From Bacteroidales bacterium (lineage in GTDB: Bacteria > Bacteroidota > Bacteroidia > Bacteroidales > Marinilabiliaceae), in assembly GCA_017539645.1 (NCBI GenBank), contig JAFYCM010000058.1, forward strand, positions 37,224 to 101,223: DNA of 64,000 nucleotides, given 5' to 3'. The notes beneath the pieces are model-generated. The model was not told the origin of the DNA. It saw nothing but the letters and a program-made list of their open reading frames with translations, and did not search any database. Positions 1 to 64,000 of the stretch are shown piece by piece. Each line of letters starts with the position of its first letter. The first letter of the stretch is position 1. A program made the translations under genes and the position numbers.

Positions 1-88
1 CTATTTATGCAAAACATTTTTTCGTGTTACTATTTATTTGTGTTAGTTATGGGCAAATGGTCATACCCATTCATTTGTGTTCATATAA

Positions 89-1312
89 TTATTTAGCTGC
101 GAGAACAGCGATTTTTGCTACCACCTCGGCAGCTTTCTGAAGGCTATTTACGGGCAAAAATTCGTAGCGACCATGGAAATTCAATCCGCCTGCAAAGAGA
201 TTCGGCGTAGGAAGTCCCATGAACGAAAGGCGAGCGCCATCTGTACCACCACGAACTGGAATAGTCTTAGGCTCAATGCCACACTCCGTCATAGCTTGTT
301 TGGCAAGTTCCACAACGTGCTTCACGGGTTCAATCTTCTCGCGCATGTTGTAATATTGGTCGCGAAGGGCTATCTCTACAGTGTCATCGCCGAATTCTGC
401 ATTCATTTTATTTACGAGGTGCTCCATTTCGCGTTTGCGCGATTCAAAGCGGTCGCGGTTGAAGTCACGTATTATGTACTTGAGCGTAGAATTTTCCACC
501 GTACCGTTCATTTGAATGAGGTGGTAGAATCCTTCGTAGCCCTGTGTATGTTCGGGCGTTTCGTGGCGTGGCAGCATATCTACAAACGACGCTGCAAGGC
601 GCATAGAGTTACGCATTTTGTGATATGCATAGCCTGGGTGAACATTGCGTCCGTGGAAGGTCAGCGTAGCCTCGGCAGCGTTGAACGTCTCGTACTCCAA
701 CTCGCCAATCTCGCCGCCATCGACGGTGTAGGCCCAATCGGCGCCAAACTTCTCAACGTCGAAGTGGTCGGCACCTTCGCCAATCTCCTCGTCGGGTGTG
801 AAGCAGATACGAATCTTACCGTGCTCAATATCAACATTTTTGAGCAGATACGACGCAGCGCTAACTATAGCAGCAATGCCAGCTTTGTCGTCGGCACCGA
901 GGAGCGTATCACTATCCGCCACAATGAGGTCTTGACCTTTGTAGTGGAGCAGTTCTGGAAAATCGGCAACCTTCATAATTACCTTAGGTTCAGCCGAGAG
1001 TTCCACATCGCCGCCTTTGTAATTACGTACGATGCGCGGGCGAACATTGCGACCACTGTAGTCGGGGCTTGTATCCATGTGAGCAATAAAGCCAATTGTT
1101 GGCACGCTCTTTTGGGTAGTAGCTGGTATAGTGGCAGTTACATATCCATATTCGCTAACTTCTACCTCGCTAAGTCCAAGCATACGGAGTTCGCCTGCCA
1201 AATGCTTAGCAAACACCATCTGACCATCGCTCGAAGGCGTTTTTCCTGAAGTTTCGCTGCTCTGCGTATCGAACGATACGTATGAAAAAAATCTATTGAC
1301 TATGTCTTTCAT
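89..1312 (-). CDS. pepT: Peptidase T (tripeptide aminopeptidase)
   Basis: Zinc-dependent cytosolic exopeptidase of the M20 family that removes the N-terminal residue from tripeptides. The 407 residues match the usual length of about 408. Visible metal and catalytic motifs are HMDTSPD (H78, D80), LGADDKAG (D141) and the DEEIGEG stretch (E175, E176), followed by the dimerisation lid domain and a late GGTDGARL motif. The start codon ATG at 1312 overlaps the end of the upstream lytic transglycosylase gene by 4 bp, so the two are probably co-transcribed and translationally coupled. No clear terminator follows; only an imperfect ATGGG/CCCAT hairpin lies at 49-70. Family assignment is secure. Confidence 0.95.
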
Positions 1313-2466
1313 AATTTTTCGTAGGCAATAAAGAAGAATGGCGACACCTCTTCCACAGTCTTTATGGTTAGCGTCTGACCAATCTTTATATCCTTAGTTT
1401 CTAAGTTATTCCATTGCATAATCTGCTCTGCTGTAGTATGATAGCGCATAGCTATTTTATGCAGATATTCACCTTTTTGCACCAGATGCGTAGTCTCTAC
1501 AACTCGCGTAGGTCGCGAACCGAAGTAGCCAGCCATATCGGGCATAGCATCAGGCTTGAGGTGATGCTCGTTTTTTATGTATCGAGCCACATTTTGCTTA
1601 GGCAGCACAAGAATTTTGGGCTCGTCTACATACGCTATAAAATCCTTTATATACTGAGGATTAAGCTGTTGCAAATTCTCACGCGACACGCCCGACGCAC
1701 GTGAAATCTGGTCGAATGAGAGGCTCATATTTACGTAGACCGTGTCGAGGTCGTTGTACGTCCACTGCTGCTTCACCGGCACTACGTTGTGCAAGTCGTA
1801 ATAGTTCATCACATAATTAACCGCAATAAACGCGGGCACATACGCGCGCATCTCGGAAGTGAGATATGGCGCGAGTTCCCAAAAGTTTTTCTTGCCGCCC
1901 GAACGCTCAATGGCTTTCTGCACCGTTCCTACGCCGCCGTTATACGCCGCAAGCGCAAGTTGCCAGTCGCCAAGGGTTTGGAATAGGTATGAGAGGTAAC
2001 GACAAGCCGCATCGGTGCTCTTAATAGGGTCGCAACGCTGATCTTCGTAGCTCGACACTTGCAAATCGAGCATTACGCCAGCGTGATAAAGAAATTGCCA
2101 CAAACCCATCGCTCCCGACTTCGACTGAGCTTTAGGGTCGAGCGCACTCTCTATGATGGCTAAATATTTCAGTTCTTGCGGCAGATTATACTTACTCAAA
2201 TACTCCTCGAAGATGGGGAAATATATCTGCGAACGCCCAACGATATTTGCCAAATGGTCGCGGCGGCGCTCAAGGTAAACATCGATATATGCACGAACCT
2301 GAGCATTATACTCAAGCTTTATGGGCGACTGTTTGTCGAGCCGCTCCATGCGCGATACATATATATACTCTGGTATCTGCGGGTTCTTTCCTGTCGACTG
2401 AGCGTTTACAGAAGCGCTGAATGTCAGCAAGATAAGTATTAAATATATCGATTTCACCAATTGCAT
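1309..2466 (-). CDS. LysM-containing lytic murein transglycosylase (MltD-like)
   Basis: Exported peptidoglycan-cleaving enzyme. Residues 1-23 form a signal peptide ending in VNAQ. A soluble lytic transglycosylase (SLT/GH23) domain follows, with the catalytic Glu in IIESALDP (E106) and the downstream SGAMGLWQF motif and LALAAYNGG segment typical of the fold. A single C-terminal LysM domain at about residues 326-369 begins [14 protein letters not shown] and would bind glycan strands. At 385 residues it is shorter than E. coli MltD and has one LysM visible. It lies 13 bp after rseP and overlaps pepT by 4 bp in a minus-strand operon. It probably acts in the periplasm in wall turnover. Confidence 0.9.
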
Positions 2467-2479
2467 TGCTGCGTAGGTA

Positions 2480-4000
2480 TCAATTCAAAAATGCGCGTAT
2501 AATATCGTTGGCATTGGCGTAGACGAGCAGCGCCAAGAGCAATATCATACCAGTCATTTGTGCGTAAGTAAGGAATTTGTCGCTCGGTTTGCGACGCGTA
2601 ATTATCTCGAACAGAAGGAATAACACGTGACCACCATCGAGAGCCGGAATTGGCAAGACGTTCATAACTGCCAAAATAATAGCAAGGAACGCGGTGTTGA
2701 ACCAGAATGTTTGCCAATCCCACGACGTTGGGAACATCTGACCGATGGTGCCGAAGCCGCCGAGTTTCTTAGCGCCCTCTTTGGTGAAGATGAGTTTGAG
2801 CTGTTTTACGTAAACGCCCAAAATATCGATGCCTTTGCTTATGCCGGCTGGGAATGCCTCGAATAGCGAATATTCGCGCGTGCTAAGCGTCATCCAGCGC
2901 GAAGCCGGTGTGAGGTAAACGCCAATTTTGCCAAGTCCATCGATAGCTACATGCAAAGTATCTATTTCGCTACCACGACCAACAACCACTTCTACCGTTG
3001 AGTCTTTATGCGCTTCGAGTTGTGCAAATAGTGATGCTGTCGATGCAGTAGGTTCGCCTGCTATAGATATGATGCTATCGCCGCTGAGCATACCAGCTTC
3101 CTTAGCGCCCATGCCTCCAAGCACCGAATCGATGCGAGCTGGGATACGTACGGCGAACATCTGTGTAACCTCGCGCTCGAGAATAGTACGATAGAACTCC
3201 GACGGGATAATCACCACGGTATCTTTGCCATCGCGAACGACATCGAAACGCGTAGAATCGGCGTAGAGCACAGCATCGGCGAGGTCAGAATAGGTATCTA
3301 CTGGATTACCATCTATACCAACAATCTTATCGCCATCTTGGAAACCGACCTCCTGCAACGCGGGGTGGAACATAAGTCCGTATTTAGCCTGATTTAGAGG
3401 CAGATACGATTCACCCCAAGTCCACAGAATCATCCAATAGATAATGAGCGCCGAGATGAAGTTGACCATCACACCGCCAAGCATGATAAGCAATCGTTGC
3501 CAAGCTGGTTTTGCTCGGAATTCCCAGTCCTTCACAGGCTGCTTCATCTGCTCGGTGTTCATCGATTCGTCGATCATACCCGAGATAGATACGTAGCCAC
3601 CAAGCGGCAACCATCCGATACCCAAAATAGTGTCGCCAACGAAGCCTTTCTTAGGTTTGTCGGATTTCTTGGCGCAATATGTAAAGAGAGTCAGACCGCT
3701 TGCTTGGGTTTCGGTACGATATTTTTTCTTACCATCGGCATCTTCGCCATCCTCAACCTCTTCTTTCGAAAGTTCGGTAGTTTTCAGTATAGACCAGCCG
3801 CCCTCTTTGCACTGAGAGCCCTCTGCCGGGCCATTGGGATAATATCTGAAAAGCGAGAACCAAGGGTCGAAGAATAGGTAGAATCGCTCGACACGCGTTC
3901 CGAAAAGTTTGGCAAAAAACATATGTCCCATTTCGTGCGTAACAATGAGCAGCGAGAGGCTTGCTACCACTTGAAGGACACGTATAAGAATATCTTCCAT
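2480..4000 (-). CDS. rseP: Site-2 membrane metalloprotease, RseP family
   Basis: Intramembrane zinc protease of the M50B family that cuts membrane-anchored regulators such as anti-sigma factors. The first membrane segment carries the HExxH motif as THEMGH (H22, E23, H26), and the C-terminal membrane region carries the third metal ligand in PIPALDGGH (D455). PDZ-like segments occupy roughly residues 200-380. Four or more hydrophobic segments are visible. Within the first 130 residues there is an acidic loop (KEEVEDGEDADGKKK) not seen in E. coli RseP. It heads a three-gene minus-strand run with the lytic transglycosylase and pepT. No obvious TAnnTTTG promoter could be placed upstream. Confidence 0.92.
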   Translation of the reverse strand: MEDILIRVLQVVASLSLLIVTHEMGHMFFAKLFGTRVERFYLFFDPWFSLFRYYPNGPAEGSQCKEGGWSILKTTELSKEEVEDGEDADGKKKYRTETQASGLTLFTYCAKKSDKPKKGFVGDTILGIGWLPLGGYVSISGMIDESMNTEQMKQPVKDWEFRAKPAWQRLLIMLGGVMVNFISALIIYWMILWTWGESYLPLNQAKYGLMFHPALQEVGFQDGDKIVGIDGNPVDTYSDLADAVLYADSTRFDVVRDGKDTVVIIPSEFYRTILEREVTQMFAVRIPARIDSVLGGMGAKEAGMLSGDSIISIAGEPTASTASLFAQLEAHKDSTVEVVVGRGSEIDTLHVAIDGLGKIGVYLTPASRWMTLSTREYSLFEAFPAGISKGIDILGVYVKQLKLIFTKEGAKKLGGFGTIGQMFPTSWDWQTFWFNTAFLAIILAVMNVLPIPALDGGHVLFLLFEIITRRKPSDKFLTYAQMTGMILLLALLVYANANDIIRAFLN

Positions 4001-4307
4001 CTTATGCTATAAATCTTTATAAAATGCGCAGGCTCCAGTTCGTAACTATAAGCACACCAAAGCAATACGCGAGAATTAGTATTTCGTCAATTAGCGCGCG
4101 AAGTTAGTAATAATTATGTTGTGTCGAACAACAAACTGCAGAACGCAGAGCGCGCCATGTGTTAGGTCAATCTTTCACTGTTTATCGTAGCCATAAACTC
4201 GTCTAATGTGACGAGATTCATACGCGGGAAAGGTATTGTGCGAAGAATATTACTTATTTAGGTATTTACGTTTGCAAACAAATGCATATTTACGCCATAA
4301 TATCTAT
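4001..4307. other. Intergenic stretch with no gene seen
   Basis: These 307 bases lie between rseP and the chorismatase-like gene, both on the minus strand. I see no open frame with coding character. The only structures are a short perfect stem (CTCGTC/GACGAG, about 4197-4215) and a TTTGCAAA palindrome near 4268. Neither has a U-run. Confidence 0.5.
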
Positions 4308-5423
4308 TTAGAAATCAGCTACATTCAATGTTTTGCGTTCAACTACTGCCATGCACTCCATCTCTATTAGCCATGCAGCACGGCAGACTGGCGCTTGCAC
4401 TATTACGTATGGCGTGTTGCCGAATTGCCCCTCAAACATGCGTTTCACCACAGCATAATCGGTCAAGTCGCGCAGATAGACGATGATGGAAGCCACATTC
4501 GACCAATCGGCTTCTGCCTCGGCAAGTAGCGCCGACACATTCTCCCACATACGCTGCGTCTGTTTGCATATATCATTAGGATAGAGCACATTACCTTTAT
4601 TATCGATACTCGCCGTGCCAGAAATAAATATTTGGCGTCGGTCGCCGTAATCTACGTATGTACCTCGCTCGAAAGCCACACCGTATTCGCTTGTGCGGTT
4701 GAGGTGCGTTTTTGCATACAGATATTTCATCTGCTGCGGCTGAAGTCCACCAACGGCGTATGCATCCATAAGAACCTTTGTGTCAGCCTTCTCGTGGCGT
4801 CCACCGATACCCGTCGATGCTATATAATGCGTGCCGGAGGTCAAGCCATGTTTTGCGAACACCTCGTTGCGACCTTTCACCACGCCGCCATAATTACTAT
4901 CAATATCGTGAACAAAAAACCAAGTGCGCACACAATTCTCGGCAAGCGAAAGCCCCACACTCGACAGGTCGTCGATATAATCCACAAAATGCTTGATGGT
5001 CTGATGCAGCGAATCGCTATACTTCATTATGCTCGACGATTTCCAATAGTGCTTATATGCGCCATGCTCAACCTCGTAGAAATCTTCGCCGATGCGCTTC
5101 GTCGTAACATCGCTGAGCATATATGCCCAAAGAACAACCTTGTCGCCACACAACGGCGGCTGCTGCACTATGCTCACTGCACATTCGTCGCGCGACACAT
5201 AATTATTGAGCGTCTCAACCTGATTAGCAGCATCCGAGACGAAATAGCGCATAAACACAGGCTTGTATCCGCGCATTTCAGACGAAGCAAGCAAATCGGA
5301 GAATTGTTTCTGAATATCAATGAGTTGCTGCGAGAACAACGGTTCTTTGCAGTCGGTATAAATAATGACATGCGCCTCGTTGGCAGCGCCGTTTGAACTA
5401 TGGAATTTATAAAGTCGATTCAC
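4308..5423 (-). CDS. RidA/YjgF-superfamily protein, chorismatase (FkbO/Hyg5/XanB2)-like
   Basis: At 371 residues this is far longer than a stand-alone RidA (about 125 aa). The C-terminal part (about 240-365) is RidA-like, including GTYVDYGDRRQIFISGTASID and NVASIIVYLRDLTDY. The middle carries RTWFFVHDID and GTHYIASTGIGGRHE (199-211), a pattern I associate with chorismate-hydrolysing chorismatases, whose N-terminal half is a second degenerate RidA fold. If that is right, it would release pyruvate from chorismate to give a dihydroxycyclohexadiene or hydroxybenzoate. The reaction type cannot be decided by eye, and no aromatic biosynthesis genes flank it. A detoxifying deaminase role is the alternative. 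A candidate promoter sits at 5452-5459. Confidence 0.7.
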   Translation of the reverse strand: MNRLYKFHSSNGAANEAHVIIYTDCKEPLFSQQLIDIQKQFSDLLASSEMRGYKPVFMRYFVSDAANQVETLNNYVSRDECAVSIVQQPPLCGDKVVLWAYMLSDVTTKRIGEDFYEVEHGAYKHYWKSSSIMKYSDSLHQTIKHFVDYIDDLSSVGLSLAENCVRTWFFVHDIDSNYGGVVKGRNEVFAKHGLTSGTHYIASTGIGGRHEKADTKVLMDAYAVGGLQPQQMKYLYAKTHLNRTSEYGVAFERGTYVDYGDRRQIFISGTASIDNKGNVLYPNDICKQTQRMWENVSALLAEAEADWSNVASIIVYLRDLTDYAVVKRMFEGQFGNTPYVIVQAPVCRAAWLIEMECMAVVERKTLNVADF

Positions 5424-5451
5424 GTTAGTTGTCGTTAGGGATTTGCGTGTG

Positions 5452-5459
5452 CAAACTTA
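5452..5459 (-). promoter_or_regulatory. Candidate -7 element (TAAGTTTG) for the chorismatase-like gene
   Basis: Read on the minus strand this is TAAGTTTG, matching the Bacteroidota -7 consensus TAnnTTTG. It lies 28 bp upstream of the ATG at 5423, a sensible leader length. No clear -33 TTG box was seen. Confidence 0.45.
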
Positions 5460-5632
5460 CGTAAATTGAGAATTGAAAAATCACGAGAAGCATTATAAGT
5501 AGCTATAGAATGAAGCACACAATAATTAACATCATGGATACGCTGGGGCATTTATGAGTGCAAATGGCGAGCATTTGGCGACGCATGTGGAGAGTGGCGA
5601 GAGGACGAAAACGCAAACGAACAGACGCTAAA

Positions 5633-5650
5633 ATTCAATAAATATTGAAT
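5633..5650. promoter_or_regulatory. Palindrome upstream of pflB, possible operator
   Basis: Two 8-base arms, ATTCAATA and TATTGAAT, are separated by two A residues. The site ends 56 bp before the candidate -7 box of pflB. Its TTCAA-N6-TTGAA layout resembles the dyads bound by Crp/Fnr proteins, and such a regulator is encoded at 11781-12473. The link is inference only. The rest of 5424-5761 shows no gene. Confidence 0.35.
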
Positions 5651-5706
5651 ATTGTAAAAAAGAATTAAATCTTTTCTATTCTAAATTATACATACATATA
5701 AACGGT

Positions 5707-5714
5707 ACTTTTGC
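5707..5714 (+). promoter_or_regulatory. Candidate -7 element (TACTTTTG) for pflB
   Basis: TACTTTTG matches TAnnTTTG exactly and lies 47 bp before the pflB ATG. The expected -33 position holds only a T-rich stretch rather than a clean TTG. Confidence 0.55.
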
Positions 5715-5761
5715 GCCAAACTTATCAGAAATAAGAAACTCAAAAAAACTCTGAAACAAAA

Positions 5762-8017
5762 ATGAAACAGGAAGTGGAAGCATGGCAGGGCTTCAAAGGC
5801 GAACGTTGGAAAAGTGAGATTAATGTTCGCGACTTTATTCAATGGAACTACACTCAGTATGAGGGCGATGCAAAATTCTTAGCTGGTCCTACAGCCAATA
5901 CTGACAAATTATGGGCGAAGCTGAAAGAGCTTCAAAAACAAGAGCGTGCCAAAGGTGGTGTGCTCGACATGGAAACCGAAATTGTTTCGAGCCTCACTGC
6001 TTATGGCCCGGGCTACATCGGCGACGACACTAAAGATATTGAGAAGGTAGTTGGTCTGCAGACCGACAAACCGCTGAAACGCGCTTTCATGCCATTCGGT
6101 GGCATAAAGATGGCAGAGCAAGCTTGCACCACTTACGGTTACAAACCTTCTGACAAGATTCACGAGATTTTCACTAAATATTGCAAGACCCACAACGATG
6201 GCGTGTTCGATGCCTACACCGCTGAGATGAAGGCCGTTCGTCACAACCACATTCTTACGGGTCTTCCCGATACTTATGGCCGTGGCCGCATCGTAGGCGA
6301 CTATCGCCGTGTGGCTCTCTACGGTATCGACTACCTCATAGCTGAAAAGCAGAAAGACCTCAACAACATTGGCGACCAAGGCATGATTGACGAAGTAGTT
6401 CGTCTGCGCGAAGAGGTTGCTATGCAGATTAAGGCCCTCAAAGGCATGAAAGAGATGGCGCAGATCTATGGCTACGACATTTCTAAACCTGCTTCAAACG
6501 CACGTGAGGCTGTTCAATGGCTCTACTTCGGCTACCTCGCTGCTATCAAGACTCAGAATGGTGCAGCAATGTCGGTTGGCCGCGTATCTACATTCCTCGA
6601 TATTTATATCAACCGCGACCTCGAGGCAGGCAAACTTACCGAGAGCGAAGCACAGGAACTTATCGACCACCTCGTATTGAAACTACGTATGGTGAAGTTC
6701 GCCCGCATTCCGAGCTACAACGAACTCTTCAGCGGTGACCCTGTTTGGGCTACTCTCGAAGTTGCAGGTATCGGTCAAGATGGCCGCCACATGGTAACCA
6801 AGAACGACTACCGTTTCTTGCACACCCTCCAAAACATGGGTCCTGCACCAGAACCGAACCTCACCGTTCTCTACAGCAGCCGTTTGCCAGAAAACTTCAA
6901 GAAGTTCGCAGCAAACATCTCTGTAACCACCAGCAGTATTCAATACGAGAATGACGAAGTTATGCGTCCTGTTTGGGGCGACGACTACTCAATCTGCTGC
7001 TGCGTATCTGCAACTCAGACTGGTAAAGAGATGCAGTTCTTCGGTGCTCGTGCCAACCTCGCTAAGTGCGTTCTCTACGCAATCAACGGCGGTGTAGACG
7101 CTAAGACCCGCGAGCAATGTGGACCTGGCTTCCGTCCTATCGTTGGCGACATTCTTACATACGAAGAGTTCATGCCTCGTTTCGAGGTTATGATGGATTG
7201 GTTGGCAAGCGTATACGTTAAGACGCTCAACCTCATCCACTATATGCACGATAAATATTTCTACGAAGCTGCCGAAATGGCCCTCATCGATACCGATGTT
7301 CGCCGCACCTTCGCTACTGGTATCGCAGGTTTCAGCCACGTGGTTGACTCTATCAGCGCTATCAAATATTCTACCGTACATATCATTCGCGACGAAGCTG
7401 GCTTCCCTATCGACTTCAAGACCGATGGCGAATTCCCACGCTACGGCAACGATGACGACCGCGCCGACGAAATAGCAGTTTGGTTGCTCAAGACATTCCT
7501 CGCCGACATCAAGAAGTATCATACTTATCGTAATAGCGAGCCTACCACTTCTATCCTTACCATCACCTCTAACGTCGTTTATGGTAAGTATACCGCAGCT
7601 CTTCCTGACGGTCGCGAAGCTGGTACGCCACTCTCACCTGGTGCTAACCCAAGCTACGGCGCTGAGAAGAACGGCCTTCTTGCATCGCTCAACTCAGTTG
7701 CTAAGTTGCCTTATGAGTATGCCCTCGACGGCATCTCTAACACGCAGACCATCAGCCCGAATGCACTTGGTCACAACGACGAAGAGCGCACCAACACTCT
7801 CGTTGGCGTTCTCGACGGATACTTCGACCGTGGCGCTCACCACTTGAATGTGAACGTATTCGGCCTCGACAAGCTCAAAGACGCTATGGAGCACCCTGAG
7901 AAAGAGGAATATGCTAACTTCACAATCCGCGTTTCGGGTTATGCAGTTAAGTTCATCGACCTCACTCGCGAGCAGCAGCTCGACGTTATTGCTCGTAGCG
8001 CTCACGAAGCATTGTAA
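5762..8017 (+). CDS. pflB: Formate acetyltransferase (pyruvate formate-lyase)
   Basis: Glycyl-radical enzyme converting pyruvate and CoA to acetyl-CoA and formate in anaerobic energy metabolism. The active-site thiols lie in a run of three cysteines (C412-C414) in ICCCVS. By comparison with E. coli ACCVS, C413 and C414 are the catalytic pair and C412 is an extra Cys. The conserved [14 protein letters not shown] segment follows. The radical glycine is G726 in RVSGYAVKF, with the usual C-terminal tail. The length (751 aa) is close to the E. coli enzyme (760). The activase gene follows directly after a hairpin at 8053-8085. Identification is secure. Confidence 0.97.
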
Positions 8018-8052
8018 ATAGTTATACGATAACAAGTTTTAGCGTTATACGT

Positions 8053-8091
8053 ACGGCGGGCATACATATTTATGCCTGCCGTTTTCTATTT
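8053..8091 (+). terminator. Hairpin between pflB and pflA, terminator or attenuator
   Basis: ACGGCGGGCAT and ATGCCTGCCGT form an 11-bp stem with one wobble or mismatch, an 8-nt loop and a T-rich tail (TTTTCTATTTT). It lies 35 bp after the pflB stop and ahead of pflA. It could end most pflB transcripts while letting some read through, keeping activase levels low. Confidence 0.7.
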
Positions 8092-8120
8092 TAGTGCATA
8101 TTTTGCCTCAACGAATAGTT

Positions 8121-8846
8121 ATGGAAATAAAAGGACGAATACATTCCACAGAGTCGTTCGGTTCGGTAGACGGGCCAGGCATACGATTCTTGATATTTAC
8201 GCAAGGCTGCCACCTCCGCTGTCAATATTGCCACAACCCCGACACTTGGAACCTCAACGAAGGCACCGAAATGACTGCCGACGAGCTGCTCGACAAAGCC
8301 GAACGTTTCCGCTCATATTGGCGCGACAAAGGCGGCATAACCGTTAGCGGTGGCGAACCTTTGGTGCAGATTGACTTCCTCATCGACCTATTCAGCAAAG
8401 CCAAGCAGCGCGGCATAAATACTTGCATCGACACCGCTGCCCAACCCTTCACACGCGAAGAACCGTTTTTCAGCAAATTCGCTACGTTGATGAGCCTCAC
8501 AGATACCGTTTTGCTCGATTTGAAGCATATAAATAGCGATATGCACCGCCAACTTACCGGCCACGCCAACGAAAACATTTTGGACTGCGCGCGCTATTTG
8601 GCAGAAATCGGCAAAGACGTTTGGATTCGCCACGTGCTTGTGCCAGGCCTCACCGACAATGACGAATGGCTGACCGAACTACGCGCATTCATAGATACGC
8701 TGCCAAACGTGAAGAAGGTGGAAGTGCTGCCCTACCACGATATGGCACAATTCAAATACGAGAAGCTCGGCATAAAATACAAACTCGACGGCGTTCTTCC
8801 TCCTACCAAAGAACGCGTAGAGAATGCCCAGAAGATTTTGTTATAG
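8121..8846 (+). CDS. pflA: Pyruvate formate-lyase activating enzyme (radical SAM)
   Basis: Radical S-adenosylmethionine enzyme that installs the glycyl radical on pyruvate formate-lyase. The [4Fe-4S] motif is CHLRCQYC (C30, C34, C37 from the ATG at 8121), followed by the GGITVSGGEP SAM-binding segment. I use ATG 8121 because the product then begins MEIKGRIHSTESFGSVDGPG, the normal start of the family. An earlier in-frame ATG at 8094 adds nine unlikely residues. The length is 241 aa. It lies 104 bp after pflB, past a probable attenuator hairpin, and has no partner other than pflB nearby. Confidence 0.95.
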   Translation: MEIKGRIHSTESFGSVDGPGIRFLIFTQGCHLRCQYCHNPDTWNLNEGTEMTADELLDKAERFRSYWRDKGGITVSGGEPLVQIDFLIDLFSKAKQRGINTCIDTAAQPFTREEPFFSKFATLMSLTDTVLLDLKHINSDMHRQLTGHANENILDCARYLAEIGKDVWIRHVLVPGLTDNDEWLTELRAFIDTLPNVKKVEVLPYHDMAQFKYEKLGIKYKLDGVLPPTKERVENAQKILL

Positions 8847-8878
8847 TTACGAGTTGCGAATTACGAGTTCCGAATTTT
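8846..8878. repeat. Short direct repeats of ACGAGTT/GAATT type
   Basis: The 3' flank of pflA carries repeated GTTACGAGTT, GAATTACGAGTT and CGAATTTT words. A related stretch (TTACGAATTCC, then AAGAGTTACGAG) lies at 59249-59278. This suggests an interspersed intergenic repeat with no coding content. Confidence 0.4.
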
Positions 8879-8915
8879 AGCAGATTGCGAAACGGGTGAA
8901 TATCAGTTTCCGCGA

Positions 8916-9166
8916 TTGCATGAGGGTTGCGCAGCGTGCGAAACTATGCTCACGAGTTGCATGAGGGTTGCTGAGCGTCAGAAACTATGCTGCACGAGTT
9001 GCATGAGGGTTGCTGAGTGTCAGAAACTATGCTGCACGAGTTGCATGAGGGTTGCTGAGCGTCAGAAACTATGCTGCAGCAGTTGCATGAGGGTTGCTGA
9101 GCGTCAGAAACTATGCTGCAGCAGTTGCATGAGGGTTGCTGAGCGTCAGAAACTATGCTGCACCAT
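8916..9166. repeat. Tandem repeat, six copies of a 42-bp unit
   Basis: Units begin at 8916, 8957, 8999, 9041, 9083 and 9125. The first is 41 bp and more diverged; the other five are 42 bp and differ at only a few bases. Each starts TTGCATGAGGGTTGC and contains the small dyad CTGAGCGTCAG. There are no unique spacers, so this is not CRISPR. Because 42 is a multiple of three, one plus-strand frame stays open across the array. It lies between pflA and uvrC within 526 bp that hold no convincing gene. Confidence 0.9.
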
Positions 9167-9246
9167 CTGCAGCAAATTTTCCGACATTGAAACAGAGCGT
9201 GTTACATCTAATAGATGGAATTTGTATTCCCCAACAGAACAGGTTT

Positions 9247-9276
9247 GTCATTCTGAGCGTAGCGAAGAATCTCAGG
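9247..9276. repeat. Interspersed repeat of the TCATTCTGAGCG...GAAGAATCT type
   Basis: The words GTCATTCTGAGCG, TAGCGAAGAATCT and CAGG in succession match a motif I recognise as recurring in intergenic DNA of many bacterial genomes. Here it sits just after the 42-bp array and 97 bp before uvrC. Its function is unknown; only one copy was seen in this window. Confidence 0.5.
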
Positions 9277-9310
9277 CAAAGTCAATGACATGTTGGCTTG
9301 TTTGGATTCG

Positions 9311-9351
9311 GAATTGTGAATTTTCAATTTCCAATCTTCAATTTTCAATTC
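9311..9351. repeat. AT-rich TTTTCAATT repeat tract
   Basis: Degenerate repetition of (T)TTTCAATT and CCAATC words just upstream of uvrC. The same kind of tract, longer, lies at 39552-39617 downstream of the GH2 gene. Confidence 0.6.
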
Positions 9352-9372
9352 GCTTATACCTAACTTCGCCCC

Positions 9373-11205
9373 ATGCAGTCAAATGAATCTCGACTTGAAC
9401 GATTGAAGGCACTTGTGGACGTGCTGCCTTTGCAACCGGGCGTATATATATACTACGACGTCAACGATGTAGTGATTTACGTCGGCAAAGCTAAGAAGCT
9501 GAGGAACAGAGTTTCGCAATATTTCTTCAACAAGACGCAGACCGCCAAAACGCAACTGCTCGTCAGCCGCATACATAACATAAAACACATTGTGGTGAAT
9601 AGCGAGGAGGATGCGCTGTTGCTCGAAAACAACCTCATCAAAAAGTATAAGCCGCGATTCAACATCTTGCTGAAGGACGACAAAACTTACCCTTGGATAG
9701 TGATACGCAACGAGCGTTTTCCTCGTGTGCAAATTACGCGTAACCTTGTGCGCGACGGCTCGCTATACTACGGTCCGTACACATTCTCGTCGCACATAAA
9801 ATCGCTGTTCGAGACGTTCAGTTCGCTCTTTTCTCTACGTACGTGTAATTATGATTTGAAGCCCGACCTCATCGAGAAGGGATACTACAAATGTTGCCTC
9901 AAATATCACCTTGGCAACTGCTCGGGGCCGTGCATTGGCGGCATCAGCGAAGAGGAATACGGGCAGAGCATCGACAACATACGTAGAATTCTCAACGGCC
10001 ACACTTCGGTAGTGGTAAAAGATATGAAAGCCAAGATGTTAGCCGCTTCGGAGGAGCTAAATTTCGAGCTTGCTGCCATATATAAAAACCGCATCGATAG
10101 GCTTTCGGAATATCAAGCACGGTCGGTGGTTTCGTCGTCGTCGAATTTCAATGCCGATGCCTTCGCTATTTATGATGATGAAAATACCAACGAGACATAC
10201 GTAAACTTCATCCGCGTAGTGGAAGGCTGTATCTTACAGTCGTTTACGCTCGAATTCAAGAGCAACATGAGCGACAGCCGCGAGGAGATTCTCTCGCACG
10301 CCATTGTGGAAGTCCGCGACACGCTAAAGACGCTCTCGCGCACCATATTCGTGCCGTTCATGCCCGACGTAGAATTTGCCAACATCAGTTTCATCATACC
10401 GCAAACGGGCGACAAGAAAAAGTTGCTCGAACTTTGCGAGAAGAACGCGCGTATGTATGCACTCGAAAAGCTCAAGCATCACACGTTTTTGCGCGGTCGC
10501 AACAGCCACATCGACTTGCTTGCGTCGGTGCAAAACAAGTTGCAGTTGCCCACCATACCGCGCCACATTGAGATTTTCGATAACTCTAACACGCAAGGCG
10601 AATATCCCGTGGCGGCGTGCGTTGTGTATAAAGATGGCAAGCCGTCGAAGAAAGATTATCGCCTTTTCAATATAAAAACTGTCGAAGGTCCCGACGACTA
10701 TGCATCTATGTATGAGGTAGTTAATCGTAGATATGCACGATTGGTAGCCGAGCAGCAGCCGTTGCCCGACCTCATCGTAGCCGATGGCGGCGCAGGGCAG
10801 ATGGAGTCGATCCGTCAAGCTACGGAGGACGCTCTTGGGTTGCACATACCTATTCTCGGTCTTGCAAAAAACGACAAACATTCTACAAATGAGCTACTTA
10901 TAGGTTTTCCGCCAAAACACATCGAGATTCGCCGCACGGACGATATTTTTCGTTTTTTTGCTGGTATGCAGGAGGAGGTTCACCGCTCAGCAATCACGTT
11001 CCACCGCAAGAAGCGCGGCAAATCTATAGCTACATCGGAACTCGACGAGATAAAGTCGATAGGCCCACAAACGAAGCAAAAACTGCTGCAACACTTCGGC
11101 AGTGTGAAAAATATTGGCAAAGCTACCGCCGAAGAGCTCGAAAATGTTGTTGGCAAGGCGAAAGCGAAAGCCATTACTGACTATTTTAGCCGCCCCAAAA
11201 CATAA
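9373..11205 (+). CDS. uvrC: UvrABC system excinuclease subunit C
   Basis: Nuclease that makes the dual incisions in nucleotide excision repair. An N-terminal GIY-YIG domain opens with LPLQPGVYIYYDVND and VIYVGKAKKLRNRVSQYF. A Cys-containing segment with GHTSVV and a UvrB-interacting region follow at about 200-240. An RNase H-like endonuclease domain comes next (IEIFDNSNTQGEYPVAACVVY, LIVADGGAGQ), and a helix-hairpin-helix pair ends the protein (IGPQTKQKLLQHFGSVKNI). 610 residues is normal. The ATG at 9373 lies immediately after the AT-rich repeat tract. The ECF sigma gene starts 9 bp downstream, so the two may be co-transcribed. Confidence 0.97.
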   Translation: MQSNESRLERLKALVDVLPLQPGVYIYYDVNDVVIYVGKAKKLRNRVSQYFFNKTQTAKTQLLVSRIHNIKHIVVNSEEDALLLENNLIKKYKPRFNILLKDDKTYPWIVIRNERFPRVQITRNLVRDGSLYYGPYTFSSHIKSLFETFSSLFSLRTCNYDLKPDLIEKGYYKCCLKYHLGNCSGPCIGGISEEEYGQSIDNIRRILNGHTSVVVKDMKAKMLAASEELNFELAAIYKNRIDRLSEYQARSVVSSSSNFNADAFAIYDDENTNETYVNFIRVVEGCILQSFTLEFKSNMSDSREEILSHAIVEVRDTLKTLSRTIFVPFMPDVEFANISFIIPQTGDKKKLLELCEKNARMYALEKLKHHTFLRGRNSHIDLLASVQNKLQLPTIPRHIEIFDNSNTQGEYPVAACVVYKDGKPSKKDYRLFNIKTVEGPDDYASMYEVVNRRYARLVAEQQPLPDLIVADGGAGQMESIRQATEDALGLHIPILGLAKNDKHSTNELLIGFPPKHIEIRRTDDIFRFFAGMQEEVHRSAITFHRKKRGKSIATSELDEIKSIGPQTKQKLLQHFGSVKNIGKATAEELENVVGKAKAKAITDYFSRPKT

Positions 11206-11214
11206 CGCTCACCA

Positions 11215-11754
11215 ATGGAGAAACGCGATGACATAGAACTCATTCAACTGATGATAGCGGGCAACGACCTCGCTTTCAAAATGTTGTATGATAAATATTA
11301 TGCCTCGCTCTGCCTTTTTGCCAACAAAATACTATGCGACGATGACGCCTCCATCGACGTTGTACAAGATATGATGGTGTGGCTCTACGAAGAGCGCGCC
11401 ACGCTTGAGATCGACAACGTGAAGTCGTTTCTGTTTCGCGCCGTACACAACCGCTGTTTGAACGTACTGAAGCATCAGAAAGTTGAGCGTATGTATGCAG
11501 AGAAAGCTCAGCAAACCGCCGTAGAAGCCGACGACAGCATCGATAATATTATAAATGCCACTGAAACCACTGCCAAGATAGCCAGCGCAATAGAGGCGCT
11601 GCCCGACCAATGCAAACTGATATTCAAACGCAGCCGCTTCGATGGCGACTCGAATGACGAAATTGCCGCTCAATTGGGCATCTCGAAGCGCACCGTTGAG
11701 ACTCAGATTAGCAAGGCTTTGCGGCGACTGCGCGAGGCTCTGGGCAATGAATAA
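11215..11754 (+). CDS. ECF-type RNA polymerase sigma factor
   Basis: Small sigma-70 factor of 179 residues with region 2 (DLAFKMLYDKYYASLCLFA and VVQDMMVWLYE) and region 4 (ALPDQCKLIFKRSRFDGDSNDEIAAQLGI, then RTVETQISKALRRLRE). It would direct RNA polymerase to a specific regulon. No FecR-like or other anti-sigma gene is adjacent, which is unusual for this Bacteroidota group. The gene sits between uvrC (9 bp gap) and a Crp/Fnr-type regulator (26 bp gap), so it may be controlled through transcription of this run. The targets cannot be read from the sequence. Confidence 0.92.
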   Translation: MEKRDDIELIQLMIAGNDLAFKMLYDKYYASLCLFANKILCDDDASIDVVQDMMVWLYEERATLEIDNVKSFLFRAVHNRCLNVLKHQKVERMYAEKAQQTAVEADDSIDNIINATETTAKIASAIEALPDQCKLIFKRSRFDGDSNDEIAAQLGISKRTVETQISKALRRLREALGNE

Positions 11755-11780
11755 CTATGGATAATTAGATATTGAACATT

Positions 11781-12473
11781 ATGGAGAGAAAACCACTAAC
11801 TATAGAAGAACTGCTCGCCTTGCCACCATTCCGCACACTTTCGGACAGCGACATGCAACTGCTATTCGAAACCACCGAGACGCTCTACCTCAATGCAGGC
11901 GACACCATTTTCAATAAAGATGACGACGCGCGAGGCATCCTTCTTATCACTAATGGGCGTGCTAAACTTATGCAAACCGACGCCGCTGGGCATTCAATGA
12001 TTGTGCGCATCGTTGGCGATGGCGATTTCTTTGGATACTCCGCCCTATTCCCCGACAAAGATTACCCCACGTCAGCAGAAGTGGTTGAGGATTGCCGTTT
12101 GCTGCGCATAGATAAAGAGACGGCGCTGCATATCATACATAATAATATTGATGCCTGCATTTTCTGCATACATGAGTTGGCCAACCAACTAACGTTCTCG
12201 CGTCGCAGTTGTCTTTCACTGACACACAAGCAGTTGCGCGGACGAATTGCTTACACTCTGCTACGTATGAAACACGAGCACGGCGTGACAACAAATGGAC
12301 AACTTAACGTATTGCTGAGCCGCGAAGAGATTGGCAAACTGAGCAATATGACCACATCGAACGCCATACGTACGCTCAGCGACCTTCAGCAAGAGAAAAT
12401 CATAAAAATTGATGGCCGACAAATAACCATCCTCGACGAAGAGAAACTCGAACACCTCGCTTTGATTGGATGA
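11781..12473 (+). CDS. Crp/Fnr family transcriptional regulator
   Basis: Cyclic-nucleotide-binding-like sensor domain (about residues 20-130, with VRIVGDGDFFGYSALF) joined to a C-terminal winged helix (RIAYTLLRM, SREEIGKLSNMTTSNAIRTLSDL). The length is 230 aa from ATG 11781; the in-frame TTG at 11772 is less likely. Few cysteines are present and none is arranged as an N-terminal Fe-S cluster, so it is not an obvious O2-sensing Fnr. It follows the ECF sigma gene by 26 bp. Its ligand is unknown; control of anaerobic genes such as pflB is possible but unproven. Confidence 0.9.
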   Translation: MERKPLTIEELLALPPFRTLSDSDMQLLFETTETLYLNAGDTIFNKDDDARGILLITNGRAKLMQTDAAGHSMIVRIVGDGDFFGYSALFPDKDYPTSAEVVEDCRLLRIDKETALHIIHNNIDACIFCIHELANQLTFSRRSCLSLTHKQLRGRIAYTLLRMKHEHGVTTNGQLNVLLSREEIGKLSNMTTSNAIRTLSDLQQEKIIKIDGRQITILDEEKLEHLALIG

Positions 12474-12494
12474 TTAATAGAGCGCAAAATCTCA

Positions 12495-12502
12495 TATATT
12501 TG
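12495..12502 (+). promoter_or_regulatory. Candidate -7 element (TATATTTG) for the SGNH hydrolase gene
   Basis: TATATTTG fits TAnnTTTG and lies 25 bp before the ATG at 12528. A TTG occurs upstream but at a spacing of about 26 bp, longer than usual. Confidence 0.45.
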
Positions 12503-12527
12503 GAACATCGCTAAAAACTAATCAATC

Positions 12528-13253
12528 ATGAGATCGATATTATTCTCCATAGTGTGCGCCACGCTTATGTGCGTGAATCTATCGTGCGAAGGCGCCGAAG
12601 TAAATACAGACGAACAGATTTCGTGCGACACATTGAATAGCAAACGCATAGCTATTCTTGGCGATTCGTATTCTACATACGTAGGCTGGATTCCACAAGG
12701 CTATGCAGTCTACTACGATGGCAACAGAATCCTTAACTCCGTAAATCAAACGTGGTGGAAACGCCTGATTGACGCGTGCGACTGCGACCTCGTGATAAAT
12801 TCGAGCTACAGCGGCTCTACCATTTGCAATACTGGCTATGGCAAGAGCGACTACACCAACATTTCATTCATCACACGTATGAAGAGCGACATTCCCGACT
12901 CGGTGGACGTAATTTTCGTATTCGGCGGCACCAACGACAGCTGGGCAGATTCGCCCATTGGTGAGCTGAAATATGCCGATTGGACTACCGACGACTTGAA
13001 GAGTTTTCTGCCTGCCGCCTGCTACCTCTTCGACTACCTTACTCGCACATTTTCGCACGCCAAGATTATAAACATAACCAACTACGGCCTCAGCGAAGCT
13101 GTCACTCAAGGTCTTAGCGACGTATGCAATCACTATGGCGTTAGCAATGTAGTATTGTCGCCCATAGAACTACGAGAGGGTCATCCGACGGCCAAAGGAA
13201 TGCTCTCCATAGCCAAACAAGTATCTGATTTCCTGAATAATGGAGGGAAGTAA
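12528..13253 (+). CDS. SGNH/GDSL-family hydrolase, exported
   Basis: Probable esterase or acyl hydrolase of 241 residues. The N-terminus is a signal sequence ending near NLSCEG, possibly a lipoprotein, although the lipobox is imperfect. SGNH blocks are visible: RIAILGDSYSTY (block I, nucleophile Ser), SSYSGSTIC (block II Gly), FGGTNDSW (block III Asn) and REGHPTAKGM (block V His). The substrate may be an acetylated polysaccharide or lipid, but this cannot be told. It is transcribed after the Crp/Fnr gene with its own candidate promoter at 12495 and converges with the tusA-like gene (5 bp between stops). Confidence 0.85.
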   Translation: MRSILFSIVCATLMCVNLSCEGAEVNTDEQISCDTLNSKRIAILGDSYSTYVGWIPQGYAVYYDGNRILNSVNQTWWKRLIDACDCDLVINSSYSGSTICNTGYGKSDYTNISFITRMKSDIPDSVDVIFVFGGTNDSWADSPIGELKYADWTTDDLKSFLPAACYLFDYLTRTFSHAKIINITNYGLSEAVTQGLSDVCNHYGVSNVVLSPIELREGHPTAKGMLSIAKQVSDFLNNGGK

Positions 13254-13258
13254 CGTTC

Positions 13259-13480
13259 CTATTTCTCTATCATCATTTTATGCGTCGAGCCTTCCACACG
13301 CTCCACAGAGATCACGTTGAACCCCTGCTCTTTTATGGCGGAAGGCACACTATTGAGCGCCTCGCCTTCGCTGAGCAGCACTTCAAGGATGTCTCCTTTG
13401 GCCATTTGCGAAAGTTTTAGCTTGGTACGCACAAGCGTCATAGGGCAATGCTCGTGCGTAATATCTAATGTATATACCAT
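13259..13480 (-). CDS. TusA-like sulfur carrier protein
   Basis: Protein of 73 residues with the TusA/SirA fold pattern. The sulfur-carrying Cys is C12 in HEHCPMTLVRTKLKL. The family signature CPxP is altered: the second Pro is Thr (CPMT), while the following helix with Lys residues is kept. It should accept a persulfide and pass it on in the cytosol. It is the last gene of a minus-strand set E1-like, DsrE-like, TusA-like, 24 bp after the DsrE-like gene. The partner desulfurase is not in the window. Confidence 0.85.
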   Translation of the reverse strand: MVYTLDITHEHCPMTLVRTKLKLSQMAKGDILEVLLSEGEALNSVPSAIKEQGFNVISVERVEGSTHKMMIEK

Positions 13481-13504
13481 GTCTTGTCTATTTAACGTGT
13501 GAAT

Positions 13505-14023
13505 TTATATAAAAATAGTTCTGCCGCCTTCCGAAATTTTCAGAAAAGAAGCAACGCCAAGTTCTTCCTTCACCTCGTTGATAAAATCGCTTTTCTTCAG
13601 GCCAAGCACATGCATAGCCATTTCGCATGCATACATATTTACGCCCAATGCTTTAGCCGCTTCCACGAGTTCTTCAAGCGTAGCTACATTGTTTTTGCGC
13701 ATCAGTTTGCGGAAAATCCACGGACCAAAACCGCAGAAGTTGAATCGTGAGGTCGGGGTATTGGAAAGTCCGCCCATCATTATGCCAAAAATTTTTGCAA
13801 TAAAGCCTCCACCCAATGGAGCGCGACCAGTCTTTCTCTTTATGGCATCGAGTCCCCAAAAGGTAAAGAACAGATTCACTTCGTAGCCCACGGCTGCCGC
13901 GCCAGTAGCTATAGTAAATGTGGCTGTTAGCTTATCGAAATCGCCGCTAAAAGCAATTATCGAGAGTTTTTTAGGGTTAGTTACGTTTTGGTTTTCAAGC
14001 ATTTGAGCTATGTTGTTGTCCAT
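13505..14023 (-). CDS. DsrE/DsrF-like sulfur-transfer family protein
   Basis: 172-residue member of the DsrE/DsrF/DrsH-like (DsrE2) group. The Rossmann-like start KLSIIAFSGDFDKLTATF is followed by GYEVNLFFTFWGL. A hydrophobic Gly-rich stretch (GGGFIAKIFGIMMGG, 71-85) may touch the membrane. The conserved Cys is C133 in YACEMAMHVLGL, with a second Cys at C97. Such proteins relay persulfide sulfur together with TusA. It sits between the E1-like gene (9 bp gap) and the tusA-like gene (24 bp gap) in an apparent operon. Confidence 0.85.
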   Translation of the reverse strand: MDNNIAQMLENQNVTNPKKLSIIAFSGDFDKLTATFTIATGAAAVGYEVNLFFTFWGLDAIKRKTGRAPLGGGFIAKIFGIMMGGLSNTPTSRFNFCGFGPWIFRKLMRKNNVATLEELVEAAKALGVNMYACEMAMHVLGLKKSDFINEVKEELGVASFLKISEGGRTIFI

Positions 14024-14032
14024 ATTATATAT

Positions 14033-14845
14033 TTATGAATGTCTAATGATTTTGCACGCCGTCTGCTCGTAGTCGAAGAGTTCTTTTATGGTTGGCTCAT
14101 TGCCGCAAATTTCGCAGGTCTTGCGCGGTGCAATATTCATCTTCATAAAATTCATCGTACGAGCGTCGAATGTCAAAAGTTTGTTGATGAGCAATTCGCC
14201 CACTCCGGTTATATATTTCAGTGTCTCCGTAGCCTGAATAGTGCCCAAGATTCCCACCACCGAGCCAAGTACTCCAGCTTGCGAACAGGTTGGCACTGTG
14301 CCCTCGGCTGGCGGTTCTTTGAACATACAACGGTAGCACGTCGAACCAGGAATATGCGTAAAGGTCTGACCTTCGAACTGATTTATACTGCCCATGCTAT
14401 ATGGTTTGCCAAGCATTACGCACGCATCGTTGACGAGGAATTTCGTAGGAAAATTATCCGAGCCTTCCACAACAAAGTCGTACTCCTTCACAATGTCCGC
14501 AATGGTGTCCGACAATAGGAAATCGTTGTACGTTTTCACCTTAACATCTGGGTTCAGGCGTTGTATAGCCTCACGCGCCGAATCCACTTTGGGCCTGCCA
14601 ACGTTTTGTGTATTATGCGCTATCTGACGTTGAAGATTCGACAAGTCAACCACATCGTTGTCTGCAATGCCCAAAGTGCCAACTCCGGCAGCCGCTAAAT
14701 AGAGCGCCACGGGACTACCAATTCCTCCTGCGCCAACGAGTAACACCTTGGCATTCAAAATCTTTTCTTGTCCCTCCACGCCAACATCTTTCAACAAAAT
14801 GTGGCGACTATATCGTTGTATTTGTTCTTCGTTGAAGTCGTACAT
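14033..14845 (-). CDS. E1-like adenylyltransferase of the HesA/MoeB/ThiF family
   Basis: Would activate the C-terminus of a ubiquitin-like sulfur carrier (ThiS or MoaD type) with ATP. It has the nucleotide-binding GAGGIGSP (38-45), ADNDVVDLSNLQRQ, a zinc site with CYRC (C170, C173) and CEIC (C244, C247), and a conserved catalytic Cys (C187, TVPTCSQAGVLG). The length is 270 aa with no rhodanese domain. No ThiS or MoaD gene lies nearby. Instead it forms a minus-strand module with DsrE-like and TusA-like genes, pointing to sulfur delivery, possibly for a cofactor or amino acid. The exact carrier is unknown. Confidence 0.9.
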   Translation of the reverse strand: MYDFNEEQIQRYSRHILLKDVGVEGQEKILNAKVLLVGAGGIGSPVALYLAAAGVGTLGIADNDVVDLSNLQRQIAHNTQNVGRPKVDSAREAIQRLNPDVKVKTYNDFLLSDTIADIVKEYDFVVEGSDNFPTKFLVNDACVMLGKPYSMGSINQFEGQTFTHIPGSTCYRCMFKEPPAEGTVPTCSQAGVLGSVVGILGTIQATETLKYITGVGELLINKLLTFDARTMNFMKMNIAPRKTCEICGNEPTIKELFDYEQTACKIIRHS

Positions 14846-14870
14846 ACGTATGTAAATATCTTATATCTAA

Positions 14871-16568
14871 TTAGTTACCTATGGAGAATTTGAGGCTGCG
14901 GCTCGTACCGTTTTCATTGATAGTATTTATTATATACAAACCTGAGCCCAAGCCATTTACGTCAATATTATAAACGTCAGCGCTCGCGGCATCGCACGTC
15001 AGCACCACGCAACCTCTGAAGTCGTAGATAGTTATGGTGCGCAACGCCGAACCTTCTATAATTATGCCGCCAGCGGTTTGCGCATAAGTTATCTCATTAG
15101 CCGAATTGCGCGCAACGATAGGGGTAACAGTGCCTGGGTCATCGTCGTTCAACGACAAAACGGAATAGATAACATCCACCATCATCGAGTGACCGGTGTC
15201 GGCTCTCCATTGGCTGCCATCGAACCACTGCGCCTCGTTCACAACATTTGTAGTAGCTACGAAAGCAGGAGTTACATACGAGCTACCCTGAAAATTCTTC
15301 GCTTTCACATAGATATGCGCATCTTTAGCGGCAATTTTCAAAGGCTTGTCGAAGTTGAATTCGAGCACACTCTCGTAGCGTTCGGGGTTACCAGTGTCCG
15401 AATCCTTAACCTTGTTGAGGTAAATAGAGCGCTGACCGCCATTGTAAATAGGCTCCGAATCTTCATCAGCAGCGATGCCCATATCTATGCTATCCAAAGT
15501 TGCACACGTGGCGTCGTACGAGGCAAAGCGCATACTCCACACCTCAATAGTATCGGCATCGATTTTTATGGCTTGACGAAGCAAAGTATTGACGCTGCTA
15601 AGCTGCTTCTCAGCCTCCGAAATATCACTATCTATATCGTAACTCTTGTATTGATGAGAGTCTCGCCCATCAGCAGTAACGAAATCGAGTCCATCGAGCG
15701 AAGTTGCGCCGGAGCCAATAGGGTCGAGGACTTCGGCGAGCGTAGAAAACTTTATGCTGTCGTTTTCGGTTTTCGTGTTCCACGCCTTGCTAAGCATCCA
15801 ATAATATTTGCGTGTTGCATCAATATTGTCGCAAAGCACAATCGCATCACCGCCTGTCAGAGCGCCTATAATCAGTCCGTCGGCATCGAGCAGCGCAGAG
15901 CCAGACGAGCCGTGCTCCACAACGCCTTGCGCGAAACCATTTATAAACCAAAAACTTGCATCCTTGTATTTTTCGCCATTATAGGAATCATAATTGGGCG
16001 TAGCGACATCGATAACCGACACTTTTTTGGCATCGCCTTTCGGATGATGATAGCATGTATACGGGCCGGCAGCATTTTCGCTCATATTCCATCCAGCCCA
16101 GTATGGTCGGCACGCCACAGACGGCGCCTCAGGCATAAGTAGCAACGCCATATCTACAGCCGTGTCACAAGCCACAATGGTTGCGCCTTTTATCTTCTGA
16201 ACCTCGTTATTGCATATCTCGCCAGCGCACGTCGGCTCTTCAAATCCCCAAAGAAAAGTTATGGAATCTGCTGGAATCTCGTTGTATTTTGCATACAAGC
16301 CATCGAGCACATGAGCCGAAGTAAGTACGTATGGTTTATGGTCGAGCGCAGTATTATTTATGAGCGTACCCGTTCCCACCTCGTAGCCATTTACATACAA
16401 TCTACAAGTGGCACGGCGTACATATTCGTATTCGTCGACACAAACAGCCGGAATATTACATTCGAGCGAAATTCCGTAGGTAGTGGCCCATTTGAGACTT
16501 TTGTTCCACTGCGCATAAGTATTTATGGCGGCGAAGCAGAATATTATGGCGAAAAGAGTCGACTTCAT
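14871..16568 (-). CDS. Secreted trypsin-like serine protease with T9SS sorting domain
   Basis: 565-residue exported protein. The signal peptide ends at NTYAQ (about residue 20). The trypsin-like triad can be read as H86 (VLTSAHVLDG), D139 (DTAVDMALL) and S222 (EHGSSGSALL), and paired cysteines are present, as in lysyl-endopeptidase-type enzymes. After a beta-rich middle region, the last 75 or so residues (GSALRTITIYDFRGCVV, GLGSGLYIINT, SLKFSIGN) form a type A T9SS C-terminal sorting domain. It should cross the outer membrane and be anchored or released. It lies 25 bp upstream of the E1-like gene on the same strand. Specificity is not readable. Confidence 0.88.
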   Translation of the reverse strand: MKSTLFAIIFCFAAINTYAQWNKSLKWATTYGISLECNIPAVCVDEYEYVRRATCRLYVNGYEVGTGTLINNTALDHKPYVLTSAHVLDGLYAKYNEIPADSITFLWGFEEPTCAGEICNNEVQKIKGATIVACDTAVDMALLLMPEAPSVACRPYWAGWNMSENAAGPYTCYHHPKGDAKKVSVIDVATPNYDSYNGEKYKDASFWFINGFAQGVVEHGSSGSALLDADGLIIGALTGGDAIVLCDNIDATRKYYWMLSKAWNTKTENDSIKFSTLAEVLDPIGSGATSLDGLDFVTADGRDSHQYKSYDIDSDISEAEKQLSSVNTLLRQAIKIDADTIEVWSMRFASYDATCATLDSIDMGIAADEDSEPIYNGGQRSIYLNKVKDSDTGNPERYESVLEFNFDKPLKIAAKDAHIYVKAKNFQGSSYVTPAFVATTNVVNEAQWFDGSQWRADTGHSMMVDVIYSVLSLNDDDPGTVTPIVARNSANEITYAQTAGGIIIEGSALRTITIYDFRGCVVLTCDAASADVYNIDVNGLGSGLYIINTINENGTSRSLKFSIGN

Positions 16569-16724
16569 ACGCGAAAAGATTTTTCTGTGAAAAGCACGCT
16601 AAGTTAGTGCTTTATATTGTCAGATAGCGATACGAATGCGCGGTTCTATTCTCTATTTTCAATTTTATGTTGCTAATTTCGCTGCCAATAAATAGCAAAT
16701 TAATCTCTATCAATCAATAAATAC

Positions 16725-17843
16725 ATGAATAAGACTATTTTGATGCTTGGCTTGGCGGCAGGTCTGTTGAGCGCTTGTAGCAACAAAAGCGTTGAAGGTG
16801 GCTACACAATCAACGGAACTGCCGACGGAACTGCCGATGGCGATACTATTTTCTATGCTCGCATGGCGGGTTATTATAATTACATGCCAATAGATACAGC
16901 TATTGTTACCGATGGTAAGTTTTTCTTCACCGGCAAGCAAGAGGGCGCAGACTTGCGTTACATCGTAGCTATACACAATGGCGAAAATGTTGGCGAAGCT
17001 GAAGTAGTTGTAGAAAATACGAACTACGAGGTAACCATCTACGGACGCGAAAAGAAAGCTGACATAAAAGGTGGTCAGGCTCAGCAACTTTGGGATAAGA
17101 TGGTAGCATTTTTGACGGACGTACCCGAAGAGGTCTCTGAAAACTACATCAAACTCAACGATCAATCGGCTTCCGACGAAGAACGCGCGGCGGCACAAGA
17201 GGCTCTTATGGAATTCTCGCGCAACCAGACCGAATCGGTAAAGAAATTTGTTGTCGACAATGCTCCTTCGGCATTCAGCGATATGGTTCTTGGTTACTAC
17301 CTCGAAGGTTTCGAGCAGTTTAACATCGACGTCGATTCCGTTGTAGGAACTCTTGCCAAAGCTGGTTTCCCACAAGCATCACGCATCGTTGAGGAGCGTG
17401 AAGCTCAGCAGAAAACCGCAGAGGGCAAACCTTATATCGATTTCGAAGCAACCAAAACCGATGGCGATAAACTGAAGATTTCTTCTGTAGTAGAGAGCAA
17501 CAAACTCACGCTCATCGACTTCTGGGCAAGCTGGTGCGGCCCATGCCGCGCAGAAATGCCTTTCGTTATTGATGCATACGAGAAATTCCACGGCAAAGGC
17601 TTCGAGATTGTTGGCGTTTCGCTCGATAATAGTAAAGATGCTTGGCTTGGCGCTATCGACCAACTCAAAATGAATTGGCTCAACGTCAGCGATTTGGCTG
17701 GTTGGGATTGTGAATATGCCGCACTCTACAACGTACGCGCTATTCCTTCTAACTTCCTCGTAAATAAAGACGGCATCATTGTAGGTAAGAATCTCCGTGG
17801 CGACGACCTCGCAGCTAAGATTGCCGAAGAACTTGCGAAATAA
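16725..17843 (+). CDS. TlpA-like thiol-disulfide oxidoreductase lipoprotein with DUF4369
   Basis: 372 residues. The lipoprotein signal is LAAGLLSAC (Cys 18). An N-terminal DUF4369-like beta domain follows (GYTINGTADG, KFFFTGKQEGADL), then a helical linker. The C-terminal thioredoxin-fold domain carries an intact CxxC in FWASWCGPCRAEMP (C271, C274) and the cis-Pro loop YNVRAIPSNFLV. It should act in the periplasm on disulfides. It is a single gene between divergent and convergent neighbours, with a strong terminator right after it (17870-17895). Compare the relative at 33274-34404, which lacks the first Cys. Confidence 0.92.
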   Translation: MNKTILMLGLAAGLLSACSNKSVEGGYTINGTADGTADGDTIFYARMAGYYNYMPIDTAIVTDGKFFFTGKQEGADLRYIVAIHNGENVGEAEVVVENTNYEVTIYGREKKADIKGGQAQQLWDKMVAFLTDVPEEVSENYIKLNDQSASDEERAAAQEALMEFSRNQTESVKKFVVDNAPSAFSDMVLGYYLEGFEQFNIDVDSVVGTLAKAGFPQASRIVEEREAQQKTAEGKPYIDFEATKTDGDKLKISSVVESNKLTLIDFWASWCGPCRAEMPFVIDAYEKFHGKGFEIVGVSLDNSKDAWLGAIDQLKMNWLNVSDLAGWDCEYAALYNVRAIPSNFLVNKDGIIVGKNLRGDDLAAKIAEELAK

Positions 17844-17869
17844 TTATTCGTACATATACATAAATAGAA

Positions 17870-17895
17870 ACCGAGCTTAGCGGCTCGGTTTTTTT
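17870..17895 (+). terminator. Intrinsic terminator of the TlpA-like gene
   Basis: ACCGAGC/GCTCGGT stem with a 6-nt loop and a run of seven T residues, 27 bp after the stop codon. Confidence 0.92.
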
Positions 17896-17918
17896 ATGCA
17901 CACAAATCAGCATTCAAC

Positions 17919-17945
17919 AAAAAAGCCCGAACTCTCGCTCGGGCT
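17919..17945 (-). terminator. Intrinsic terminator of cysK
   Basis: On the minus strand AGCCCGA/TCGGGCT forms a 7-bp stem with an 8-nt loop followed by six T residues. It faces the terminator at 17870-17895, so the convergent genes are insulated from each other. Confidence 0.92.
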
Positions 17946-17982
17946 GTGGAAACATTCAATAAATAAACCTCACCAATAATCT

Positions 17983-18930
17983 TTACAAGGGATAATCTTC
18001 AAAAGCGAACAGTACGGTAGATAGATAACGTTCACCAGTATCCGGCAACAGCGCTACTATGTTTTTGCCTTTATTCTCGGGGCGTTGCGCAAGTTGCGAA
18101 GCCGCGTAAACTGCAGCACCAGACGAAATACCTACGAGCAAACCCTCGTTGATTGCAAGTTCACGACCTGTGCGAATGGCGTCGTCGTTTTCTACAGTAA
18201 ATATTTCGTCAACTACAGAGCGGTCGAACGTGGCAGGCACAAAGTTGGCACCTATACCCTGAATCTTATGCGGGCCAGCTTTGCCTGTAGAAAGTAGCGG
18301 AGACGAAGCAGGCTCAACAGCAACTATTTTCACATTGGGATTCTTCGATTTCAATAGTTTGCCTACGCCGCTAATAGTACCGCCAGTACCTACGCCTGCT
18401 ACGAATATATCAACCTTGCCTTCGGTGTCGCGCCAAATCTCTTCGCCAGTCGTCTTAACGTGAATGGCAGGATTGGCAGGATTCTCGAACTGTTGTAGAA
18501 TTACTGAATTAGGAATGGAATCGCGAAGCTCGACAGCCTTGTCTACTGCACCCTTCATACCATCTTTACCTGGAGTGAGCTCAAGTTTAGCGCCGTATGC
18601 CTTCAACAAGTTGCGACGTTCCAAGCTCATGGAATCCGGCATAGTGATGATAAGGTTATAGCCCTTAGCAGCCGACACGAACGCAAGGCCTACACCGGTG
18701 TTGCCGCTCGTTGGTTCGATGATGGTTGCGCCAGGTTTCAGCACACCACGCTTTTCAGCATCTTCCACCATTGCTAAAGCTATTCTATCCTTCACGCTAC
18801 CAGCTGGGTTGAAGTACTCGAGTTTAGCTATGATATTAGCATTTGTAATATTCTTGATAGCCGAAAAGTTGTTCAGCTGCAGCAACGGAGTGTTACCTAC
18901 AAGCTCTGTCAGTTGTTTAGCGATTGCCAT
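17983..18930 (-). CDS. cysK: Cysteine synthase A (O-acetylserine sulfhydrylase)
   Basis: PLP enzyme making L-cysteine from O-acetylserine and sulfide. The PLP lysine is K47 in [11 protein letters not shown]. The substrate loop is [12 protein letters not shown], and the phosphate-binding [10 protein letters not shown] is present. The length of 315 aa is usual. The active-site context [19 protein letters not shown] is typical of CysK rather than cystathionine beta-synthase. It follows the MetY/MetZ-type gene on the same strand but has its own candidate promoter (18966-18973) and a strong terminator. Together with the neighbouring sulfur-relay genes it makes this a sulfur-assimilation district. 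Confidence 0.96.
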
Positions 18931-18965
18931 AATTTTGCCTATTTTTGATTAGTTCATAATTAGGA

Positions 18966-18973
18966 CAAATATA
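18966..18973 (-). promoter_or_regulatory. Candidate -7 element (TATATTTG) for cysK
   Basis: TATATTTG on the minus strand lies 35 bp upstream of the cysK ATG, in the short gap after the preceding gene. It suggests that cysK can be expressed independently. Confidence 0.5.
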
Positions 18974-18977
18974 CATA

Positions 18978-20267
18978 CTAAATGGCATCGAAAGCTTGAC
19001 TCAAATCATCGATAATATCATCGATATGCTCAGTACCAATACTTAGACGAATCGTTGATGGATAGATGTGTTGTTCTTCAAGTTCTTGTTCCGAGAGTTG
19101 GCTATGAGTAGTAGTATATGGATGAATAACAAGGCTCTTCACATCGGCAACGTTAGCAAGGAGCGAGAAAATTTTCAGATTATCTATGAACGCCCATGCC
19201 TCTTTTTGTCCGCCCTTTATCTCGAATGTAAATATCGAGCCGGCACCATTTGGGAATAGTTTCTTGTAGAGAGCATTGTCTGGACGACCTTCGATTGAAG
19301 GGTGGTTAACCTTAGCAACCTTCGGGTGCTTCTTTAGGAAGTCGATGACTTTTAGCGCATTATACACATGACGTTCTACACGAAGCGAAAGTGTCTCGAG
19401 GCTCTGGAGCAATAGCCATGCACTGATAGGCGAAATAGAAGCGCCAGTATCACGAAGAATCACCGCACGAATACGCGTCACGAAAGCCGCAGCACCAGCC
19501 ACATCGGCAAAGATTGCACCGTGATAACTTGGATCTGGCTGACCGAGCGATGGATATTTCTCGGCATTGGCTTTCCAATTGAATTTGCCACCATCTATAA
19601 TTACGCCACCAAGCGTAGAACCATGGCCACCAATGAATTTCGTAGCTGAGTGAACTACTACGTCAGCACCATGTTCGAGCGGACGATAGATGTAAGGCGT
19701 AGCGAAAGTGTTGTCTACAATAACTATTGTATTGTGTTTATGAGCAATTTCAGAAATTTTATCTATATCGGTAATGTCACCATTGGGATTACCAAAAGTC
19801 TCCACAATCACAGCCTTGGTATTTGAACGGAACGCCTTATCAACCTCATCGAAATTTGAAGGGTTAACTATCGTTGTTTCAACGCCTTGAGTACTAAGCG
19901 TATGCTCAATAAGGTTGTACGTACCACCATAAAGATTATTGGCAGCAATAATATGATCGCCATTGCGAGCTACGTTTTGCAATGCATACGTAATAGCTGC
20001 TGCGCCAGAAGCCACTGCCAACGCTGCTACACCACCTTCGAGTGCGGCAATACGCTCTTCGAAAACGCCTTGCGTCGAATTGGTCAATCGGCCGTAGATA
20101 TTGCCAGCATCGCGAAGTCCAAAGCGGTCGGCTGCATGTTGCGAATTGTGGAATACGTATGAAGTGGTTTGATAAATAGGAACTGCACGTGAATCGGTTG
20201 CAGGATCTGCTTGCTCTTGTCCAACATGGAGTTGAAGGGTCTCGAAGTGTAATTTTTTCTGGGTCAT
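18978..20267 (-). CDS. O-acetylhomoserine/O-succinylhomoserine sulfhydrylase (MetY/MetZ type)
   Basis: Cys/Met-metabolism PLP enzyme of 429 residues that makes homocysteine from an acylated homoserine and sulfide. Visible are the opening HFETLQLHVGQ, the ASGAAAITYAL turn, the PLP lysine K210 in HSATKFIGGHGS, and the C-terminal LVIHPYTTTHSQLSEQEL. The length and the GQEQADPATDSRAVPIYQTTS start favour MetY (O-acetylhomoserine aminocarboxypropyltransferase) over cystathionine gamma-synthase. It sits upstream of cysK on the same strand and is divergent from an Lrp/AsnC regulator across 269 bp, which suggests local control by amino acids. Confidence 0.93.
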   Translation of the reverse strand: MTQKKLHFETLQLHVGQEQADPATDSRAVPIYQTTSYVFHNSQHAADRFGLRDAGNIYGRLTNSTQGVFEERIAALEGGVAALAVASGAAAITYALQNVARNGDHIIAANNLYGGTYNLIEHTLSTQGVETTIVNPSNFDEVDKAFRSNTKAVIVETFGNPNGDITDIDKISEIAHKHNTIVIVDNTFATPYIYRPLEHGADVVVHSATKFIGGHGSTLGGVIIDGGKFNWKANAEKYPSLGQPDPSYHGAIFADVAGAAAFVTRIRAVILRDTGASISPISAWLLLQSLETLSLRVERHVYNALKVIDFLKKHPKVAKVNHPSIEGRPDNALYKKLFPNGAGSIFTFEIKGGQKEAWAFIDNLKIFSLLANVADVKSLVIHPYTTTHSQLSEQELEEQHIYPSTIRLSIGTEHIDDIIDDLSQAFDAI

Positions 20268-20536
20268 AGTACGTAATATTATAAATGTTAATACTCAATT
20301 ATTTTCTTTCCGTTTTTCAACATTGCAAAGATTGCATCACCACAATTAATATACTACGATTTCAATAAAGATTGGCAATCATAACTATTTGAGTGGGCTT
20401 TTACAGAAAATAATTTCGAAGGCATACAACAAAAAGAGCGTATCAAGAATAAAATTGTGTTCTAAATATTCTAACTTGCAAGGAATAAATACTAATTACA
20501 GCAACTGCAAATAAGAACTAAAAAAATTTCCGCATC

Positions 20537-21001
20537 ATGAAGTACACATTAGACGAAATCGACTTGACGATTCTTCGCAAGATGCAAGAGAATTGTCGCC
20601 TGACAGTGAAAGAGTTGGCTCAGAAAATCCACCTCTCTCCCACCCCAACGTTCGAACGCCTTCGCAAACTTGAGCGCAATGGATTCATCAAGCAATATTC
20701 TGCCATTCTCGACGCCGAAAAACTCAACCGCGGCTTTATGGTAATCTGTTGTATATCAACCAAAAATATCGACAAAGCCATTACCGACAACTTCCGTCAG
20801 AAGGTGCAAGAGTGGAATGAAGTATCGGAGTGCTACAACACCAGCGGCGAATATGACTTCATGATGAAGGTTTACGTGAATGGCATGAAGGAATACCAAG
20901 AGTTCATTTTGAACAAAGTGGGTGTTTTGGACTATATCGGCAAAGTTCAGTCTATATTCATAATGGACTCAATGAAAGACTGTTACGGCATACCAGTATA
21001 A
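20537..21001 (+). CDS. Lrp/AsnC family transcriptional regulator
   Basis: 154-residue regulator. The N-terminal winged helix (YTLDEIDLTILRKMQEN, then LTVKELAQKIHLSPTPTFERL) is followed by the RAM ligand-binding domain (GFMVICCISTKN and YNTSGEYDFMMKVYVNGM). Such proteins usually sense amino acids and control neighbouring metabolic genes. It is divergent from the MetY/MetZ-type gene, making sulfur amino acid genes the obvious candidate targets. The RNA methyltransferase-like gene follows 18 bp later on the same strand. Confidence 0.93.
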   Translation: MKYTLDEIDLTILRKMQENCRLTVKELAQKIHLSPTPTFERLRKLERNGFIKQYSAILDAEKLNRGFMVICCISTKNIDKAITDNFRQKVQEWNEVSECYNTSGEYDFMMKVYVNGMKEYQEFILNKVGVLDYIGKVQSIFIMDSMKDCYGIPV

Positions 21002-21019
21002 AACGCGACTGACATAATT

Positions 21020-22135
21020 ATGCTACATTTTTCCGAAGCTCTTAGCGCTTGCGGCATGAACGAGCGGTTGAAATATTCCGACGAACTTGCCGCAAAAGAT
21101 AAGGCTATTGCTATGTTTTTTGCAGAGAACAAGGTCGAAGGTACGCCACAACCCATCATTGCCAGTCCAATGACGGAGGGTTATCGCACCACCACCAAAC
21201 GACGTGCAAACCACCATCGCGGTGGATTCTCTTTTGGCGTAGACGAAGTCCCACGCAACGAGCCTAAGATTCATCACGCTATATATAAATATGTAGAGAA
21301 TCTATTGCGCACGCCAGCATACAAGCCTCTCGCTGATGCGCTCAACTGGGTGATTCTGCGAGGGAGCTACACTTCGCAAACGATAATTTTCAATGTCGGA
21401 GAGCTGAATGCTGGCATCGTGCGAAAACTGAAACTTATGGCTGAACATCTGCAAAAGAATCAGCCTACTATTGCCGCTGCGCATGTGTATGTAGCTCGAG
21501 CTTCGGATTACTATTTAGAGATGGACCAGCCCACGGACAGCATGGCGTTCAAGCAGTTGTACGGTCCGAGAGAGTTGTCGCTAAAGGTGGGCGACTTCTA
21601 CCTACGCTACCCCGTAACAGGTTTTAGCCAAATAAACGAGTCGCAAGTGCCAAACATGTTGCGCGTAGCAAGTGAAATGGCTCAGCTCAGTGCCGACGTC
21701 GATTTCATCGATTTGTATTGTGGCTACGGACTTTTTGCGCTGGGTATGGGCGAACCTGCACATCACGTCTTGGGCGCGGAATGGACTGGAGAATCAATAA
21801 AATGTGCCAAACGCAGTGCCGACTATCTTAAGCGAAATGCCAATTTCATTGCAGGCAAGATAGACCGCACATTCATAGAAAAACTACCAAAACCAGAACG
21901 CCAAGAGGTCGTTTTGCTCGACCCTCCGCGCAAAGGCACGCTCTCTGGAGTAATAAAAGCCACTGCACAACGTAAACCCTTGCGCGTTGTACATATTTTC
22001 TGCGGAACAGATGAGATACCACGTAGCGTAAGCGAATGGAATGCTGAGGGATACCACGTAAAGCGCGTGCAACCGTTAGATATGTTTCCGCACACGCAGC
22101 ATTTGGAAACACTCATTCTCCTCGAACGCGACTAA
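21020..22135 (+). CDS. TrmA/RlmC-family RNA m5U methyltransferase-like protein
   Basis: 371-residue class I SAM-dependent methyltransferase of the uracil-C5 family. The SAM-binding motif is DFIDLYCGYGLFALGMG. FSQINESQ corresponds to the family QxN motif, DPPRKG is the catalytic-domain signature, and IFCGTDEIPRSV (C328) takes the place of the SCNP nucleophile loop. The end DMFPHTQHLETLILLER is typical. Only scattered cysteines occur near the N-terminus, so no [4Fe-4S] cluster of the RlmD type is seen. The target RNA is unknown. The stop codon overlaps the convergent AsmA gene's stop by 4 bp. Confidence 0.85.
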   Translation: MLHFSEALSACGMNERLKYSDELAAKDKAIAMFFAENKVEGTPQPIIASPMTEGYRTTTKRRANHHRGGFSFGVDEVPRNEPKIHHAIYKYVENLLRTPAYKPLADALNWVILRGSYTSQTIIFNVGELNAGIVRKLKLMAEHLQKNQPTIAAAHVYVARASDYYLEMDQPTDSMAFKQLYGPRELSLKVGDFYLRYPVTGFSQINESQVPNMLRVASEMAQLSADVDFIDLYCGYGLFALGMGEPAHHVLGAEWTGESIKCAKRSADYLKRNANFIAGKIDRTFIEKLPKPERQEVVLLDPPRKGTLSGVIKATAQRKPLRVVHIFCGTDEIPRSVSEWNAEGYHVKRVQPLDMFPHTQHLETLILLERD

Positions 22136-25100
22136 GGCCGAGCTATCTGCTGCGATATTGAATCGACAAGCAGCGTATCTACATTCAGACTAACCGACAT
22201 AGTGTCGAGAGGCGTCTGCACATCGGTAGAATCTGCCGAGAGTTCACTCTCCTTCGGGCGTATGTAGTGCAAGTAGTTATTCTCCCAACTTTGCAGTTTC
22301 AGTCGCTCGGGCAATGGCTGCCCAGATAGTTTATACGTACGACGCAGAATCTCGCGGCGCTGCACACTCGTGATGGTGTCGTTGTGTAGTTGAACTTTAT
22401 TGTCGGCGTATTTTTTCAGTTTTGCCTTCGTAACATCGTATTTCAGTTTACCAGGCTTGCCTTTCAACGTCAGACCTGCTTTGAACGGCAACGGCGATTT
22501 AAGCACAGATATGTGATATTTCATATTCATGTCGAAATCTTGAGCGCCTCCAATCACCATTTTATATCTATCTATATTTAGTATAAACGGCAAAACCTCA
22601 ATGTGCGAAGTATCCATAAGTACGTTGAAAGCAACCGTATCTATTCTATTCACCTTCTTATTCTTGAACATCAACGTTTTACTGATATTAGCAAAAGTCT
22701 CATTATCGAACACCACAAGATTTTTAGCCCCAATATGCAACGACATTCGCAGGTGATGCGTGTTCAAATTCATCATGCTGTCGAGTTCAGCCTCTGCGCC
22801 AAGGTAACAATTCACCTTACCTTGCAATGGTTGTAGCATTGGCATCACGGTATCGAGTCCGAGCGTAGTAACTATATCGCTAATATCCACGCCGCTCCAA
22901 CGAATAAAGAAGCTCGAATAAGCCAATTTCTTGCGTGGTATGGCGCGATATGCCAATGTAGAAAAGGCCCTCGATGCGTTCTGCTTGAAGCGCAAATCGG
23001 TCATGTGAACAGCGCCCTTAGCTATAATCAAATCACCATTTATATCGTTGATTTTCAGATTATCATAAATCAATGAACCGATTTTAGTTGCAAGCTTAAT
23101 ATCCAGTCTATCAGGAATAACCAACAACCTATTAACTATCGAATCGCCATCGTGTTTTTTGTCCACGCACATACCTACAGCAGTGGTGTCGGAGCTAACA
23201 GTCTGCGCAGCAACGTACTTAGTAGTATCGGCGTTATCTACAACCGCGCCTACAAGTTGACGAAAATCAATGATGTCCGCCACAAAGTTTATCGACGCCT
23301 TTATGTCCTTGTCGTTTAGGATAGCGTCATAGAGATTATAAATATCTCCACTAATGTCAGCCGACGTACTTCCTACTTCAAGGTGAGTCTTTTCGATACT
23401 TATACGGTGCATATCATTACGTATGCGCGCATTACTTGTCACCACAGGCAACGCGTATTGCGGAGCTTTTGCGCGGACTTCATCAAATTCAACTATTCCA
23501 CTATTTATATATGTACTATCGGTCGGACGCTCATACACAGCCGCAGCATGCAAACCACGTGTCAAGCTGCGCACGCCAACTATAGAACCAATAAGCGAAT
23601 CTACACGGATGTCAGTCTCGGCGCGCGGTCGCAAATGGTTATCCTTCATCGAAGTGAGTGTAGTATGCGCGCGCAAATTTTTGCCAAAGAACACAACCGT
23701 ATCTGTCTTCACGAAGAAGCGACGCACAAACATATCATCTTTCACTATCGGGAGGACCGTAGTGTCGCGCAATTCGTATGTTTTCATTCGCGTACGTAGA
23801 TCTCTCACTCTCACCTGAAGCGATTTTGTCCGCAACTGAAGCGCATCAACTTTCGTACGTACGCCAAGCGTATCCTTACCATCGAAACGCAGATTGGCAT
23901 TAGCCTCAAGCGCAAAACCGGTGCTGTCGTTTTCTACTTTCAATCTATCAACATTCAGTTTACCCACCGCTGTCACTTTGTCCGCACGACCATTCTTCAC
24001 ATCAGAAACTCTGAAATGCGCGTCAATATCGGCATCAACAACGCCTTGCATTTTCGTATTCTCTATAGGAAAAATCTCGGTAATCGTCGGCAAATCAACG
24101 TGTGCTTTCACTTTGCATTTCACTTCAGGATCTTCAAGCAGACTTGCAACGGTAACCATCGCAGTAACATCGGTCTTACCACCTTTGAAATGCAAAATAT
24201 CCAAGTTAGCATACGAGCTATCGGGGCGCGCCACATCAGCCATAAAATTGAACTTTGCCGTAAAATCTTCTATGTCGTACGGCATATTCTCGTACTTAGC
24301 ATTCACACTATCGACAAAAGCCATACAGGTGAACACCGGCGCCACATTTTCACTATAATTACCAACAACAGAACCGCTTAGATTCATACTTCCCGAACGA
24401 ATATCTACGGGAGCCGAAATCAACTCGGCGGGTATGTATTTGAACAATTCGTTCACCGATGGCGTCGACAGCGCATACTTCAAGTCCATACGAGTAGTAT
24501 CGCTATCTAGATGAAGCCAACCCATCAAATCGAGGTCTACATCGCCAATATTTACTTTAGTATTCTCAAACTTGTAGTAATCATTATTTATGTCATAGTC
24601 GATGTGGCCATTTATACCTAATGCCAATCGGCGCAAATAACGAACGTTGTTGATTCGCACGGTTGTCGTTGTATCGCTAAGGTTCAAATCTATCGACAAC
24701 TCTTTGAGATTCATATTGCCCGAAGCCCTCAAATCGAGGCCGCCAAGCTTTACAAAATTCCTCTTGCGTCGGTCATTGTAAATAAACTTAGCATTCTCGA
24801 GCCACACACGGTTGAGCGAAATTTCGGTTTTTGAGTCACTCAGCGTATCAATCTGAGCATCAATCTTTTCTCTAGCAATATCCCAATTACTTCTTCCGAG
24901 TGTATCGGTATATAAACGGATGACAGCATCGGTGGCATGCAGTCGGCTAATACCTATTTTGCCTTCAAGCATACTATGTATACTCAACGCTGCACGCAAA
25001 TACGAAAACTCCACAAGTGTATCGCGTCGCGACGTAGTCAAGCTATCGCCCGAATGAAACTTATGGCTGACGATATATCCATTATGTATACGTACACCAA

Positions 25101-25347
25101 TGCGCGGATACGAGGAGAAAAACGTTCCCTCGACCGACTCCATTCTCACTTCAGCGTTGAGGTATTCGTTGGCATATTTTTCTACTATTGGCGTTAGGCG
25201 TTCGGGCGTCAATACCAATCCGACAATTGCCCCAATAAGCAGCGACAATGCGACGAATATGGCTACCAACCACAATAATATTTTTACTATTCGCCTAACA
25301 ATCGAATTCTTTATTTCTATAGTATCCCCAACGTTAGCCATTGCCAT
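22132..25347 (-). CDS. AsmA-family inner-membrane/periplasmic protein
   Basis: 1071-residue protein with one N-terminal membrane anchor (about residues 19-47), the AsmA-type start LTPERLTPIVEKYANEYLN, a long repetitive beta region, and a C-terminal AsmA-like segment (DTVAFNVLMDTSHIEVLPF, then GGAQDFDMNMKYHISVLK). Such proteins resemble bridge-like lipid transporters and affect outer-membrane lipid homeostasis. It follows the coiled-coil lipoprotein gene by 33 bp. The gene converges on the methyltransferase-like gene with overlapping stops. A DUF748 protein at 43597, also AsmA-like, is separate. Confidence 0.85.
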   Translation of the reverse strand: MAMANVGDTIEIKNSIVRRIVKILLWLVAIFVALSLLIGAIVGLVLTPERLTPIVEKYANEYLNAEVRMESVEGTFFSSYPRIGVRIHNGYIVSHKFHSGDSLTTSRRDTLVEFSYLRAALSIHSMLEGKIGISRLHATDAVIRLYTDTLGRSNWDIAREKIDAQIDTLSDSKTEISLNRVWLENAKFIYNDRRKRNFVKLGGLDLRASGNMNLKELSIDLNLSDTTTTVRINNVRYLRRLALGINGHIDYDINNDYYKFENTKVNIGDVDLDLMGWLHLDSDTTRMDLKYALSTPSVNELFKYIPAELISAPVDIRSGSMNLSGSVVGNYSENVAPVFTCMAFVDSVNAKYENMPYDIEDFTAKFNFMADVARPDSSYANLDILHFKGGKTDVTAMVTVASLLEDPEVKCKVKAHVDLPTITEIFPIENTKMQGVVDADIDAHFRVSDVKNGRADKVTAVGKLNVDRLKVENDSTGFALEANANLRFDGKDTLGVRTKVDALQLRTKSLQVRVRDLRTRMKTYELRDTTVLPIVKDDMFVRRFFVKTDTVVFFGKNLRAHTTLTSMKDNHLRPRAETDIRVDSLIGSIVGVRSLTRGLHAAAVYERPTDSTYINSGIVEFDEVRAKAPQYALPVVTSNARIRNDMHRISIEKTHLEVGSTSADISGDIYNLYDAILNDKDIKASINFVADIIDFRQLVGAVVDNADTTKYVAAQTVSSDTTAVGMCVDKKHDGDSIVNRLLVIPDRLDIKLATKIGSLIYDNLKINDINGDLIIAKGAVHMTDLRFKQNASRAFSTLAYRAIPRKKLAYSSFFIRWSGVDISDIVTTLGLDTVMPMLQPLQGKVNCYLGAEAELDSMMNLNTHHLRMSLHIGAKNLVVFDNETFANISKTLMFKNKKVNRIDTVAFNVLMDTSHIEVLPFILNIDRYKMVIGGAQDFDMNMKYHISVLKSPLPFKAGLTLKGKPGKLKYDVTKAKLKKYADNKVQLHNDTITSVQRREILRRTYKLSGQPLPERLKLQSWENNYLHYIRPKESELSADSTDVQTPLDTMSVSLNVDTLLVDSISQQIARP

Positions 25348-25380
25348 ACTTATGCCTATGCGCCTACCAAACCCGAACCA

Positions 25381-26250
25381 CTATTTTATTCTCACTACAA
25401 GGTATGAACTACGCTGCCAAAAGGCTGCCTGATTAGTAATCACAAGCACGTCGCCATTTTCACCTTCTTCTATTTCATACGAGTTTTCTGGCTGACCAGT
25501 AAGCACTTTTTTGAATATTCCGCCCAAATCAATTCTCGTGAAGTTGGTTTTATCTGCCGTCGCGAATGCCGAACGGTTCGACTGCGAAATATTTACCTTG
25601 CTCAAGCCTTGCATTATACCCTTCTGTTTCAGCTCACTGCGAGTTCCTACGGCATAATAGATTTTATTCATCTCCTCAGTGGTAGCATCGAGTTGCGATT
25701 TTGTTTCCCGTGCCAATTGCGAAGCTTCGGCTGCCTGTGCTTGCGAGGTCGACAAATCGCTTTCGAGCGTAGATATTTGCTTCGACTGCTTAGCTATTGT
25801 AGCATTTTGCAACGACAATTGCTCATTAAGTTGCGCTATCTCAGCCGATTGTTGCGCTATCTGTTCTTGCAACGATTCCACCATAGCAGCAAGCTCTTCA
25901 TTCTTCTTATTCGATTTATTGAGCAAACTCTGCAAATGCGACAAGCGTTGTTTATCCTCTTGCAATCGCTTATCAAGCGCATCAAGATCCTCTTTTATTT
26001 TTCTCTTATTCGATTCGCCACGTGTCACGGTAATTATGCTGCGCTTCTCTTTTATGCTGCTTACCGTTTGCTCTATATCTAGCATCGTCTCGGTAATTAT
26101 GCTCAAACTTTTATCCGATTCATCTTTAGCCTTTTTCAACGAATCAAGTTGATATTCCAATCGGTCAATCTTCCCTTGATGACCGCACGAGACGTTAAGC
26201 ACTACTATTAGTGATGAAATTATTACGACAGAAAGAAGTGATTTATTCAT
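25381..26250 (-). CDS. Coiled-coil lipoprotein of unknown function
   Basis: 289 residues from ATG 26250, which gives a clean lipoprotein signal (MNKSLLSVVIISSLIVVLNVSC). Earlier in-frame starts add 44 residues that spoil it. Residues about 25-190 are a long coiled coil rich in Leu, Gln, Glu, Lys and Ser (REDKQRL-type heptads, EQIAQQSAEIAQLNEQLSLQ). A compact C-terminal part contains YYAVGTRSELKQKG and TDLGG-like turns. It is immediately upstream of the AsmA gene on the same strand, so the pair may act together in the envelope. I recognise no named function. Confidence 0.75.
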   Translation of the reverse strand: MNKSLLSVVIISSLIVVLNVSCGHQGKIDRLEYQLDSLKKAKDESDKSLSIITETMLDIEQTVSSIKEKRSIITVTRGESNKRKIKEDLDALDKRLQEDKQRLSHLQSLLNKSNKKNEELAAMVESLQEQIAQQSAEIAQLNEQLSLQNATIAKQSKQISTLESDLSTSQAQAAEASQLARETKSQLDATTEEMNKIYYAVGTRSELKQKGIMQGLSKVNISQSNRSAFATADKTNFTRIDLGGIFKKVLTGQPENSYEIEEGENGDVLVITNQAAFWQRSSYLVVRIK

Positions 26251-26362
26251 AATTTTTATTGTTATCGAATCATAAATACGCGGCGAATATACCCCAAAAA
26301 GCACATTCATATTTCTATATATATGTACTAGTTCTAAACGTTCTACATACGTATATACAAAC

Positions 26363-26391
26363 AAAAAACGAGACGTCATCACGACATCTCG
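26363..26391 (-). terminator. Intrinsic terminator downstream of the Spy-like gene
   Basis: On the minus strand CGAGATGTC/GACGTCTCG (one mismatch) forms a stem with a 5-nt loop followed by six T residues. It lies about 120 bp after the stop of the gene at 26510-26914. Confidence 0.7.
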
Positions 26392-26509
26392 CCATCTTGC
26401 TTTTGTTCTATTTTTACTGGAGTTTTCACTCCTTCAGGGGGATAATCATCACGACACACCTCTCCTGACAACAGTTTGAGTTTGAAGAGATTATTATAAC
26501 TAACTAATT

Positions 26510-26914
26510 CTATTCTTCCATCTTTTTCATTTCCACTGGACCTTCTGGACGCTTACGGTTTGCTCGCATCTTCTCAAATTTGGCATACTGCTCTTCGTTG
26601 AGAATTTTCTTGATTTTTGCATCCGCTGCTTTGCGCTTTGCATCCATCGCTTCCCTGCTGGGGCGAGTTTCGCCTTTGGCTGGACGCATTTCTTCAAATA
26701 CTTTTTGAATTTGCGTCTTTTGTTCCGCCGACAAACTTAGCTCTTTCGCCATTTGTTCTATATCTGGCTTAGGGCCACGCTTCCCTCTCGGACCACCTTG
26801 CGGGATTCCACAATTGCTATAAGTACATGCATCAATAGGAATGTTATTAGCAGAATTTGCTGCATAAGCCACAGCAAAGGCCATCACAATCAAACTAATA
26901 ATATACTTTTTCAT
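26510..26914 (-). CDS. Spy/CpxP-like periplasmic protein (LTxxQ type)
   Basis: 134 residues with a signal peptide ending near VAYAANS. A short segment with two Cys (DACTYSNCG) comes next, then a basic, helical region with ELSLSAEQKTQIQKVFEEM and ILNEEQYAKFEKMRANRK, matching the two LTxxQ-like hairpins of the Spy/CpxP family or DUF4890. Such proteins act as periplasmic chaperones or stress sensors. It appears to be a single gene with its own downstream terminator. The family match is by pattern only. Confidence 0.75.
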   Translation of the reverse strand: MKKYIISLIVMAFAVAYAANSANNIPIDACTYSNCGIPQGGPRGKRGPKPDIEQMAKELSLSAEQKTQIQKVFEEMRPAKGETRPSREAMDAKRKAADAKIKKILNEEQYAKFEKMRANRKRPEGPVEMKKMEE

Positions 26915-27122
26915 ACTAATTGTTGTCTACTACTCCCGTCTCCGAAAGCGATGCAAAAATGGATATTCTACGTCTATTCATAAAATTTTTTCGACAAATC
27001 GGCTTTTTTATCCGATGAATTCCCTTTTTCATGCCGAGAGTCCGAGTCTATTTTTATCTGAGGAAACATGCGATGGAGTAGATATTTTCATCATAACCTA
27101 TGATAGATATGTAATTATGGCT

Positions 27123-27130
27123 TAGTTTTG
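27123..27130 (+). promoter_or_regulatory. Candidate -7 element (TAGTTTTG) for the nitroreductase gene
   Basis: Matches TAnnTTTG and lies 18 bp before the ATG at 27149, implying a very short leader. No -33 box is clear. The element overlaps the alternative TTG start at 27128, which supports the ATG. Confidence 0.4.
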
Positions 27131-27148
27131 GTTCATATTTACGTTGTT

Positions 27149-27694
27149 ATGAAAAGCAATGCCGCAATTGGAAACATTTTGACTCGCGTCTCAGTACGTT
27201 CCTTTACCGACCAACCCGTCGTATCAGACGATATAGAGACCATTCTTCGCGCAGGTTTGGCAGCTTCTTCTGCAAGAAACATGCAACCATGGCACCTTAT
27301 AGTCATCACTCGCCGCGAGACGCTCAATGCAATAGCCGACGCGACGCCAAATGCTCACATGGCTAAGCAAGCTCCTCTCGCAATTGTTGTTTGCGGCGAT
27401 TTGAGCAAAGCGGCATCAGGCTGGGAACAAGATTTTTGGATTCAAGACGTATCGGCAGTTACTGAGAACATTCTACTTGCAGCTCATGCACTCGGTCTTG
27501 GAGCGGTGTGGACGGGCACTTATCCTTCAAAAGAGCGTTGCAATGAAATGGCTATGCTCATGCGCACTCCAGCGCACATCATTCCATTTGCTACCATTGT
27601 TATTGGACATGCTCAATCTTCGCCCGAAGTAAAAGACAAATGGTGCGCCGCGGCCATATCATACGAAACCTTTGGAAATTTCTCAAGACAATGA
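27149..27694 (+). CDS. Nitroreductase family FMN-dependent oxidoreductase
   Basis: 181 residues from ATG 27149. It has the family start ILTRVSVRSFTDQPV, AGLAASSARNMQPWHLIV (FMN-binding region), and ENILLAAHALGLGAVWTGTYP. It would reduce nitro compounds, quinones or flavins with NAD(P)H in the cytosol. The natural substrate is unknown. The last codons overlap the rlmH start as ATGA, so the two genes are translationally coupled. Confidence 0.88.
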   Translation: MKSNAAIGNILTRVSVRSFTDQPVVSDDIETILRAGLAASSARNMQPWHLIVITRRETLNAIADATPNAHMAKQAPLAIVVCGDLSKAASGWEQDFWIQDVSAVTENILLAAHALGLGAVWTGTYPSKERCNEMAMLMRTPAHIIPFATIVIGHAQSSPEVKDKWCAAAISYETFGNFSRQ

Positions 27695-28164
27695 AAATCA
27701 CTCTACTTGCCATCGGCAAAACCGACGATGCTTATATCAATGAAGGTATAACACGCTACACCGAGCGCGTAAAGCATTATTTACCTTTCGAAATGATTAT
27801 TCTCCCCGACGTAAAACGAACCAAAGGGCTCACTCCCGAAATGCAGAAAAAAGCCGAAGCAAAACTAATTCTCGAACAAATTTCCCCATCCGACATCATT
27901 TGTCTCCTCGATGAGAAAGGCACAGAATACACCTCACGCGCATTTGCCGACTACATAATAAAAACCACTAATTCTGGCGCTCGCCGATTAATATTTATCA
28001 TTGGCGGCCCTTACGGCTTCGATGACGATATATACGCCAAAGCCAACCACAAAATCTCACTCTCACGAATGACATTCTCTCATCAGATGGTGCGCCTCAT
28101 ATTCTCCGAACAACTCTACCGCGCCATGACCATAATCCGTGGCGAACCTTACCACCACGATTAA
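27691..28164 (+). CDS. rlmH: 23S rRNA (pseudouridine-1915-N3)-methyltransferase
   Basis: SPOUT-class methyltransferase acting on helix 69 of 23S rRNA. The product of 157 residues begins MKITLLAIGKTDDAYINEG and carries the knot motifs LLDEKGTEYTSRAFADY, FIIGGPYGFDDDIY and the C-terminal SHQMVRLIFSEQLYRA, YHHD. I use ATG 27691, which overlaps the nitroreductase stop; upstream in-frame codons encode no family sequence. Identification is secure. Confidence 0.96.
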   Translation: MKITLLAIGKTDDAYINEGITRYTERVKHYLPFEMIILPDVKRTKGLTPEMQKKAEAKLILEQISPSDIICLLDEKGTEYTSRAFADYIIKTTNSGARRLIFIIGGPYGFDDDIYAKANHKISLSRMTFSHQMVRLIFSEQLYRAMTIIRGEPYHHD

Positions 28165-28173
28165 AATCGATAA

Positions 28174-28206
28174 CAAAAAAATTGCGCAAGGCACTGCCCA
28201 ACGCAA
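28174..28206 (-). terminator. Intrinsic terminator of the small Gly/Asp-rich peptide gene
   Basis: On the minus strand TTGCG..GGCA and TGCC..CGCAA form an interrupted stem followed by seven T residues. It starts about 13 bp after the stop of the small gene at 28219-28431, supporting a real short transcript. It may also separate it from convergent rlmH. Confidence 0.75.
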
Positions 28207-28218
28207 CTTCAGAATCTT

Positions 28219-28431
28219 TTAGAATGCAAATGGATCTTCATCCAATCCACCACGACCACCAGGAGCTGTGTACTTGAAATCATCATCGTTACCACCGCCA
28301 CCTTCTTCTGAGCATTCTACTCTTTGTAAATTTTTATCCATCTTCACTTCACAAAAAGATGGAGTAATGTAATCTCGTCGCATAGTGTCTGCTTCTTGAG
28401 ATTTGCTTAATATGTTATATCTCTGTTCCAT
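28219..28431 (-). CDS. Small Gly/Asp-rich peptide of unknown function
   Basis: 70 residues from ATG 28431; an in-frame GTG lies two codons upstream, and an internal ATG at 28383 would give about 54 residues. It has no signal peptide or membrane segment. The middle MRRDYITPSFCEVKM resembles the KxYxxPxxxxV start of the short peptides common in Bacteroidales. The C-terminal half is ECSEEGGGGNDDDFKY and PGGRGGLDEDPFAF, rich in Gly and Asp with a single Cys in the tail. A terminator follows directly. It could be a ribosomally made peptide precursor or a small regulatory protein, but no maturation gene is adjacent. Function unknown. Confidence 0.55.
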   Translation of the reverse strand: MEQRYNILSKSQEADTMRRDYITPSFCEVKMDKNLQRVECSEEGGGGNDDDFKYTAPGGRGGLDEDPFAF

Positions 28432-28551
28432 AGTCACAATAATTAGTTAGCAACAAAACTGAGGTGCAAAGTTGCAAAAATTATACCGATAATATACTCA
28501 TAAATCATAAAAAAGTTTTACAAATCAGCGCTTTCGCATTCATTTCCCTCT

Positions 28552-29007
28552 TTAGAAACGTTTCGTCACTCTATCAATATCGCGCTGTGCATCTTTCTGC
28601 TTCAGCGTTTCGCGTTTATCGTATTGCTTTTTACCTCGCGCTAGTGCTATTTCAAGTTTGGCAAGTCCACGATCATTTATAAATAATCTCAAAGGCACTA
28701 TCGTCAAGCCGCCCTCTTTTGTTTTACGTTGCAGTTTGTCAAGTTCTTTTCGCTGCAGAAGGAGTTTTCGCTCACGGTCGGGTTTATGATTGTTGTACGT
28801 ACCATAAAAATACTCAGCCACACGCATTCCTTTCACCCACAACTCATCTTTATTGAAAAAACAAAATGAATCGACAAGTGAAGCATGTCCACCTCGTATC
28901 GACTTCATTTCGGTACCACATAGCATAACTCCTGCTACATATCTATCGAGAATCTCATAATCGAATGTAGCTCGGCGATTCTTTATATTTATTTCGTTCG
29001 ACGACAT
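28552..29007 (-). CDS. smpB: SsrA-binding protein (trans-translation)
   Basis: Binds tmRNA and rescues stalled ribosomes. 151 residues from ATG 29007, which gives the family start [22 protein letters not shown]. It continues with the conserved [29 protein letters not shown], and a basic tail [20 protein letters not shown]-like region. The longer in-frame ATG at 29043 adds 12 residues lying over the promoter element and is rejected. It appears to be a single transcription unit with a -7 box at 29033-29040. Confidence 0.96.
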
Positions 29008-29032
29008 CTTAATATCTGCAATATTGAGCCGG

Positions 29033-29040
29033 CAAAGGTA
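29033..29040 (-). promoter_or_regulatory. Candidate -7 element (TACCTTTG) for smpB
   Basis: TACCTTTG on the minus strand, 25 bp upstream of the smpB ATG at 29007. Its position also argues against the longer start at 29043. Confidence 0.55.
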
Positions 29041-29112
29041 CAAATTTATGCATCACCTAACGGAATGAAATTTCCGTAGTTATTCGATATTGGTATCTAT
29101 AATGCATCAATT

Positions 29113-30564
29113 CTATTGCGGCAATAGTGCTTTGATACGTTCTATCTGTATCTGCTTATTTACCTCACGTAAACTATGCGCCGTCTTGGTATAATATTGA
29201 TGCGCGGAAATAAACTTTATCTGATTCTCATTCCATTGGTCAATTGTACCGACCATATTGCGATCTTTCAACTCACGATAAAGGTCGTTTGACACTGGTA
29301 TAAAGTCCGTACGGCCAAGGTAGTCGAGGTCTGCATCTTGTATTACCGACTCCATAATATCATTAGGCTGATGCGGCAATTTTGTAGCCATTATCACCTT
29401 TTTGATTCTATCTATCTTTTCTTGGCTATACTTGAAGTGCGGCAATATCTCTTGCGCAAACTTGCAGCTATTCTCCTCATGGCCCGCACCATACTTAATA
29501 ATATGTCCTGTATCATGGAACAGTGCTGCCACTTTTAGCAGTAGCACATCTGTCTCGGGCAATCCTTCCGACCACCCGATAAGTTCCACCTCGGTAGTGA
29601 CATCAATAGTATGCTTTACATTATGGTAGTAGAGGTTTGTAGGCAACATTTTCTCGAGTATATCGAGCATAAGTTCCTGAATATCCATAAATTGCAAGCG
29701 CGAATAGCTCAAATCGAATGCATCGCTATATGGATTTTCTGCGCTATCACCCTTCATCTCTGGGCGCAAATCTTTGAGCTGATAGAGATCCATCGTACCA
29801 CTATATTTAACTGGAATGGTACAATTCTTTTCCATTATAAAGAACTCTTTCACGAGCGCATTCGTCATAGGAGACATCATTATCTCACCAACATTTGCAC
29901 AAAGTGCAAGACGCGAGACTGTCAATACGTTGTAGCCTTGAAGTGCGTATGGCACTGATTTCTGATTTGCAAATCGTCCCATTGCCGGACCGGTGTGAAG
30001 GCCAACAGAAATATTCCAAACGCAATTGGTCCTTTCTCTAATTTCGGCCACCTTATGCATCATCTCGTATGCTGCGAGCGACGCATCAACTGGACTCGTC
30101 TTGGTCTCTTTAGAATAATCAGCATTGAACACTACGCCATCTTCGCTGACCTCAACTGGGTTCTCATCTTCGTGGGTAGGTATACCACTCGCAAACAGTA
30201 CATTATCGCCAACGGTGGCAATTTTCATCATGTTATATTTACGAGAGATGTCAGTCAGTTCGAAGAGTATTTCATCGAGTATATCAAGTTGCTTTCCTGC
30301 ATCGTCGAGTCGCGAAAGTTCGCGGAAACCATACACCACAATATAAAGCATCGACACCATGCGGAACTGTCGAACGCCCTTCTGCTGCTGGCGACGCGAC
30401 ACTTCGTCGAGGCCAAACTCGCGCAAAAGGTTTTGGTATTGCTCGTTGTTAGTGCTAACATTCTCATATTGGGACAAAAGTTGAGCGAGCGACTCGCTCA
30501 ATTTGGCATTACGCTTTCCTAACTCTTTGAGTTGGTTTAGATATTGGTTACTATTATCAGCCAT
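29113..30564 (-). CDS. Degenerate class III nucleotide cyclase domain fused to a PDE-like HD domain
   Basis: 483 residues. A coiled coil (about 5-60) leads into a cyclase-homology domain (about 66-250). The match is clear at VGDNVLF (D120), VGLHTGPAMGRF and SVPYALQGYNVLTVSRLAL. The first metal Asp is absent: the expected FxD is Y74-I75-V76. The base-recognition Asp and the transition-state Asn before the Arg are also missing. The C-terminal part has YHNVKHTIDV (H314, H318), ALFHDTGH (H350, D351) and IQDADLDYLGR, the ligand layout of HD and class I cyclic-nucleotide phosphodiesterases. I infer an inactive or regulatory cyclase domain controlling a phosphohydrolase. It has no membrane segments. 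Confidence 0.8.
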   Translation of the reverse strand: MADNSNQYLNQLKELGKRNAKLSESLAQLLSQYENVSTNNEQYQNLLREFGLDEVSRRQQQKGVRQFRMVSMLYIVVYGFRELSRLDDAGKQLDILDEILFELTDISRKYNMMKIATVGDNVLFASGIPTHEDENPVEVSEDGVVFNADYSKETKTSPVDASLAAYEMMHKVAEIRERTNCVWNISVGLHTGPAMGRFANQKSVPYALQGYNVLTVSRLALCANVGEIMMSPMTNALVKEFFIMEKNCTIPVKYSGTMDLYQLKDLRPEMKGDSAENPYSDAFDLSYSRLQFMDIQELMLDILEKMLPTNLYYHNVKHTIDVTTEVELIGWSEGLPETDVLLLKVAALFHDTGHIIKYGAGHEENSCKFAQEILPHFKYSQEKIDRIKKVIMATKLPHQPNDIMESVIQDADLDYLGRTDFIPVSNDLYRELKDRNMVGTIDQWNENQIKFISAHQYYTKTAHSLREVNKQIQIERIKALLPQ

Positions 30565-30637
30565 GCGATTTTGATAATTTCTGTTAACGTGAAGTTACAC
30601 ACGACTTTATTTATTTGCTTTACATTTTTATAATGAG

Positions 30638-30674
30638 TTTGATAGTATTTTATCATTATACATATACTATCAAA
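30638..30674. promoter_or_regulatory. Perfect 11-bp inverted repeat, candidate operator
   Basis: TTTGATAGTAT and ATACTATCAAA are exact reverse complements separated by 15 nt. The site is 74 bp upstream of the cyclase/HD gene start and has no flanking U-run, so an operator or a leader stem-loop is more likely than a terminator. Confidence 0.45.
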
Positions 30675-30820
30675 TCAAACACAACACGGCGACACAAGAC
30701 GGCAAGATTCTGATTACTTGACAGATACAAAAATTCTTCGCACTTCAAGGCAAGAGTTGTTCACTTTACGTAATTGGTACTATTATCACATAAAAATCTA
30801 TATATCAACATCATATAAAC

Positions 30821-30851
30821 AAAAAAAAGGTTCAAGCTAATGCCTGAACCT
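30821..30851 (-). terminator. Intrinsic terminator of the ferredoxin gene
   Basis: On the minus strand AGGTTCA/TGAACCT forms a 7-bp stem with a 10-nt loop followed by eight T residues. It is 33 bp after the ferredoxin stop. Confidence 0.88.
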
Positions 30852-30884
30852 AATCTGTTACTTTATCAGTAAAGGAGCGTTTCT

Positions 30885-31058
30885 TTATTCTCCCGCTGAA
30901 ATTGCTTCAGTTGGGCAAACACTTGCGCATGAGCCACAATCTACACATTTTGAAGGATCAATTTCGAAGTGTTCTGCACCCTCATTGATTGCTTCATTAG
31001 GACATTCAGCTGCGCAAGTGCCGCATGAAACGCAAGCATCTGAAATAACGTATGCCAT
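30885..31058 (-). CDS. 2[4Fe-4S] ferredoxin
   Basis: Small electron carrier of 57 residues. It begins MAYVISDACVSCGTCAAECP and ends with CVDCGSCASVCPTEAISAGE, giving two CxxCxxCxxxCP clusters (eight cysteines), the clostridial-type low-potential ferredoxin pattern. It would serve anaerobic oxidoreductases such as pyruvate:ferredoxin oxidoreductase. It is a single-gene unit with a -7 box at 31088-31095 and a strong terminator at 30821-30851. Confidence 0.95.
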   Translation of the reverse strand: MAYVISDACVSCGTCAAECPNEAINEGAEHFEIDPSKCVDCGSCASVCPTEAISAGE

Positions 31059-31087
31059 AGTTGTATCATTATTGGTTTATGTTGTAA

Positions 31088-31095
31088 CAAATATA
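31088..31095 (-). promoter_or_regulatory. Candidate -7 element (TATATTTG) for the ferredoxin gene
   Basis: TATATTTG on the minus strand lies 29 bp upstream of the ferredoxin ATG. No firm -33 element was seen. Confidence 0.5.
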
Positions 31096-31184
31096 GTATC
31101 ATAAAACCTTACGTGATACACATATTCACAATTTGAAAGCTTTCTAAATTTCTCATTTACAAGCCTCTCGCAACTGCTTTTTTC

Positions 31185-31871
31185 TTATTTAGAATCCTTT
31201 TTGTCTATATGTATATATAGCTTAATTGTGTGCAAGTTTTGCATATCGCCCATATACGTTTGATTCTTGCCAGCAAACATGTAGCCATAAAATAATTCTG
31301 CACTGAGGCTATTTTTTATATGCCTTTTTATGCCTACGCCCAACCGTATGCGGCGCAAAAAACTATTCTCGGCTTCGTCGCTGGCAATATTGGAGGATAC
31401 CGATGCGCGTGATGTGAGCGACCACGGACCTGCTTCGTTGAACTTTTTATCTAAAGAGAATGCATACGAAAGTCCAGTAGCTATAGAATGTACGCCCGAC
31501 GGTTTATAGTCGACGCGCCACTGTTCGAAATAGATTTGCTGAAAGACGGATTTGCTATTGTTTATATCTAACCCTTCACGAACATAGGTGAGCCTATCGC
31601 TATTATCTATATTATGGTATGCGGCATAACCATAGCTACACATGGCCGCGAGCGAATATTTACTATAGAAATTGAACGACGCGCCTAAAGCCATTCTTCC
31701 CCACATACAATTCACTTCGGTATGCTCGGCAGAGACGATGGCCACACCGTTCAATGTCCAACGTGGAGAAATGCCAACGGCAGCATCTGCTTCAATGCTG
31801 CCGTCGACTGACTGCCCCATAGCTATTTGAGGCATTATAAATATAAGTATCGCAAATAGGATGTTTTTCAT
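31185..31871 (-). CDS. Putative outer-membrane beta-barrel protein
   Basis: 228 residues. The signal peptide ends at AMGQS. The mature part has alternating amphipathic strands with many aromatic residues (ISPRWTLNGVAIV, GASFNFYSKYSLAAMCSYGYAAYHN, LGVGIKRHIKNSLSAELFYGYMFAGK), a pattern like DUF2490-type outer-membrane proteins. It is the last gene of a minus-strand set after the glmM-like gene, 22 bp apart. No substrate or partner can be read. Confidence 0.7.
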   Translation of the reverse strand: MKNILFAILIFIMPQIAMGQSVDGSIEADAAVGISPRWTLNGVAIVSAEHTEVNCMWGRMALGASFNFYSKYSLAAMCSYGYAAYHNIDNSDRLTYVREGLDINNSKSVFQQIYFEQWRVDYKPSGVHSIATGLSYAFSLDKKFNEAGPWSLTSRASVSSNIASDEAENSFLRRIRLGVGIKRHIKNSLSAELFYGYMFAGKNQTYMGDMQNLHTIKLYIHIDKKDSK

Positions 31872-31893
31872 TCCATAGTTTATAACGATACTC

Positions 31894-33267
31894 TTACAAC
31901 TCTTTGATTATATCCTTAATCTTATTAGCCAACTGGTCGGCTTCGGCTTCGGTGTGAGCTTCTGCATAGATACGTATGATCGGCTCGGTGTTCGACTTGC
32001 GCAAGTGAACCCAACTATCGGCAAAATCGATTTTCACGCCATCAATTGTAGTAACCTTCTCGTTGGCAAAACGTTTCTCAACGGCTTTGAGAATAGCATC
32101 AACATCGGTAGATGGATTGAGGTCGATACGGTTTTTAGATATGCAGTAGTTTGGATAGGTAGCTCGCAACGCCTTGCACGACATCTTGCTATGAGCCAAA
32201 TGCGACAAGAATAGCGCTATGCCAACCAAAGCATCACGGCCATAGTGACTCTCTGGATATATGACACCGCCATTGCCTTCACCACCGATGATGGCATTGG
32301 TATTCTTCATGGCAGTAACTACGTTAACTTCACCAACTGCAGCGGCAGTGTATGAGCCACCACGTTTCTCGGTAACATCACGCAACGCACGCGACGATGA
32401 CAAGTTGCTAACGGTATTGCCAGGTGTATGAGACAACACATAGTCAGCTATTGAGACAATGGTATACTCCTCATTGAACATCGTGCCGTCTTCGTTGATG
32501 ATTGCCAAACGATCGACATCGGGGTCAACAACGAAGCCAACGTCTGCTTTGTGAGAAGCTATGTATTCTGAAATCTGCGTAAGGTTTTGTGGTATCGGTT
32601 CTGGAGTATGAGCAAAAACGCCCGTTGGTTCAGAATTGAGGAATGTAACATTCTTCACACCTAACTTTTTGAGCAGCGGAGGAAGAGCCACTCCACCAAC
32701 AGAATTTATGCAGTCGATAACCACATTGAAATTTGCAGCTTTGATTGCCTCGACATCAACGAGTTTGAGCGACAAAACTTTATCTACGTGATATTCCGTA
32801 TAATCCTTACACTCAACCTTGCCAAGTTCGCCAACTTCTGCATAATCGAAATCTTCTTTTGCAGCCATAGTCAACACATCGTTGCCTTCAGCAGCAGAGA
32901 GGAATTCGCCATCTTTATTGAGAAGTTTGAGCGCGTTCCACTGTTGTGGATTGTGGCTTGCAGTAAGTATAATACCGCCATCGGCTTTCTCACCAACCAC
33001 AGCAAGTTCGGTAGTAGGCGTAGTTGCCAATCCGATATTCACAACATCGATGCCCATACCACAAAGTGTACCTACAACAATGCTTTCTACCATTGGACCC
33101 GACACGCGAGCATCGCGGCCAACAACCACACGCGCACGTGCTTTACCATGTTTTACCCAAATGGCATAAGCCGAAACAAAACGAACTATATCAAGCGGAG
33201 TCAAACCTTCGTCTTTCTTACCACCAATAGTTCCACGTATACCTGATATTGATTTTATAAGTGACAT
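31894..33267 (-). CDS. Phosphoglucosamine mutase-like phosphohexomutase (GlmM type)
   Basis: 457-residue alpha-D-phosphohexomutase that would convert glucosamine-6-phosphate to glucosamine-1-phosphate for wall and LPS precursors. The phosphoserine is S104 in LTASHNPQQWNALK. The metal loop is DPDVDRLAI, the sugar loop is GEGNGGVIYP, and the phosphate site is RKSNTEPIIRIYAEA. The opening ISGIRGTIGG fits the family. GEGNGG where many phosphomannomutases have GGE(M/L)SGH favours glucosamine. It starts 6 bp after the thioredoxin-like gene in an envelope operon. Confidence 0.88.
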   Translation of the reverse strand: MSLIKSISGIRGTIGGKKDEGLTPLDIVRFVSAYAIWVKHGKARARVVVGRDARVSGPMVESIVVGTLCGMGIDVVNIGLATTPTTELAVVGEKADGGIILTASHNPQQWNALKLLNKDGEFLSAAEGNDVLTMAAKEDFDYAEVGELGKVECKDYTEYHVDKVLSLKLVDVEAIKAANFNVVIDCINSVGGVALPPLLKKLGVKNVTFLNSEPTGVFAHTPEPIPQNLTQISEYIASHKADVGFVVDPDVDRLAIINEDGTMFNEEYTIVSIADYVLSHTPGNTVSNLSSSRALRDVTEKRGGSYTAAAVGEVNVVTAMKNTNAIIGGEGNGGVIYPESHYGRDALVGIALFLSHLAHSKMSCKALRATYPNYCISKNRIDLNPSTDVDAILKAVEKRFANEKVTTIDGVKIDFADSWVHLRKSNTEPIIRIYAEAHTEAEADQLANKIKDIIKEL

Positions 33268-33273
33268 TTCTAT

Positions 33274-34404
33274 TTACTGTTTATCATCTGTTTTCAAGTG
33301 TTCAATAATTTCTTCAAAGATTCCAGGCCCATGAATATCCTTAGACACAATGTAACCATCGCTATCTATGAGAACGTTGTTGGGCAAGGTTTTGTCATAC
33401 ACCAAATATGCATTACCAACAACATTTGCAGTATCAATAAGTTGAATACCCGACAGTTTCTCTTCGGTGACAATCCTCAGCCAAGGTTCTATTTTCTCAT
33501 TGAGCGACACGCTTACTATAACGAACTCGCACTTTGAAAATTTCTTATAAGCCTCGGTGAGCGTCGAGTTGTTTTCGCGGCAAGCCTCACTATTCAAATC
33601 CCAGAAGTTTAGCAATACATATTTACCACGAAACGACTGCAACGAGACCATATTGCCATCGGCATCGGGCAGATTGAAGTCGGGAGCTTTCTTACCAACT
33701 TCGATATGCTTGCGAGCCTCGTTTTCTGCACGCTTGTTATTTATAGTATTTACTACTACGCGTACATATTTATTGTCGCTCATCTCTCTATACATATGAG
33801 CCGAGAGTGTATCGGCCTCGTCGAAAGAGAAGATGTCGAGGTTTTTTAGCAGAAGGCAAGCGCCTACAGGATTGTTTGCATTTTCTGATATATACCTCTT
33901 TATAAAGTTATTCTGCTCATAAATTACGTTACGATATTGGCGAACAAGTTCACTGCGGCGGTCCTCGTCTTTCACTCCGTACATGGATTTGATCTCATTT
34001 TCGAGACTTGAAAGAGTCGACTTCTCTGGCACACTGCGATAGAATGATTGGAATTGGTCGTTCCACTTAGAGCCTTTTATTTTCAGCTCGGTGATATTCT
34101 CCAAGTCGCCATCCACAGTGACGTCGCCATTTGAAAGGAATATCGAAACGACAACATTATCACTTGGCGCATTGATTAGCACCAACTCGTTGGCAAATTC
34201 GTCATTAGAAAATGCAAATTTGAATTTGCCATTGCTTATGCGCGTAGAGTCGACAATTTTCATTCGATACTCTACCGAGTCAAGAGCTTCCAAATAAAGC
34301 ATACCATCAGACATATCGTTGATAGAGCCTTCTATCACGAATCCCGGTGTGCACGATGTAGCTACGAGGGCTGCCATCAATAGCGATGCATAAGCGTTTC
34401 TCAT
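33274..34404 (-). CDS. TlpA-like lipoprotein with DUF4369, first redox Cys missing
   Basis: 376 residues. The lipoprotein signal is ALVATSC. A DUF4369-like N-terminal domain (GFVIEGSINDMSDGMLYLEALD) leads through a helical part to a thioredoxin-fold domain (APDFNLPDADGNMVSL, KYVLLNFWDLN). The CxxC motif reads SEAC: the nucleophilic Cys is Ser (S272) and only C275 remains, while the cis-Pro loop (KTLPNNVLID) is kept. It is therefore unlikely to act as a normal disulfide reductase and may bind ligands or partners. The order is DUF1573 gene, this gene, glmM-like gene (6 bp gap). Confidence 0.88.
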   Translation of the reverse strand: MRNAYASLLMAALVATSCTPGFVIEGSINDMSDGMLYLEALDSVEYRMKIVDSTRISNGKFKFAFSNDEFANELVLINAPSDNVVVSIFLSNGDVTVDGDLENITELKIKGSKWNDQFQSFYRSVPEKSTLSSLENEIKSMYGVKDEDRRSELVRQYRNVIYEQNNFIKRYISENANNPVGACLLLKNLDIFSFDEADTLSAHMYREMSDNKYVRVVVNTINNKRAENEARKHIEVGKKAPDFNLPDADGNMVSLQSFRGKYVLLNFWDLNSEACRENNSTLTEAYKKFSKCEFVIVSVSLNEKIEPWLRIVTEEKLSGIQLIDTANVVGNAYLVYDKTLPNNVLIDSDGYIVSKDIHGPGIFEEIIEHLKTDDKQ

Positions 34405-34452
34405 TCTATGTGTTTTACGGTATTACGCCAATTTATCTCAGTTCGTACAAGA

Positions 34453-35550
34453 CTATTTAGTAATACCTTCGCCAGGTACACTAATCATAGCCGAGATACG
34501 CAGTAACGAGTTCGAACGTTTTGGATCGTTTGAAATTACGGTGATAGTCTTTTGCTGCTTGCCGCTCTTGCCGCGTGGGTCGAACGACACATGAATATTG
34601 GTACTCTCACCTTTCTCGAGGACGGTCTTCTCTGGATTAACCGCCGTGCAACCGCACGAAGCTTTCACCTTGCGAATGATAAGCTGGTCGGTGCCGGTAT
34701 TGGTAACTACAAAATCGCACTCAACTTTGTTGGTCGTAGGAATAGTGCCAAAGTCGTGAACTGACTCGTTGAATGTAATCACTGGAGCAGAAGCAAGTTG
34801 AGCTTCGGTGAGTTTCGAGAAATCCTCCGAAATTGTTGCACTTACAGTGATGCGATTGCTGTATTTTTTTTCGCTGCTAAAAGTCACGTAGATAATATCC
34901 GAAACGAAACCCCAATCGTTTTTCTTAGAGGCATCGTAGCGAGCTTGAATAATGCCCTCTGCACCAGGCTCGATAGTTTCTGGAATCGACGCAATAGTTA
35001 CATGTGCAGGAACGTTGATGAACTGCGGAGTTACAGGCGCATCGCTAATATTGATGGTCTTAACCTCGGCGAGTTTAACCTCATCGGGAGCAATCTTGGT
35101 GAATGCCAAGTGGCTGTCGCTCAAGCGGAGTTTATTGTCGTAGTTCACAGGGAAGTTATCCTCCATAGTCTTAGGCTTTTGAATAACATTACCCACAATG
35201 CGAAGCTGCATAGTTGGTTGGCTTGCATTGGACTGAACCGTAATGGTTTTATTGAACGAACCTGGGCGACCAGATGGGTTATATGCAACTTTTATAGTGC
35301 CAGTAGCGCCTGGTTGTACTGGAGTTTGCGTCCATTCGGGAGTAGTGCAGCCGCATGACGTTTTGACATCGTGAACCACAAGAGGAGTTTTACCAGTATT
35401 GGTGTAAGTAAAGACGGTAGTAGCCTTACCATCAACCTCTTGAATATCACCGAACTCATGAACAGTCTTGTCGAATGTTATGACTGGCTTTTGTGCAAAT
35501 ACGGCAGAACAAAACAATACTAAACTGATTATCAGCAATGTATTTTTCAT
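34453..35550 (-). CDS. Exported protein with tandem DUF1573 domains
   Basis: 365 residues. The signal peptide ends at AVFAQ. Two DUF1573 immunoglobulin-like repeats are seen, at about 24-115 (HEFGDIQEVDGKATTVFTYTN, TSCGCTTPEW) and about 260-355 (HDFGTIPTTNKVECDFVVTN, ASCGCTAVNP). Each has the characteristic SCGC pair, and a diverged ASH-like domain lies between them. The family is common in Bacteroidota envelopes, but its function is unknown. It heads the set DUF1573, thioredoxin-like, glmM-like, outer-membrane protein. Its leader region contains two marked inverted repeats (35594-35623 and 35693-35744). Confidence 0.9.
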   Translation of the reverse strand: MKNTLLIISLVLFCSAVFAQKPVITFDKTVHEFGDIQEVDGKATTVFTYTNTGKTPLVVHDVKTSCGCTTPEWTQTPVQPGATGTIKVAYNPSGRPGSFNKTITVQSNASQPTMQLRIVGNVIQKPKTMEDNFPVNYDNKLRLSDSHLAFTKIAPDEVKLAEVKTINISDAPVTPQFINVPAHVTIASIPETIEPGAEGIIQARYDASKKNDWGFVSDIIYVTFSSEKKYSNRITVSATISEDFSKLTEAQLASAPVITFNESVHDFGTIPTTNKVECDFVVTNTGTDQLIIRKVKASCGCTAVNPEKTVLEKGESTNIHVSFDPRGKSGKQQKTITVISNDPKRSNSLLRISAMISVPGEGITK

Positions 35551-35593
35551 TGTTTCTTATTTTTAGTTATAAAGACGTGCGAATTTAGCAAAA

Positions 35594-35623
35594 GCAACGC
35601 ATAATAATTATTATTTACGTTGC
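35594..35623. repeat. Inverted repeat in the DUF1573 gene leader
   Basis: GCAACG and CGTTGC enclose a perfect 14-base palindrome (ATAATAATTATTAT), 44 bp upstream of the DUF1573 ATG. It may be a stem-loop in the mRNA leader or a protein-binding site. Confidence 0.5.
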
Positions 35624-35692
35624 TAAATATTTTGCATAGAACCATCATCTACACTTTCGAGACCTATACACGACATGTTTTTATAATATTTA

Positions 35693-35744
35693 TGTCAGCT
35701 ATACACGACAATTTGTACAAAAAAATTGACGCGTATAGCTGACA
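35693..35744. promoter_or_regulatory. Long near-perfect hairpin next to a promoter-like box
   Basis: The outer 12-base arms TGTCAGCTATAC and GTATAGCTGACA are perfect. The stem continues inward with two mismatches to give about 22 paired positions around an 8-nt loop. The 12-mer CTATACACGACA inside this element recurs at 35664-35675, 35 bp away as a direct repeat. A TAGTTTTG box overlaps its end (35743-35750, minus). There is no U-run, so it is not a standard terminator. Confidence 0.6.
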
Positions 35745-35750
35745 AAACTA
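35743..35750 (-). promoter_or_regulatory. Candidate -7 element (TAGTTTTG) for the DUF1573 operon
   Basis: TAGTTTTG on the minus strand lies about 190 bp upstream of the DUF1573 ATG and directly abuts the 22-bp hairpin, which would then be the very start of the transcript. No -33 box is evident, so this is tentative. Confidence 0.3.
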
Positions 35751-35767
35751 CTATATCACCAAAAAAT

Positions 35768-36868
35768 TTATCGCTTCCAGACGAAACTGCCGATGGCAAT
35801 TCCTACAATAAGTATGGCAACTATGTATGCCCAAACGTTGGTTACGCGCGAAGTAGCAGTGATGGTGTAATTATGCGGAACAAGGCGTTCGCCAGTAAGC
35901 GGATAATGTATTGTATCGCTTTGACACGAGCCCATCCCAGCATCCACTATCTTCCCAGGCATAGTAAGCGTGTATGGCACAGAGAGTTCCAACATTTCGC
36001 CGTACATCAGTTGTGCTACTATACTTAGTTTCCAATCTTCGTCGATTTGGGAAGAAAAGGCATCGGATTGAAAAAATTCGCGAAAACACTTTTTCAGATC
36101 TATTTTATCCAATTCTTCAGCACTACTCACTATATACTTACACAATGAATCTTGCAACTCAATGAAACGCTCACGACTGACAGGAGGTTCCGCCATCTTC
36201 TCATAGTTCTGCGGAAGCGCTAACTCCTCAACGTATTTACATAAACAATTGTAATACAGCCACATTTGAACAGCTTTCCCTATGAGTGCGGTTTTATCTG
36301 CCGCCTCTGCGCCATTCATTCCTTGCACAAGGTTTGGTTGTCCTGTAAACCAATATTCGACCTCATCTTTAGGAAGAAATTCATACACAGAATGTCTGAA
36401 TTCATCGCTAATGCTCTCGAAAACTTCAGTGAATGTGTATTCGGTATAGAACCACTTAAACCTCTTTGTCAAACTTGCATGCGACTTCAGATGACGAGTT
36501 TCATTCAACTTCATGGGCAACTCTTCGCCTATCTGATCCACCGACGAAAATTCTTTTCTATACGTAGTAATCACAGAATCGCTCGTAATAAACGTCACTT
36601 CCGTTCTTTTGAAAATCGCAGTATCAACGTGAGCTGGAATATGGTTCAAAAGCCATTCTTCTTTGGCCTCAGCAACTGAGTCGCGATAGGTCTGCGGCAA
36701 CACATTAGAGTAACTTATTTCGCGCACACTTGAGCCATCGCTATTGACTGTGGTATGCATTCTTACCGAATTATTGCTACACGAAGAGGCCGAAAGCATC
36801 GATGCCGTAAATATTACGGCTGCAATCGACAATTGTTTACGTAATGTTTTGCTAATTCTAGTTTTCAT
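35768..36868 (-). CDS. Putative exported protein with C-terminal membrane anchor
   Basis: 366 residues, family not recognised. The N-terminus is signal-like with Cys near the end (MLSASSCSNNS), possibly a lipoprotein with a weak lipobox. The body is hydrophilic with several Trp/Tyr-rich segments (FKWFYTEYTFTEVFESI, DEVEYWFTGQPN). One C-terminal membrane segment is followed by a short basic end (WAYIVAILIVGIAIGSFVWKR). The gene overlaps the anti-sigma-like gene by 11 bp and is the third member of an ECF sigma operon, so it may be the output or sensor partner. Function unknown. Confidence 0.75.
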   Translation of the reverse strand: MKTRISKTLRKQLSIAAVIFTASMLSASSCSNNSVRMHTTVNSDGSSVREISYSNVLPQTYRDSVAEAKEEWLLNHIPAHVDTAIFKRTEVTFITSDSVITTYRKEFSSVDQIGEELPMKLNETRHLKSHASLTKRFKWFYTEYTFTEVFESISDEFRHSVYEFLPKDEVEYWFTGQPNLVQGMNGAEAADKTALIGKAVQMWLYYNCLCKYVEELALPQNYEKMAEPPVSRERFIELQDSLCKYIVSSAEELDKIDLKKCFREFFQSDAFSSQIDEDWKLSIVAQLMYGEMLELSVPYTLTMPGKIVDAGMGSCQSDTIHYPLTGERLVPHNYTITATSRVTNVWAYIVAILIVGIAIGSFVWKR

Positions 36869-37295
36869 GGCGTAATATATTTAGTTGAGTACAAGTTGAT
36901 ATGAACTGATTTTCAGCGTTGCTATCAAACTTTATCATCGAAAATCCAGCGCGTTGATTATCTGCATTTAGGCTATTTATAACCTGAAACTTGGCGAACA
37001 TCACCTTAACAGTGCCACAAAGCTGTGTATCAGAATTTCTTGCGTTATTATGTACATACGATTCTTGGGTCGGCAGGCTTTCGCTTGGCATATTTATAAA
37101 TATGTAAAGACCTATGAACCACGTAGCCGCCACTGATGACGCCACGCGCAAGACGAGCAAAAGCGGGCTCAACTTTGCAGTACGCGGCCGTCGGTCTGGC
37201 AGATTGCGCATTATGCTATCGGTCAACAAATCGGGATTGTCGAGCGTAGGCTGCTGGCGACTAAAACGCTCTATTATTTCATCTGCACTATTCAT
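36858..37295 (-). CDS. Putative anti-sigma-like single-pass membrane protein
   Basis: 145 residues. A cytosolic N-terminal part of about 45 residues (MNSADEIIERFSRQQPTL, then SIMRNLPDRRPR) is followed by one membrane segment (about 45-68, LLLVLRVASSVAATWFIGLYIFI) and a periplasmic tail of about 75 residues with two Cys. The position, 8 bp overlapping the ECF sigma gene end, and the topology suggest the sigma's anti-sigma partner. No zinc-anti-sigma HxxxCxxC motif is present, so the role is inferred from context. Confidence 0.7.
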   Translation of the reverse strand: MNSADEIIERFSRQQPTLDNPDLLTDSIMRNLPDRRPRTAKLSPLLLVLRVASSVAATWFIGLYIFINMPSESLPTQESYVHNNARNSDTQLCGTVKVMFAKFQVINSLNADNQRAGFSMIKFDSNAENQFISTCTQLNILRHEN

Positions 37296-37839
37296 AACCC
37301 AAATTTTTTAGTTGTTCTCTAATTGTTTGACGGGCTTCATAAAGATTACTTTTCACTTGTCGAGCATTGAGGCCCGTAATCTGCTCAACTTCGTCGGATG
37401 ACAAGCCTTCTAACTGACAAAGCGTAAATACTAAGCGCTGCTTCGGACTCAGCTTTTCGGTCAACGCCTGCACAATGGCTACGTATTCTCTATTTTCGAG
37501 CGAACGCTCATTGTCGGCTTCCGAAGCAAATTGCTGCAGAGCCAACTCGTCTTGTGGCAGCGGCGCAGTATGTTTCTTGCTCTTTATGCGGTCGAGGCAA
37601 AGTCGCGATGCTATGGCGTATATCCACGTTGCAAATGATCGGCGCACATCGTAACTATCGATACTCTGCCAAACGCGAATGAACGTCTCTTGCACAATGT
37701 CTTTTGCCTCATCTTCGTCGGCGAGCATCTTTATAGATAGCGAGAATACCAATCGTTGATAGTTCTGCACCACCGCGCGGAACGCACCTCTGTCGCCCTC
37801 TTTACATCGGATAAATATGTCGATTGCTAAAGAATCCAT
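37288..37839 (-). CDS. ECF-type RNA polymerase sigma factor
   Basis: 183 residues with sigma region 2 (YQRLVFSLSIKMLADEDEAKDIVQETFIRVW, DVRRSFATWIYAIASRLCLD) and region 4 (LSPKQRLVFTLCQLEGLSSDEVEQI, ARQVKSNLYEARQTIRE). It is RpoE-like and should direct an envelope or stress regulon. It is the first gene of a three-gene minus-strand operon whose members overlap: sigma, anti-sigma-like membrane protein, exported protein. The site-2 protease at 2480-4000 could process the anti-sigma, but this link is speculation. Confidence 0.92.
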   Translation of the reverse strand: MDSLAIDIFIRCKEGDRGAFRAVVQNYQRLVFSLSIKMLADEDEAKDIVQETFIRVWQSIDSYDVRRSFATWIYAIASRLCLDRIKSKKHTAPLPQDELALQQFASEADNERSLENREYVAIVQALTEKLSPKQRLVFTLCQLEGLSSDEVEQITGLNARQVKSNLYEARQTIREQLKNLGYE

Positions 37840-37911
37840 TTTTATTTATTCAACACTTATAATACGACGAAGTGCAGCGAAAGTCAAATTGTTTGTATAA
37901 AACATATATAC

Positions 37912-37948
37912 AAAAAAATCAGCGCCTCCTCAGTACCGAAGGAGACGC
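37912..37948 (-). terminator. Intrinsic terminator of gdhA
   Basis: On the minus strand GCGTCTCCT and AGGAGGCGC pair with one mismatch, followed by seven T residues. It lies 43 bp after the gdhA stop. Confidence 0.85.
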
Positions 37949-37990
37949 CGACTATATAAAAAACCTAAAAAAACTGTCTATGCTACAAGA

Positions 37991-39349
<1,359 letters not shown>

Positions 39350-39385
39350 CTATTTATTTTTTGTGAGTTATTTTTCAGAACAGCA

Positions 39386-39393
39386 CAAAAGTA
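39386..39393 (-). promoter_or_regulatory. Candidate -7 element (TACTTTTG) for gdhA
   Basis: TACTTTTG on the minus strand, 42 bp upstream of the gdhA ATG. It has the same sequence as the pflB -7 box. No clear -33 box was found. Confidence 0.55.
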
Positions 39394-39551
39394 GATGGCA
39401 AGCCACCTCGCTCGGCGTACATATTTATCCTTTACGCGTTGCGCTTACACCTTTCAGTGAAATACTGAAAAATACATATTTATTCTCCTCTTTGCATCCT
39501 CCCATTTTCATCCCAACAACAATAGAACCGACCATACTCAAATCATCCATA

Positions 39552-39617
39552 GTCAATTTTCAACTTTCAATTTCCAACTTTCAATTTTCAATTCTCAATT
39601 TTCAAATTGCAAATTCC
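39552..39617. repeat. AT-rich repeat tract of CAATTTTCAACTTT type
   Basis: About six degenerate copies of (T)TTTCAATT/CAACTTTC words in a row, between gdhA and the GH2 gene. It matches the shorter tract at 9311-9351. No coding content. Confidence 0.75.
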
Positions 39618-39631
39618 ATCCAACGACACAC

Positions 39632-39661
39632 AAAAAAGCCCAGAACTACACGTTCTGAGCT
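39632..39661 (-). terminator. Intrinsic terminator of the GH2 gene
   Basis: On the minus strand AGCTCAGAAC/GTTCTGGGCT forms a 10-bp stem (one wobble) with a 5-nt loop and six T residues, 36 bp after the stop. Confidence 0.9.
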
Positions 39662-39697
39662 TTCCTCTTTAGGAGATATAGAAATAAATATCGCCTC

Positions 39698-42127
39698 TTA
39701 TTTTACGCTAACAACAGCCTTTGCACCGCTTAGCCATGGTGCGCTGAAGCTAACTTCTATATTTTCGTTATCGCCGCATGCTTCGATGTAGGCTGTTAGC
39801 TCACCACGGAATGCACGCTGATGGTTGTCGGTATAGTCGGTCATATCGCTATTGTTGCCAGCCTCGAGACCAAGCAAACGACCATTTTTGCTTACGGTGC
39901 ATGTGATAAGGTCGTCGGCAACGACTACAGGAATGCCCTTTTCATCAACTATCTGAACTCGCACGATGGCTACACCGCGCTCTTTGCTGATGCCATTGTT
40001 TACCACGTTGGCTTTGAGTGCAGCAGGACGTGCCGATGTTTGTATGTATGTATGACATAGCTCATTGCCATTAGCATCAAGGCCAACCGCTTCGAGTTTA
40101 CCATCGGCATATGGGATATCCCACGAAATGATGCCCGTTTCGTCGTCGTATGGCTTCACTGCACCAACTTCTTTTCCATTTAGCAAGAGTTTGGCTTGTG
40201 CCGCATTTGTGTATGTTACCACACGAATGCTCTGACCTGCGACGTAGTTCCACGTAGCCCAAGCATCCATCGACTTATAGTCGCGTTTTGGTGTAGGATA
40301 AGTACCGAGGCTGATAACAGGTTTGTCACTCCACAATGCCTGACGGAAGAGACCGCGAGGCTTGAGGCGACCATCGAAGCTAACGAGACCAGAATAAAAA
40401 CCACGTGCAGGCCATACGCCCGACTCTCCAAGATAGTCGATGCCCGTCCAAAGGAACTGACCGAAGATATGCTTATTGTCGCGCACCGACTTCCATGCTG
40501 CCATGTCGTGGCGATTCTCGCTGCCAAAGATCACACGATTTGGATATGTCTCATGGTCAACATTGTAGCGGTCTTCTGTGTAGTTATAGCCACAAATATC
40601 GAGTGCAAACGGATATTCGGTATGGTTCGACATCACTACGCCAGCCAATGCAGCCGTAACAGGACGCGAAGTATCATTGTCGCGCACCACTTGTGCGAGG
40701 CGCTTAGCTATGTTGCCAAGTCGTTTTGCATCTGGGCGCTCAGGGTCGTAGCCACCAAACATAGGCTGACTGATAGATGATCCGTTGAGCACTGGATGTG
40801 AATATGGGTCGTTAGGATAATCTACTTCGTTGCCGATGCTCCATGCAAATATTGATGGATGGTTGCGGTCGCGGCGTACAAGGTCGGCCATATCTATCGA
40901 CGACCACTCTTCGAAGAAATCGTAAGAGCCATCGAAGCCCGGTGTACCTACATTCCATCCTTGAAGCCATTTGCGCTTAGCAAATTCCCACTCGTCGAAA
41001 CCTTCGTCCATAACCAAGAAACCCATCTCGTCGCAAAGTTCATAGAGAGCAGGAGCTTGTGGGTTGTGGCTCATACGTATGGCATTACAACCAATCTGCT
41101 TAAGCGTATTGAGGCGGTCGGCCCACACTTCGCGTGGCACAGCAGAGCCAAGCACACCAGCATCGTGGTGCAGACAAACACCCTTCACTTTGATGTTCTC
41201 TCCGTTGAGGCTCAAACCATTGTTTGGGTCGAACTCTATGTCGCGGATGCCAGTTATGGTAGTAGCTTGGTCGATACGTTCATCATCAATTGTGTATACC
41301 TTAGTTTCTATACGATATAATTGCGGATTATCTATACTCCATAGTTGTGGATTCTCTATTTCGAATGGATGTGTAGTTTTTTCGTACTTACCATCAGCCT
41401 TTACAGCGATGCCTGATTTTGACCATGATACCAATTGATCCTTGGGATCATATACGCGTACTTCTACATAAACGAATTTCGCAGTTGATGTTTCATTTAT
41501 CATTCTAACAGATACATACAGAACTGCTTTCTTCGATGATGAATAGAATTTCGAATATGCAAAAACACCCCATTGGTCTATATGTATCGGATTCGATGTT
41601 ATAAGCCACACATTGCGGTAGATGCCCGAACCAGTGTACCAACGTGAATCGGCATAGCGGCTATGGTCGACCACAACCTCCACCTCGTTGTCAGCGCCGA
41701 AACGCACGTACGGCGTAGCATCGTACATAAACGACGCATAACCATTCGGACGATAACCAAGCAACTGACCATTGAGATAAACTCGACTACGGTTGTATAC
41801 GCCTTCAAAATATAGATATACCTTCTGATTCTGCTTGTCGGCACCGATATGAAGAGTCTTCTTGTATTTGCCCACGCCACCTGGCAAGAAACCTGTGCAC
41901 GACGCAAGCGATGGACTCAATTGCTGCTTCACACTCCAATCGTGTGGCAAGTTGACTGTGCGCCAATTATTGAGGTTTGCTGCCGTGCTATCAGTGCCAT
42001 TTACGTCGACAGCGAACTGCCAATCGTTGTTGATGAGTGTTGCTTCACCAAACGACACCTGAGCCACAGCTTGTTGCACGCCTAAAACTACGGCGAGCGA
42101 TGCTATTGCATGTTTAAGTTTCAACAT
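39698..42127 (-). CDS. Glycoside hydrolase family 2 beta-galactosidase-like enzyme
   Basis: 809 residues. The signal peptide ends at QAVAQ. A jelly-roll sugar-binding domain (NWRTVNLPHDWSV, GKYKKTL, YFEGVYNRSRVYLNGQ), Ig-like domains and a TIM barrel follow, with the acid/base Glu E434 in WSIGNEVDYP and nucleophile E537 in IFGSENRHD. The later part has DUF4982-like and Ig-like regions. It would act in the periplasm or at the surface on beta-galactosides or related linkages of host or plant glycans. No SusC/SusD genes are near, so it is not part of a visible polysaccharide-utilisation locus. Exact substrate unknown. Confidence 0.9.
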   Translation of the reverse strand: MLKLKHAIASLAVVLGVQQAVAQVSFGEATLINNDWQFAVDVNGTDSTAANLNNWRTVNLPHDWSVKQQLSPSLASCTGFLPGGVGKYKKTLHIGADKQNQKVYLYFEGVYNRSRVYLNGQLLGYRPNGYASFMYDATPYVRFGADNEVEVVVDHSRYADSRWYTGSGIYRNVWLITSNPIHIDQWGVFAYSKFYSSSKKAVLYVSVRMINETSTAKFVYVEVRVYDPKDQLVSWSKSGIAVKADGKYEKTTHPFEIENPQLWSIDNPQLYRIETKVYTIDDERIDQATTITGIRDIEFDPNNGLSLNGENIKVKGVCLHHDAGVLGSAVPREVWADRLNTLKQIGCNAIRMSHNPQAPALYELCDEMGFLVMDEGFDEWEFAKRKWLQGWNVGTPGFDGSYDFFEEWSSIDMADLVRRDRNHPSIFAWSIGNEVDYPNDPYSHPVLNGSSISQPMFGGYDPERPDAKRLGNIAKRLAQVVRDNDTSRPVTAALAGVVMSNHTEYPFALDICGYNYTEDRYNVDHETYPNRVIFGSENRHDMAAWKSVRDNKHIFGQFLWTGIDYLGESGVWPARGFYSGLVSFDGRLKPRGLFRQALWSDKPVISLGTYPTPKRDYKSMDAWATWNYVAGQSIRVVTYTNAAQAKLLLNGKEVGAVKPYDDETGIISWDIPYADGKLEAVGLDANGNELCHTYIQTSARPAALKANVVNNGISKERGVAIVRVQIVDEKGIPVVVADDLITCTVSKNGRLLGLEAGNNSDMTDYTDNHQRAFRGELTAYIEACGDNENIEVSFSAPWLSGAKAVVSVK

Positions 42128-42393
42128 AGGTATTTTATTTTATGATTTATACTTGTTTTGATGCCGCAAAATACCTCCGTAACAGATTGATACTGGTGTA
42201 ATAATCGTGCAAATAGCGACGATTTTTCAGTTTGTGTGCGCAAAGCAATTATAGTAAAAGAACGCATTCAGGAGCAATAAATAACGACGGAATTGCGTTC
42301 ATAACTACTTTCTTGAAATCTGCAAACTCATTAGTCGGGAATTGCAAATTCGTTCCAACGAAAAGTCCCATCCAACGAAATCTGCGGATTCCC

Positions 42394-43395
42394 TTACTTA
42401 TGCTCTATGTATCCACTTTCCTTCACAATGTCACTATGTTGCCCTATGGCAAGTTGGTAGAAAAGTTGATAAGCGGTACTCGACTTATCGATGTCGGCAC
42501 GGACACTGGCAATGACATGGGTCACGTAGGGATAGCTGTCGTTCTCAATAGTCTGCTTACTGGGAACGATACCCTCAACGCCGATGACTTGTGTTCGCTC
42601 ATCATTCACAATAGTATTGTAATAGTAGAAAGGTGTGTAGGCAATACCATTTTCGTCGTTTGCCAATTGGTAATAAGGAGCGAGCATCACATAACCAACC
42701 ATTTCGGGCCAATCAATCATTGTCAGCCCAGCCATCACAATGGTTTCCATCTTTTCCTGGCTACCAGAATTAGGATTGCGCACGTAGGGATTGATGGCGG
42801 CATCGTTGCCTCCAACCTCTTTCCAATTACGTATTTCGCCCGTGTAAATTTTCTGAATTTGCGCAATGGAAAGATTGTGGACTGGATTCTTCGGATTAAC
42901 AATGAACGCGAAAGCATCTTTTGCTATAGGATATGATAGCAATGCCACATCTTTCTCGTCGGCATATTTCTGCTCGTCTCTACTGATATCACGAGCCGTG
43001 ATGATAATGTCGTCGTCGCCGTCAATCAGGCTTACGAATGAACTATGTGTATTCCGATTTTGAAGTATACGCTGCAAAGTAGTATTGTCTTCGTCACTCA
43101 AAGATTGCCATTGTGGGACGATGCCCCACGTACCATCAGTCTCTAAATGCTGTAGCCATTGGCAGTCGATGCCGAGCAAACGACACATTAGCAAATTCCT
43201 CAATGGTTCTGTAGAATCTGAGCCGTCGATGATGGGAGCATTAGAGAGACTGAGCACGGTCGTTGCCGTTGGCTTTTCCAAACCTACCTCAACAGGGTCG
43301 ATGATTAATTCCGGTGTATCTCCGTTATCGTCGATATTGCAAGATGCTAAAGAAATAATAGCAAGCATCGTAATGACAAATCCCCATTTCCCCAT
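42394..43395 (-). CDS. PstS-like phosphate-binding lipoprotein
   Basis: 333 residues. The lipoprotein signal is IISLASCN. The periplasmic-binding fold shows DGSDSTEPL (like the phosphate-contacting GSST loop), IYTGEIRNWKEVGG, NPYVRNPNSGSQEKM (second ligand loop) and GVEGIVPSKQTI. It should bind phosphate or a similar oxyanion. No pstC, pstA, pstB or phoU genes are near, so it is an orphan. It has one of the best promoters in the window (43447-43477). Confidence 0.8.
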   Translation of the reverse strand: MGKWGFVITMLAIISLASCNIDDNGDTPELIIDPVEVGLEKPTATTVLSLSNAPIIDGSDSTEPLRNLLMCRLLGIDCQWLQHLETDGTWGIVPQWQSLSDEDNTTLQRILQNRNTHSSFVSLIDGDDDIIITARDISRDEQKYADEKDVALLSYPIAKDAFAFIVNPKNPVHNLSIAQIQKIYTGEIRNWKEVGGNDAAINPYVRNPNSGSQEKMETIVMAGLTMIDWPEMVGYVMLAPYYQLANDENGIAYTPFYYYNTIVNDERTQVIGVEGIVPSKQTIENDSYPYVTHVIASVRADIDKSSTAYQLFYQLAIGQHSDIVKESGYIEHK

Positions 43396-43446
43396 TGTTT
43401 TTTATTTTATAGTTAAGGCCTACACTAAGTCTTTGCAAATCAACAA

Positions 43447-43477
43447 CAAATGTATATATCGCATAGAAATATATCAA
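43447..43477 (-). promoter_or_regulatory. Promoter of the PstS-like gene (-33 TTG and -7 TACATTTG)
   Basis: On the minus strand TTG (43475-43477) and TACATTTG (43447-43454) are separated by 20 bp, the spacing known for Bacteroidota promoters. The -7 box lies 51 bp upstream of the ATG. Confidence 0.6.
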
Positions 43478-43560
43478 GACTACTTCGTTTGGAGAAATTT
43501 GTATGCACCAAACTTTCGCATGCAAATATGTTTTTTATCACACTCAGCCGATACCCGTCT

Positions 43561-43568
43561 TATCTTTG
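43561..43568 (+). promoter_or_regulatory. Candidate -7 element (TATCTTTG) for the DUF748 gene
   Basis: TATCTTTG fits TAnnTTTG and lies 28 bp upstream of the ATG at 43597. The expected -33 position is T-rich without a clean TTG. Confidence 0.5.
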
Positions 43569-43596
43569 AGGCAGAATTTATACGAACAACATTCCC

Positions 43597-45807
43597 ATGA
43601 AAAAGTTCCTCATCATCTCTGCTTCCATAGTATTGTTTCTGTTGCTTATTATCGAGATAGTAGTTCCACTTATTGCCAAAAACTATATCGTAAACCACGC
43701 AAAAGAACTTATTGGCCGCCAAGTCGACGTTGGCTCATTAGGCTTGAACATATTCACTGGCAGCATATATATAAAAGACTTCACGCTCTACGAAGCCGAC
43801 GACACCGCTAACTTTATCTCGTTCGACCTCCTCGACGTAAACGCCTCAATAGTAGGCCTTTTGCAGGGAAAGATAGAGATAGAATCGCTACTGCTGCAGC
43901 AAGCACAATACAACATCATTCAAGATGGCACTCGCTTCAACTTCAGCGATATGATTGAGTTTTTCGCCCCCGACTCTACATTGCAAGCCGACACCACTGC
44001 AAGCGATTGGAAAATCATCATTAACAACATTGATATTTCTCGCAATCAGCTCAACTATCAAGATTGCAGCATAGGCAGCGAATGGCATCTACACGATTTG
44101 TCGCTTGCCATTCCCAGCATCGACCTCTCCGACCCAAACGCCGACATGGGGCTCTTCCTCAACTTCGTAGATGGCGGATCTCTCGTCACCAACATCAAAT
44201 TCAACCCTACGGATTCTATATACGACCTCAATATAAATATTGATAAGTTTAGCCTCGCACCGCTTCTGCCATACCTCAAGCAGGCAATAAATATAGAGAC
44301 AATCGAAGGTTACCTAACCACAGCCGTAGACATTCGCGGATCTATGCAACATGTGCTAAACTTCGATGTTATGGGCACTCTCGCCATTGACAGCCTCAAA
44401 ATATTAGCTCCCGACAGCGCCAATATTCTATCGTTCGACTCGCTCTACAACGAAATAAAGACGTTCAACCTGTCGGAGCGCAACATAGCTTTCGGGCGTG
44501 TATATACGGCTGGGTTATCATCGAAATTTGAGATTTTTAGCGATACGGAGAATACCATCACACGCTTGCTGTCGCCCGTAGTTCGGTTCGATTCGCTCCG
44601 CAACGACACCACCCAATTGGCACACGACACGTCAGCAGACACCGCATCGGCAATGCCGCGCATAAGCATCGACGACTTTGTAATAGTAAACTCTTCGGCT
44701 CAGTTTGTCGACCACACGCTGCCACAGCCGTTTGAGTATAATATTACAGACATAGAAGTCACTGCGCCCAAATTCGTCATGCAAAGCAATGATAACGATG
44801 TGCACATGACGGCAACGCTACAAAACACCGGTCACTTCGACCTACGATGGCGCGGCGGCATAAGCGACATTGCCAACCAAGACGTAAGTTTTGCGCTCAA
44901 CAATGTGGAACTAAAATCATTTTCGCCATATACACTATATATGTTCGCATCACCCATCACCGACGGACGTCTGACCGTGAGAAGTCAGAATTTGATAAAA
45001 AAGCGCAAACTCGATGGTGTGAACCACATTGGTATTGTCAACCCTAAAATTGGCGACAAAGAGAAATCTATAAAGCCACAGATGAGAGCGCCACTGAAAC
45101 TTGCGCTATACATACTTACCGACAAAGACAACAGCATAAGTATAGATATGCCAGTGAAGGGCGACATCGACTCGCCAGACTTCTCCTATGGCAAGGTTTT
45201 GCTCAACACCTTCACCAACCTACTTGTAAAGGTTGCAGCTTCGCCATTCAGTGTATTCAAATCGGACGCTTCCGAAACTGAATATATCGACGTAGAACCA
45301 TACGACACAAGATTCACCGACGAACAACTTGCCACCATAACTTCCATTGCCGATGTGCTCAGCAAAAAGCCAGACATACGACTTTCGTTCGTGCAAGAGA
45401 TTGACAAAGAGCGCGCTATTGCCTCATACTGCACAGCCCAGCTGAAAAAGAATTTCTACCTCGCGCAAAACAATATGGATTCCACACAAACTAACGACAT
45501 TATAGTCCGCGAACGAGCACTAAAAATAGCCGATAGCAACAAGGAACTCATTGCATTTGCCGACAATGCCATACAACAAGTTGGTATAACCATAGACAAA
45601 GACGCAACATTAGAGCAGAAAGCTACGACTCTCTACGCAAGCAACGCAAAACAACGGATAGCAAAAGACGCCGAGACTCGAGCTGCCGCACTCCGCAACT
45701 TCCTGTCGCAGCAATGCGCCATTGGAAATCCTGCAGTTTCTACGGAATACATAAGTATAAAGAAGGGTTTGCCCACACGTTTTCATGCCAAGTTTGAGAT
45801 GAAGTAG
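43597..45807 (+). CDS. DUF748 / AsmA-like envelope protein
   Basis: 736 residues. One N-terminal membrane anchor (about 4-28) is followed by AsmA-like NYIVNHAKELIGRQVDVGSLGLN, IYIKDFTLYEADD and repeated beta segments. The C-terminal third carries the DUF748 features ISIDMPVKGDIDSPDFSYGK and FTNLLVKVAASPFS, then a helical end with RLSFVQEIDKERAIA. The likely place is the periplasm, anchored to the inner membrane, in lipid transport or envelope integrity. It is a single gene divergent from the PstS-like gene. The AsmA protein at 22132-25347 is a distant relative. Confidence 0.85.
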   Translation: MKKFLIISASIVLFLLLIIEIVVPLIAKNYIVNHAKELIGRQVDVGSLGLNIFTGSIYIKDFTLYEADDTANFISFDLLDVNASIVGLLQGKIEIESLLLQQAQYNIIQDGTRFNFSDMIEFFAPDSTLQADTTASDWKIIINNIDISRNQLNYQDCSIGSEWHLHDLSLAIPSIDLSDPNADMGLFLNFVDGGSLVTNIKFNPTDSIYDLNINIDKFSLAPLLPYLKQAINIETIEGYLTTAVDIRGSMQHVLNFDVMGTLAIDSLKILAPDSANILSFDSLYNEIKTFNLSERNIAFGRVYTAGLSSKFEIFSDTENTITRLLSPVVRFDSLRNDTTQLAHDTSADTASAMPRISIDDFVIVNSSAQFVDHTLPQPFEYNITDIEVTAPKFVMQSNDNDVHMTATLQNTGHFDLRWRGGISDIANQDVSFALNNVELKSFSPYTLYMFASPITDGRLTVRSQNLIKKRKLDGVNHIGIVNPKIGDKEKSIKPQMRAPLKLALYILTDKDNSISIDMPVKGDIDSPDFSYGKVLLNTFTNLLVKVAASPFSVFKSDASETEYIDVEPYDTRFTDEQLATITSIADVLSKKPDIRLSFVQEIDKERAIASYCTAQLKKNFYLAQNNMDSTQTNDIIVRERALKIADSNKELIAFADNAIQQVGITIDKDATLEQKATTLYASNAKQRIAKDAETRAAALRNFLSQQCAIGNPAVSTEYISIKKGLPTRFHAKFEMK

Positions 45808-45891
45808 CCAGAATACTTGAAAATATTTCTCTGTAATTGAGTGGCTTAGCAAATAAAAAGCGCGCTGCAGAAAAATATTTGTATTTACGCC

Positions 45892-45921
45892 TTGCGCTTA
45901 TCAAAATGATATTTACCTTTG
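45892..45921 (+). promoter_or_regulatory. Promoter of tRNA-Lys (-33 TTG, -7 TACCTTTG)
   Basis: TTG at 45892-45894 and TACCTTTG at 45914-45921 are separated by 19 bp, and the tRNA begins 32 bp after the -7 box. This is the cleanest Bacteroidota-type promoter in the window. Confidence 0.7.
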
Positions 45922-45953
45922 CGCCCGTCTTACGAGGGACATAAAGGCGAAAC

Positions 45954-46026
45954 GACTCGCTAGCTCAGCTGGTAGAGCAACAGACTCTTAATCTGTGGGT
46001 CCAGGGTTCGATCCCCTGGCGGGTCA
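45954..46026 (+). tRNA. tRNA-Lys (anticodon CTT)
   Basis: 73 nt folding as a standard cloverleaf: acceptor GACTCGC/GCGGGTC with discriminator A, D stem GCTC/GAGC, anticodon stem ACAGA/TCTGT with loop CTCTTAA (anticodon CTT, reads AAG), and a T arm with TTCGATC. CCA is not encoded. The ThiE-like gene follows 39 bp later. Confidence 0.96.
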
Positions 46027-46065
46027 CTAAAAGTTGCATTCGCAGCATATTTATATTACAACGTT

Positions 46066-46665
46066 GTGCGTCTACAGTTTGTAATAATTACCCTACCTAA
46101 TTTCATTGACAATGAGGCTACCATAATTAACCAAATTATGGCTCGGCATAAGCAGTGCATCGTACATATACGCAAACCCGACGCACCCACTGAACTCGTT
46201 GACAATCTCATAAATTCTATAGACAGCGAGCATTACAATCGCATAGTTATTCACTACAATTTCGATTTAGCAGCGCGCTACCACCTTGGCGGCATACACC
46301 TCAGCGGCAAAACGCCTACCGCACCCAACGGTTGGCAAGGCAGAGTTTCAGCGTCGTGTCACTCGCTGGATGAAGTGAAGCAAAAAGCAGACGAATGCGA
46401 CTACGTATTTCTAAGCCCCATTTTCAATAGCATCTCTAAAAATGGTTACAATGCTGCATTCTCGGACGCAGAGCTGTGCGAGGCTCGTGCACAAGGCATA
46501 ATTACGCCCAATGTGTACGCGCTTGGCGGCATAACACCTGAAAAAATAGCACAAATTAGCACTTGGGGCTTTGGCGGTTTTGCGGTTCTTGGCGACATTT
46601 GGCGCGCTGAAAATGCGAACGCAATTCTCAACCGCGTTGCTGCATTCATCACTGAAACAGAATGA
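46066..46665 (+). CDS. ThiE/TenI-like thiamine phosphate synthase family protein
   Basis: 199-residue TIM-barrel protein starting at GTG 46066; no ATG gives a complete N-terminus. Visible are RYHLGGIHLSGKTP, VSASCHSLDEVKQK, DYVFLSPIFNSISKNGY and the phosphate-binding end YALGGITPEKI, GFGGFAVLGDIW. These match ThiE/TenI. ThiE would join the thiazole and pyrimidine halves of thiamine; TenI would aromatise the thiazole tautomer. It sits alone, away from other thi genes, so TenI-like or salvage roles are possible. azlC follows 19 bp later. Confidence 0.85.
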   Translation: MRLQFVIITLPNFIDNEATIINQIMARHKQCIVHIRKPDAPTELVDNLINSIDSEHYNRIVIHYNFDLAARYHLGGIHLSGKTPTAPNGWQGRVSASCHSLDEVKQKADECDYVFLSPIFNSISKNGYNAAFSDAELCEARAQGIITPNVYALGGITPEKIAQISTWGFGGFAVLGDIWRAENANAILNRVAAFITETE

Positions 46666-46684
46666 GTTAACTACTAAAAGAATA

Positions 46685-47404
46685 ATGTATAACGAAGAGA
46701 ATAGAAAGGCCTTCATCGAAGGGCTGCACAACGGCATACCAATAGGTTTGGGATATTTAGCGGTGGCATTTTCGCTCGGCATAATGGCGCGCTCGGTAAA
46801 TATCACGCCGATACAGAGTATGTTAGCAAGTTGTTTCTGTTTGGCTTCGGCAGGCGAGTTTGCCGGTTTTACGCTGATTGGCGCACAAGCCTCGCTCTGG
46901 GAGATGGCATTCGCCACATTCATAATTAATCTACGTTACCTACTTATGAGCACTGCCCTCAGTCAGCGCCTCGATCCGCAAACATCAATAGCACAACGAA
47001 TACTCGTAGGCTACGGCGTGACGGACGAGATTTTTGGCATATCCATAGCGCGCAAAGGCACGCTCAATCCATATTTTTCTTACGGAGCGATGGCATTCGC
47101 CATACCTATGTGGACCATCGGCACGGGAATAGGTTGCTTTGCAGGTGACATAATGCCCGCGCGAATTGTTAGCGCTCTTAGCGTGGCACTTTTCGGCATG
47201 TTCATAGCTATAGTCATTCCACCCACCAAAGGCAACAAAGTGATGACCGGCGTTGTGGGCATTAGCTTCGCAGCAAGTTTTGCTATGGCCACACTGCCAT
47301 TCACAGCAGCCATTTCTGGTGGCACGCGCATATTGATACTCACAGTAGTAATTTCTGCAATAGCCGCATTTCTTTTCCCTATAAATAAAGACGAACAGCA
47401 ATGA
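46685..47404 (+). CDS. azlC: AzlC-family branched-chain amino acid exporter, large subunit
   Basis: 239 residues from ATG 46685. It is a hydrophobic protein with several membrane segments and the family start AFIEGLHNGIPIGLGYLAVAFSLG, followed by ASAGEFAGFTLI, NLRYLLMSTALS and DEIFGIS. With AzlD it would export leucine, isoleucine, valine or analogues across the inner membrane. An open frame extends 38 codons upstream but lacks family similarity and overlaps the ThiE-like gene. The stop overlaps the azlD start by 4 bp (ATGA). Confidence 0.93.
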   Translation: MYNEENRKAFIEGLHNGIPIGLGYLAVAFSLGIMARSVNITPIQSMLASCFCLASAGEFAGFTLIGAQASLWEMAFATFIINLRYLLMSTALSQRLDPQTSIAQRILVGYGVTDEIFGISIARKGTLNPYFSYGAMAFAIPMWTIGTGIGCFAGDIMPARIVSALSVALFGMFIAIVIPPTKGNKVMTGVVGISFAASFAMATLPFTAAISGGTRILILTVVISAIAAFLFPINKDEQQ

Positions 47405-47700
47405 GCAATTACGCATACATACTTGTAATGTTTCTTGTGACCATCACCATCAGGGTGCTTCCGCTGACGCTCATACGCTGCGAGATTAGCAACCGTTTTA
47501 TGCGTTCATTCCTCTACTATGTGCCATACGTAACGCTCTCAGTGATGACGTTTCCCGCCATTATGGACGCTACAAACGAACCTATCGCAGGCGCTCTTGC
47601 CTTTGTGGCTGGCGTTATTGCCGCACGTTTGAGTGCAAACCTATTCAAAACTGCAGCTATTTGCTGTGCAGTGGTATTGGTTGCGGAGATGATTCTGTAA
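47401..47700 (+). CDS. azlD: AzlD-family branched-chain amino acid exporter, small subunit
   Basis: 99 residues with three to four membrane segments and the family start YILVMFLVTITIRVLPLTLIR, then YYVPYVTLSVMTFPAIM. It is the obligate partner of AzlC and overlaps it by 4 bp, so both are made together. A hairpin downstream (47750-47780) separates it from the convergent barrel gene. Confidence 0.92.
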   Translation: MSNYAYILVMFLVTITIRVLPLTLIRCEISNRFMRSFLYYVPYVTLSVMTFPAIMDATNEPIAGALAFVAGVIAARLSANLFKTAAICCAVVLVAEMIL

Positions 47701-47749
47701 ATGAATCAAATCCATTTATTCTAGATTCATCATCATTATATATACAAAA

Positions 47750-47780
47750 GAAAAGGGCTGCCACAACGACAGCCCTTCTT
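47750..47780 (-). terminator. Terminator at the end of the adhesin/barrel operon 1
   Basis: AGGGCTG/CAGCCCT forms a 7-bp stem with a 9-nt loop. On the minus strand it is followed by TTTTCTTTT, ending the barrel gene transcript. On the plus strand the tail (TTCTTTAT) is weaker, but it may also serve azlD. Confidence 0.85.
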
Positions 47781-47797
47781 TATAATCTCTATAAAAT

Positions 47798-48766
47798 TTA
47801 GAATCTGATTTTAGCGCCTTTCTTTGCGGATTTGCCGCCGCTACTTTTACTACTCTTGCTGCTCTTGCTACTCTTTGCGCTACTCTTTCCGCCGCCAAGC
47901 TGCCAGTTGTATGAAGCCTTTATGCCAAAGCTCATCTCCGACATCTTATCGGCACACGACTTAGTAACAGAATTTACAGTGACATTAGCCGGAATTGTGG
48001 TTGGATCGCAATCGATGTGGTTAATCTTGCCCCCTTCGAAGTTATTCACCAAACCATAGTTGAAATATGCGCCAAGCATAAGCCAATTGCCAGCCACTTC
48101 CATAGCGTAGCCACCTTCAAAAGCGAGAGACACATTGAATGAAGCACCTTCGAGTTTATCGTTGAAGCTTGTGCCATCTACTTTGCCAAGCGCAAGCGAA
48201 TTCTCTATAGGCATATCGAAATTCACGCCATCGGAAACTTGAGCGGTGACATTCGCCTTCTCGAATGTCTGCTTGTAGTTGGAGATTACTGGAATTCCAA
48301 CACGAGCACCCAAGTTTGCCCAGAAGCATTTGTAAATAGCCGATGCCATAATAGGAACTTCAACAGCTATCTGGCTATTTGTCTCCTCAACATTCGTTGC
48401 ACCAGTTTTATAGGTAATGTTCAACTTTCTACCGTTGTCGTTAGCTTCTAATTTATATTCTTGACAAACTTCCGAAGCAGTCACTTTATTTTGACCGTAA
48501 GCAATAGACAAACCTGAGCGAATACCTATGTATGGTTTCGACTTATCGGAGCGAGGGAAGTAGAATCCGTAGACACCATCTACTGCGCCATTCAACCCCA
48601 ACGAAGCGGTTAAGTCATCGCCTTTTTGCATAAACGAACCACCACCTACTCTCAATCCTGCACCTACAATCTGAAACTTATCCGTGTTGGTGGTCAAATC
48701 TTTCAGCTGTGCGCTCGCCATAGAAGCAAGCGCTAACGATACTATCGATATTATTATCTTTTTCAT
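47798..48766 (-). CDS. Putative outer-membrane beta-barrel protein paired with giant surface protein 1
   Basis: 322 residues. The signal peptide ends at SMASAQ. The mature protein shows repeated amphipathic strands (GAGLRVGGGSFMQ, PYIGIRSGLSIAYGQ, NVSLAFEGGYAMEVAGNWLMLGAYFNYGLVNN) and a last strand MSFGIKASYNWQL. After that comes an unusual Gly/Ser/Lys-rich tail with repeated SSK units, ending KGAKIRF. IAVEVPIMASAIYK and ARVGIPVISNYKQT match LEVPVMAMYKLK and VRLGVPLMKKYKLT in the protein at 59403-60404, so the two are probably distant paralogues. It starts 19 bp after the 2185-aa repeat protein on the same strand. Confidence 0.75.
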   Translation of the reverse strand: MKKIIISIVSLALASMASAQLKDLTTNTDKFQIVGAGLRVGGGSFMQKGDDLTASLGLNGAVDGVYGFYFPRSDKSKPYIGIRSGLSIAYGQNKVTASEVCQEYKLEANDNGRKLNITYKTGATNVEETNSQIAVEVPIMASAIYKCFWANLGARVGIPVISNYKQTFEKANVTAQVSDGVNFDMPIENSLALGKVDGTSFNDKLEGASFNVSLAFEGGYAMEVAGNWLMLGAYFNYGLVNNFEGGKINHIDCDPTTIPANVTVNSVTKSCADKMSEMSFGIKASYNWQLGGGKSSAKSSKSSKSSKSSGGKSAKKGAKIRF

Positions 48767-48785
48767 GAGTATCTATTTTTTCAAC

Positions 48786-51700
48786 TTATTTCACAATATA
48801 CTTAACGCTCTTAGTATAGTTACCAGCCTTGACATTCACGATATAAATACCATCGCTGTCTTCAGCCTCGAATGTTACAACTTGATCACCATTAGTCTTG
48901 ATATTCTTAACCATAGTTCCGTACAAATTGTAAACTCGAATTACAGCATCTTCAGAAGGAAGACCTAAGACACGTATTGTTTGACCATGTCGTGCTTGCG
49001 TAGGAGCAACTGCTATAACCGTCGTATTAGTCAAATCGATAATATTCGATATGATGTACTCAATACCATTTCTTGGCTCAGCAAGTTTGATTACTGCATA
49101 AACTTTAGCATCAACAAACTTAGTCAACACGCTATCACCTGTAAAGTATTTACCTGCTGCCAAAGGAACATCATCTGCACGAGTTCCATCGCACCAATCA
49201 TCTTGTTCGTCAACCACTTTATACCATTCAACCGTAGCAATGCTATCGCTAATGGCCAAATTGTTAACTGTCAAAATCCATTTATCGAATATCACAGAAG
49301 CGGCATTTTCATTTATCTCAGCTTTGCAGCCTTCTATGATAATTTCGGTGGTATCGAACACTGCCTTATAAGTAACATCCTTAGTTACGCCAACTACCAT
49401 TGGATCCCAACCAGCGAATGTAAATTCATACTTAGCAGTAGCCTTCTTAGTAGGATCATCTCCGCGGAATACTGGAACTTCGCCATACTTAAGCGTATCT
49501 GTTTGAAGCATCACAGTGTCGTTCGCGAATGATATTACAAACTTCATTGTGTCAGCCTTAGCCACTTCCATCGAATCGAACTGTGCGTAGTAAGTAGCAT
49601 TTTCTATAGCCTTCACAACTTCAGGCTTCCAACCAGTGAATGCATATACATATGCCTCTGAATTGGCCTTAGTAGGTATTGTAGCGCAAGCTGGCATCTC
49701 ACCCTCTTCTACTTCACCCTCTTGAACTTTCTCATCACCATTCATGAAGGTGATTGTGTATTTATTCCTTATGATAGGAATCTCCTCGAATTGTGCCACA
49801 TAAGTAGCAGGTGCAGTAGCTGGCAAGAATTCAGGTTCCCAACCGATGAACTTGTATTCATAATCTGCGGTAGAAGCTTTTGCAGGTTCTTTGCCTTTGT
49901 ATGCTGGCGTCTCACCGAACTTCACAGAATCCTCGTAAACCACTAACGAGCCATTTACGAATGTCACGATGAAGTATGTCGAGTCAGCTTTGCTTGCTTC
50001 GATAGAGTCGAACTGAGCATAGTAGGTTGCATTCTCTATAGCCTTTACAACTTCTGGCTTCCAACCTTTGAATGCATATACATACTCTTCGGTATTAGCC
50101 TTAGTAGGCATTTTTTCGCAAACTGGCATTTCTCCCTCTTCGACTTCGCTCTCTTGAACCTTCTCATCACCATTAATAAAGGTGATTAAGTATTTAGTCT
50201 TCTCGATTAACGTAGAATCGAAGCGCGCTGTGTAGATAGCATCCGCAGTAGCGTTTACTATATCAGGAGTCCAGCCAGCAAACTTATATGTATAGTTTTC
50301 AGAAGCATTCTTAGTAGGCACACCTTCGTAATAAGGCAACGCTCCAGCAACAACAGAATCTGCACGAAGTATTTCGCCTTCGCTTACAAACGTGATAAGG
50401 TACTTCTGAGCGCCCGCTATCACAGCATCGAAGGTTGCTTCATAGGTCTCGTTTGCATATACAGTATCAATCTCAGGAGTCCAACCAATGAATACGTATG
50501 TGGTACTACCTTCCGCAGCTTTAGTAGGCATAGCACCATTATAAGATGGCATTGTACCAGCCAAGAGCGTATCTACTTGGAGTATATCATCACCATTCTT
50601 GAATGTAATTACATACTTGGCATTAGCAATCTCGGTAGAATCGAACTGTGCGTAGTATGTTGCATCTGCTGTTGCAGCAACAACTTCAGGCATCCAACCT
50701 ACGAATTCATATATATACTCTTGGGTCTTAGCCTTAGTAGGTGTAGTTGCACAAACTGGCATTTCTCCTTCCGCAACTTCAGACTCTTGTACCTTTTCAT
50801 TACCGTTCATGAAGGTGATCAGATACTTGGTCTTCGTAATTTCAGTAGAATCGAACTTAGCTACGTATGCAGCATCGGCAATAACAGTTTCTACTTCAGG
50901 CGTCCAACCTGCGAATGTATATGTATAGTTATCAGTTGCAGCCTTGGCAGGAACAGCACCTGTATATTCAGGCGTTGCGCCATATTCCAAAGTAATTGTC
51001 TGCAACGTATCGGCAGCATTCAAGAAGTATACGTTATACTTATTTACTGTTGTATCGAACACAGCCTCGTAAGTTACGGCTCTGTCTACTGCCACAACGT
51101 CAGGCGACCAACCTTTGAATGTAAAGCTATATTGAGCTGTTGCCGCTCTGATTGGCTCTTCACCTTTGTATACTGGCATTACTCCATATTCCAAAACATC
51201 GGTTTGAAGCGTCTCAGCACCATTGACAAATGCCACTTCGTATGAGTTTGTCGTAGAATCGAACAATGCAACGTAAGTAGCTTCGGTCTTCACTGTATCG
51301 AGAGCAGGAGTCCATTCCTTGAATGTATAGCTATACTGAGCAGTAGGATTCTTTGTAGGCGTTGCTTTCGTGTAGACTGGCATTTCACCATACTTGAATG
51401 GTGTATTCTGAACAGTGTCTACGTCACTCACAAAGTATACATTGTATTCTACAAGCGAAGAGTCATACACTGCTGTATATTCCGACGCTTTATACACCTT
51501 CACTTGAACTGAGTGATCCCAACCTTTGAACTTGTAATCATACTTTTCTGTAGAAGTTCTTGTAGGCGTTGCAGGCACTACAACCGAGCTTCCATAGTTA
51601 TAAAGTTCAGAAGAGATCGTCGTACCATCGTAGTCGTAGAACGACACGCGATATACATTTTCAGACGTTGAATATTGAGCAACGTATGTAACGCTCTTAG

Positions 51701-54700
51701 TCACAGTCGTCGACAATGGCGTAGTACCATCGAACCAGCCAACAAATGTGTAAGTATTTTGTGCATTCGACTCTTTTACAGGAGCCTCTGGAACGTCAAT
51801 AATATCGCCATAAGCGTAATACTTCGCACTTATAGTATCACCCTTCGTACTACGGAATACAACTAAGTAGTTCGTGTTTGCCACAGAATCGAATTGAGCC
51901 TCATAAGTAGCAGGAGCAGTAACCTCAGCTATAGCAGGCAACCACTCTTTGAATGTATATATATACTTCGCGGATGAAGCTTTAGTTGGCGTTGCACCTT
52001 TGTATACAGGCATTTCGCCATATTCTAATTCTTCAGTTTGCAATGTTGTAGTACCATTAACAAAGGAAACCACATACGTATTTGCAGATTCTTCGAACTG
52101 AGCTACATAAGAGGCATCGCCGGTCACAGCAGCAAGCTCAGGCGACCAACCATTGAAGGCATATTTATGCTGTGTATCAGCAGGTTTCGTCGGCGTTGTT
52201 CCATCATAACTTGGCATAAGGCCGTATTCAACATTCTCGTCCTTCTCAAGTACTGTTACCCCATCTTCATCATAGAACGTTACTGTGTATTTATTCAACG
52301 TTCCGGAATAAGTCGCGGTATATGTTGCGTCGGCAGTAACAGGTTCAATTGCAGGAGTCCAACCAGCGAATTCATAAGTATATTGAGCATCTGCAGCCTT
52401 AGTCGGATTAGCAGGAGTTTCAATATCAGCTACCAAAGTACCATAGTCGTATGACGTTGCATCTTTGAGTATGGTCGTGCCATCTTCATCAACAAACGTC
52501 ACTTGATACTGTCGCAATGTTGGTGTATATGTTGCTGTGTAGGTTGCATCACCATAAACATCTTCTATAGCAACATCCCAGCCAGCAAACTCATAGGTAT
52601 ACTGATCATCAGCTGCTTTGACAGGATCCGTTGGCAACACAATATCAGATGCAGAAGTACCGAAATCGTAAGATGCAGCATCCAACACCGTTGTGCCGTC
52701 AGCATCGACAAACGTAACTTTATATTTTCTCAACGTTGCTGCATACGTAGCAGTATATGTAGCATTGCGCGTAACATCAGCAATTACTGGGCTCCAACCA
52801 GTGAATTCGTAGGTATACTGAGCATCTGCTTCTTTCGTCGGATCAGCAGGTTTTACAACATCAGCAGCCAACGTTCCAGATGTATATAATGTCGATTCTT
52901 TCAACACTGTAATTTCATCATCATCGACAAACTCTATAGAATACTGGTTAGGAGTTTTGGAAGATACCGTTGTTTCTATATTACCCAAACGCACACGGGT
53001 AACGTCTTTGTTGGAGTTAATTGTCAACGCCTTACCGTTTCTACCAGTAGAAACATCAAAATTGGCAGATGTAATATCAGACAAGAGTGTACCATCTTCA
53101 TACACATTCAGGCGCAAATCACCAAGTTTCACGCCGATACCACTACTCTTAATATTGCCATAATCCAAAATACCATATTCTACATTCTTCTCTCCAGTGG
53201 CAATGTAGAACCAAACATCACAATTCGGATCTACATTATCATTGCTCTCATCATACACAACAGCCTTTATTACCGTAGGATAGCGTTCTGAGACAGCATC
53301 CGTTTCACCCTCTGTCTGTGTTGCCGCCCCTATATATGGAACATTTGCATAGAATTGATCCGACATTATACCTGCAGCAATTTTTGCTTCATACAATGAA
53401 TTAATCATCAAATTGCCCGAAGGTGTATTATACGGATAATGTTCTTTAGCCTCAGATCCATTATAGCCTTCTGTTATATATTGGTCATACTGGCTTTGTG
53501 TAAGGAAATAGGCAACAAATACGTTACGGTTACCAACGCCGTTAGGATTATCTACATCATCTACATAGAAACGTACATATGGCCAAGAATCGCATTTAGC
53601 GGTTGTTGTTCCAACGTATTTATTGCGAACATTGCGATATGGAGTCAGATAATCTTTACTTACAGTGACGTTAGGAGTAGCATCTTGCGCCAAAGTTGTT
53701 AATTGAGCTGGCGACATAGGCTGCTGCAGATAACCATACTGCATTGGGCCATCGTATGTGGTAAAACCGGTCGCTACATTATAGATAGTTTGCGATGCCG
53801 TACCATAAAAACTTTGAGTAGTTACATTGCGCACATCATCCACATCAAACACGCCACCTTCAGCCATTGCACGCCAATCGATCGGTGCTTGATACGGATT
53901 ACTGATATACAATGCACTTCCTATAATAGAATATGTACCATTGCTATTCTCATATTGATCGGTAGCTACATAATTATATGACGACGCATCGTTTATTTCA
54001 CTATGAGAAAAATGCAAAGCAGAAGTCGATGATTCTCTTTCATCTGTACCTGATTGTTTATAAACAACCAATGGCGTATTAGTATTTATATAATTTGGAG
54101 ATGTAGGATCTGAAGTGCGAAGCGCCGCACCTTCTGTCGCATTTGCAAAAGATTTTATAGCATCATAGTTTGATAAAGACAAATCTTGAGCCAAAGAATA
54201 GAAATCAACATTAGACACTGATTTGCCAGCACCTGCACTAATAGCAGGTTTTACAAAGCCATAATTATTATTATTCCATTCAAGACCTCTTGGTGCTATT
54301 CTATAATTCGAGTTTTCGGTTGCCGTTTTTGTCGGAATCGCAAAATATTGCCATTGTGCATACGAAATATTAGAACTATTCTTGACGAAAGTTGAACCAA
54401 AATATCTCGCTCTTTCAAAGTTGCTGTCGTTATCTATAAGGCGGGTAAAGTGAGATTCACCAGAAGTGTAAGTTCCTTTATTTATCAACCAACCAATTTG
54501 TTTTGTACCACCTTTTTCAGGGCCAAGAAACCATGCATCATTAGTTACGGTAAGTTTACCCGCATTTGAAACTACAATACCAGCAGACAAGCAAAAATTA
54601 TCTCCGCTAGCTGTATACTCATTACCACCTTCTACTATCAGTTGATTCACCTTTAGTTCATTATTCACAGTGAGAACTGCTGGCGCTTTTATAATAACTG

Positions 54701-55343
54701 CCTCAGCATTTGTCAAAGAAGAACCAATCGCACTTGAATATGAATTTTTTTCTACTATCGCACATTCTACTACTTCATATTCAAAACTTGAATAATACTT
54801 CGTCACATCTGTTCCATCATTTACGTTATAAACGAATGGAAAATCCAAATGGACTGTCACACCAGAAGGGAAGTATGACACTTCCCATGGTTCAATCGTC
54901 CAGGAATTATTATACTCACCATTTCCGCTCTCGCGATACACCGTAAATTTGACTTCTACTCTATCGCCATTTGCGTTATAATACCACAGATGTGCATTAT
55001 TATTAATATATGCAGTACCAGTATTAATAACCGCATTTACTTTAGAATAAAACGGATAAGCTCCATCAGGATAACCGGCTTGACTTGTTGTCAAACCATG
55101 ACCATGGAGTTCGGTATCATCTTCTGAAGGATCATAAAAATATGTACCATCATCAGCTTTTATTCTAAATATCGTCTTAGGAAGGATTTTCGTACCATCA
55201 GAAGACAAATATTGTTCTCTTCCGCTTTCAAATGTCAAGTCGGTAAATTGGGCTACCGAAGGAAGAGAAACTACGCACAACAGTAATGCTACAATAAAGC
55301 GAGCATAGCACCGCCCACATAATCGTACACTAATTTTATTCAT
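48786..55343 (-). CDS. Giant T9SS-type surface protein with 17 InlB/Flg_new-type repeats
   Basis: 2185 residues from ATG 55343, which starts a signal peptide (ending PSVAQ); ATGs at 55373 and 55433 are longer options. Residues about 33-790 form a Tyr/Asn/Ser-rich N-terminal region without recognised repeats. About 796-2000 hold 17 Listeria-Bacteroides-type repeats of about 65-70 residues, each with YxVTFxxxD, a Pro/Thr/Lys linker, YxYxFxGW and TYxAxFD. The C-terminal 75 residues (IRVLGLPSEDAVIRVYNLYG, then DGIYIVNVKAGNYTKSVKYIV) form a type A T9SS sorting domain. It is likely a surface adhesin. The barrel gene follows 19 bp later. Ligand unknown. Confidence 0.88.
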   Translation of the reverse strand: MNKISVRLCGRCYARFIVALLLCVVSLPSVAQFTDLTFESGREQYLSSDGTKILPKTIFRIKADDGTYFYDPSEDDTELHGHGLTTSQAGYPDGAYPFYSKVNAVINTGTAYINNNAHLWYYNANGDRVEVKFTVYRESGNGEYNNSWTIEPWEVSYFPSGVTVHLDFPFVYNVNDGTDVTKYYSSFEYEVVECAIVEKNSYSSAIGSSLTNAEAVIIKAPAVLTVNNELKVNQLIVEGGNEYTASGDNFCLSAGIVVSNAGKLTVTNDAWFLGPEKGGTKQIGWLINKGTYTSGESHFTRLIDNDSNFERARYFGSTFVKNSSNISYAQWQYFAIPTKTATENSNYRIAPRGLEWNNNNYGFVKPAISAGAGKSVSNVDFYSLAQDLSLSNYDAIKSFANATEGAALRTSDPTSPNYINTNTPLVVYKQSGTDERESSTSALHFSHSEINDASSYNYVATDQYENSNGTYSIIGSALYISNPYQAPIDWRAMAEGGVFDVDDVRNVTTQSFYGTASQTIYNVATGFTTYDGPMQYGYLQQPMSPAQLTTLAQDATPNVTVSKDYLTPYRNVRNKYVGTTTAKCDSWPYVRFYVDDVDNPNGVGNRNVFVAYFLTQSQYDQYITEGYNGSEAKEHYPYNTPSGNLMINSLYEAKIAAGIMSDQFYANVPYIGAATQTEGETDAVSERYPTVIKAVVYDESNDNVDPNCDVWFYIATGEKNVEYGILDYGNIKSSGIGVKLGDLRLNVYEDGTLLSDITSANFDVSTGRNGKALTINSNKDVTRVRLGNIETTVSSKTPNQYSIEFVDDDEITVLKESTLYTSGTLAADVVKPADPTKEADAQYTYEFTGWSPVIADVTRNATYTATYAATLRKYKVTFVDADGTTVLDAASYDFGTSASDIVLPTDPVKAADDQYTYEFAGWDVAIEDVYGDATYTATYTPTLRQYQVTFVDEDGTTILKDATSYDYGTLVADIETPANPTKAADAQYTYEFAGWTPAIEPVTADATYTATYSGTLNKYTVTFYDEDGVTVLEKDENVEYGLMPSYDGTTPTKPADTQHKYAFNGWSPELAAVTGDASYVAQFEESANTYVVSFVNGTTTLQTEELEYGEMPVYKGATPTKASSAKYIYTFKEWLPAIAEVTAPATYEAQFDSVANTNYLVVFRSTKGDTISAKYYAYGDIIDVPEAPVKESNAQNTYTFVGWFDGTTPLSTTVTKSVTYVAQYSTSENVYRVSFYDYDGTTISSELYNYGSSVVVPATPTRTSTEKYDYKFKGWDHSVQVKVYKASEYTAVYDSSLVEYNVYFVSDVDTVQNTPFKYGEMPVYTKATPTKNPTAQYSYTFKEWTPALDTVKTEATYVALFDSTTNSYEVAFVNGAETLQTDVLEYGVMPVYKGEEPIRAATAQYSFTFKGWSPDVVAVDRAVTYEAVFDTTVNKYNVYFLNAADTLQTITLEYGATPEYTGAVPAKAATDNYTYTFAGWTPEVETVIADAAYVAKFDSTEITKTKYLITFMNGNEKVQESEVAEGEMPVCATTPTKAKTQEYIYEFVGWMPEVVAATADATYYAQFDSTEIANAKYVITFKNGDDILQVDTLLAGTMPSYNGAMPTKAAEGSTTYVFIGWTPEIDTVYANETYEATFDAVIAGAQKYLITFVSEGEILRADSVVAGALPYYEGVPTKNASENYTYKFAGWTPDIVNATADAIYTARFDSTLIEKTKYLITFINGDEKVQESEVEEGEMPVCEKMPTKANTEEYVYAFKGWKPEVVKAIENATYYAQFDSIEASKADSTYFIVTFVNGSLVVYEDSVKFGETPAYKGKEPAKASTADYEYKFIGWEPEFLPATAPATYVAQFEEIPIIRNKYTITFMNGDEKVQEGEVEEGEMPACATIPTKANSEAYVYAFTGWKPEVVKAIENATYYAQFDSMEVAKADTMKFVISFANDTVMLQTDTLKYGEVPVFRGDDPTKKATAKYEFTFAGWDPMVVGVTKDVTYKAVFDTTEIIIEGCKAEINENAASVIFDKWILTVNNLAISDSIATVEWYKVVDEQDDWCDGTRADDVPLAAGKYFTGDSVLTKFVDAKVYAVIKLAEPRNGIEYIISNIIDLTNTTVIAVAPTQARHGQTIRVLGLPSEDAVIRVYNLYGTMVKNIKTNGDQVVTFEAEDSDGIYIVNVKAGNYTKSVKYIVK

Positions 55344-55415
55344 AGACTTATCTGTTTTATAATTATTATTCATATCAGTTTGGCGAGGGGGTAAATTATC
55401 CTCGGCAAGGGGGTC

Positions 55416-55459
55416 TTTGCAAAAATCGTACACTTTCGTACTAACTTTTGCAAAAATCG
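55416..55459. repeat. Direct repeat upstream of giant surface protein 1
   Basis: TTTGCAAAAATCG occurs at 55416-55428 and again at 55447-55459, 31 bp apart centre to centre (three helical turns), with CGTAC words between. It lies about 75-115 bp upstream of the start codon and could be a pair of operator half-sites. Confidence 0.5.
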
Positions 55460-55516
55460 GCAGTAAATGTACAAATTTTATTTACGCGACAACATAAAAT
55501 GCAATTTATGAGCACT

Positions 55517-55975
55517 CTACAACTCTCTTTCTATTATTGCATCACAAATTTTTTCGAGCATATCTATCACCAATGTAAATCCAGCAGCACCTCCATAATA
55601 TGGATCTGGCACATCTTCTTCTGACGAGACATACTGCGCAGCTAACGCTACCCTCGCCGTAGCATCAGCCGGTTGTCGTTTGTTTATATCGCGCACGTTC
55701 GAACTATCCATGCCTACTATAACATCGAAATTATAGAAATCGTCAGTGGTTATTGGTCTACTAACACCCTCGATATGATAGCCACGTTGAAATGCGAACG
55801 ATCGCATACGAGAATCGGCAGGCTCTCCTTGATGATAACCAATAATGCCAGCAGAATCAATTACGACAGAATCGGAAAGTCCGCGCTCAGCAACTTTCGC
55901 ACGCATAATGGTCTCAGCCATTGGCGAACGGCATATATTACCAAGACAGACAAAAAGAATTCTAAACTTACTCAT
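55517..55975 (-). CDS. Low-molecular-weight protein-tyrosine phosphatase
   Basis: 152 residues. The P-loop comes near the N-terminus as VCLGNICRSPMAE (CxxxxxRS), and the general-acid loop is VPDPYYGG near residue 130. It removes phosphate from tyrosine residues. In Gram-negative bacteria such enzymes often pair with tyrosine kinases controlling polysaccharide export, but no kinase lies in this window. The gene stands between the giant surface protein gene and tRNA-Arg. Confidence 0.94.
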   Translation of the reverse strand: MSKFRILFVCLGNICRSPMAETIMRAKVAERGLSDSVVIDSAGIIGYHQGEPADSRMRSFAFQRGYHIEGVSRPITTDDFYNFDVIVGMDSSNVRDINKRQPADATARVALAAQYVSSEEDVPDPYYGGAAGFTLVIDMLEKICDAIIEREL

Positions 55976-55979
55976 AGAT

Positions 55980-56018
55980 AAAAAGAAAAGACCTGAAAGT
56001 CATTAACTATCAGGTCTT
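55980..56018 (-). terminator. Intrinsic terminator downstream of tRNA-Arg
   Basis: On the minus strand AAGACCTGA/TCAGGTCTT forms a 9-bp perfect stem followed by a T-rich tail (TTCTTTTT). It lies 12 bp after the tRNA 3' end and just before the phosphatase start codon. Confidence 0.85.
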
Positions 56019-56029
56019 GGATTTTATTG

Positions 56030-56103
56030 TGATACCGGAGGGGTTCGAACCCCCAATCTTCTGATCCGTAGTCAGAGGCATTATCCAATTGTGCTACGGT
56101 ACC
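56030..56103 (-). tRNA. tRNA-Arg (anticodon ACG)
   Basis: 74 nt on the minus strand. The acceptor is GGTACCG/CGGTATC with discriminator A, the anticodon stem is TCTGA/TCAGA with loop CTACGGA (anticodon ACG, normally edited to ICG and reading CGU/CGC/CGA), and the T arm has GGTTCGAACCC. CCA is not encoded. A strong terminator follows. Confidence 0.95.
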
Positions 56104-56236
56104 ATCCTTGCTCAAAAGCGATGCAAAAGTAGCGAGTTTTTTATTATGTGCAACGACCAAAATGCTAAAAAATCTTTATTTGTCGTAGATTCATATTTAT
56201 TCATCTACAAAAAACACAAGTTTTGTCTCTACTATG

Positions 56237-57142
56237 CTACCATTGCGTGATAGAATCTTGGCGTTTATTCACCAATTCTTCAATAATACCATCGGAAAGT
56301 CCCAAGGCTGGCACTTCTATAGTATCTGCGCCAATGGCATCGGCTATAATTAGGAAAATCTGTGCTGCAGGAACAATTACATCAGCGCGGTCGGGTTTTA
56401 GATCGAATGCCTCAGCTCGCTGGGCGATAGTGAGTTTGTTGAGTCGGTTATAAATATTACGCAGTGCACTAACATCCATTCGGCGCTCGATAACCTCTTC
56501 GTCATTGTGATTGGTAAGCGAGAAGAGTTTATTTATGTTGCCGCCCGCCCCCACGATAGATACACCGCCATATAAGCAACATGTAGCTTGCAAGTCGAGG
56601 CGAAGTTGGCTAACGACCGTTTCGTCGAAGATACCGTTAATCATACGCACGGTACCTATACCGTAGGATTGCGTAAAAAGCGTATTGCCATCACAGATGA
56701 GGCTTATCTCGGTACTACCACCGCCTACGTCGACAAAAAGAAGATTACTCTTATTTACGCGCCGCCAATTGACGTTGCGAACGATAGCTGCCTCCTCTTT
56801 ACCACTGATAAGTTCAATACGTACACCAGTACGAGCATAAATATCATTTAGCACCGACTGCCCGTTGGTAGCTTCGCGCATAGCTGCCGTGGCACATCCG
56901 CGAAAATGTTCGGGTTTGATATCATATAGGCCCATCACTAAAGAGAAGGCTTTGATGAGCGTACAAAGGTCATCGGCTTTTTTCTTGGATATGGAGCCCG
57001 TGGTGAACACTTCTTGACCGAGACGCAGCGGCAGACGCATGAGCGCCACTTTGCCAAGTTGCGTCGACGTAGGCTTATCTTGCCGCTTGACTAGCAATCG
57101 CACGGCATTCGAACCAATGTCTATGGCAGCGAAGTATTCCAT
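56237..57142 (-). CDS. Ppx/GppA-family phosphatase (exopolyphosphatase/pppGpp hydrolase type)
   Basis: 301 residues of the ASKHA fold: EYFAAIDIGSNAVRLLV (phosphate 1), LFVDVGGGSTEISLI (phosphate 2) and a late GLSDGIIEEL. This is the short two-lobe form without the C-terminal HD domain found in E. coli Ppx/GppA. It would hydrolyse polyphosphate or pppGpp in the cytosol; the preferred substrate cannot be told. It follows murA by 12 bp on the same strand and probably shares its transcript. Confidence 0.9.
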   Translation of the reverse strand: MEYFAAIDIGSNAVRLLVKRQDKPTSTQLGKVALMRLPLRLGQEVFTTGSISKKKADDLCTLIKAFSLVMGLYDIKPEHFRGCATAAMREATNGQSVLNDIYARTGVRIELISGKEEAAIVRNVNWRRVNKSNLLFVDVGGGSTEISLICDGNTLFTQSYGIGTVRMINGIFDETVVSQLRLDLQATCCLYGGVSIVGAGGNINKLFSLTNHNDEEVIERRMDVSALRNIYNRLNKLTIAQRAEAFDLKPDRADVIVPAAQIFLIIADAIGADTIEVPALGLSDGIIEELVNKRQDSITQW

Positions 57143-57154
57143 ATATATACATAT

Positions 57155-58459
57155 TTACTGACGACGAATAGACGCACCAAGCGCGTTCAATCGCTGGTCG
57201 ATATACTGATAACCACGGTCAATCTGTTCGATATTATGTATGGTAGACGTACCGTTGGCCGATAGTGCGGCAATGAGCAGAGCCACGCCAGCACGAATAT
57301 CAGGCGAGGTCATAGTTGTGCCGCGCAACTGATTCATACGATCAAGACCGATAACTGTTGCACGATGTGGGTCACAAAGTATGATTTGTGCTCCCATATC
57401 TATGAGTTTATCAACGAAGAACAATCGGCTCTCAAACATCTTTTGATGTATAAGTACACAGCCGCGAGCCTGCGTAGCCACCACAAGAAAGACGCTCAGC
57501 AAGTCAGGCGTGAGACCAGGCCAAGGCGCATCGGAGATGGTCATAATAGAGCCATCGATGAACGAGTCGATGGTGTAGTGGTCTTGTGCTGGAATATGTA
57601 TGTCGTCACCCTTCTTCTCGATTGCGATGCCCATACGTTCAAAGGCAAAAGGAATGATGCCAAGGTGATGCAAACCAGCGTTACGAATGGTTATGTCACC
57701 ACCCGTCATTGCTGCCATACCAATGAATGAGCCAACCTCAATCATATCAGGCAAAACTCGGTGTTCGCAACCCGACAGACTGTCAACGCCAGTGATCTTT
57801 AGTAAGTTCGAGCCAATACCTTCGATTTTTGCACCCATCGACACGAGCATACGCGTGAGTTGCTGTATGTATGGTTCGCAAGCCGCATTGTATATAGTCG
57901 TCTCACCAGGCGTAAGTACAGCTGCCATAATAATATTAGCCGTACCAGTTACCGAAGCCTCATCGAGGAGCATATAGCAGCCCTTCATATTGTTGCCGCG
58001 CACGGAGTAGAAAACGTCGTTAGCATCGAACGAAAATTCGGCGCCAAGTTTTTTGAATCCGTAGAAGTGCGTATCGAGACGTCGACGACCAATCTTATCA
58101 CCACCGGGTTTCGGGAAATGCGCTACGCCATATCGTGCGAGAAGCGGTCCCATAATCATTATTGAACCACGAAGCGATGAAGCTCTCTGCTTGAAGTCGT
58201 CGGTAAGGAGATAGTCGAGATTAATGTTGGCTGCTTGCAAATGACAGCGGTGCGGGCTTTCACGACGAACGCCAACGCCCATTGCTGCAAGCAGATTTAT
58301 AAGGTTATTGACATCAACGATGTCTGGAATATTATCAATGACAACCTCTTCAGAGGTCAACAAGGTGGCGCATAACACTTGCAGTGCCTCATTCTTAGCA
58401 CCTTGTGGATCGATAGAACCCGAGAGTGGGCGACCGCCTTCAATGACAAAAGATGACAA
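57155..58459 (-). CDS. murA: UDP-N-acetylglucosamine 1-carboxyvinyltransferase
   Basis: First committed enzyme of peptidoglycan synthesis, adding enolpyruvate from PEP to UDP-GlcNAc. 434 residues with GAKNEALQVLCA (K22, N23), RGSIMIMGPLLARYG and LDTHFYGFKKLGAEF. In the catalytic loop the Cys that fosfomycin alkylates (E. coli C115, GGCAIG) is Asp here: PKPGGDKIGRRR, D121. That swap is known to give fosfomycin insensitivity in other bacteria. It lies between the DUF4290 gene (27 bp upstream) and ppx/gppA (12 bp downstream). Confidence 0.96.
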   Translation of the reverse strand: MSSFVIEGGRPLSGSIDPQGAKNEALQVLCATLLTSEEVVIDNIPDIVDVNNLINLLAAMGVGVRRESPHRCHLQAANINLDYLLTDDFKQRASSLRGSIMIMGPLLARYGVAHFPKPGGDKIGRRRLDTHFYGFKKLGAEFSFDANDVFYSVRGNNMKGCYMLLDEASVTGTANIIMAAVLTPGETTIYNAACEPYIQQLTRMLVSMGAKIEGIGSNLLKITGVDSLSGCEHRVLPDMIEVGSFIGMAAMTGGDITIRNAGLHHLGIIPFAFERMGIAIEKKGDDIHIPAQDHYTIDSFIDGSIMTISDAPWPGLTPDLLSVFLVVATQARGCVLIHQKMFESRLFFVDKLIDMGAQIILCDPHRATVIGLDRMNQLRGTTMTSPDIRAGVALLIAALSANGTSTIHNIEQIDRGYQYIDQRLNALGASIRRQ

Positions 58460-58486
58460 TTTGAAATGTATTTATATGGTAATGAA

Positions 58487-59155
58487 TCAATATCTATTGC
58501 GACGCTGATTGCGGTTCTTCTTGCCGCCGCCCTGCTGCTGACGTTGCTGCTGTTGCTGCTTACGACTGCCAGCGCCATTATTGTTGTCGGGCGCAGTGAG
58601 ATTCGGGCGAAAGTTTGATGTAGTGACACCTTCATCGATAAAAATTTCACCATCGGTCATAGCCTGCAAATCGCCGAATATACGATCGTCGGTGGAGATG
58701 TCATCTTTATTGAGCATAAGTATGCGACGTTTCATGCTGCAAGCAATACTCTGAATGGCGCTCTGCTGCTCGTAGAGGTCCTCCATACCTACAGTAGCTT
58801 TGGCCATACGCTCAATGATGCTACCGAAATGGCGAAAACGGATGCGGTGGCAATTATAATCTAAGCGGTCGGGCTTGCGCATAATCTTCTCTGGCGTAGG
58901 CATCGGGTACGGAGAATCGATGTCGAGCTTGAAATTCGACATAATTGCCAAATGGTCCCAGAGTTTGTGGCGGGAATCCTCGGTATCACGAAGTTCGGGA
59001 AAGAGGTTTCCCATAACATCGATGATAGTACGAGCACAGCGGTTGCGCTCCTCGCGGTCTTCTATAGTGCACGCGTGAGCCACCATACGTTGGATATTGC
59101 GTCCATATTCGGGCATGTAGAGCGGACCTCGCGTTGAATTATAATCTTTGAGCAT
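58487..59155 (-). CDS. DUF4290 family protein
   Basis: 222 residues starting MLKDYNSTRGPLYMPEYGRN, the typical opening of the Bacteroidota-specific DUF4290 family, followed by the helical RTIIDVMGNLFPELRDTEDSRHKLWDHLAIMS. The C-terminus is a Gln/Gly/Arg/Lys-rich low-complexity tail (KQQQQQRQQQGGGKKNRNQ) that may bind nucleic acid or be disordered. No enzymatic motif is seen. The constant position ahead of murA suggests an envelope or growth role, but function is unknown. Confidence 0.85.
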   Translation of the reverse strand: MLKDYNSTRGPLYMPEYGRNIQRMVAHACTIEDREERNRCARTIIDVMGNLFPELRDTEDSRHKLWDHLAIMSNFKLDIDSPYPMPTPEKIMRKPDRLDYNCHRIRFRHFGSIIERMAKATVGMEDLYEQQSAIQSIACSMKRRILMLNKDDISTDDRIFGDLQAMTDGEIFIDEGVTTSNFRPNLTAPDNNNGAGSRKQQQQQRQQQGGGKKNRNQRRNRY

Positions 59156-59248
59156 GTCTTTCGTATTGTTTCAGGCGGCTAATTTAGTATAAGATTGCAA
59201 AAACACCGAACGATTAATACGGTTTACGGAATGCGCAGATGTTTCTAT

Positions 59249-59278
59249 AATTACGAATTCCTAATTAAGAGTTACGAG
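59249..59278. repeat. Short ACGAATT/GTTACGAG repeat tract
   Basis: TTACGAATTCC and AAGAGTTACGAG words resemble those after pflA (8846-8878). Intergenic, no gene seen in 59156-59402. Confidence 0.35.
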
Positions 59279-59304
59279 AGCGTCTATTGGGAGAGCATAT
59301 AGCA

Positions 59305-59340
59305 CAAAAAAGGACCGTCAACAATGTAACAGTCCTTTTG
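59305..59340 (-). terminator. Terminator at the end of the adhesin/barrel operon 2
   Basis: AAGGAC/GTCCTT forms a 6-bp stem with a run of six A upstream (T on the minus strand) and TTTT on the other side, so it can act in both directions. It lies 62 bp after the barrel gene stop. Confidence 0.75.
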
Positions 59341-59402
59341 TATGTAGACGTAAATGCAATGCCAAACGTAGATTTTGCACAACGTTTTGGCAACACTATT
59401 TT

Positions 59403-60404
59403 TTAGAACATCGACCTTACGCTTCGTTTACTACGGGCATTAACCTTACGAGCACTGCCCTTTTTGAACATCGACTGAACACGGACGAAGTCTAAACAAA
59501 GTTGAACTTTGGCGCCAGCACCCATCAAATGAGCATTATCGACAAGTTGCGAACCAAGTACGCCATTATAGCTTTGATCATCAACGCTGACAATGCCAGA
59601 GCTACTTGACTTTGCGACGTTAGTAATACAATAACTAAAATAGAGACCGAAATAAATCGTCTTGTTTCGCGTCCAATGGTAGTTGAAGCCAGCATCAAGA
59701 CAAAGGTTACATGTCACTGGATTCAAATTGCTCTTGCCAGTTTTCTTGTCAGATTTAGTAGTGAAGCCATGTTGTTCAAGATTATTATACTCTACGTTTG
59801 TCGATTCGAAATAACCTCGAGTCTCATACATACCATCAGTGAGTTTGTATTTTTTCATCAGAGGCACACCGAGGCGTACGCCTGCGCCAACCGTAAAATC
59901 CCACATCTCAGTCATATTCTTCAACTTGTACATCGCCATAACAGGGACCTCGAGTTGCACAAGGTGCTGACGTTCTGATACAGTATTGAAGTATGTTCGG
60001 TAGGTAAAAGTTTCAGGTTCAGGTTGCTGCACATTGTCGAACTCTTTGTCGTAGGCATGTACCAACCTATCAGTAACGGCAACTTCTTCGAGAGCGCTAA
60101 ATGTGGTTGCAGCACCATAATACGAAGCTCCGATACCAGCACAATAGCCCATTCCACTATAGAAGAATTGCTGGAAGCAGACATTGAAGGTACCACCCGG
60201 TTTCATATTTTTCTGTCCATCACCCTTGACATCATATGTATAAGTATAGAGACCTCCACCCCAATCGAACGTGAGGAACATATTCTCAAGTTCTTGCGTA
60301 GTGTACTTCTTTTTCTTTGTCTTTCGTTTAGGCGCAGCATCGAGGTCACACGGAGCGACAATGGCCAAAATCAAGAGCATTGCAAGGCATTTCAACCAGC
60401 TCAT
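59403..60404 (-). CDS. Putative outer-membrane beta-barrel protein paired with giant surface protein 2
   Basis: 333 residues from ATG 60404 (MSWLKCLAMLLILAIV, signal peptide); ATG 60434 adds ten residues. After a basic linker (APKRKTKKKK) come barrel-like strands (FLTFDWGGGLYTYTYDV, CAGIGASYYGAATTF, FTVGAGVRLGVPLMKKYKL, LCLDAGFNYHWTRN, IYFGLYFSYCITNVA). The end is Arg/Lys/Ser-rich, KKGSARKVNARSKRSVRSMF. The EVPVMAMYK and GVRLGVPLMKKYKLT stretches match the barrel at 47798-48766. It lies 115 bp downstream of giant surface protein 2, separated by a strong hairpin. Function is inferred from position only. Confidence 0.72.
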   Translation of the reverse strand: MSWLKCLAMLLILAIVAPCDLDAAPKRKTKKKKYTTQELENMFLTFDWGGGLYTYTYDVKGDGQKNMKPGGTFNVCFQQFFYSGMGYCAGIGASYYGAATTFSALEEVAVTDRLVHAYDKEFDNVQQPEPETFTYRTYFNTVSERQHLVQLEVPVMAMYKLKNMTEMWDFTVGAGVRLGVPLMKKYKLTDGMYETRGYFESTNVEYNNLEQHGFTTKSDKKTGKSNLNPVTCNLCLDAGFNYHWTRNKTIYFGLYFSYCITNVAKSSSSGIVSVDDQSYNGVLGSQLVDNAHLMGAGAKVQLCLDFVRVQSMFKKGSARKVNARSKRSVRSMF

Positions 60405-60481
60405 AGCGTTATATTTTATATATGTAGTATTCATGGTTCTGAGTGTTTAGTTGTGTAATTAGTCGATTTCCTTTTTTATGT

Positions 60482-60509
60482 CTGCCGCTGGTTTTGCTGC
60501 CAGCGGCAG
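60482..60509. promoter_or_regulatory. Perfect hairpin between giant surface protein 2 and the barrel gene
   Basis: CTGCCGCTGG and CCAGCGGCAG form a GC-rich 10-bp perfect stem with an 8-nt loop, 10 bp after the stop of the giant gene. On the minus strand it is followed by A-rich sequence rather than a U-run, so it fits an mRNA 3'-stabilising or pausing hairpin that lets the two genes be expressed at different levels. Confidence 0.65.
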
Positions 60510-60519
60510 AACTATTTAT

Positions 60520-63500
60520 TTATCGTTTTATTACGCTAACCACATCGTTGCCAATTCTGATTACGTAGGTTCCTTGCGGCAAGCCAGACAGGTCGACCTT
60601 GTCTTTCGTCGCACTTTCGGCGGTTCGTACTATCACCGTCTGACCACTTTCGTTGACGACAGTTATCTCATCGCCGACATCCCATGTACCGCCCTTCACG
60701 TTAACTACGCCTGACGATGGGTTCGGGTATGCCACAAGCGATGACGCTGCCACCATACCTCTATCATCGGTATACTTAGGACATGAAGTGTAAACCTCGC
60801 CTTCGGTGGTAACAACTACCAAGTAGTATGTACCGGTGTTGTAGAGAGAGACGCCCTTATTATCATAGAACATCTTGTTCTCTGCAATCGGCGTTGATTC
60901 TCCCTCTCGATACCATGTGAACGAATCGTTAAGCGTTAGCTCTTTGCCGAAGTATTCATCCGAATTGATAACAGAAAGGACGTCATCCCACATGATACGA
61001 ATGAATCTATGGCGAATCTCGTAGCTGATATGATACGTCAAGGTATCCTCTATCAACGATACTGCGACATCCACAATGCCTTTGCTTGGTATGCCCTCAT
61101 CAGGCAATGTGAACGTATTCAAGGTATCGGACTGCATCTTCACGCCGTTTACGAAGAATGTGTAGTTCACATAATTCATAATCTGATTACCAGTAAATAC
61201 TTTGCCATTGCAGTTAGCGAAGTTGCCTTGCGGAGTAGTAATTTCTACCACAATCGACTCATCGTTTTCGCAAGTTATGAATGGCTTGTAGTCACTTGGC
61301 ATATTCCACGTGATGAACGGCTTAGAATCGATACAATCGATATCAATATCTGCCTTCCACTTAGCAGTCAGGTTGAGGTTACCAACAGAGCCTGAAGGTA
61401 TCACGGTTATCTGATTACCTAATTCGTCGAACCAGCCGAGGAATATGTAACCAGAGCGTGTGATATTCTCAAGCGTGATGTCGTCATCGATTATCGAGTA
61501 GAGCGTACGGTTGTTGTTTTCTACGCCATCAGGTACGCCATTGTAAGTAATGGTGTAAGTAGAAACGTTGAACAAGGTGATAACCTCAACATCGCTCGCT
61601 GGCATCTCGAAGGTATTATCCTCGCTGATGGTGATGGTCGCAGGCTTGGTAGTCCAGCCAACGAACTCGTAGCCTTCACGATAGATAGGCGTCAAAGTAA
61701 CCACAGTGCCCATAGTCGCAGCAGCCACATTGCTCGTGGTGAATTGGTCGGTAGTTACGGTGTATATACCAGCCTTCCACTGAGCGTAGAGGGTAACTAC
61801 ACCATTGGCCTCAGTAGTGAGGTTGCTTACCACAGCGTGATCAATGTATGCACTACCTGAGCCATCAGCGGCGGTATTCCAGCCATTGAAGGTGAAACCA
61901 AGACGCGTATAAGCGTTGTTGTTGAGGAATACCGATTCATCGAACACAACTTGCTGACGAGCCATTGAACCACCAGTATTGCCGTTACCGTCGAATACTA
62001 TGTAGTATGCATTAGCCGTCCAAACAGCGTAGAGGCTGATGGTTGCGTCAGGCGTATTAGTGATATTCACTACTGTCTGCTCATCGATATACTCTACAGC
62101 GCCGTTTATCGATGTTGACCAGCCCAAGAAGGTGTGACCATCGATAACGAAGCCGTTCTTACTTAGAGTCTTAGCCTCGTCATAGGTAAACTTCTGACTT
62201 TCGGTTGTGCCGGTTGCCTTAGCATTATTAGCATAGAACACAACGGTGTATGTAATCGGTGTCCACTGCGCGTAGAGCTTGATTTCGCCATTGTTATCAC
62301 CAACGAGGTTCTTCACAGCTTGTTTATTCTCGTAGCGAGCGCCCTTGCCATCTGCTGAGGTTGCCCAGCCAGCGAATGTGTAGCCGTCGCGAGTGAATGC
62401 GTTAGGTGTCAAGTTAGCTTCAATGCCATAGGTCATGATTTCGTCGTCCATCTTACCTGTGCCATCGTTAGCCTTGAATACTATGCGGTATGTATTAGCC
62501 GTCCACTGAGCGTAGAGGCTGACAATTTCGCCATCCTCAGATGCGAGATTCTTCACTACTTCGCCGTCGGCATAGTCAGTAGACGTTCCGGCTTCGTTGC
62601 GGTTCCAGCCTGTGAAGGTATAGCCCGAGCGAGCGAATACGTTAGTATTCAGCGGTTCGGCATCGTCGAAGCGGAAGAGTTGATTTGCCATCGAGCCAGA
62701 AACAGGATCACCCTCGGCATTGCTATCGAATGCTACATAGTAGTCGACTGGAGCCCATTGTGCGTAGAGCGTAACAGCCTCGCCAGCAGTAATATTCGAT
62801 ACATATTCTTCATCGGCATACGACTTACCAGTACCATCAGGCTTGAGATTCCAAGCGGTGAACTTGTAGCCAGTCTTAGTGAACTTGCACTTCGACAGAT
62901 AATCCCACTTATCGTAGTTGATCTGCTGAGTCGGCATAGAGCCTTTACCACCATTGTTATTGAAGGTAATTATGAAGCCTGCAATCTCCCATTGAGCATA
63001 GAGGGTGATAGTGCCTTCGGTAGCAAGGTTCTTCTGCGTTGAGCCCTGATAATAGGTATCACCAGATCCATCAGGTTGGGTATTCCAGCTAATGAACTCA
63101 TAACCAGCCTTAGTGAAGCCCGTATTGCTGAGTATTGTAATGTCTACATCGTAGGTAGCATCTTGGTCGACCGTAGTACCTACACCGCCATTGTTTACAT
63201 ATTCAATAGTATATGTATTAGGCGTAAAGTTCGCGGTGACATCGATGTCGCTTGCCGGCATCACAAAGGTGTTGGTGAAGGTTACCGAAACTTCAGGATT
63301 GGTAGTCCAACTTTCGAATGTGTAGCCAGGCTTAGTATCTGCGGTGAGCGACACAGTAGTCTCGTATGTAGCTGTCGAGAAGTTCGACGTAGCATTATGA
63401 GTGGTGATGATGTATTCGGTGAGCTTGTAGTTAGCTGTCACCTCAACATTACCCGTACCTACAGTTATGGTTGTCTCGTTGCTTGTCACACTGGTTATTT

Positions 63501-64000
63501 GTGCGCCAGTGCCACTTACGAGCGTCCAACCAGTGAACTCGTAGCCAATAGCAGGATTGTTTGCTGTAATAGTTACAAGCTCGTTCATGTTAGCCGTAGT
63601 CTTGTTGGCTGTACCATTATTTACGGTAATCGTATAGTCGACAAGTCGATAGTTAGCACGGACGTTCACATTGCTTGTACCTACACGGAGAATAGTGCTA
63701 CTTGCATTTGCATTGTTCATAGAGGCACCTTCACCGTTGGTAATTTCCCAATAGTCGAACTCGTAACCATCGGCAGGAGCATTAGCAGTGATTGTTACCG
63801 CCTCGCCCATTGGAGCTTCATTCTTATCTGCCGTACCATTGTCAACGGTAATTATGTATTGTATAGCTACGTAATTAGCTTTCACGGTAACGTCGGAAGC
63901 TGGCATAGTGAACTTACCGCCGTTAACAATCACTTCGTTTCCGTTAGCATCGGTAACTGTCCAACCTGTGAAGTTGAAGCCAGGCTTAGCATCGTGGTCG
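60520..64000 (-). CDS. Giant T9SS-type surface protein with mixed InlB-type repeats (5' end outside window)
   Basis: Partial gene: the frame stays open to the window edge, giving at least 1158 residues. The visible part has three repeats of the divergent InlB type (ITVNNGTANKTTANMNE, GYEFTGW, VEVTANY), six or more classical Flg_new-type repeats (FTKAGYEFISWNTQPDGSG, LYAQW) and mixed ones, 11 full units plus a partial one at the edge. A region without repeats follows (about 61350-60760). The end is a type A T9SS sorting domain (SLVAYPNPSSGVVNVKGG, GLPQGTYVIRIGNDVVSVIKR). It is probably a surface adhesin. The barrel gene follows on the same strand. Confidence 0.87.
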   Translation of the reverse strand, partial: DHDAKPGFNFTGWTVTDANGNEVIVNGGKFTMPASDVTVKANYVAIQYIITVDNGTADKNEAPMGEAVTITANAPADGYEFDYWEITNGEGASMNNANASSTILRVGTSNVNVRANYRLVDYTITVNNGTANKTTANMNELVTITANNPAIGYEFTGWTLVSGTGAQITSVTSNETTITVGTGNVEVTANYKLTEYIITTHNATSNFSTATYETTVSLTADTKPGYTFESWTTNPEVSVTFTNTFVMPASDIDVTANFTPNTYTIEYVNNGGVGTTVDQDATYDVDITILSNTGFTKAGYEFISWNTQPDGSGDTYYQGSTQKNLATEGTITLYAQWEIAGFIITFNNNGGKGSMPTQQINYDKWDYLSKCKFTKTGYKFTAWNLKPDGTGKSYADEEYVSNITAGEAVTLYAQWAPVDYYVAFDSNAEGDPVSGSMANQLFRFDDAEPLNTNVFARSGYTFTGWNRNEAGTSTDYADGEVVKNLASEDGEIVSLYAQWTANTYRIVFKANDGTGKMDDEIMTYGIEANLTPNAFTRDGYTFAGWATSADGKGARYENKQAVKNLVGDNNGEIKLYAQWTPITYTVVFYANNAKATGTTESQKFTYDEAKTLSKNGFVIDGHTFLGWSTSINGAVEYIDEQTVVNITNTPDATISLYAVWTANAYYIVFDGNGNTGGSMARQQVVFDESVFLNNNAYTRLGFTFNGWNTAADGSGSAYIDHAVVSNLTTEANGVVTLYAQWKAGIYTVTTDQFTTSNVAAATMGTVVTLTPIYREGYEFVGWTTKPATITISEDNTFEMPASDVEVITLFNVSTYTITYNGVPDGVENNNRTLYSIIDDDITLENITRSGYIFLGWFDELGNQITVIPSGSVGNLNLTAKWKADIDIDCIDSKPFITWNMPSDYKPFITCENDESIVVEITTPQGNFANCNGKVFTGNQIMNYVNYTFFVNGVKMQSDTLNTFTLPDEGIPSKGIVDVAVSLIEDTLTYHISYEIRHRFIRIMWDDVLSVINSDEYFGKELTLNDSFTWYREGESTPIAENKMFYDNKGVSLYNTGTYYLVVVTTEGEVYTSCPKYTDDRGMVAASSLVAYPNPSSGVVNVKGGTWDVGDEITVVNESGQTVIVRTAESATKDKVDLSGLPQGTYVIRIGNDVVSVIKR

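Follow-up and report, generated by a model that had tools for sequence, protein, structure and literature searches.

The current T9SS model recognises two classes of substrate. Parts of two papers describe all type A C-terminal sorting domains (CTDs) as recognised by PorV (PMC12618676; PMC12635249), and parts of four describe type B CTDs as each having their own PorP/SprF carrier, often encoded by an adjacent gene (PMC12618676, PMC9143113, PMC10202324, PMC10994853). The same sources report that the CTD of PorZ is retained and binds PorQ (PMC10202324), that the Cys-X-Cys tail of F. johnsoniae SprF is required for the normal gliding-track link (PMC12635249), and that a cell-wall link of type B systems via PorE has been proposed (PMC12618676). 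The sorting question in the T9SS is how the system decides between keeping a surface protein, releasing it and fixing it to the cell wall.

We analysed a stretch of 64,000 nucleotides from a Bacteroidales genome (the window), whose last 16 kb carries, on the minus strand, adhesin 2, barrel 2, several intervening genes, adhesin 1 and barrel 1. Like F. johnsoniae SprB-SprF and P. gingivalis PG1035-PorP, each cassette joins a T9SS substrate to an outer-membrane barrel partner, and, as in SprB-SprF and the common type B layout, the barrel gene lies directly downstream of the adhesin gene. Unlike in either described pair, the CTD is of type A and is preceded by an Ig-like domain, while the partner is of the PF13568 type and, in the window, is without a Cys-X-Cys tail. 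The cassettes share with PorV and PorQ-PorZ the combination of outer-membrane barrels with type A-like CTDs, the handling of these CTDs by the present barrels being our proposal; unlike PorV, to which the literature assigns every type A substrate, the barrels belong to another family and adjoin one adhesin each. A literature search, largely without subscription papers, found no published description of a type A adhesin-barrel pairing; PMC9950754, in the part covered, concerns a different tandem pair, and the parts of PMC11004935 that were covered hold nothing on such a pairing.

We propose that the two genes of each cassette encode a giant T9SS adhesin and an outer-membrane protein dedicated to it, which would hold the adhesin at the surface and perhaps also carry it, a reading to which we assign a probability of about 0.62. 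Such partners would serve a subset of type A adhesins. The pairing points to an anchor or carrier private to each adhesin, for which the current two-class model has no place.

Two adhesin-barrel cassettes in the window

Adhesin 1 (P0003; 48786-55433, minus strand) is up to 2215 aa long, its likely start being the Met at 55343, and comprises an N-terminal region, repeats, an Ig-like domain and a type A CTD. Pattern counting gave 17 repeats of ~70 aa at a spacing of 68-74 aa, the number read by the first-pass annotation. The C-terminal 150 aa (48789-49238, minus strand) hold the Ig-like domain and the CTD, which matches TIGR04183, the type A sorting domain, at 28.6 bits (cut-off 23) and Pfam PF18962 at 18.0 bits, below the cut-off of 27. 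After a 19 bp gap (48767-48785, minus strand) lacking a terminator-like site comes barrel 1 (P0001, 322 aa; 47798-48766, minus strand), which has a signal-peptide-like start and a Lys/Ser-rich basic C-tail ending in KIRF. Immediately behind it lies a terminator-like site (47779-47751). Barrel 1 has zero Pfam matches at E<=1 and is a PF13568-type barrel too divergent for Pfam.

Adhesin 2 (P0004; 60520-64000, minus strand) is represented by its C-terminal 1159 aa. The window end coincides with the contig end (C33:101223), where the frame is still open, and the ortholog in the related genome G055 is a single frame of 10,405 aa (77% identity over the shared part); the window therefore probably holds the last ~11% of the gene. 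Its repeats, of the Flg_new/InlB type, match Flg_new (PF09479) in 11 stretches and Flg_new_2 (PF18998) in seven. Its C-terminal 150 aa (60523-60972, minus strand) are again an Ig-like domain and a type A CTD, scoring 36.1 bits against TIGR04183 (cut-off 23) and 38.8 bits against PF18962 (above the cut-off of 27). Both adhesin ends had been called T9SS-like, as their TIGR04183 scores bear out. Barrel 2 (P0002; 59403-60434, minus strand) is 343 aa long, or 333 aa from the Met at 60404, has a basic C-tail ending in SVRSMF and matches PF13568 (OMP_b-brl_2) at 36 bits (cut-off 27); no plasmid copies of it were found at E 1e-3. The first-pass annotation had placed both cassettes correctly, down to the 19 bp gap and the basic barrel tails with a terminal Phe, the starts it gave for adhesin 1 and barrel 2 being later in-frame Met codons.

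The genes between the cassettes are Pfam matches to DUF4290, EPSP synthase and Ppx/GppA, a tRNA-Arg and a low-molecular-weight phosphatase gene. Homology between the two barrels, set beforehand as a test, was detected both by BLASTP (E 4e-7, over a block running from EVPxMA to GxRxGxPxxxxYKxT, the motifs first noticed as common to both) and by comparison of their subfamily profiles (99.7% probability over 279 columns). The cassettes had been described as duplicated about 4.0 kb apart, which stands as old paralogy and falls as a recent event. A recent tandem duplication was rejected because the barrels are only 18% identical in an alignment of 41 barrels, the closest paralog of barrel 2 (73%) lies on a different contig of the genome (C36), and the repeats differ. 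To judge by their sequences, the window cassettes are old paralogs. Genome G055 carries both on one contig and strand with the order kept, barrel 2 lying ~26 kb from barrel 1.

Pairing across genomes

A relative of barrel 2 occurs in 24, and one of barrel 1 in nine, of 71 family genomes, with the window's own genome counted. In addition to the window pair, 42 family-level relatives were retrieved, of which two come from the window's own genome. A same-strand CTD gene lies directly upstream in 39/42, at gaps of -38 to 152 bp, the unpaired ones being L099, L101 and L112. In a draw of 393 genomes from the order, 93 (62 of 206 genera) contain a match at E<=1e-8. Chosen down the ranking of this draw were 86 further relatives, 85 from other families and L171 from the window's own (L174 is without a frame, L193 and L197 were left out, and L124, L125 and L127 duplicate first-set loci). 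Pairing was found in 48/51 of these at E<1e-25, in 10/14 at 1e-25 to 1e-15 and in 5/21 at 1e-15 to 1e-8. Within the weakest group, one of the 15 relatives shorter than 300 aa, the size of ordinary outer-membrane proteins (OMPs), is paired, against 4/6 of the longer ones. The short weak relatives serve as a control for pairing; since they are mostly unpaired, some of the 93 genomes have generic OMP matches only. Outside the first set, a further 53 genomes were confirmed to have paired copies, and none of the 20 genomes listed as SprA-negative is among the 93.

The tails of the upstream proteins were scanned against NCBIfam. TIGR04183 was matched by 40/42 rows of the family set, which holds both window tails and 40 of the 41 upstream tails, and by 64/75 rows of the further set, which holds those 75 of the 86 relatives that have a same-strand upstream frame of >=100 aa. 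The first figure flatters the rate, because L112 (whose short upstream frame has no CTD) and L101 (which has no upstream tail) stand outside the tail set; the rate to use is 39/42. Two selections were also made, A3 with 30/42 rows of the family tail set and A8 with 42 tails, of which L192 and L194 end at the boundary of the retrieved stretch.

A draw of 395 genomes across the phylum gave a match at E<=1e-15 in 15, including the window's own, and of the remaining 14 all but one come from a single genus outside the order. There, a gene with both CTD and Ig-like domain adjoins the barrel at 15/17 loci (at L227 the CTD gene is missing, and at L239 the barrel frame went uncalled). Conserved adjacency in related genomes, on which the first-pass annotation had staked its proposal, is thus observed in 39/42 family-level and 48/51 further strong relatives. 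The pairing is real and widespread in Bacteroidales. Chance adjacency was rejected, as pairing falls with weaker relatives and the other OMPs of the window's genome are unpaired.

The genes might be neighbours simply because their surface proteins are needed under the same condition, an explanation to which the short, operon-like gaps lend some weight. We consider it improbable, since expression linkage predicts neither one barrel family behind CTD genes in 53 further genomes nor the shared end module and partner-matched covariation described below.

The barrels are PF13568-type proteins

The alignment used above contains both window barrels and 39 of the 42 relatives, with OmpA-fused members trimmed to the barrel portion and with L112 and the second copies in L117 and L123 omitted. 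In Pfam, PF13568 is matched by 23 of the 41 barrels and PF13505 by 22; PF11751 (PorP_SprF) is matched by none. Neither a PorV nor a PorQ family is among the four NCBIfam families that the 41 barrels match at E<=0.01. Subfamily profiles of the window barrels match unpaired PF13568-type OMPs with 98.3-99.4% probability (98.3% for the barrel 1 subfamily), and by profile (99.4%) we place them in one family with the PF13568/PF13505 OMP_b-brl proteins, many members being OmpA fusions. Among proteins of solved structure, Opa proteins alone come up as relatives at E<=0.1 (E 0.013). A strand count gave 15 candidate stretches including the signal peptide, and is too crude to fix the strand number.

The barrels could instead be divergent PorP/SprF proteins and the cassettes known type B pairs, given that the layout is the same and the size similar. 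We regard this as extremely improbable and, as far as profiles reach, have rejected it. Besides the missing PF11751 matches, the 41-barrel profile reached 13.1% against four PorP/SprF proteins, and against a set of eight the joint barrel profile reached 34.6% over 30 columns; for barrels from outside the family the figure was 65.9%, over 29 columns located at the signal peptide. Ordinary PF13568 OMPs reached 83.4% over 95 columns against the same eight, and a very remote common origin with PorP/SprF is therefore possible. The barrels had been put forward as sequence-unrelated to PorP/SprF, and these comparisons agree: no kinship is detectable with confidence at the level of sequence.

The CTDs point the same way, being of type A. 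TIGR04131, the type B CTD, has no match in adhesin 1 or adhesin 2 at E<=1 and is absent from the nine families matched by the 42-row tail set, while the same library finds it upstream of PorP. In this genome and its sisters alike, true PorP/SprF genes stand behind genes matching TIGR04131. Elsewhere in the window's genome there are four, three preceded by a TIGR04131-matching gene (41.9, 35.0 and 24.0 bits; two reach the cut-off of 35) and one by a topoisomerase gene. Sister genomes carry giant TIGR04131 adhesins (38.1 and 35.3 bits) followed by a PF11751 gene and then a PD40 gene, which has an OmpA domain in 1/2. As the genome and its sisters carry both, cassettes of type A adhesin with barrel and of type B adhesin with PorP/SprF coexist.

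On the barrel tree, from which L187, L195 and identical rows were omitted, paired and unpaired labels require 11 changes, at least 3 of them imposed by the starred branches, against a mean of 28 for shuffled labels. One clean clade of paired barrels is unsupported.

Controls within the window's genome

Ten proteins of the genome match PF13568. Three are paired barrels (barrel 1 is missed by the model); the other seven, unlike the window barrels, are 208-289 aa long and, judged by eye, have an upstream CTD gene in 0/7 cases. TIGR04183 has eighteen matches, three of them below cut-off, and four are followed by a barrel of the paired kind. One match lies inside a longer frame, and another is PorU (NCBIfam, 493 bits), behind which lies a PorV-like gene whose first part scores 181 bits. 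Since the genome has both, the general PorV route is open to the paired adhesins.

The adhesins may accordingly travel by the ordinary type A route, in which PorV would carry the adhesin and PorU would remove the CTD and link the protein to LPS; the neighbouring barrel would be an accessory that makes no contact with the CTD. The presence of PorU and a PorV-like gene, the TIGR04183 matches of the CTDs and the published rule that type A uses PorV (in the parts covered of PMC12618676 and PMC12635249) all fit this course of events. We nevertheless judge it unlikely: a barrel is seen only at the four Ig-domain members among the 18 TIGR04183 matches, and pairs stay matched among paralogs within one genome.

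A shared end module

The upstream tails align across the Ig-like domain that precedes the CTD, where a Trp-Tyr is near-invariant. Models of the CTD and of the Ig-like domain were built from the 42-row tail set minus L099. In the window's own genome the Ig-like domain occurs at E<1e-6 solely in the four barrel-paired adhesins, adhesin 1 having the weakest match (E 3e-7), and the next-best match is a 7475-aa frame at E 0.003. On the tails of the remaining frames with a CTD match, the Ig model scored <=5.8 bits; at L024 the tail scan was misplaced, the CTD match being internal to a longer frame, and the whole-genome Ig search covers this locus.

Across 15 genomes of the genus the Ig-like domain has 42 matches, sorted by hand. 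Thirty are in CTD-terminal proteins with the barrel gene next, three are CTD-terminal without a barrel, four stop at a contig end and five are internal to giant frames. A PorP/SprF-like gene lies further on from 4/5 of the internal matches, and the two such genes that were checked are both PF11751. The Ig-like domain is also present within type B adhesins. Among solved structures it comes closest to phage tail Ig proteins; by sequence it is a generic bacterial Ig domain, and its position is what sets it apart. The first-pass annotation had suggested a partner specific for repeat adhesins: the barrel pairing holds, and it tracks the Ig-like domain plus type A CTD, not the repeats.

Covariation of barrels and adhesins

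Distances between barrels and between tails correlate with r 0.79 over 104 pairs. Swapping adhesins among paralogs within genomes (17 genomes, 46 pairs) gave a mean of 0.49 and a maximum of 0.67, and 0 of 1000 swaps were as high as observed. Of 169 quartets in which barrel orthology is clear, 160 show agreement of the tails. The covariation supports a putative binding of barrel and adhesin; by itself it is no proof, because neighbouring genes are co-inherited and linkage alone could produce it. For tests of specificity, matched natural pairs are at hand, four of them in the window's genome alone.

Proposed mechanism

The most economical reading, we suggest, has the barrel bind the Ig-CTD module and hold the adhesin at the cell surface. 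The adhesin would end, behind its repeats, in a two-part module of Ig-like domain and type A CTD; the PF13568-type barrel encoded by the next gene would bind this module at the outer membrane and so retain the adhesin on the cell. Two variants can be envisaged. The barrel may serve as a surface anchor, receiving the adhesin after PorV-dependent export, or it may be a dedicated carrier that replaces PorV in accepting the adhesin from the SprA translocon. Binding, retention, a carrier role and wall attachment are all inferred.

The carrier variant, with the barrel substituting for PorV at the translocon as SprF does for SprB, is the stronger form of the proposal, and we hold it to be possible but doubtful. 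Gene order is the same as for type B adhesins with PorP/SprF, and there is one partner per adhesin, with covariation between them; the NCBIfam matches of the 41 barrels include no PorV/PorQ family, however, and a barrel of this type may be too small for docking. Docking on SprA is uncertain because the barrels resemble PF13568/Opa-type proteins. Taken furthest, and just as tentatively, this variant would define a third class of T9SS substrate, in which giants with an Ig-like domain and a type A CTD bypass PorV, and a private PF13568-type barrel, often carrying a built-in peptidoglycan anchor, would both extract and permanently hold them. If so, the rule that type A uses PorV and type B uses dedicated carriers would fail for widespread Bacteroidales surface proteins. 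A conserved pair of type A adhesin and private barrel would mean a new class of carrier or else an anchor that acts after export, and barrels that match only generic outer-membrane families would gain a likely role.

Several observations were counted against a dedicated partner: the three Ig-CTD genes without a barrel, the strong barrels without a CTD gene (3/42 and 3/51), the adhesin 1 score below the Pfam CTD cut-off, the non-exclusive Ig-like domain, the lack of a clean clade of paired barrels, the open PorV route, and the OmpA and hairpin findings given below.

The periplasmic side

A peptidoglycan link has been proposed for type B systems through PorE, and we propose one here through OmpA fusion. 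PF00691 (OmpA) is present in 25/42 long paired barrels of other families and unmatched in 17/42; long barrels scanned singly have it in 7/7, including two unpaired ones (L099 and L112). By analogy, we infer that an OmpA-fused barrel would resemble PorP and PorE in a single protein, and in many members the periplasmic side may be tied to the cell wall by the fused domain. In barrels without an OmpA domain, both window barrels among them, the tie would perhaps run via the basic C-tail. Neither window barrel has a Cys in its last 25 residues, where gliding SprF carries Cys-X-Cys. A net C-tail charge of at least +4 occurs in 35/56 short paired barrels, a few of which are identical or nearly identical copies, against 1/16 short unpaired ones; as a sign that a basic tail is a trait of paired barrels, this is only suggestive. 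The C-terminal motif [IV][KR]S[IM] was rejected as a general tail signal, being found in only 7/56 short paired barrels.

The hairpin of cassette 2

Adhesin 2 and barrel 2 are separated by 85 bp that fold at -22.4 kcal/mol, with a strong hairpin predicted by folding at 60481-60510 (minus strand). On the coding strand this hairpin is not followed by a T-run. The stem is the same in the SIG108 ortholog and absent in the C36 paralog. Lying between the two genes, so strong a hairpin may lower or stabilise barrel 2 expression, and the amounts of adhesin 2 and barrel 2 may therefore be unequal.

Cassette arrangement and adhesin length

Tandem cassettes, each a T9SS adhesin gene with its outer-membrane barrel gene, were also found in two other genomes (G061, L117; G063, L123), where they lie about 10 kb apart and carry identical or near-identical barrels. 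These are recent duplications; unlike them, the two cassettes of the window are not.

The gene for adhesin 2 (60520-64000, minus strand) is interrupted by the end of the window's contig, and its ortholog in genome G055 (C24:24211-55428; L268, L269) is 10,405 aa long in one frame. Four adhesins with the C-terminal Ig-like domain and type A CTD (L277, L278, L279, L280) terminate about 400 bp or less from a contig end, so the genes that follow them are hidden by assembly breaks.

Between adhesin 2 and barrel 2, the gap contains a strong hairpin (60481-60510), which is kept in the SIG108 ortholog of this cassette and was not found in its paralog on contig C36 of the same genome. Read along the coding strand, this hairpin is not a terminator of the T-tailed type.

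Neighboring genes and related frames

In sister genomes (L281, L282, L283, L273), PorP/SprF-like and PD40-type genes come after giant adhesins, and the same type of Ig-like domain is present within these adhesins or in the frame immediately preceding. The frames that contain the distant barrels at L187 and L195 are 1069 and 792 aa long, and one frame in G139:C727 has two separate barrel matches. On contig C53 of the window's own genome (L028), a PorV-like gene follows the PorU gene; it seems to be either frame-shifted part-way or cut by frame calling.
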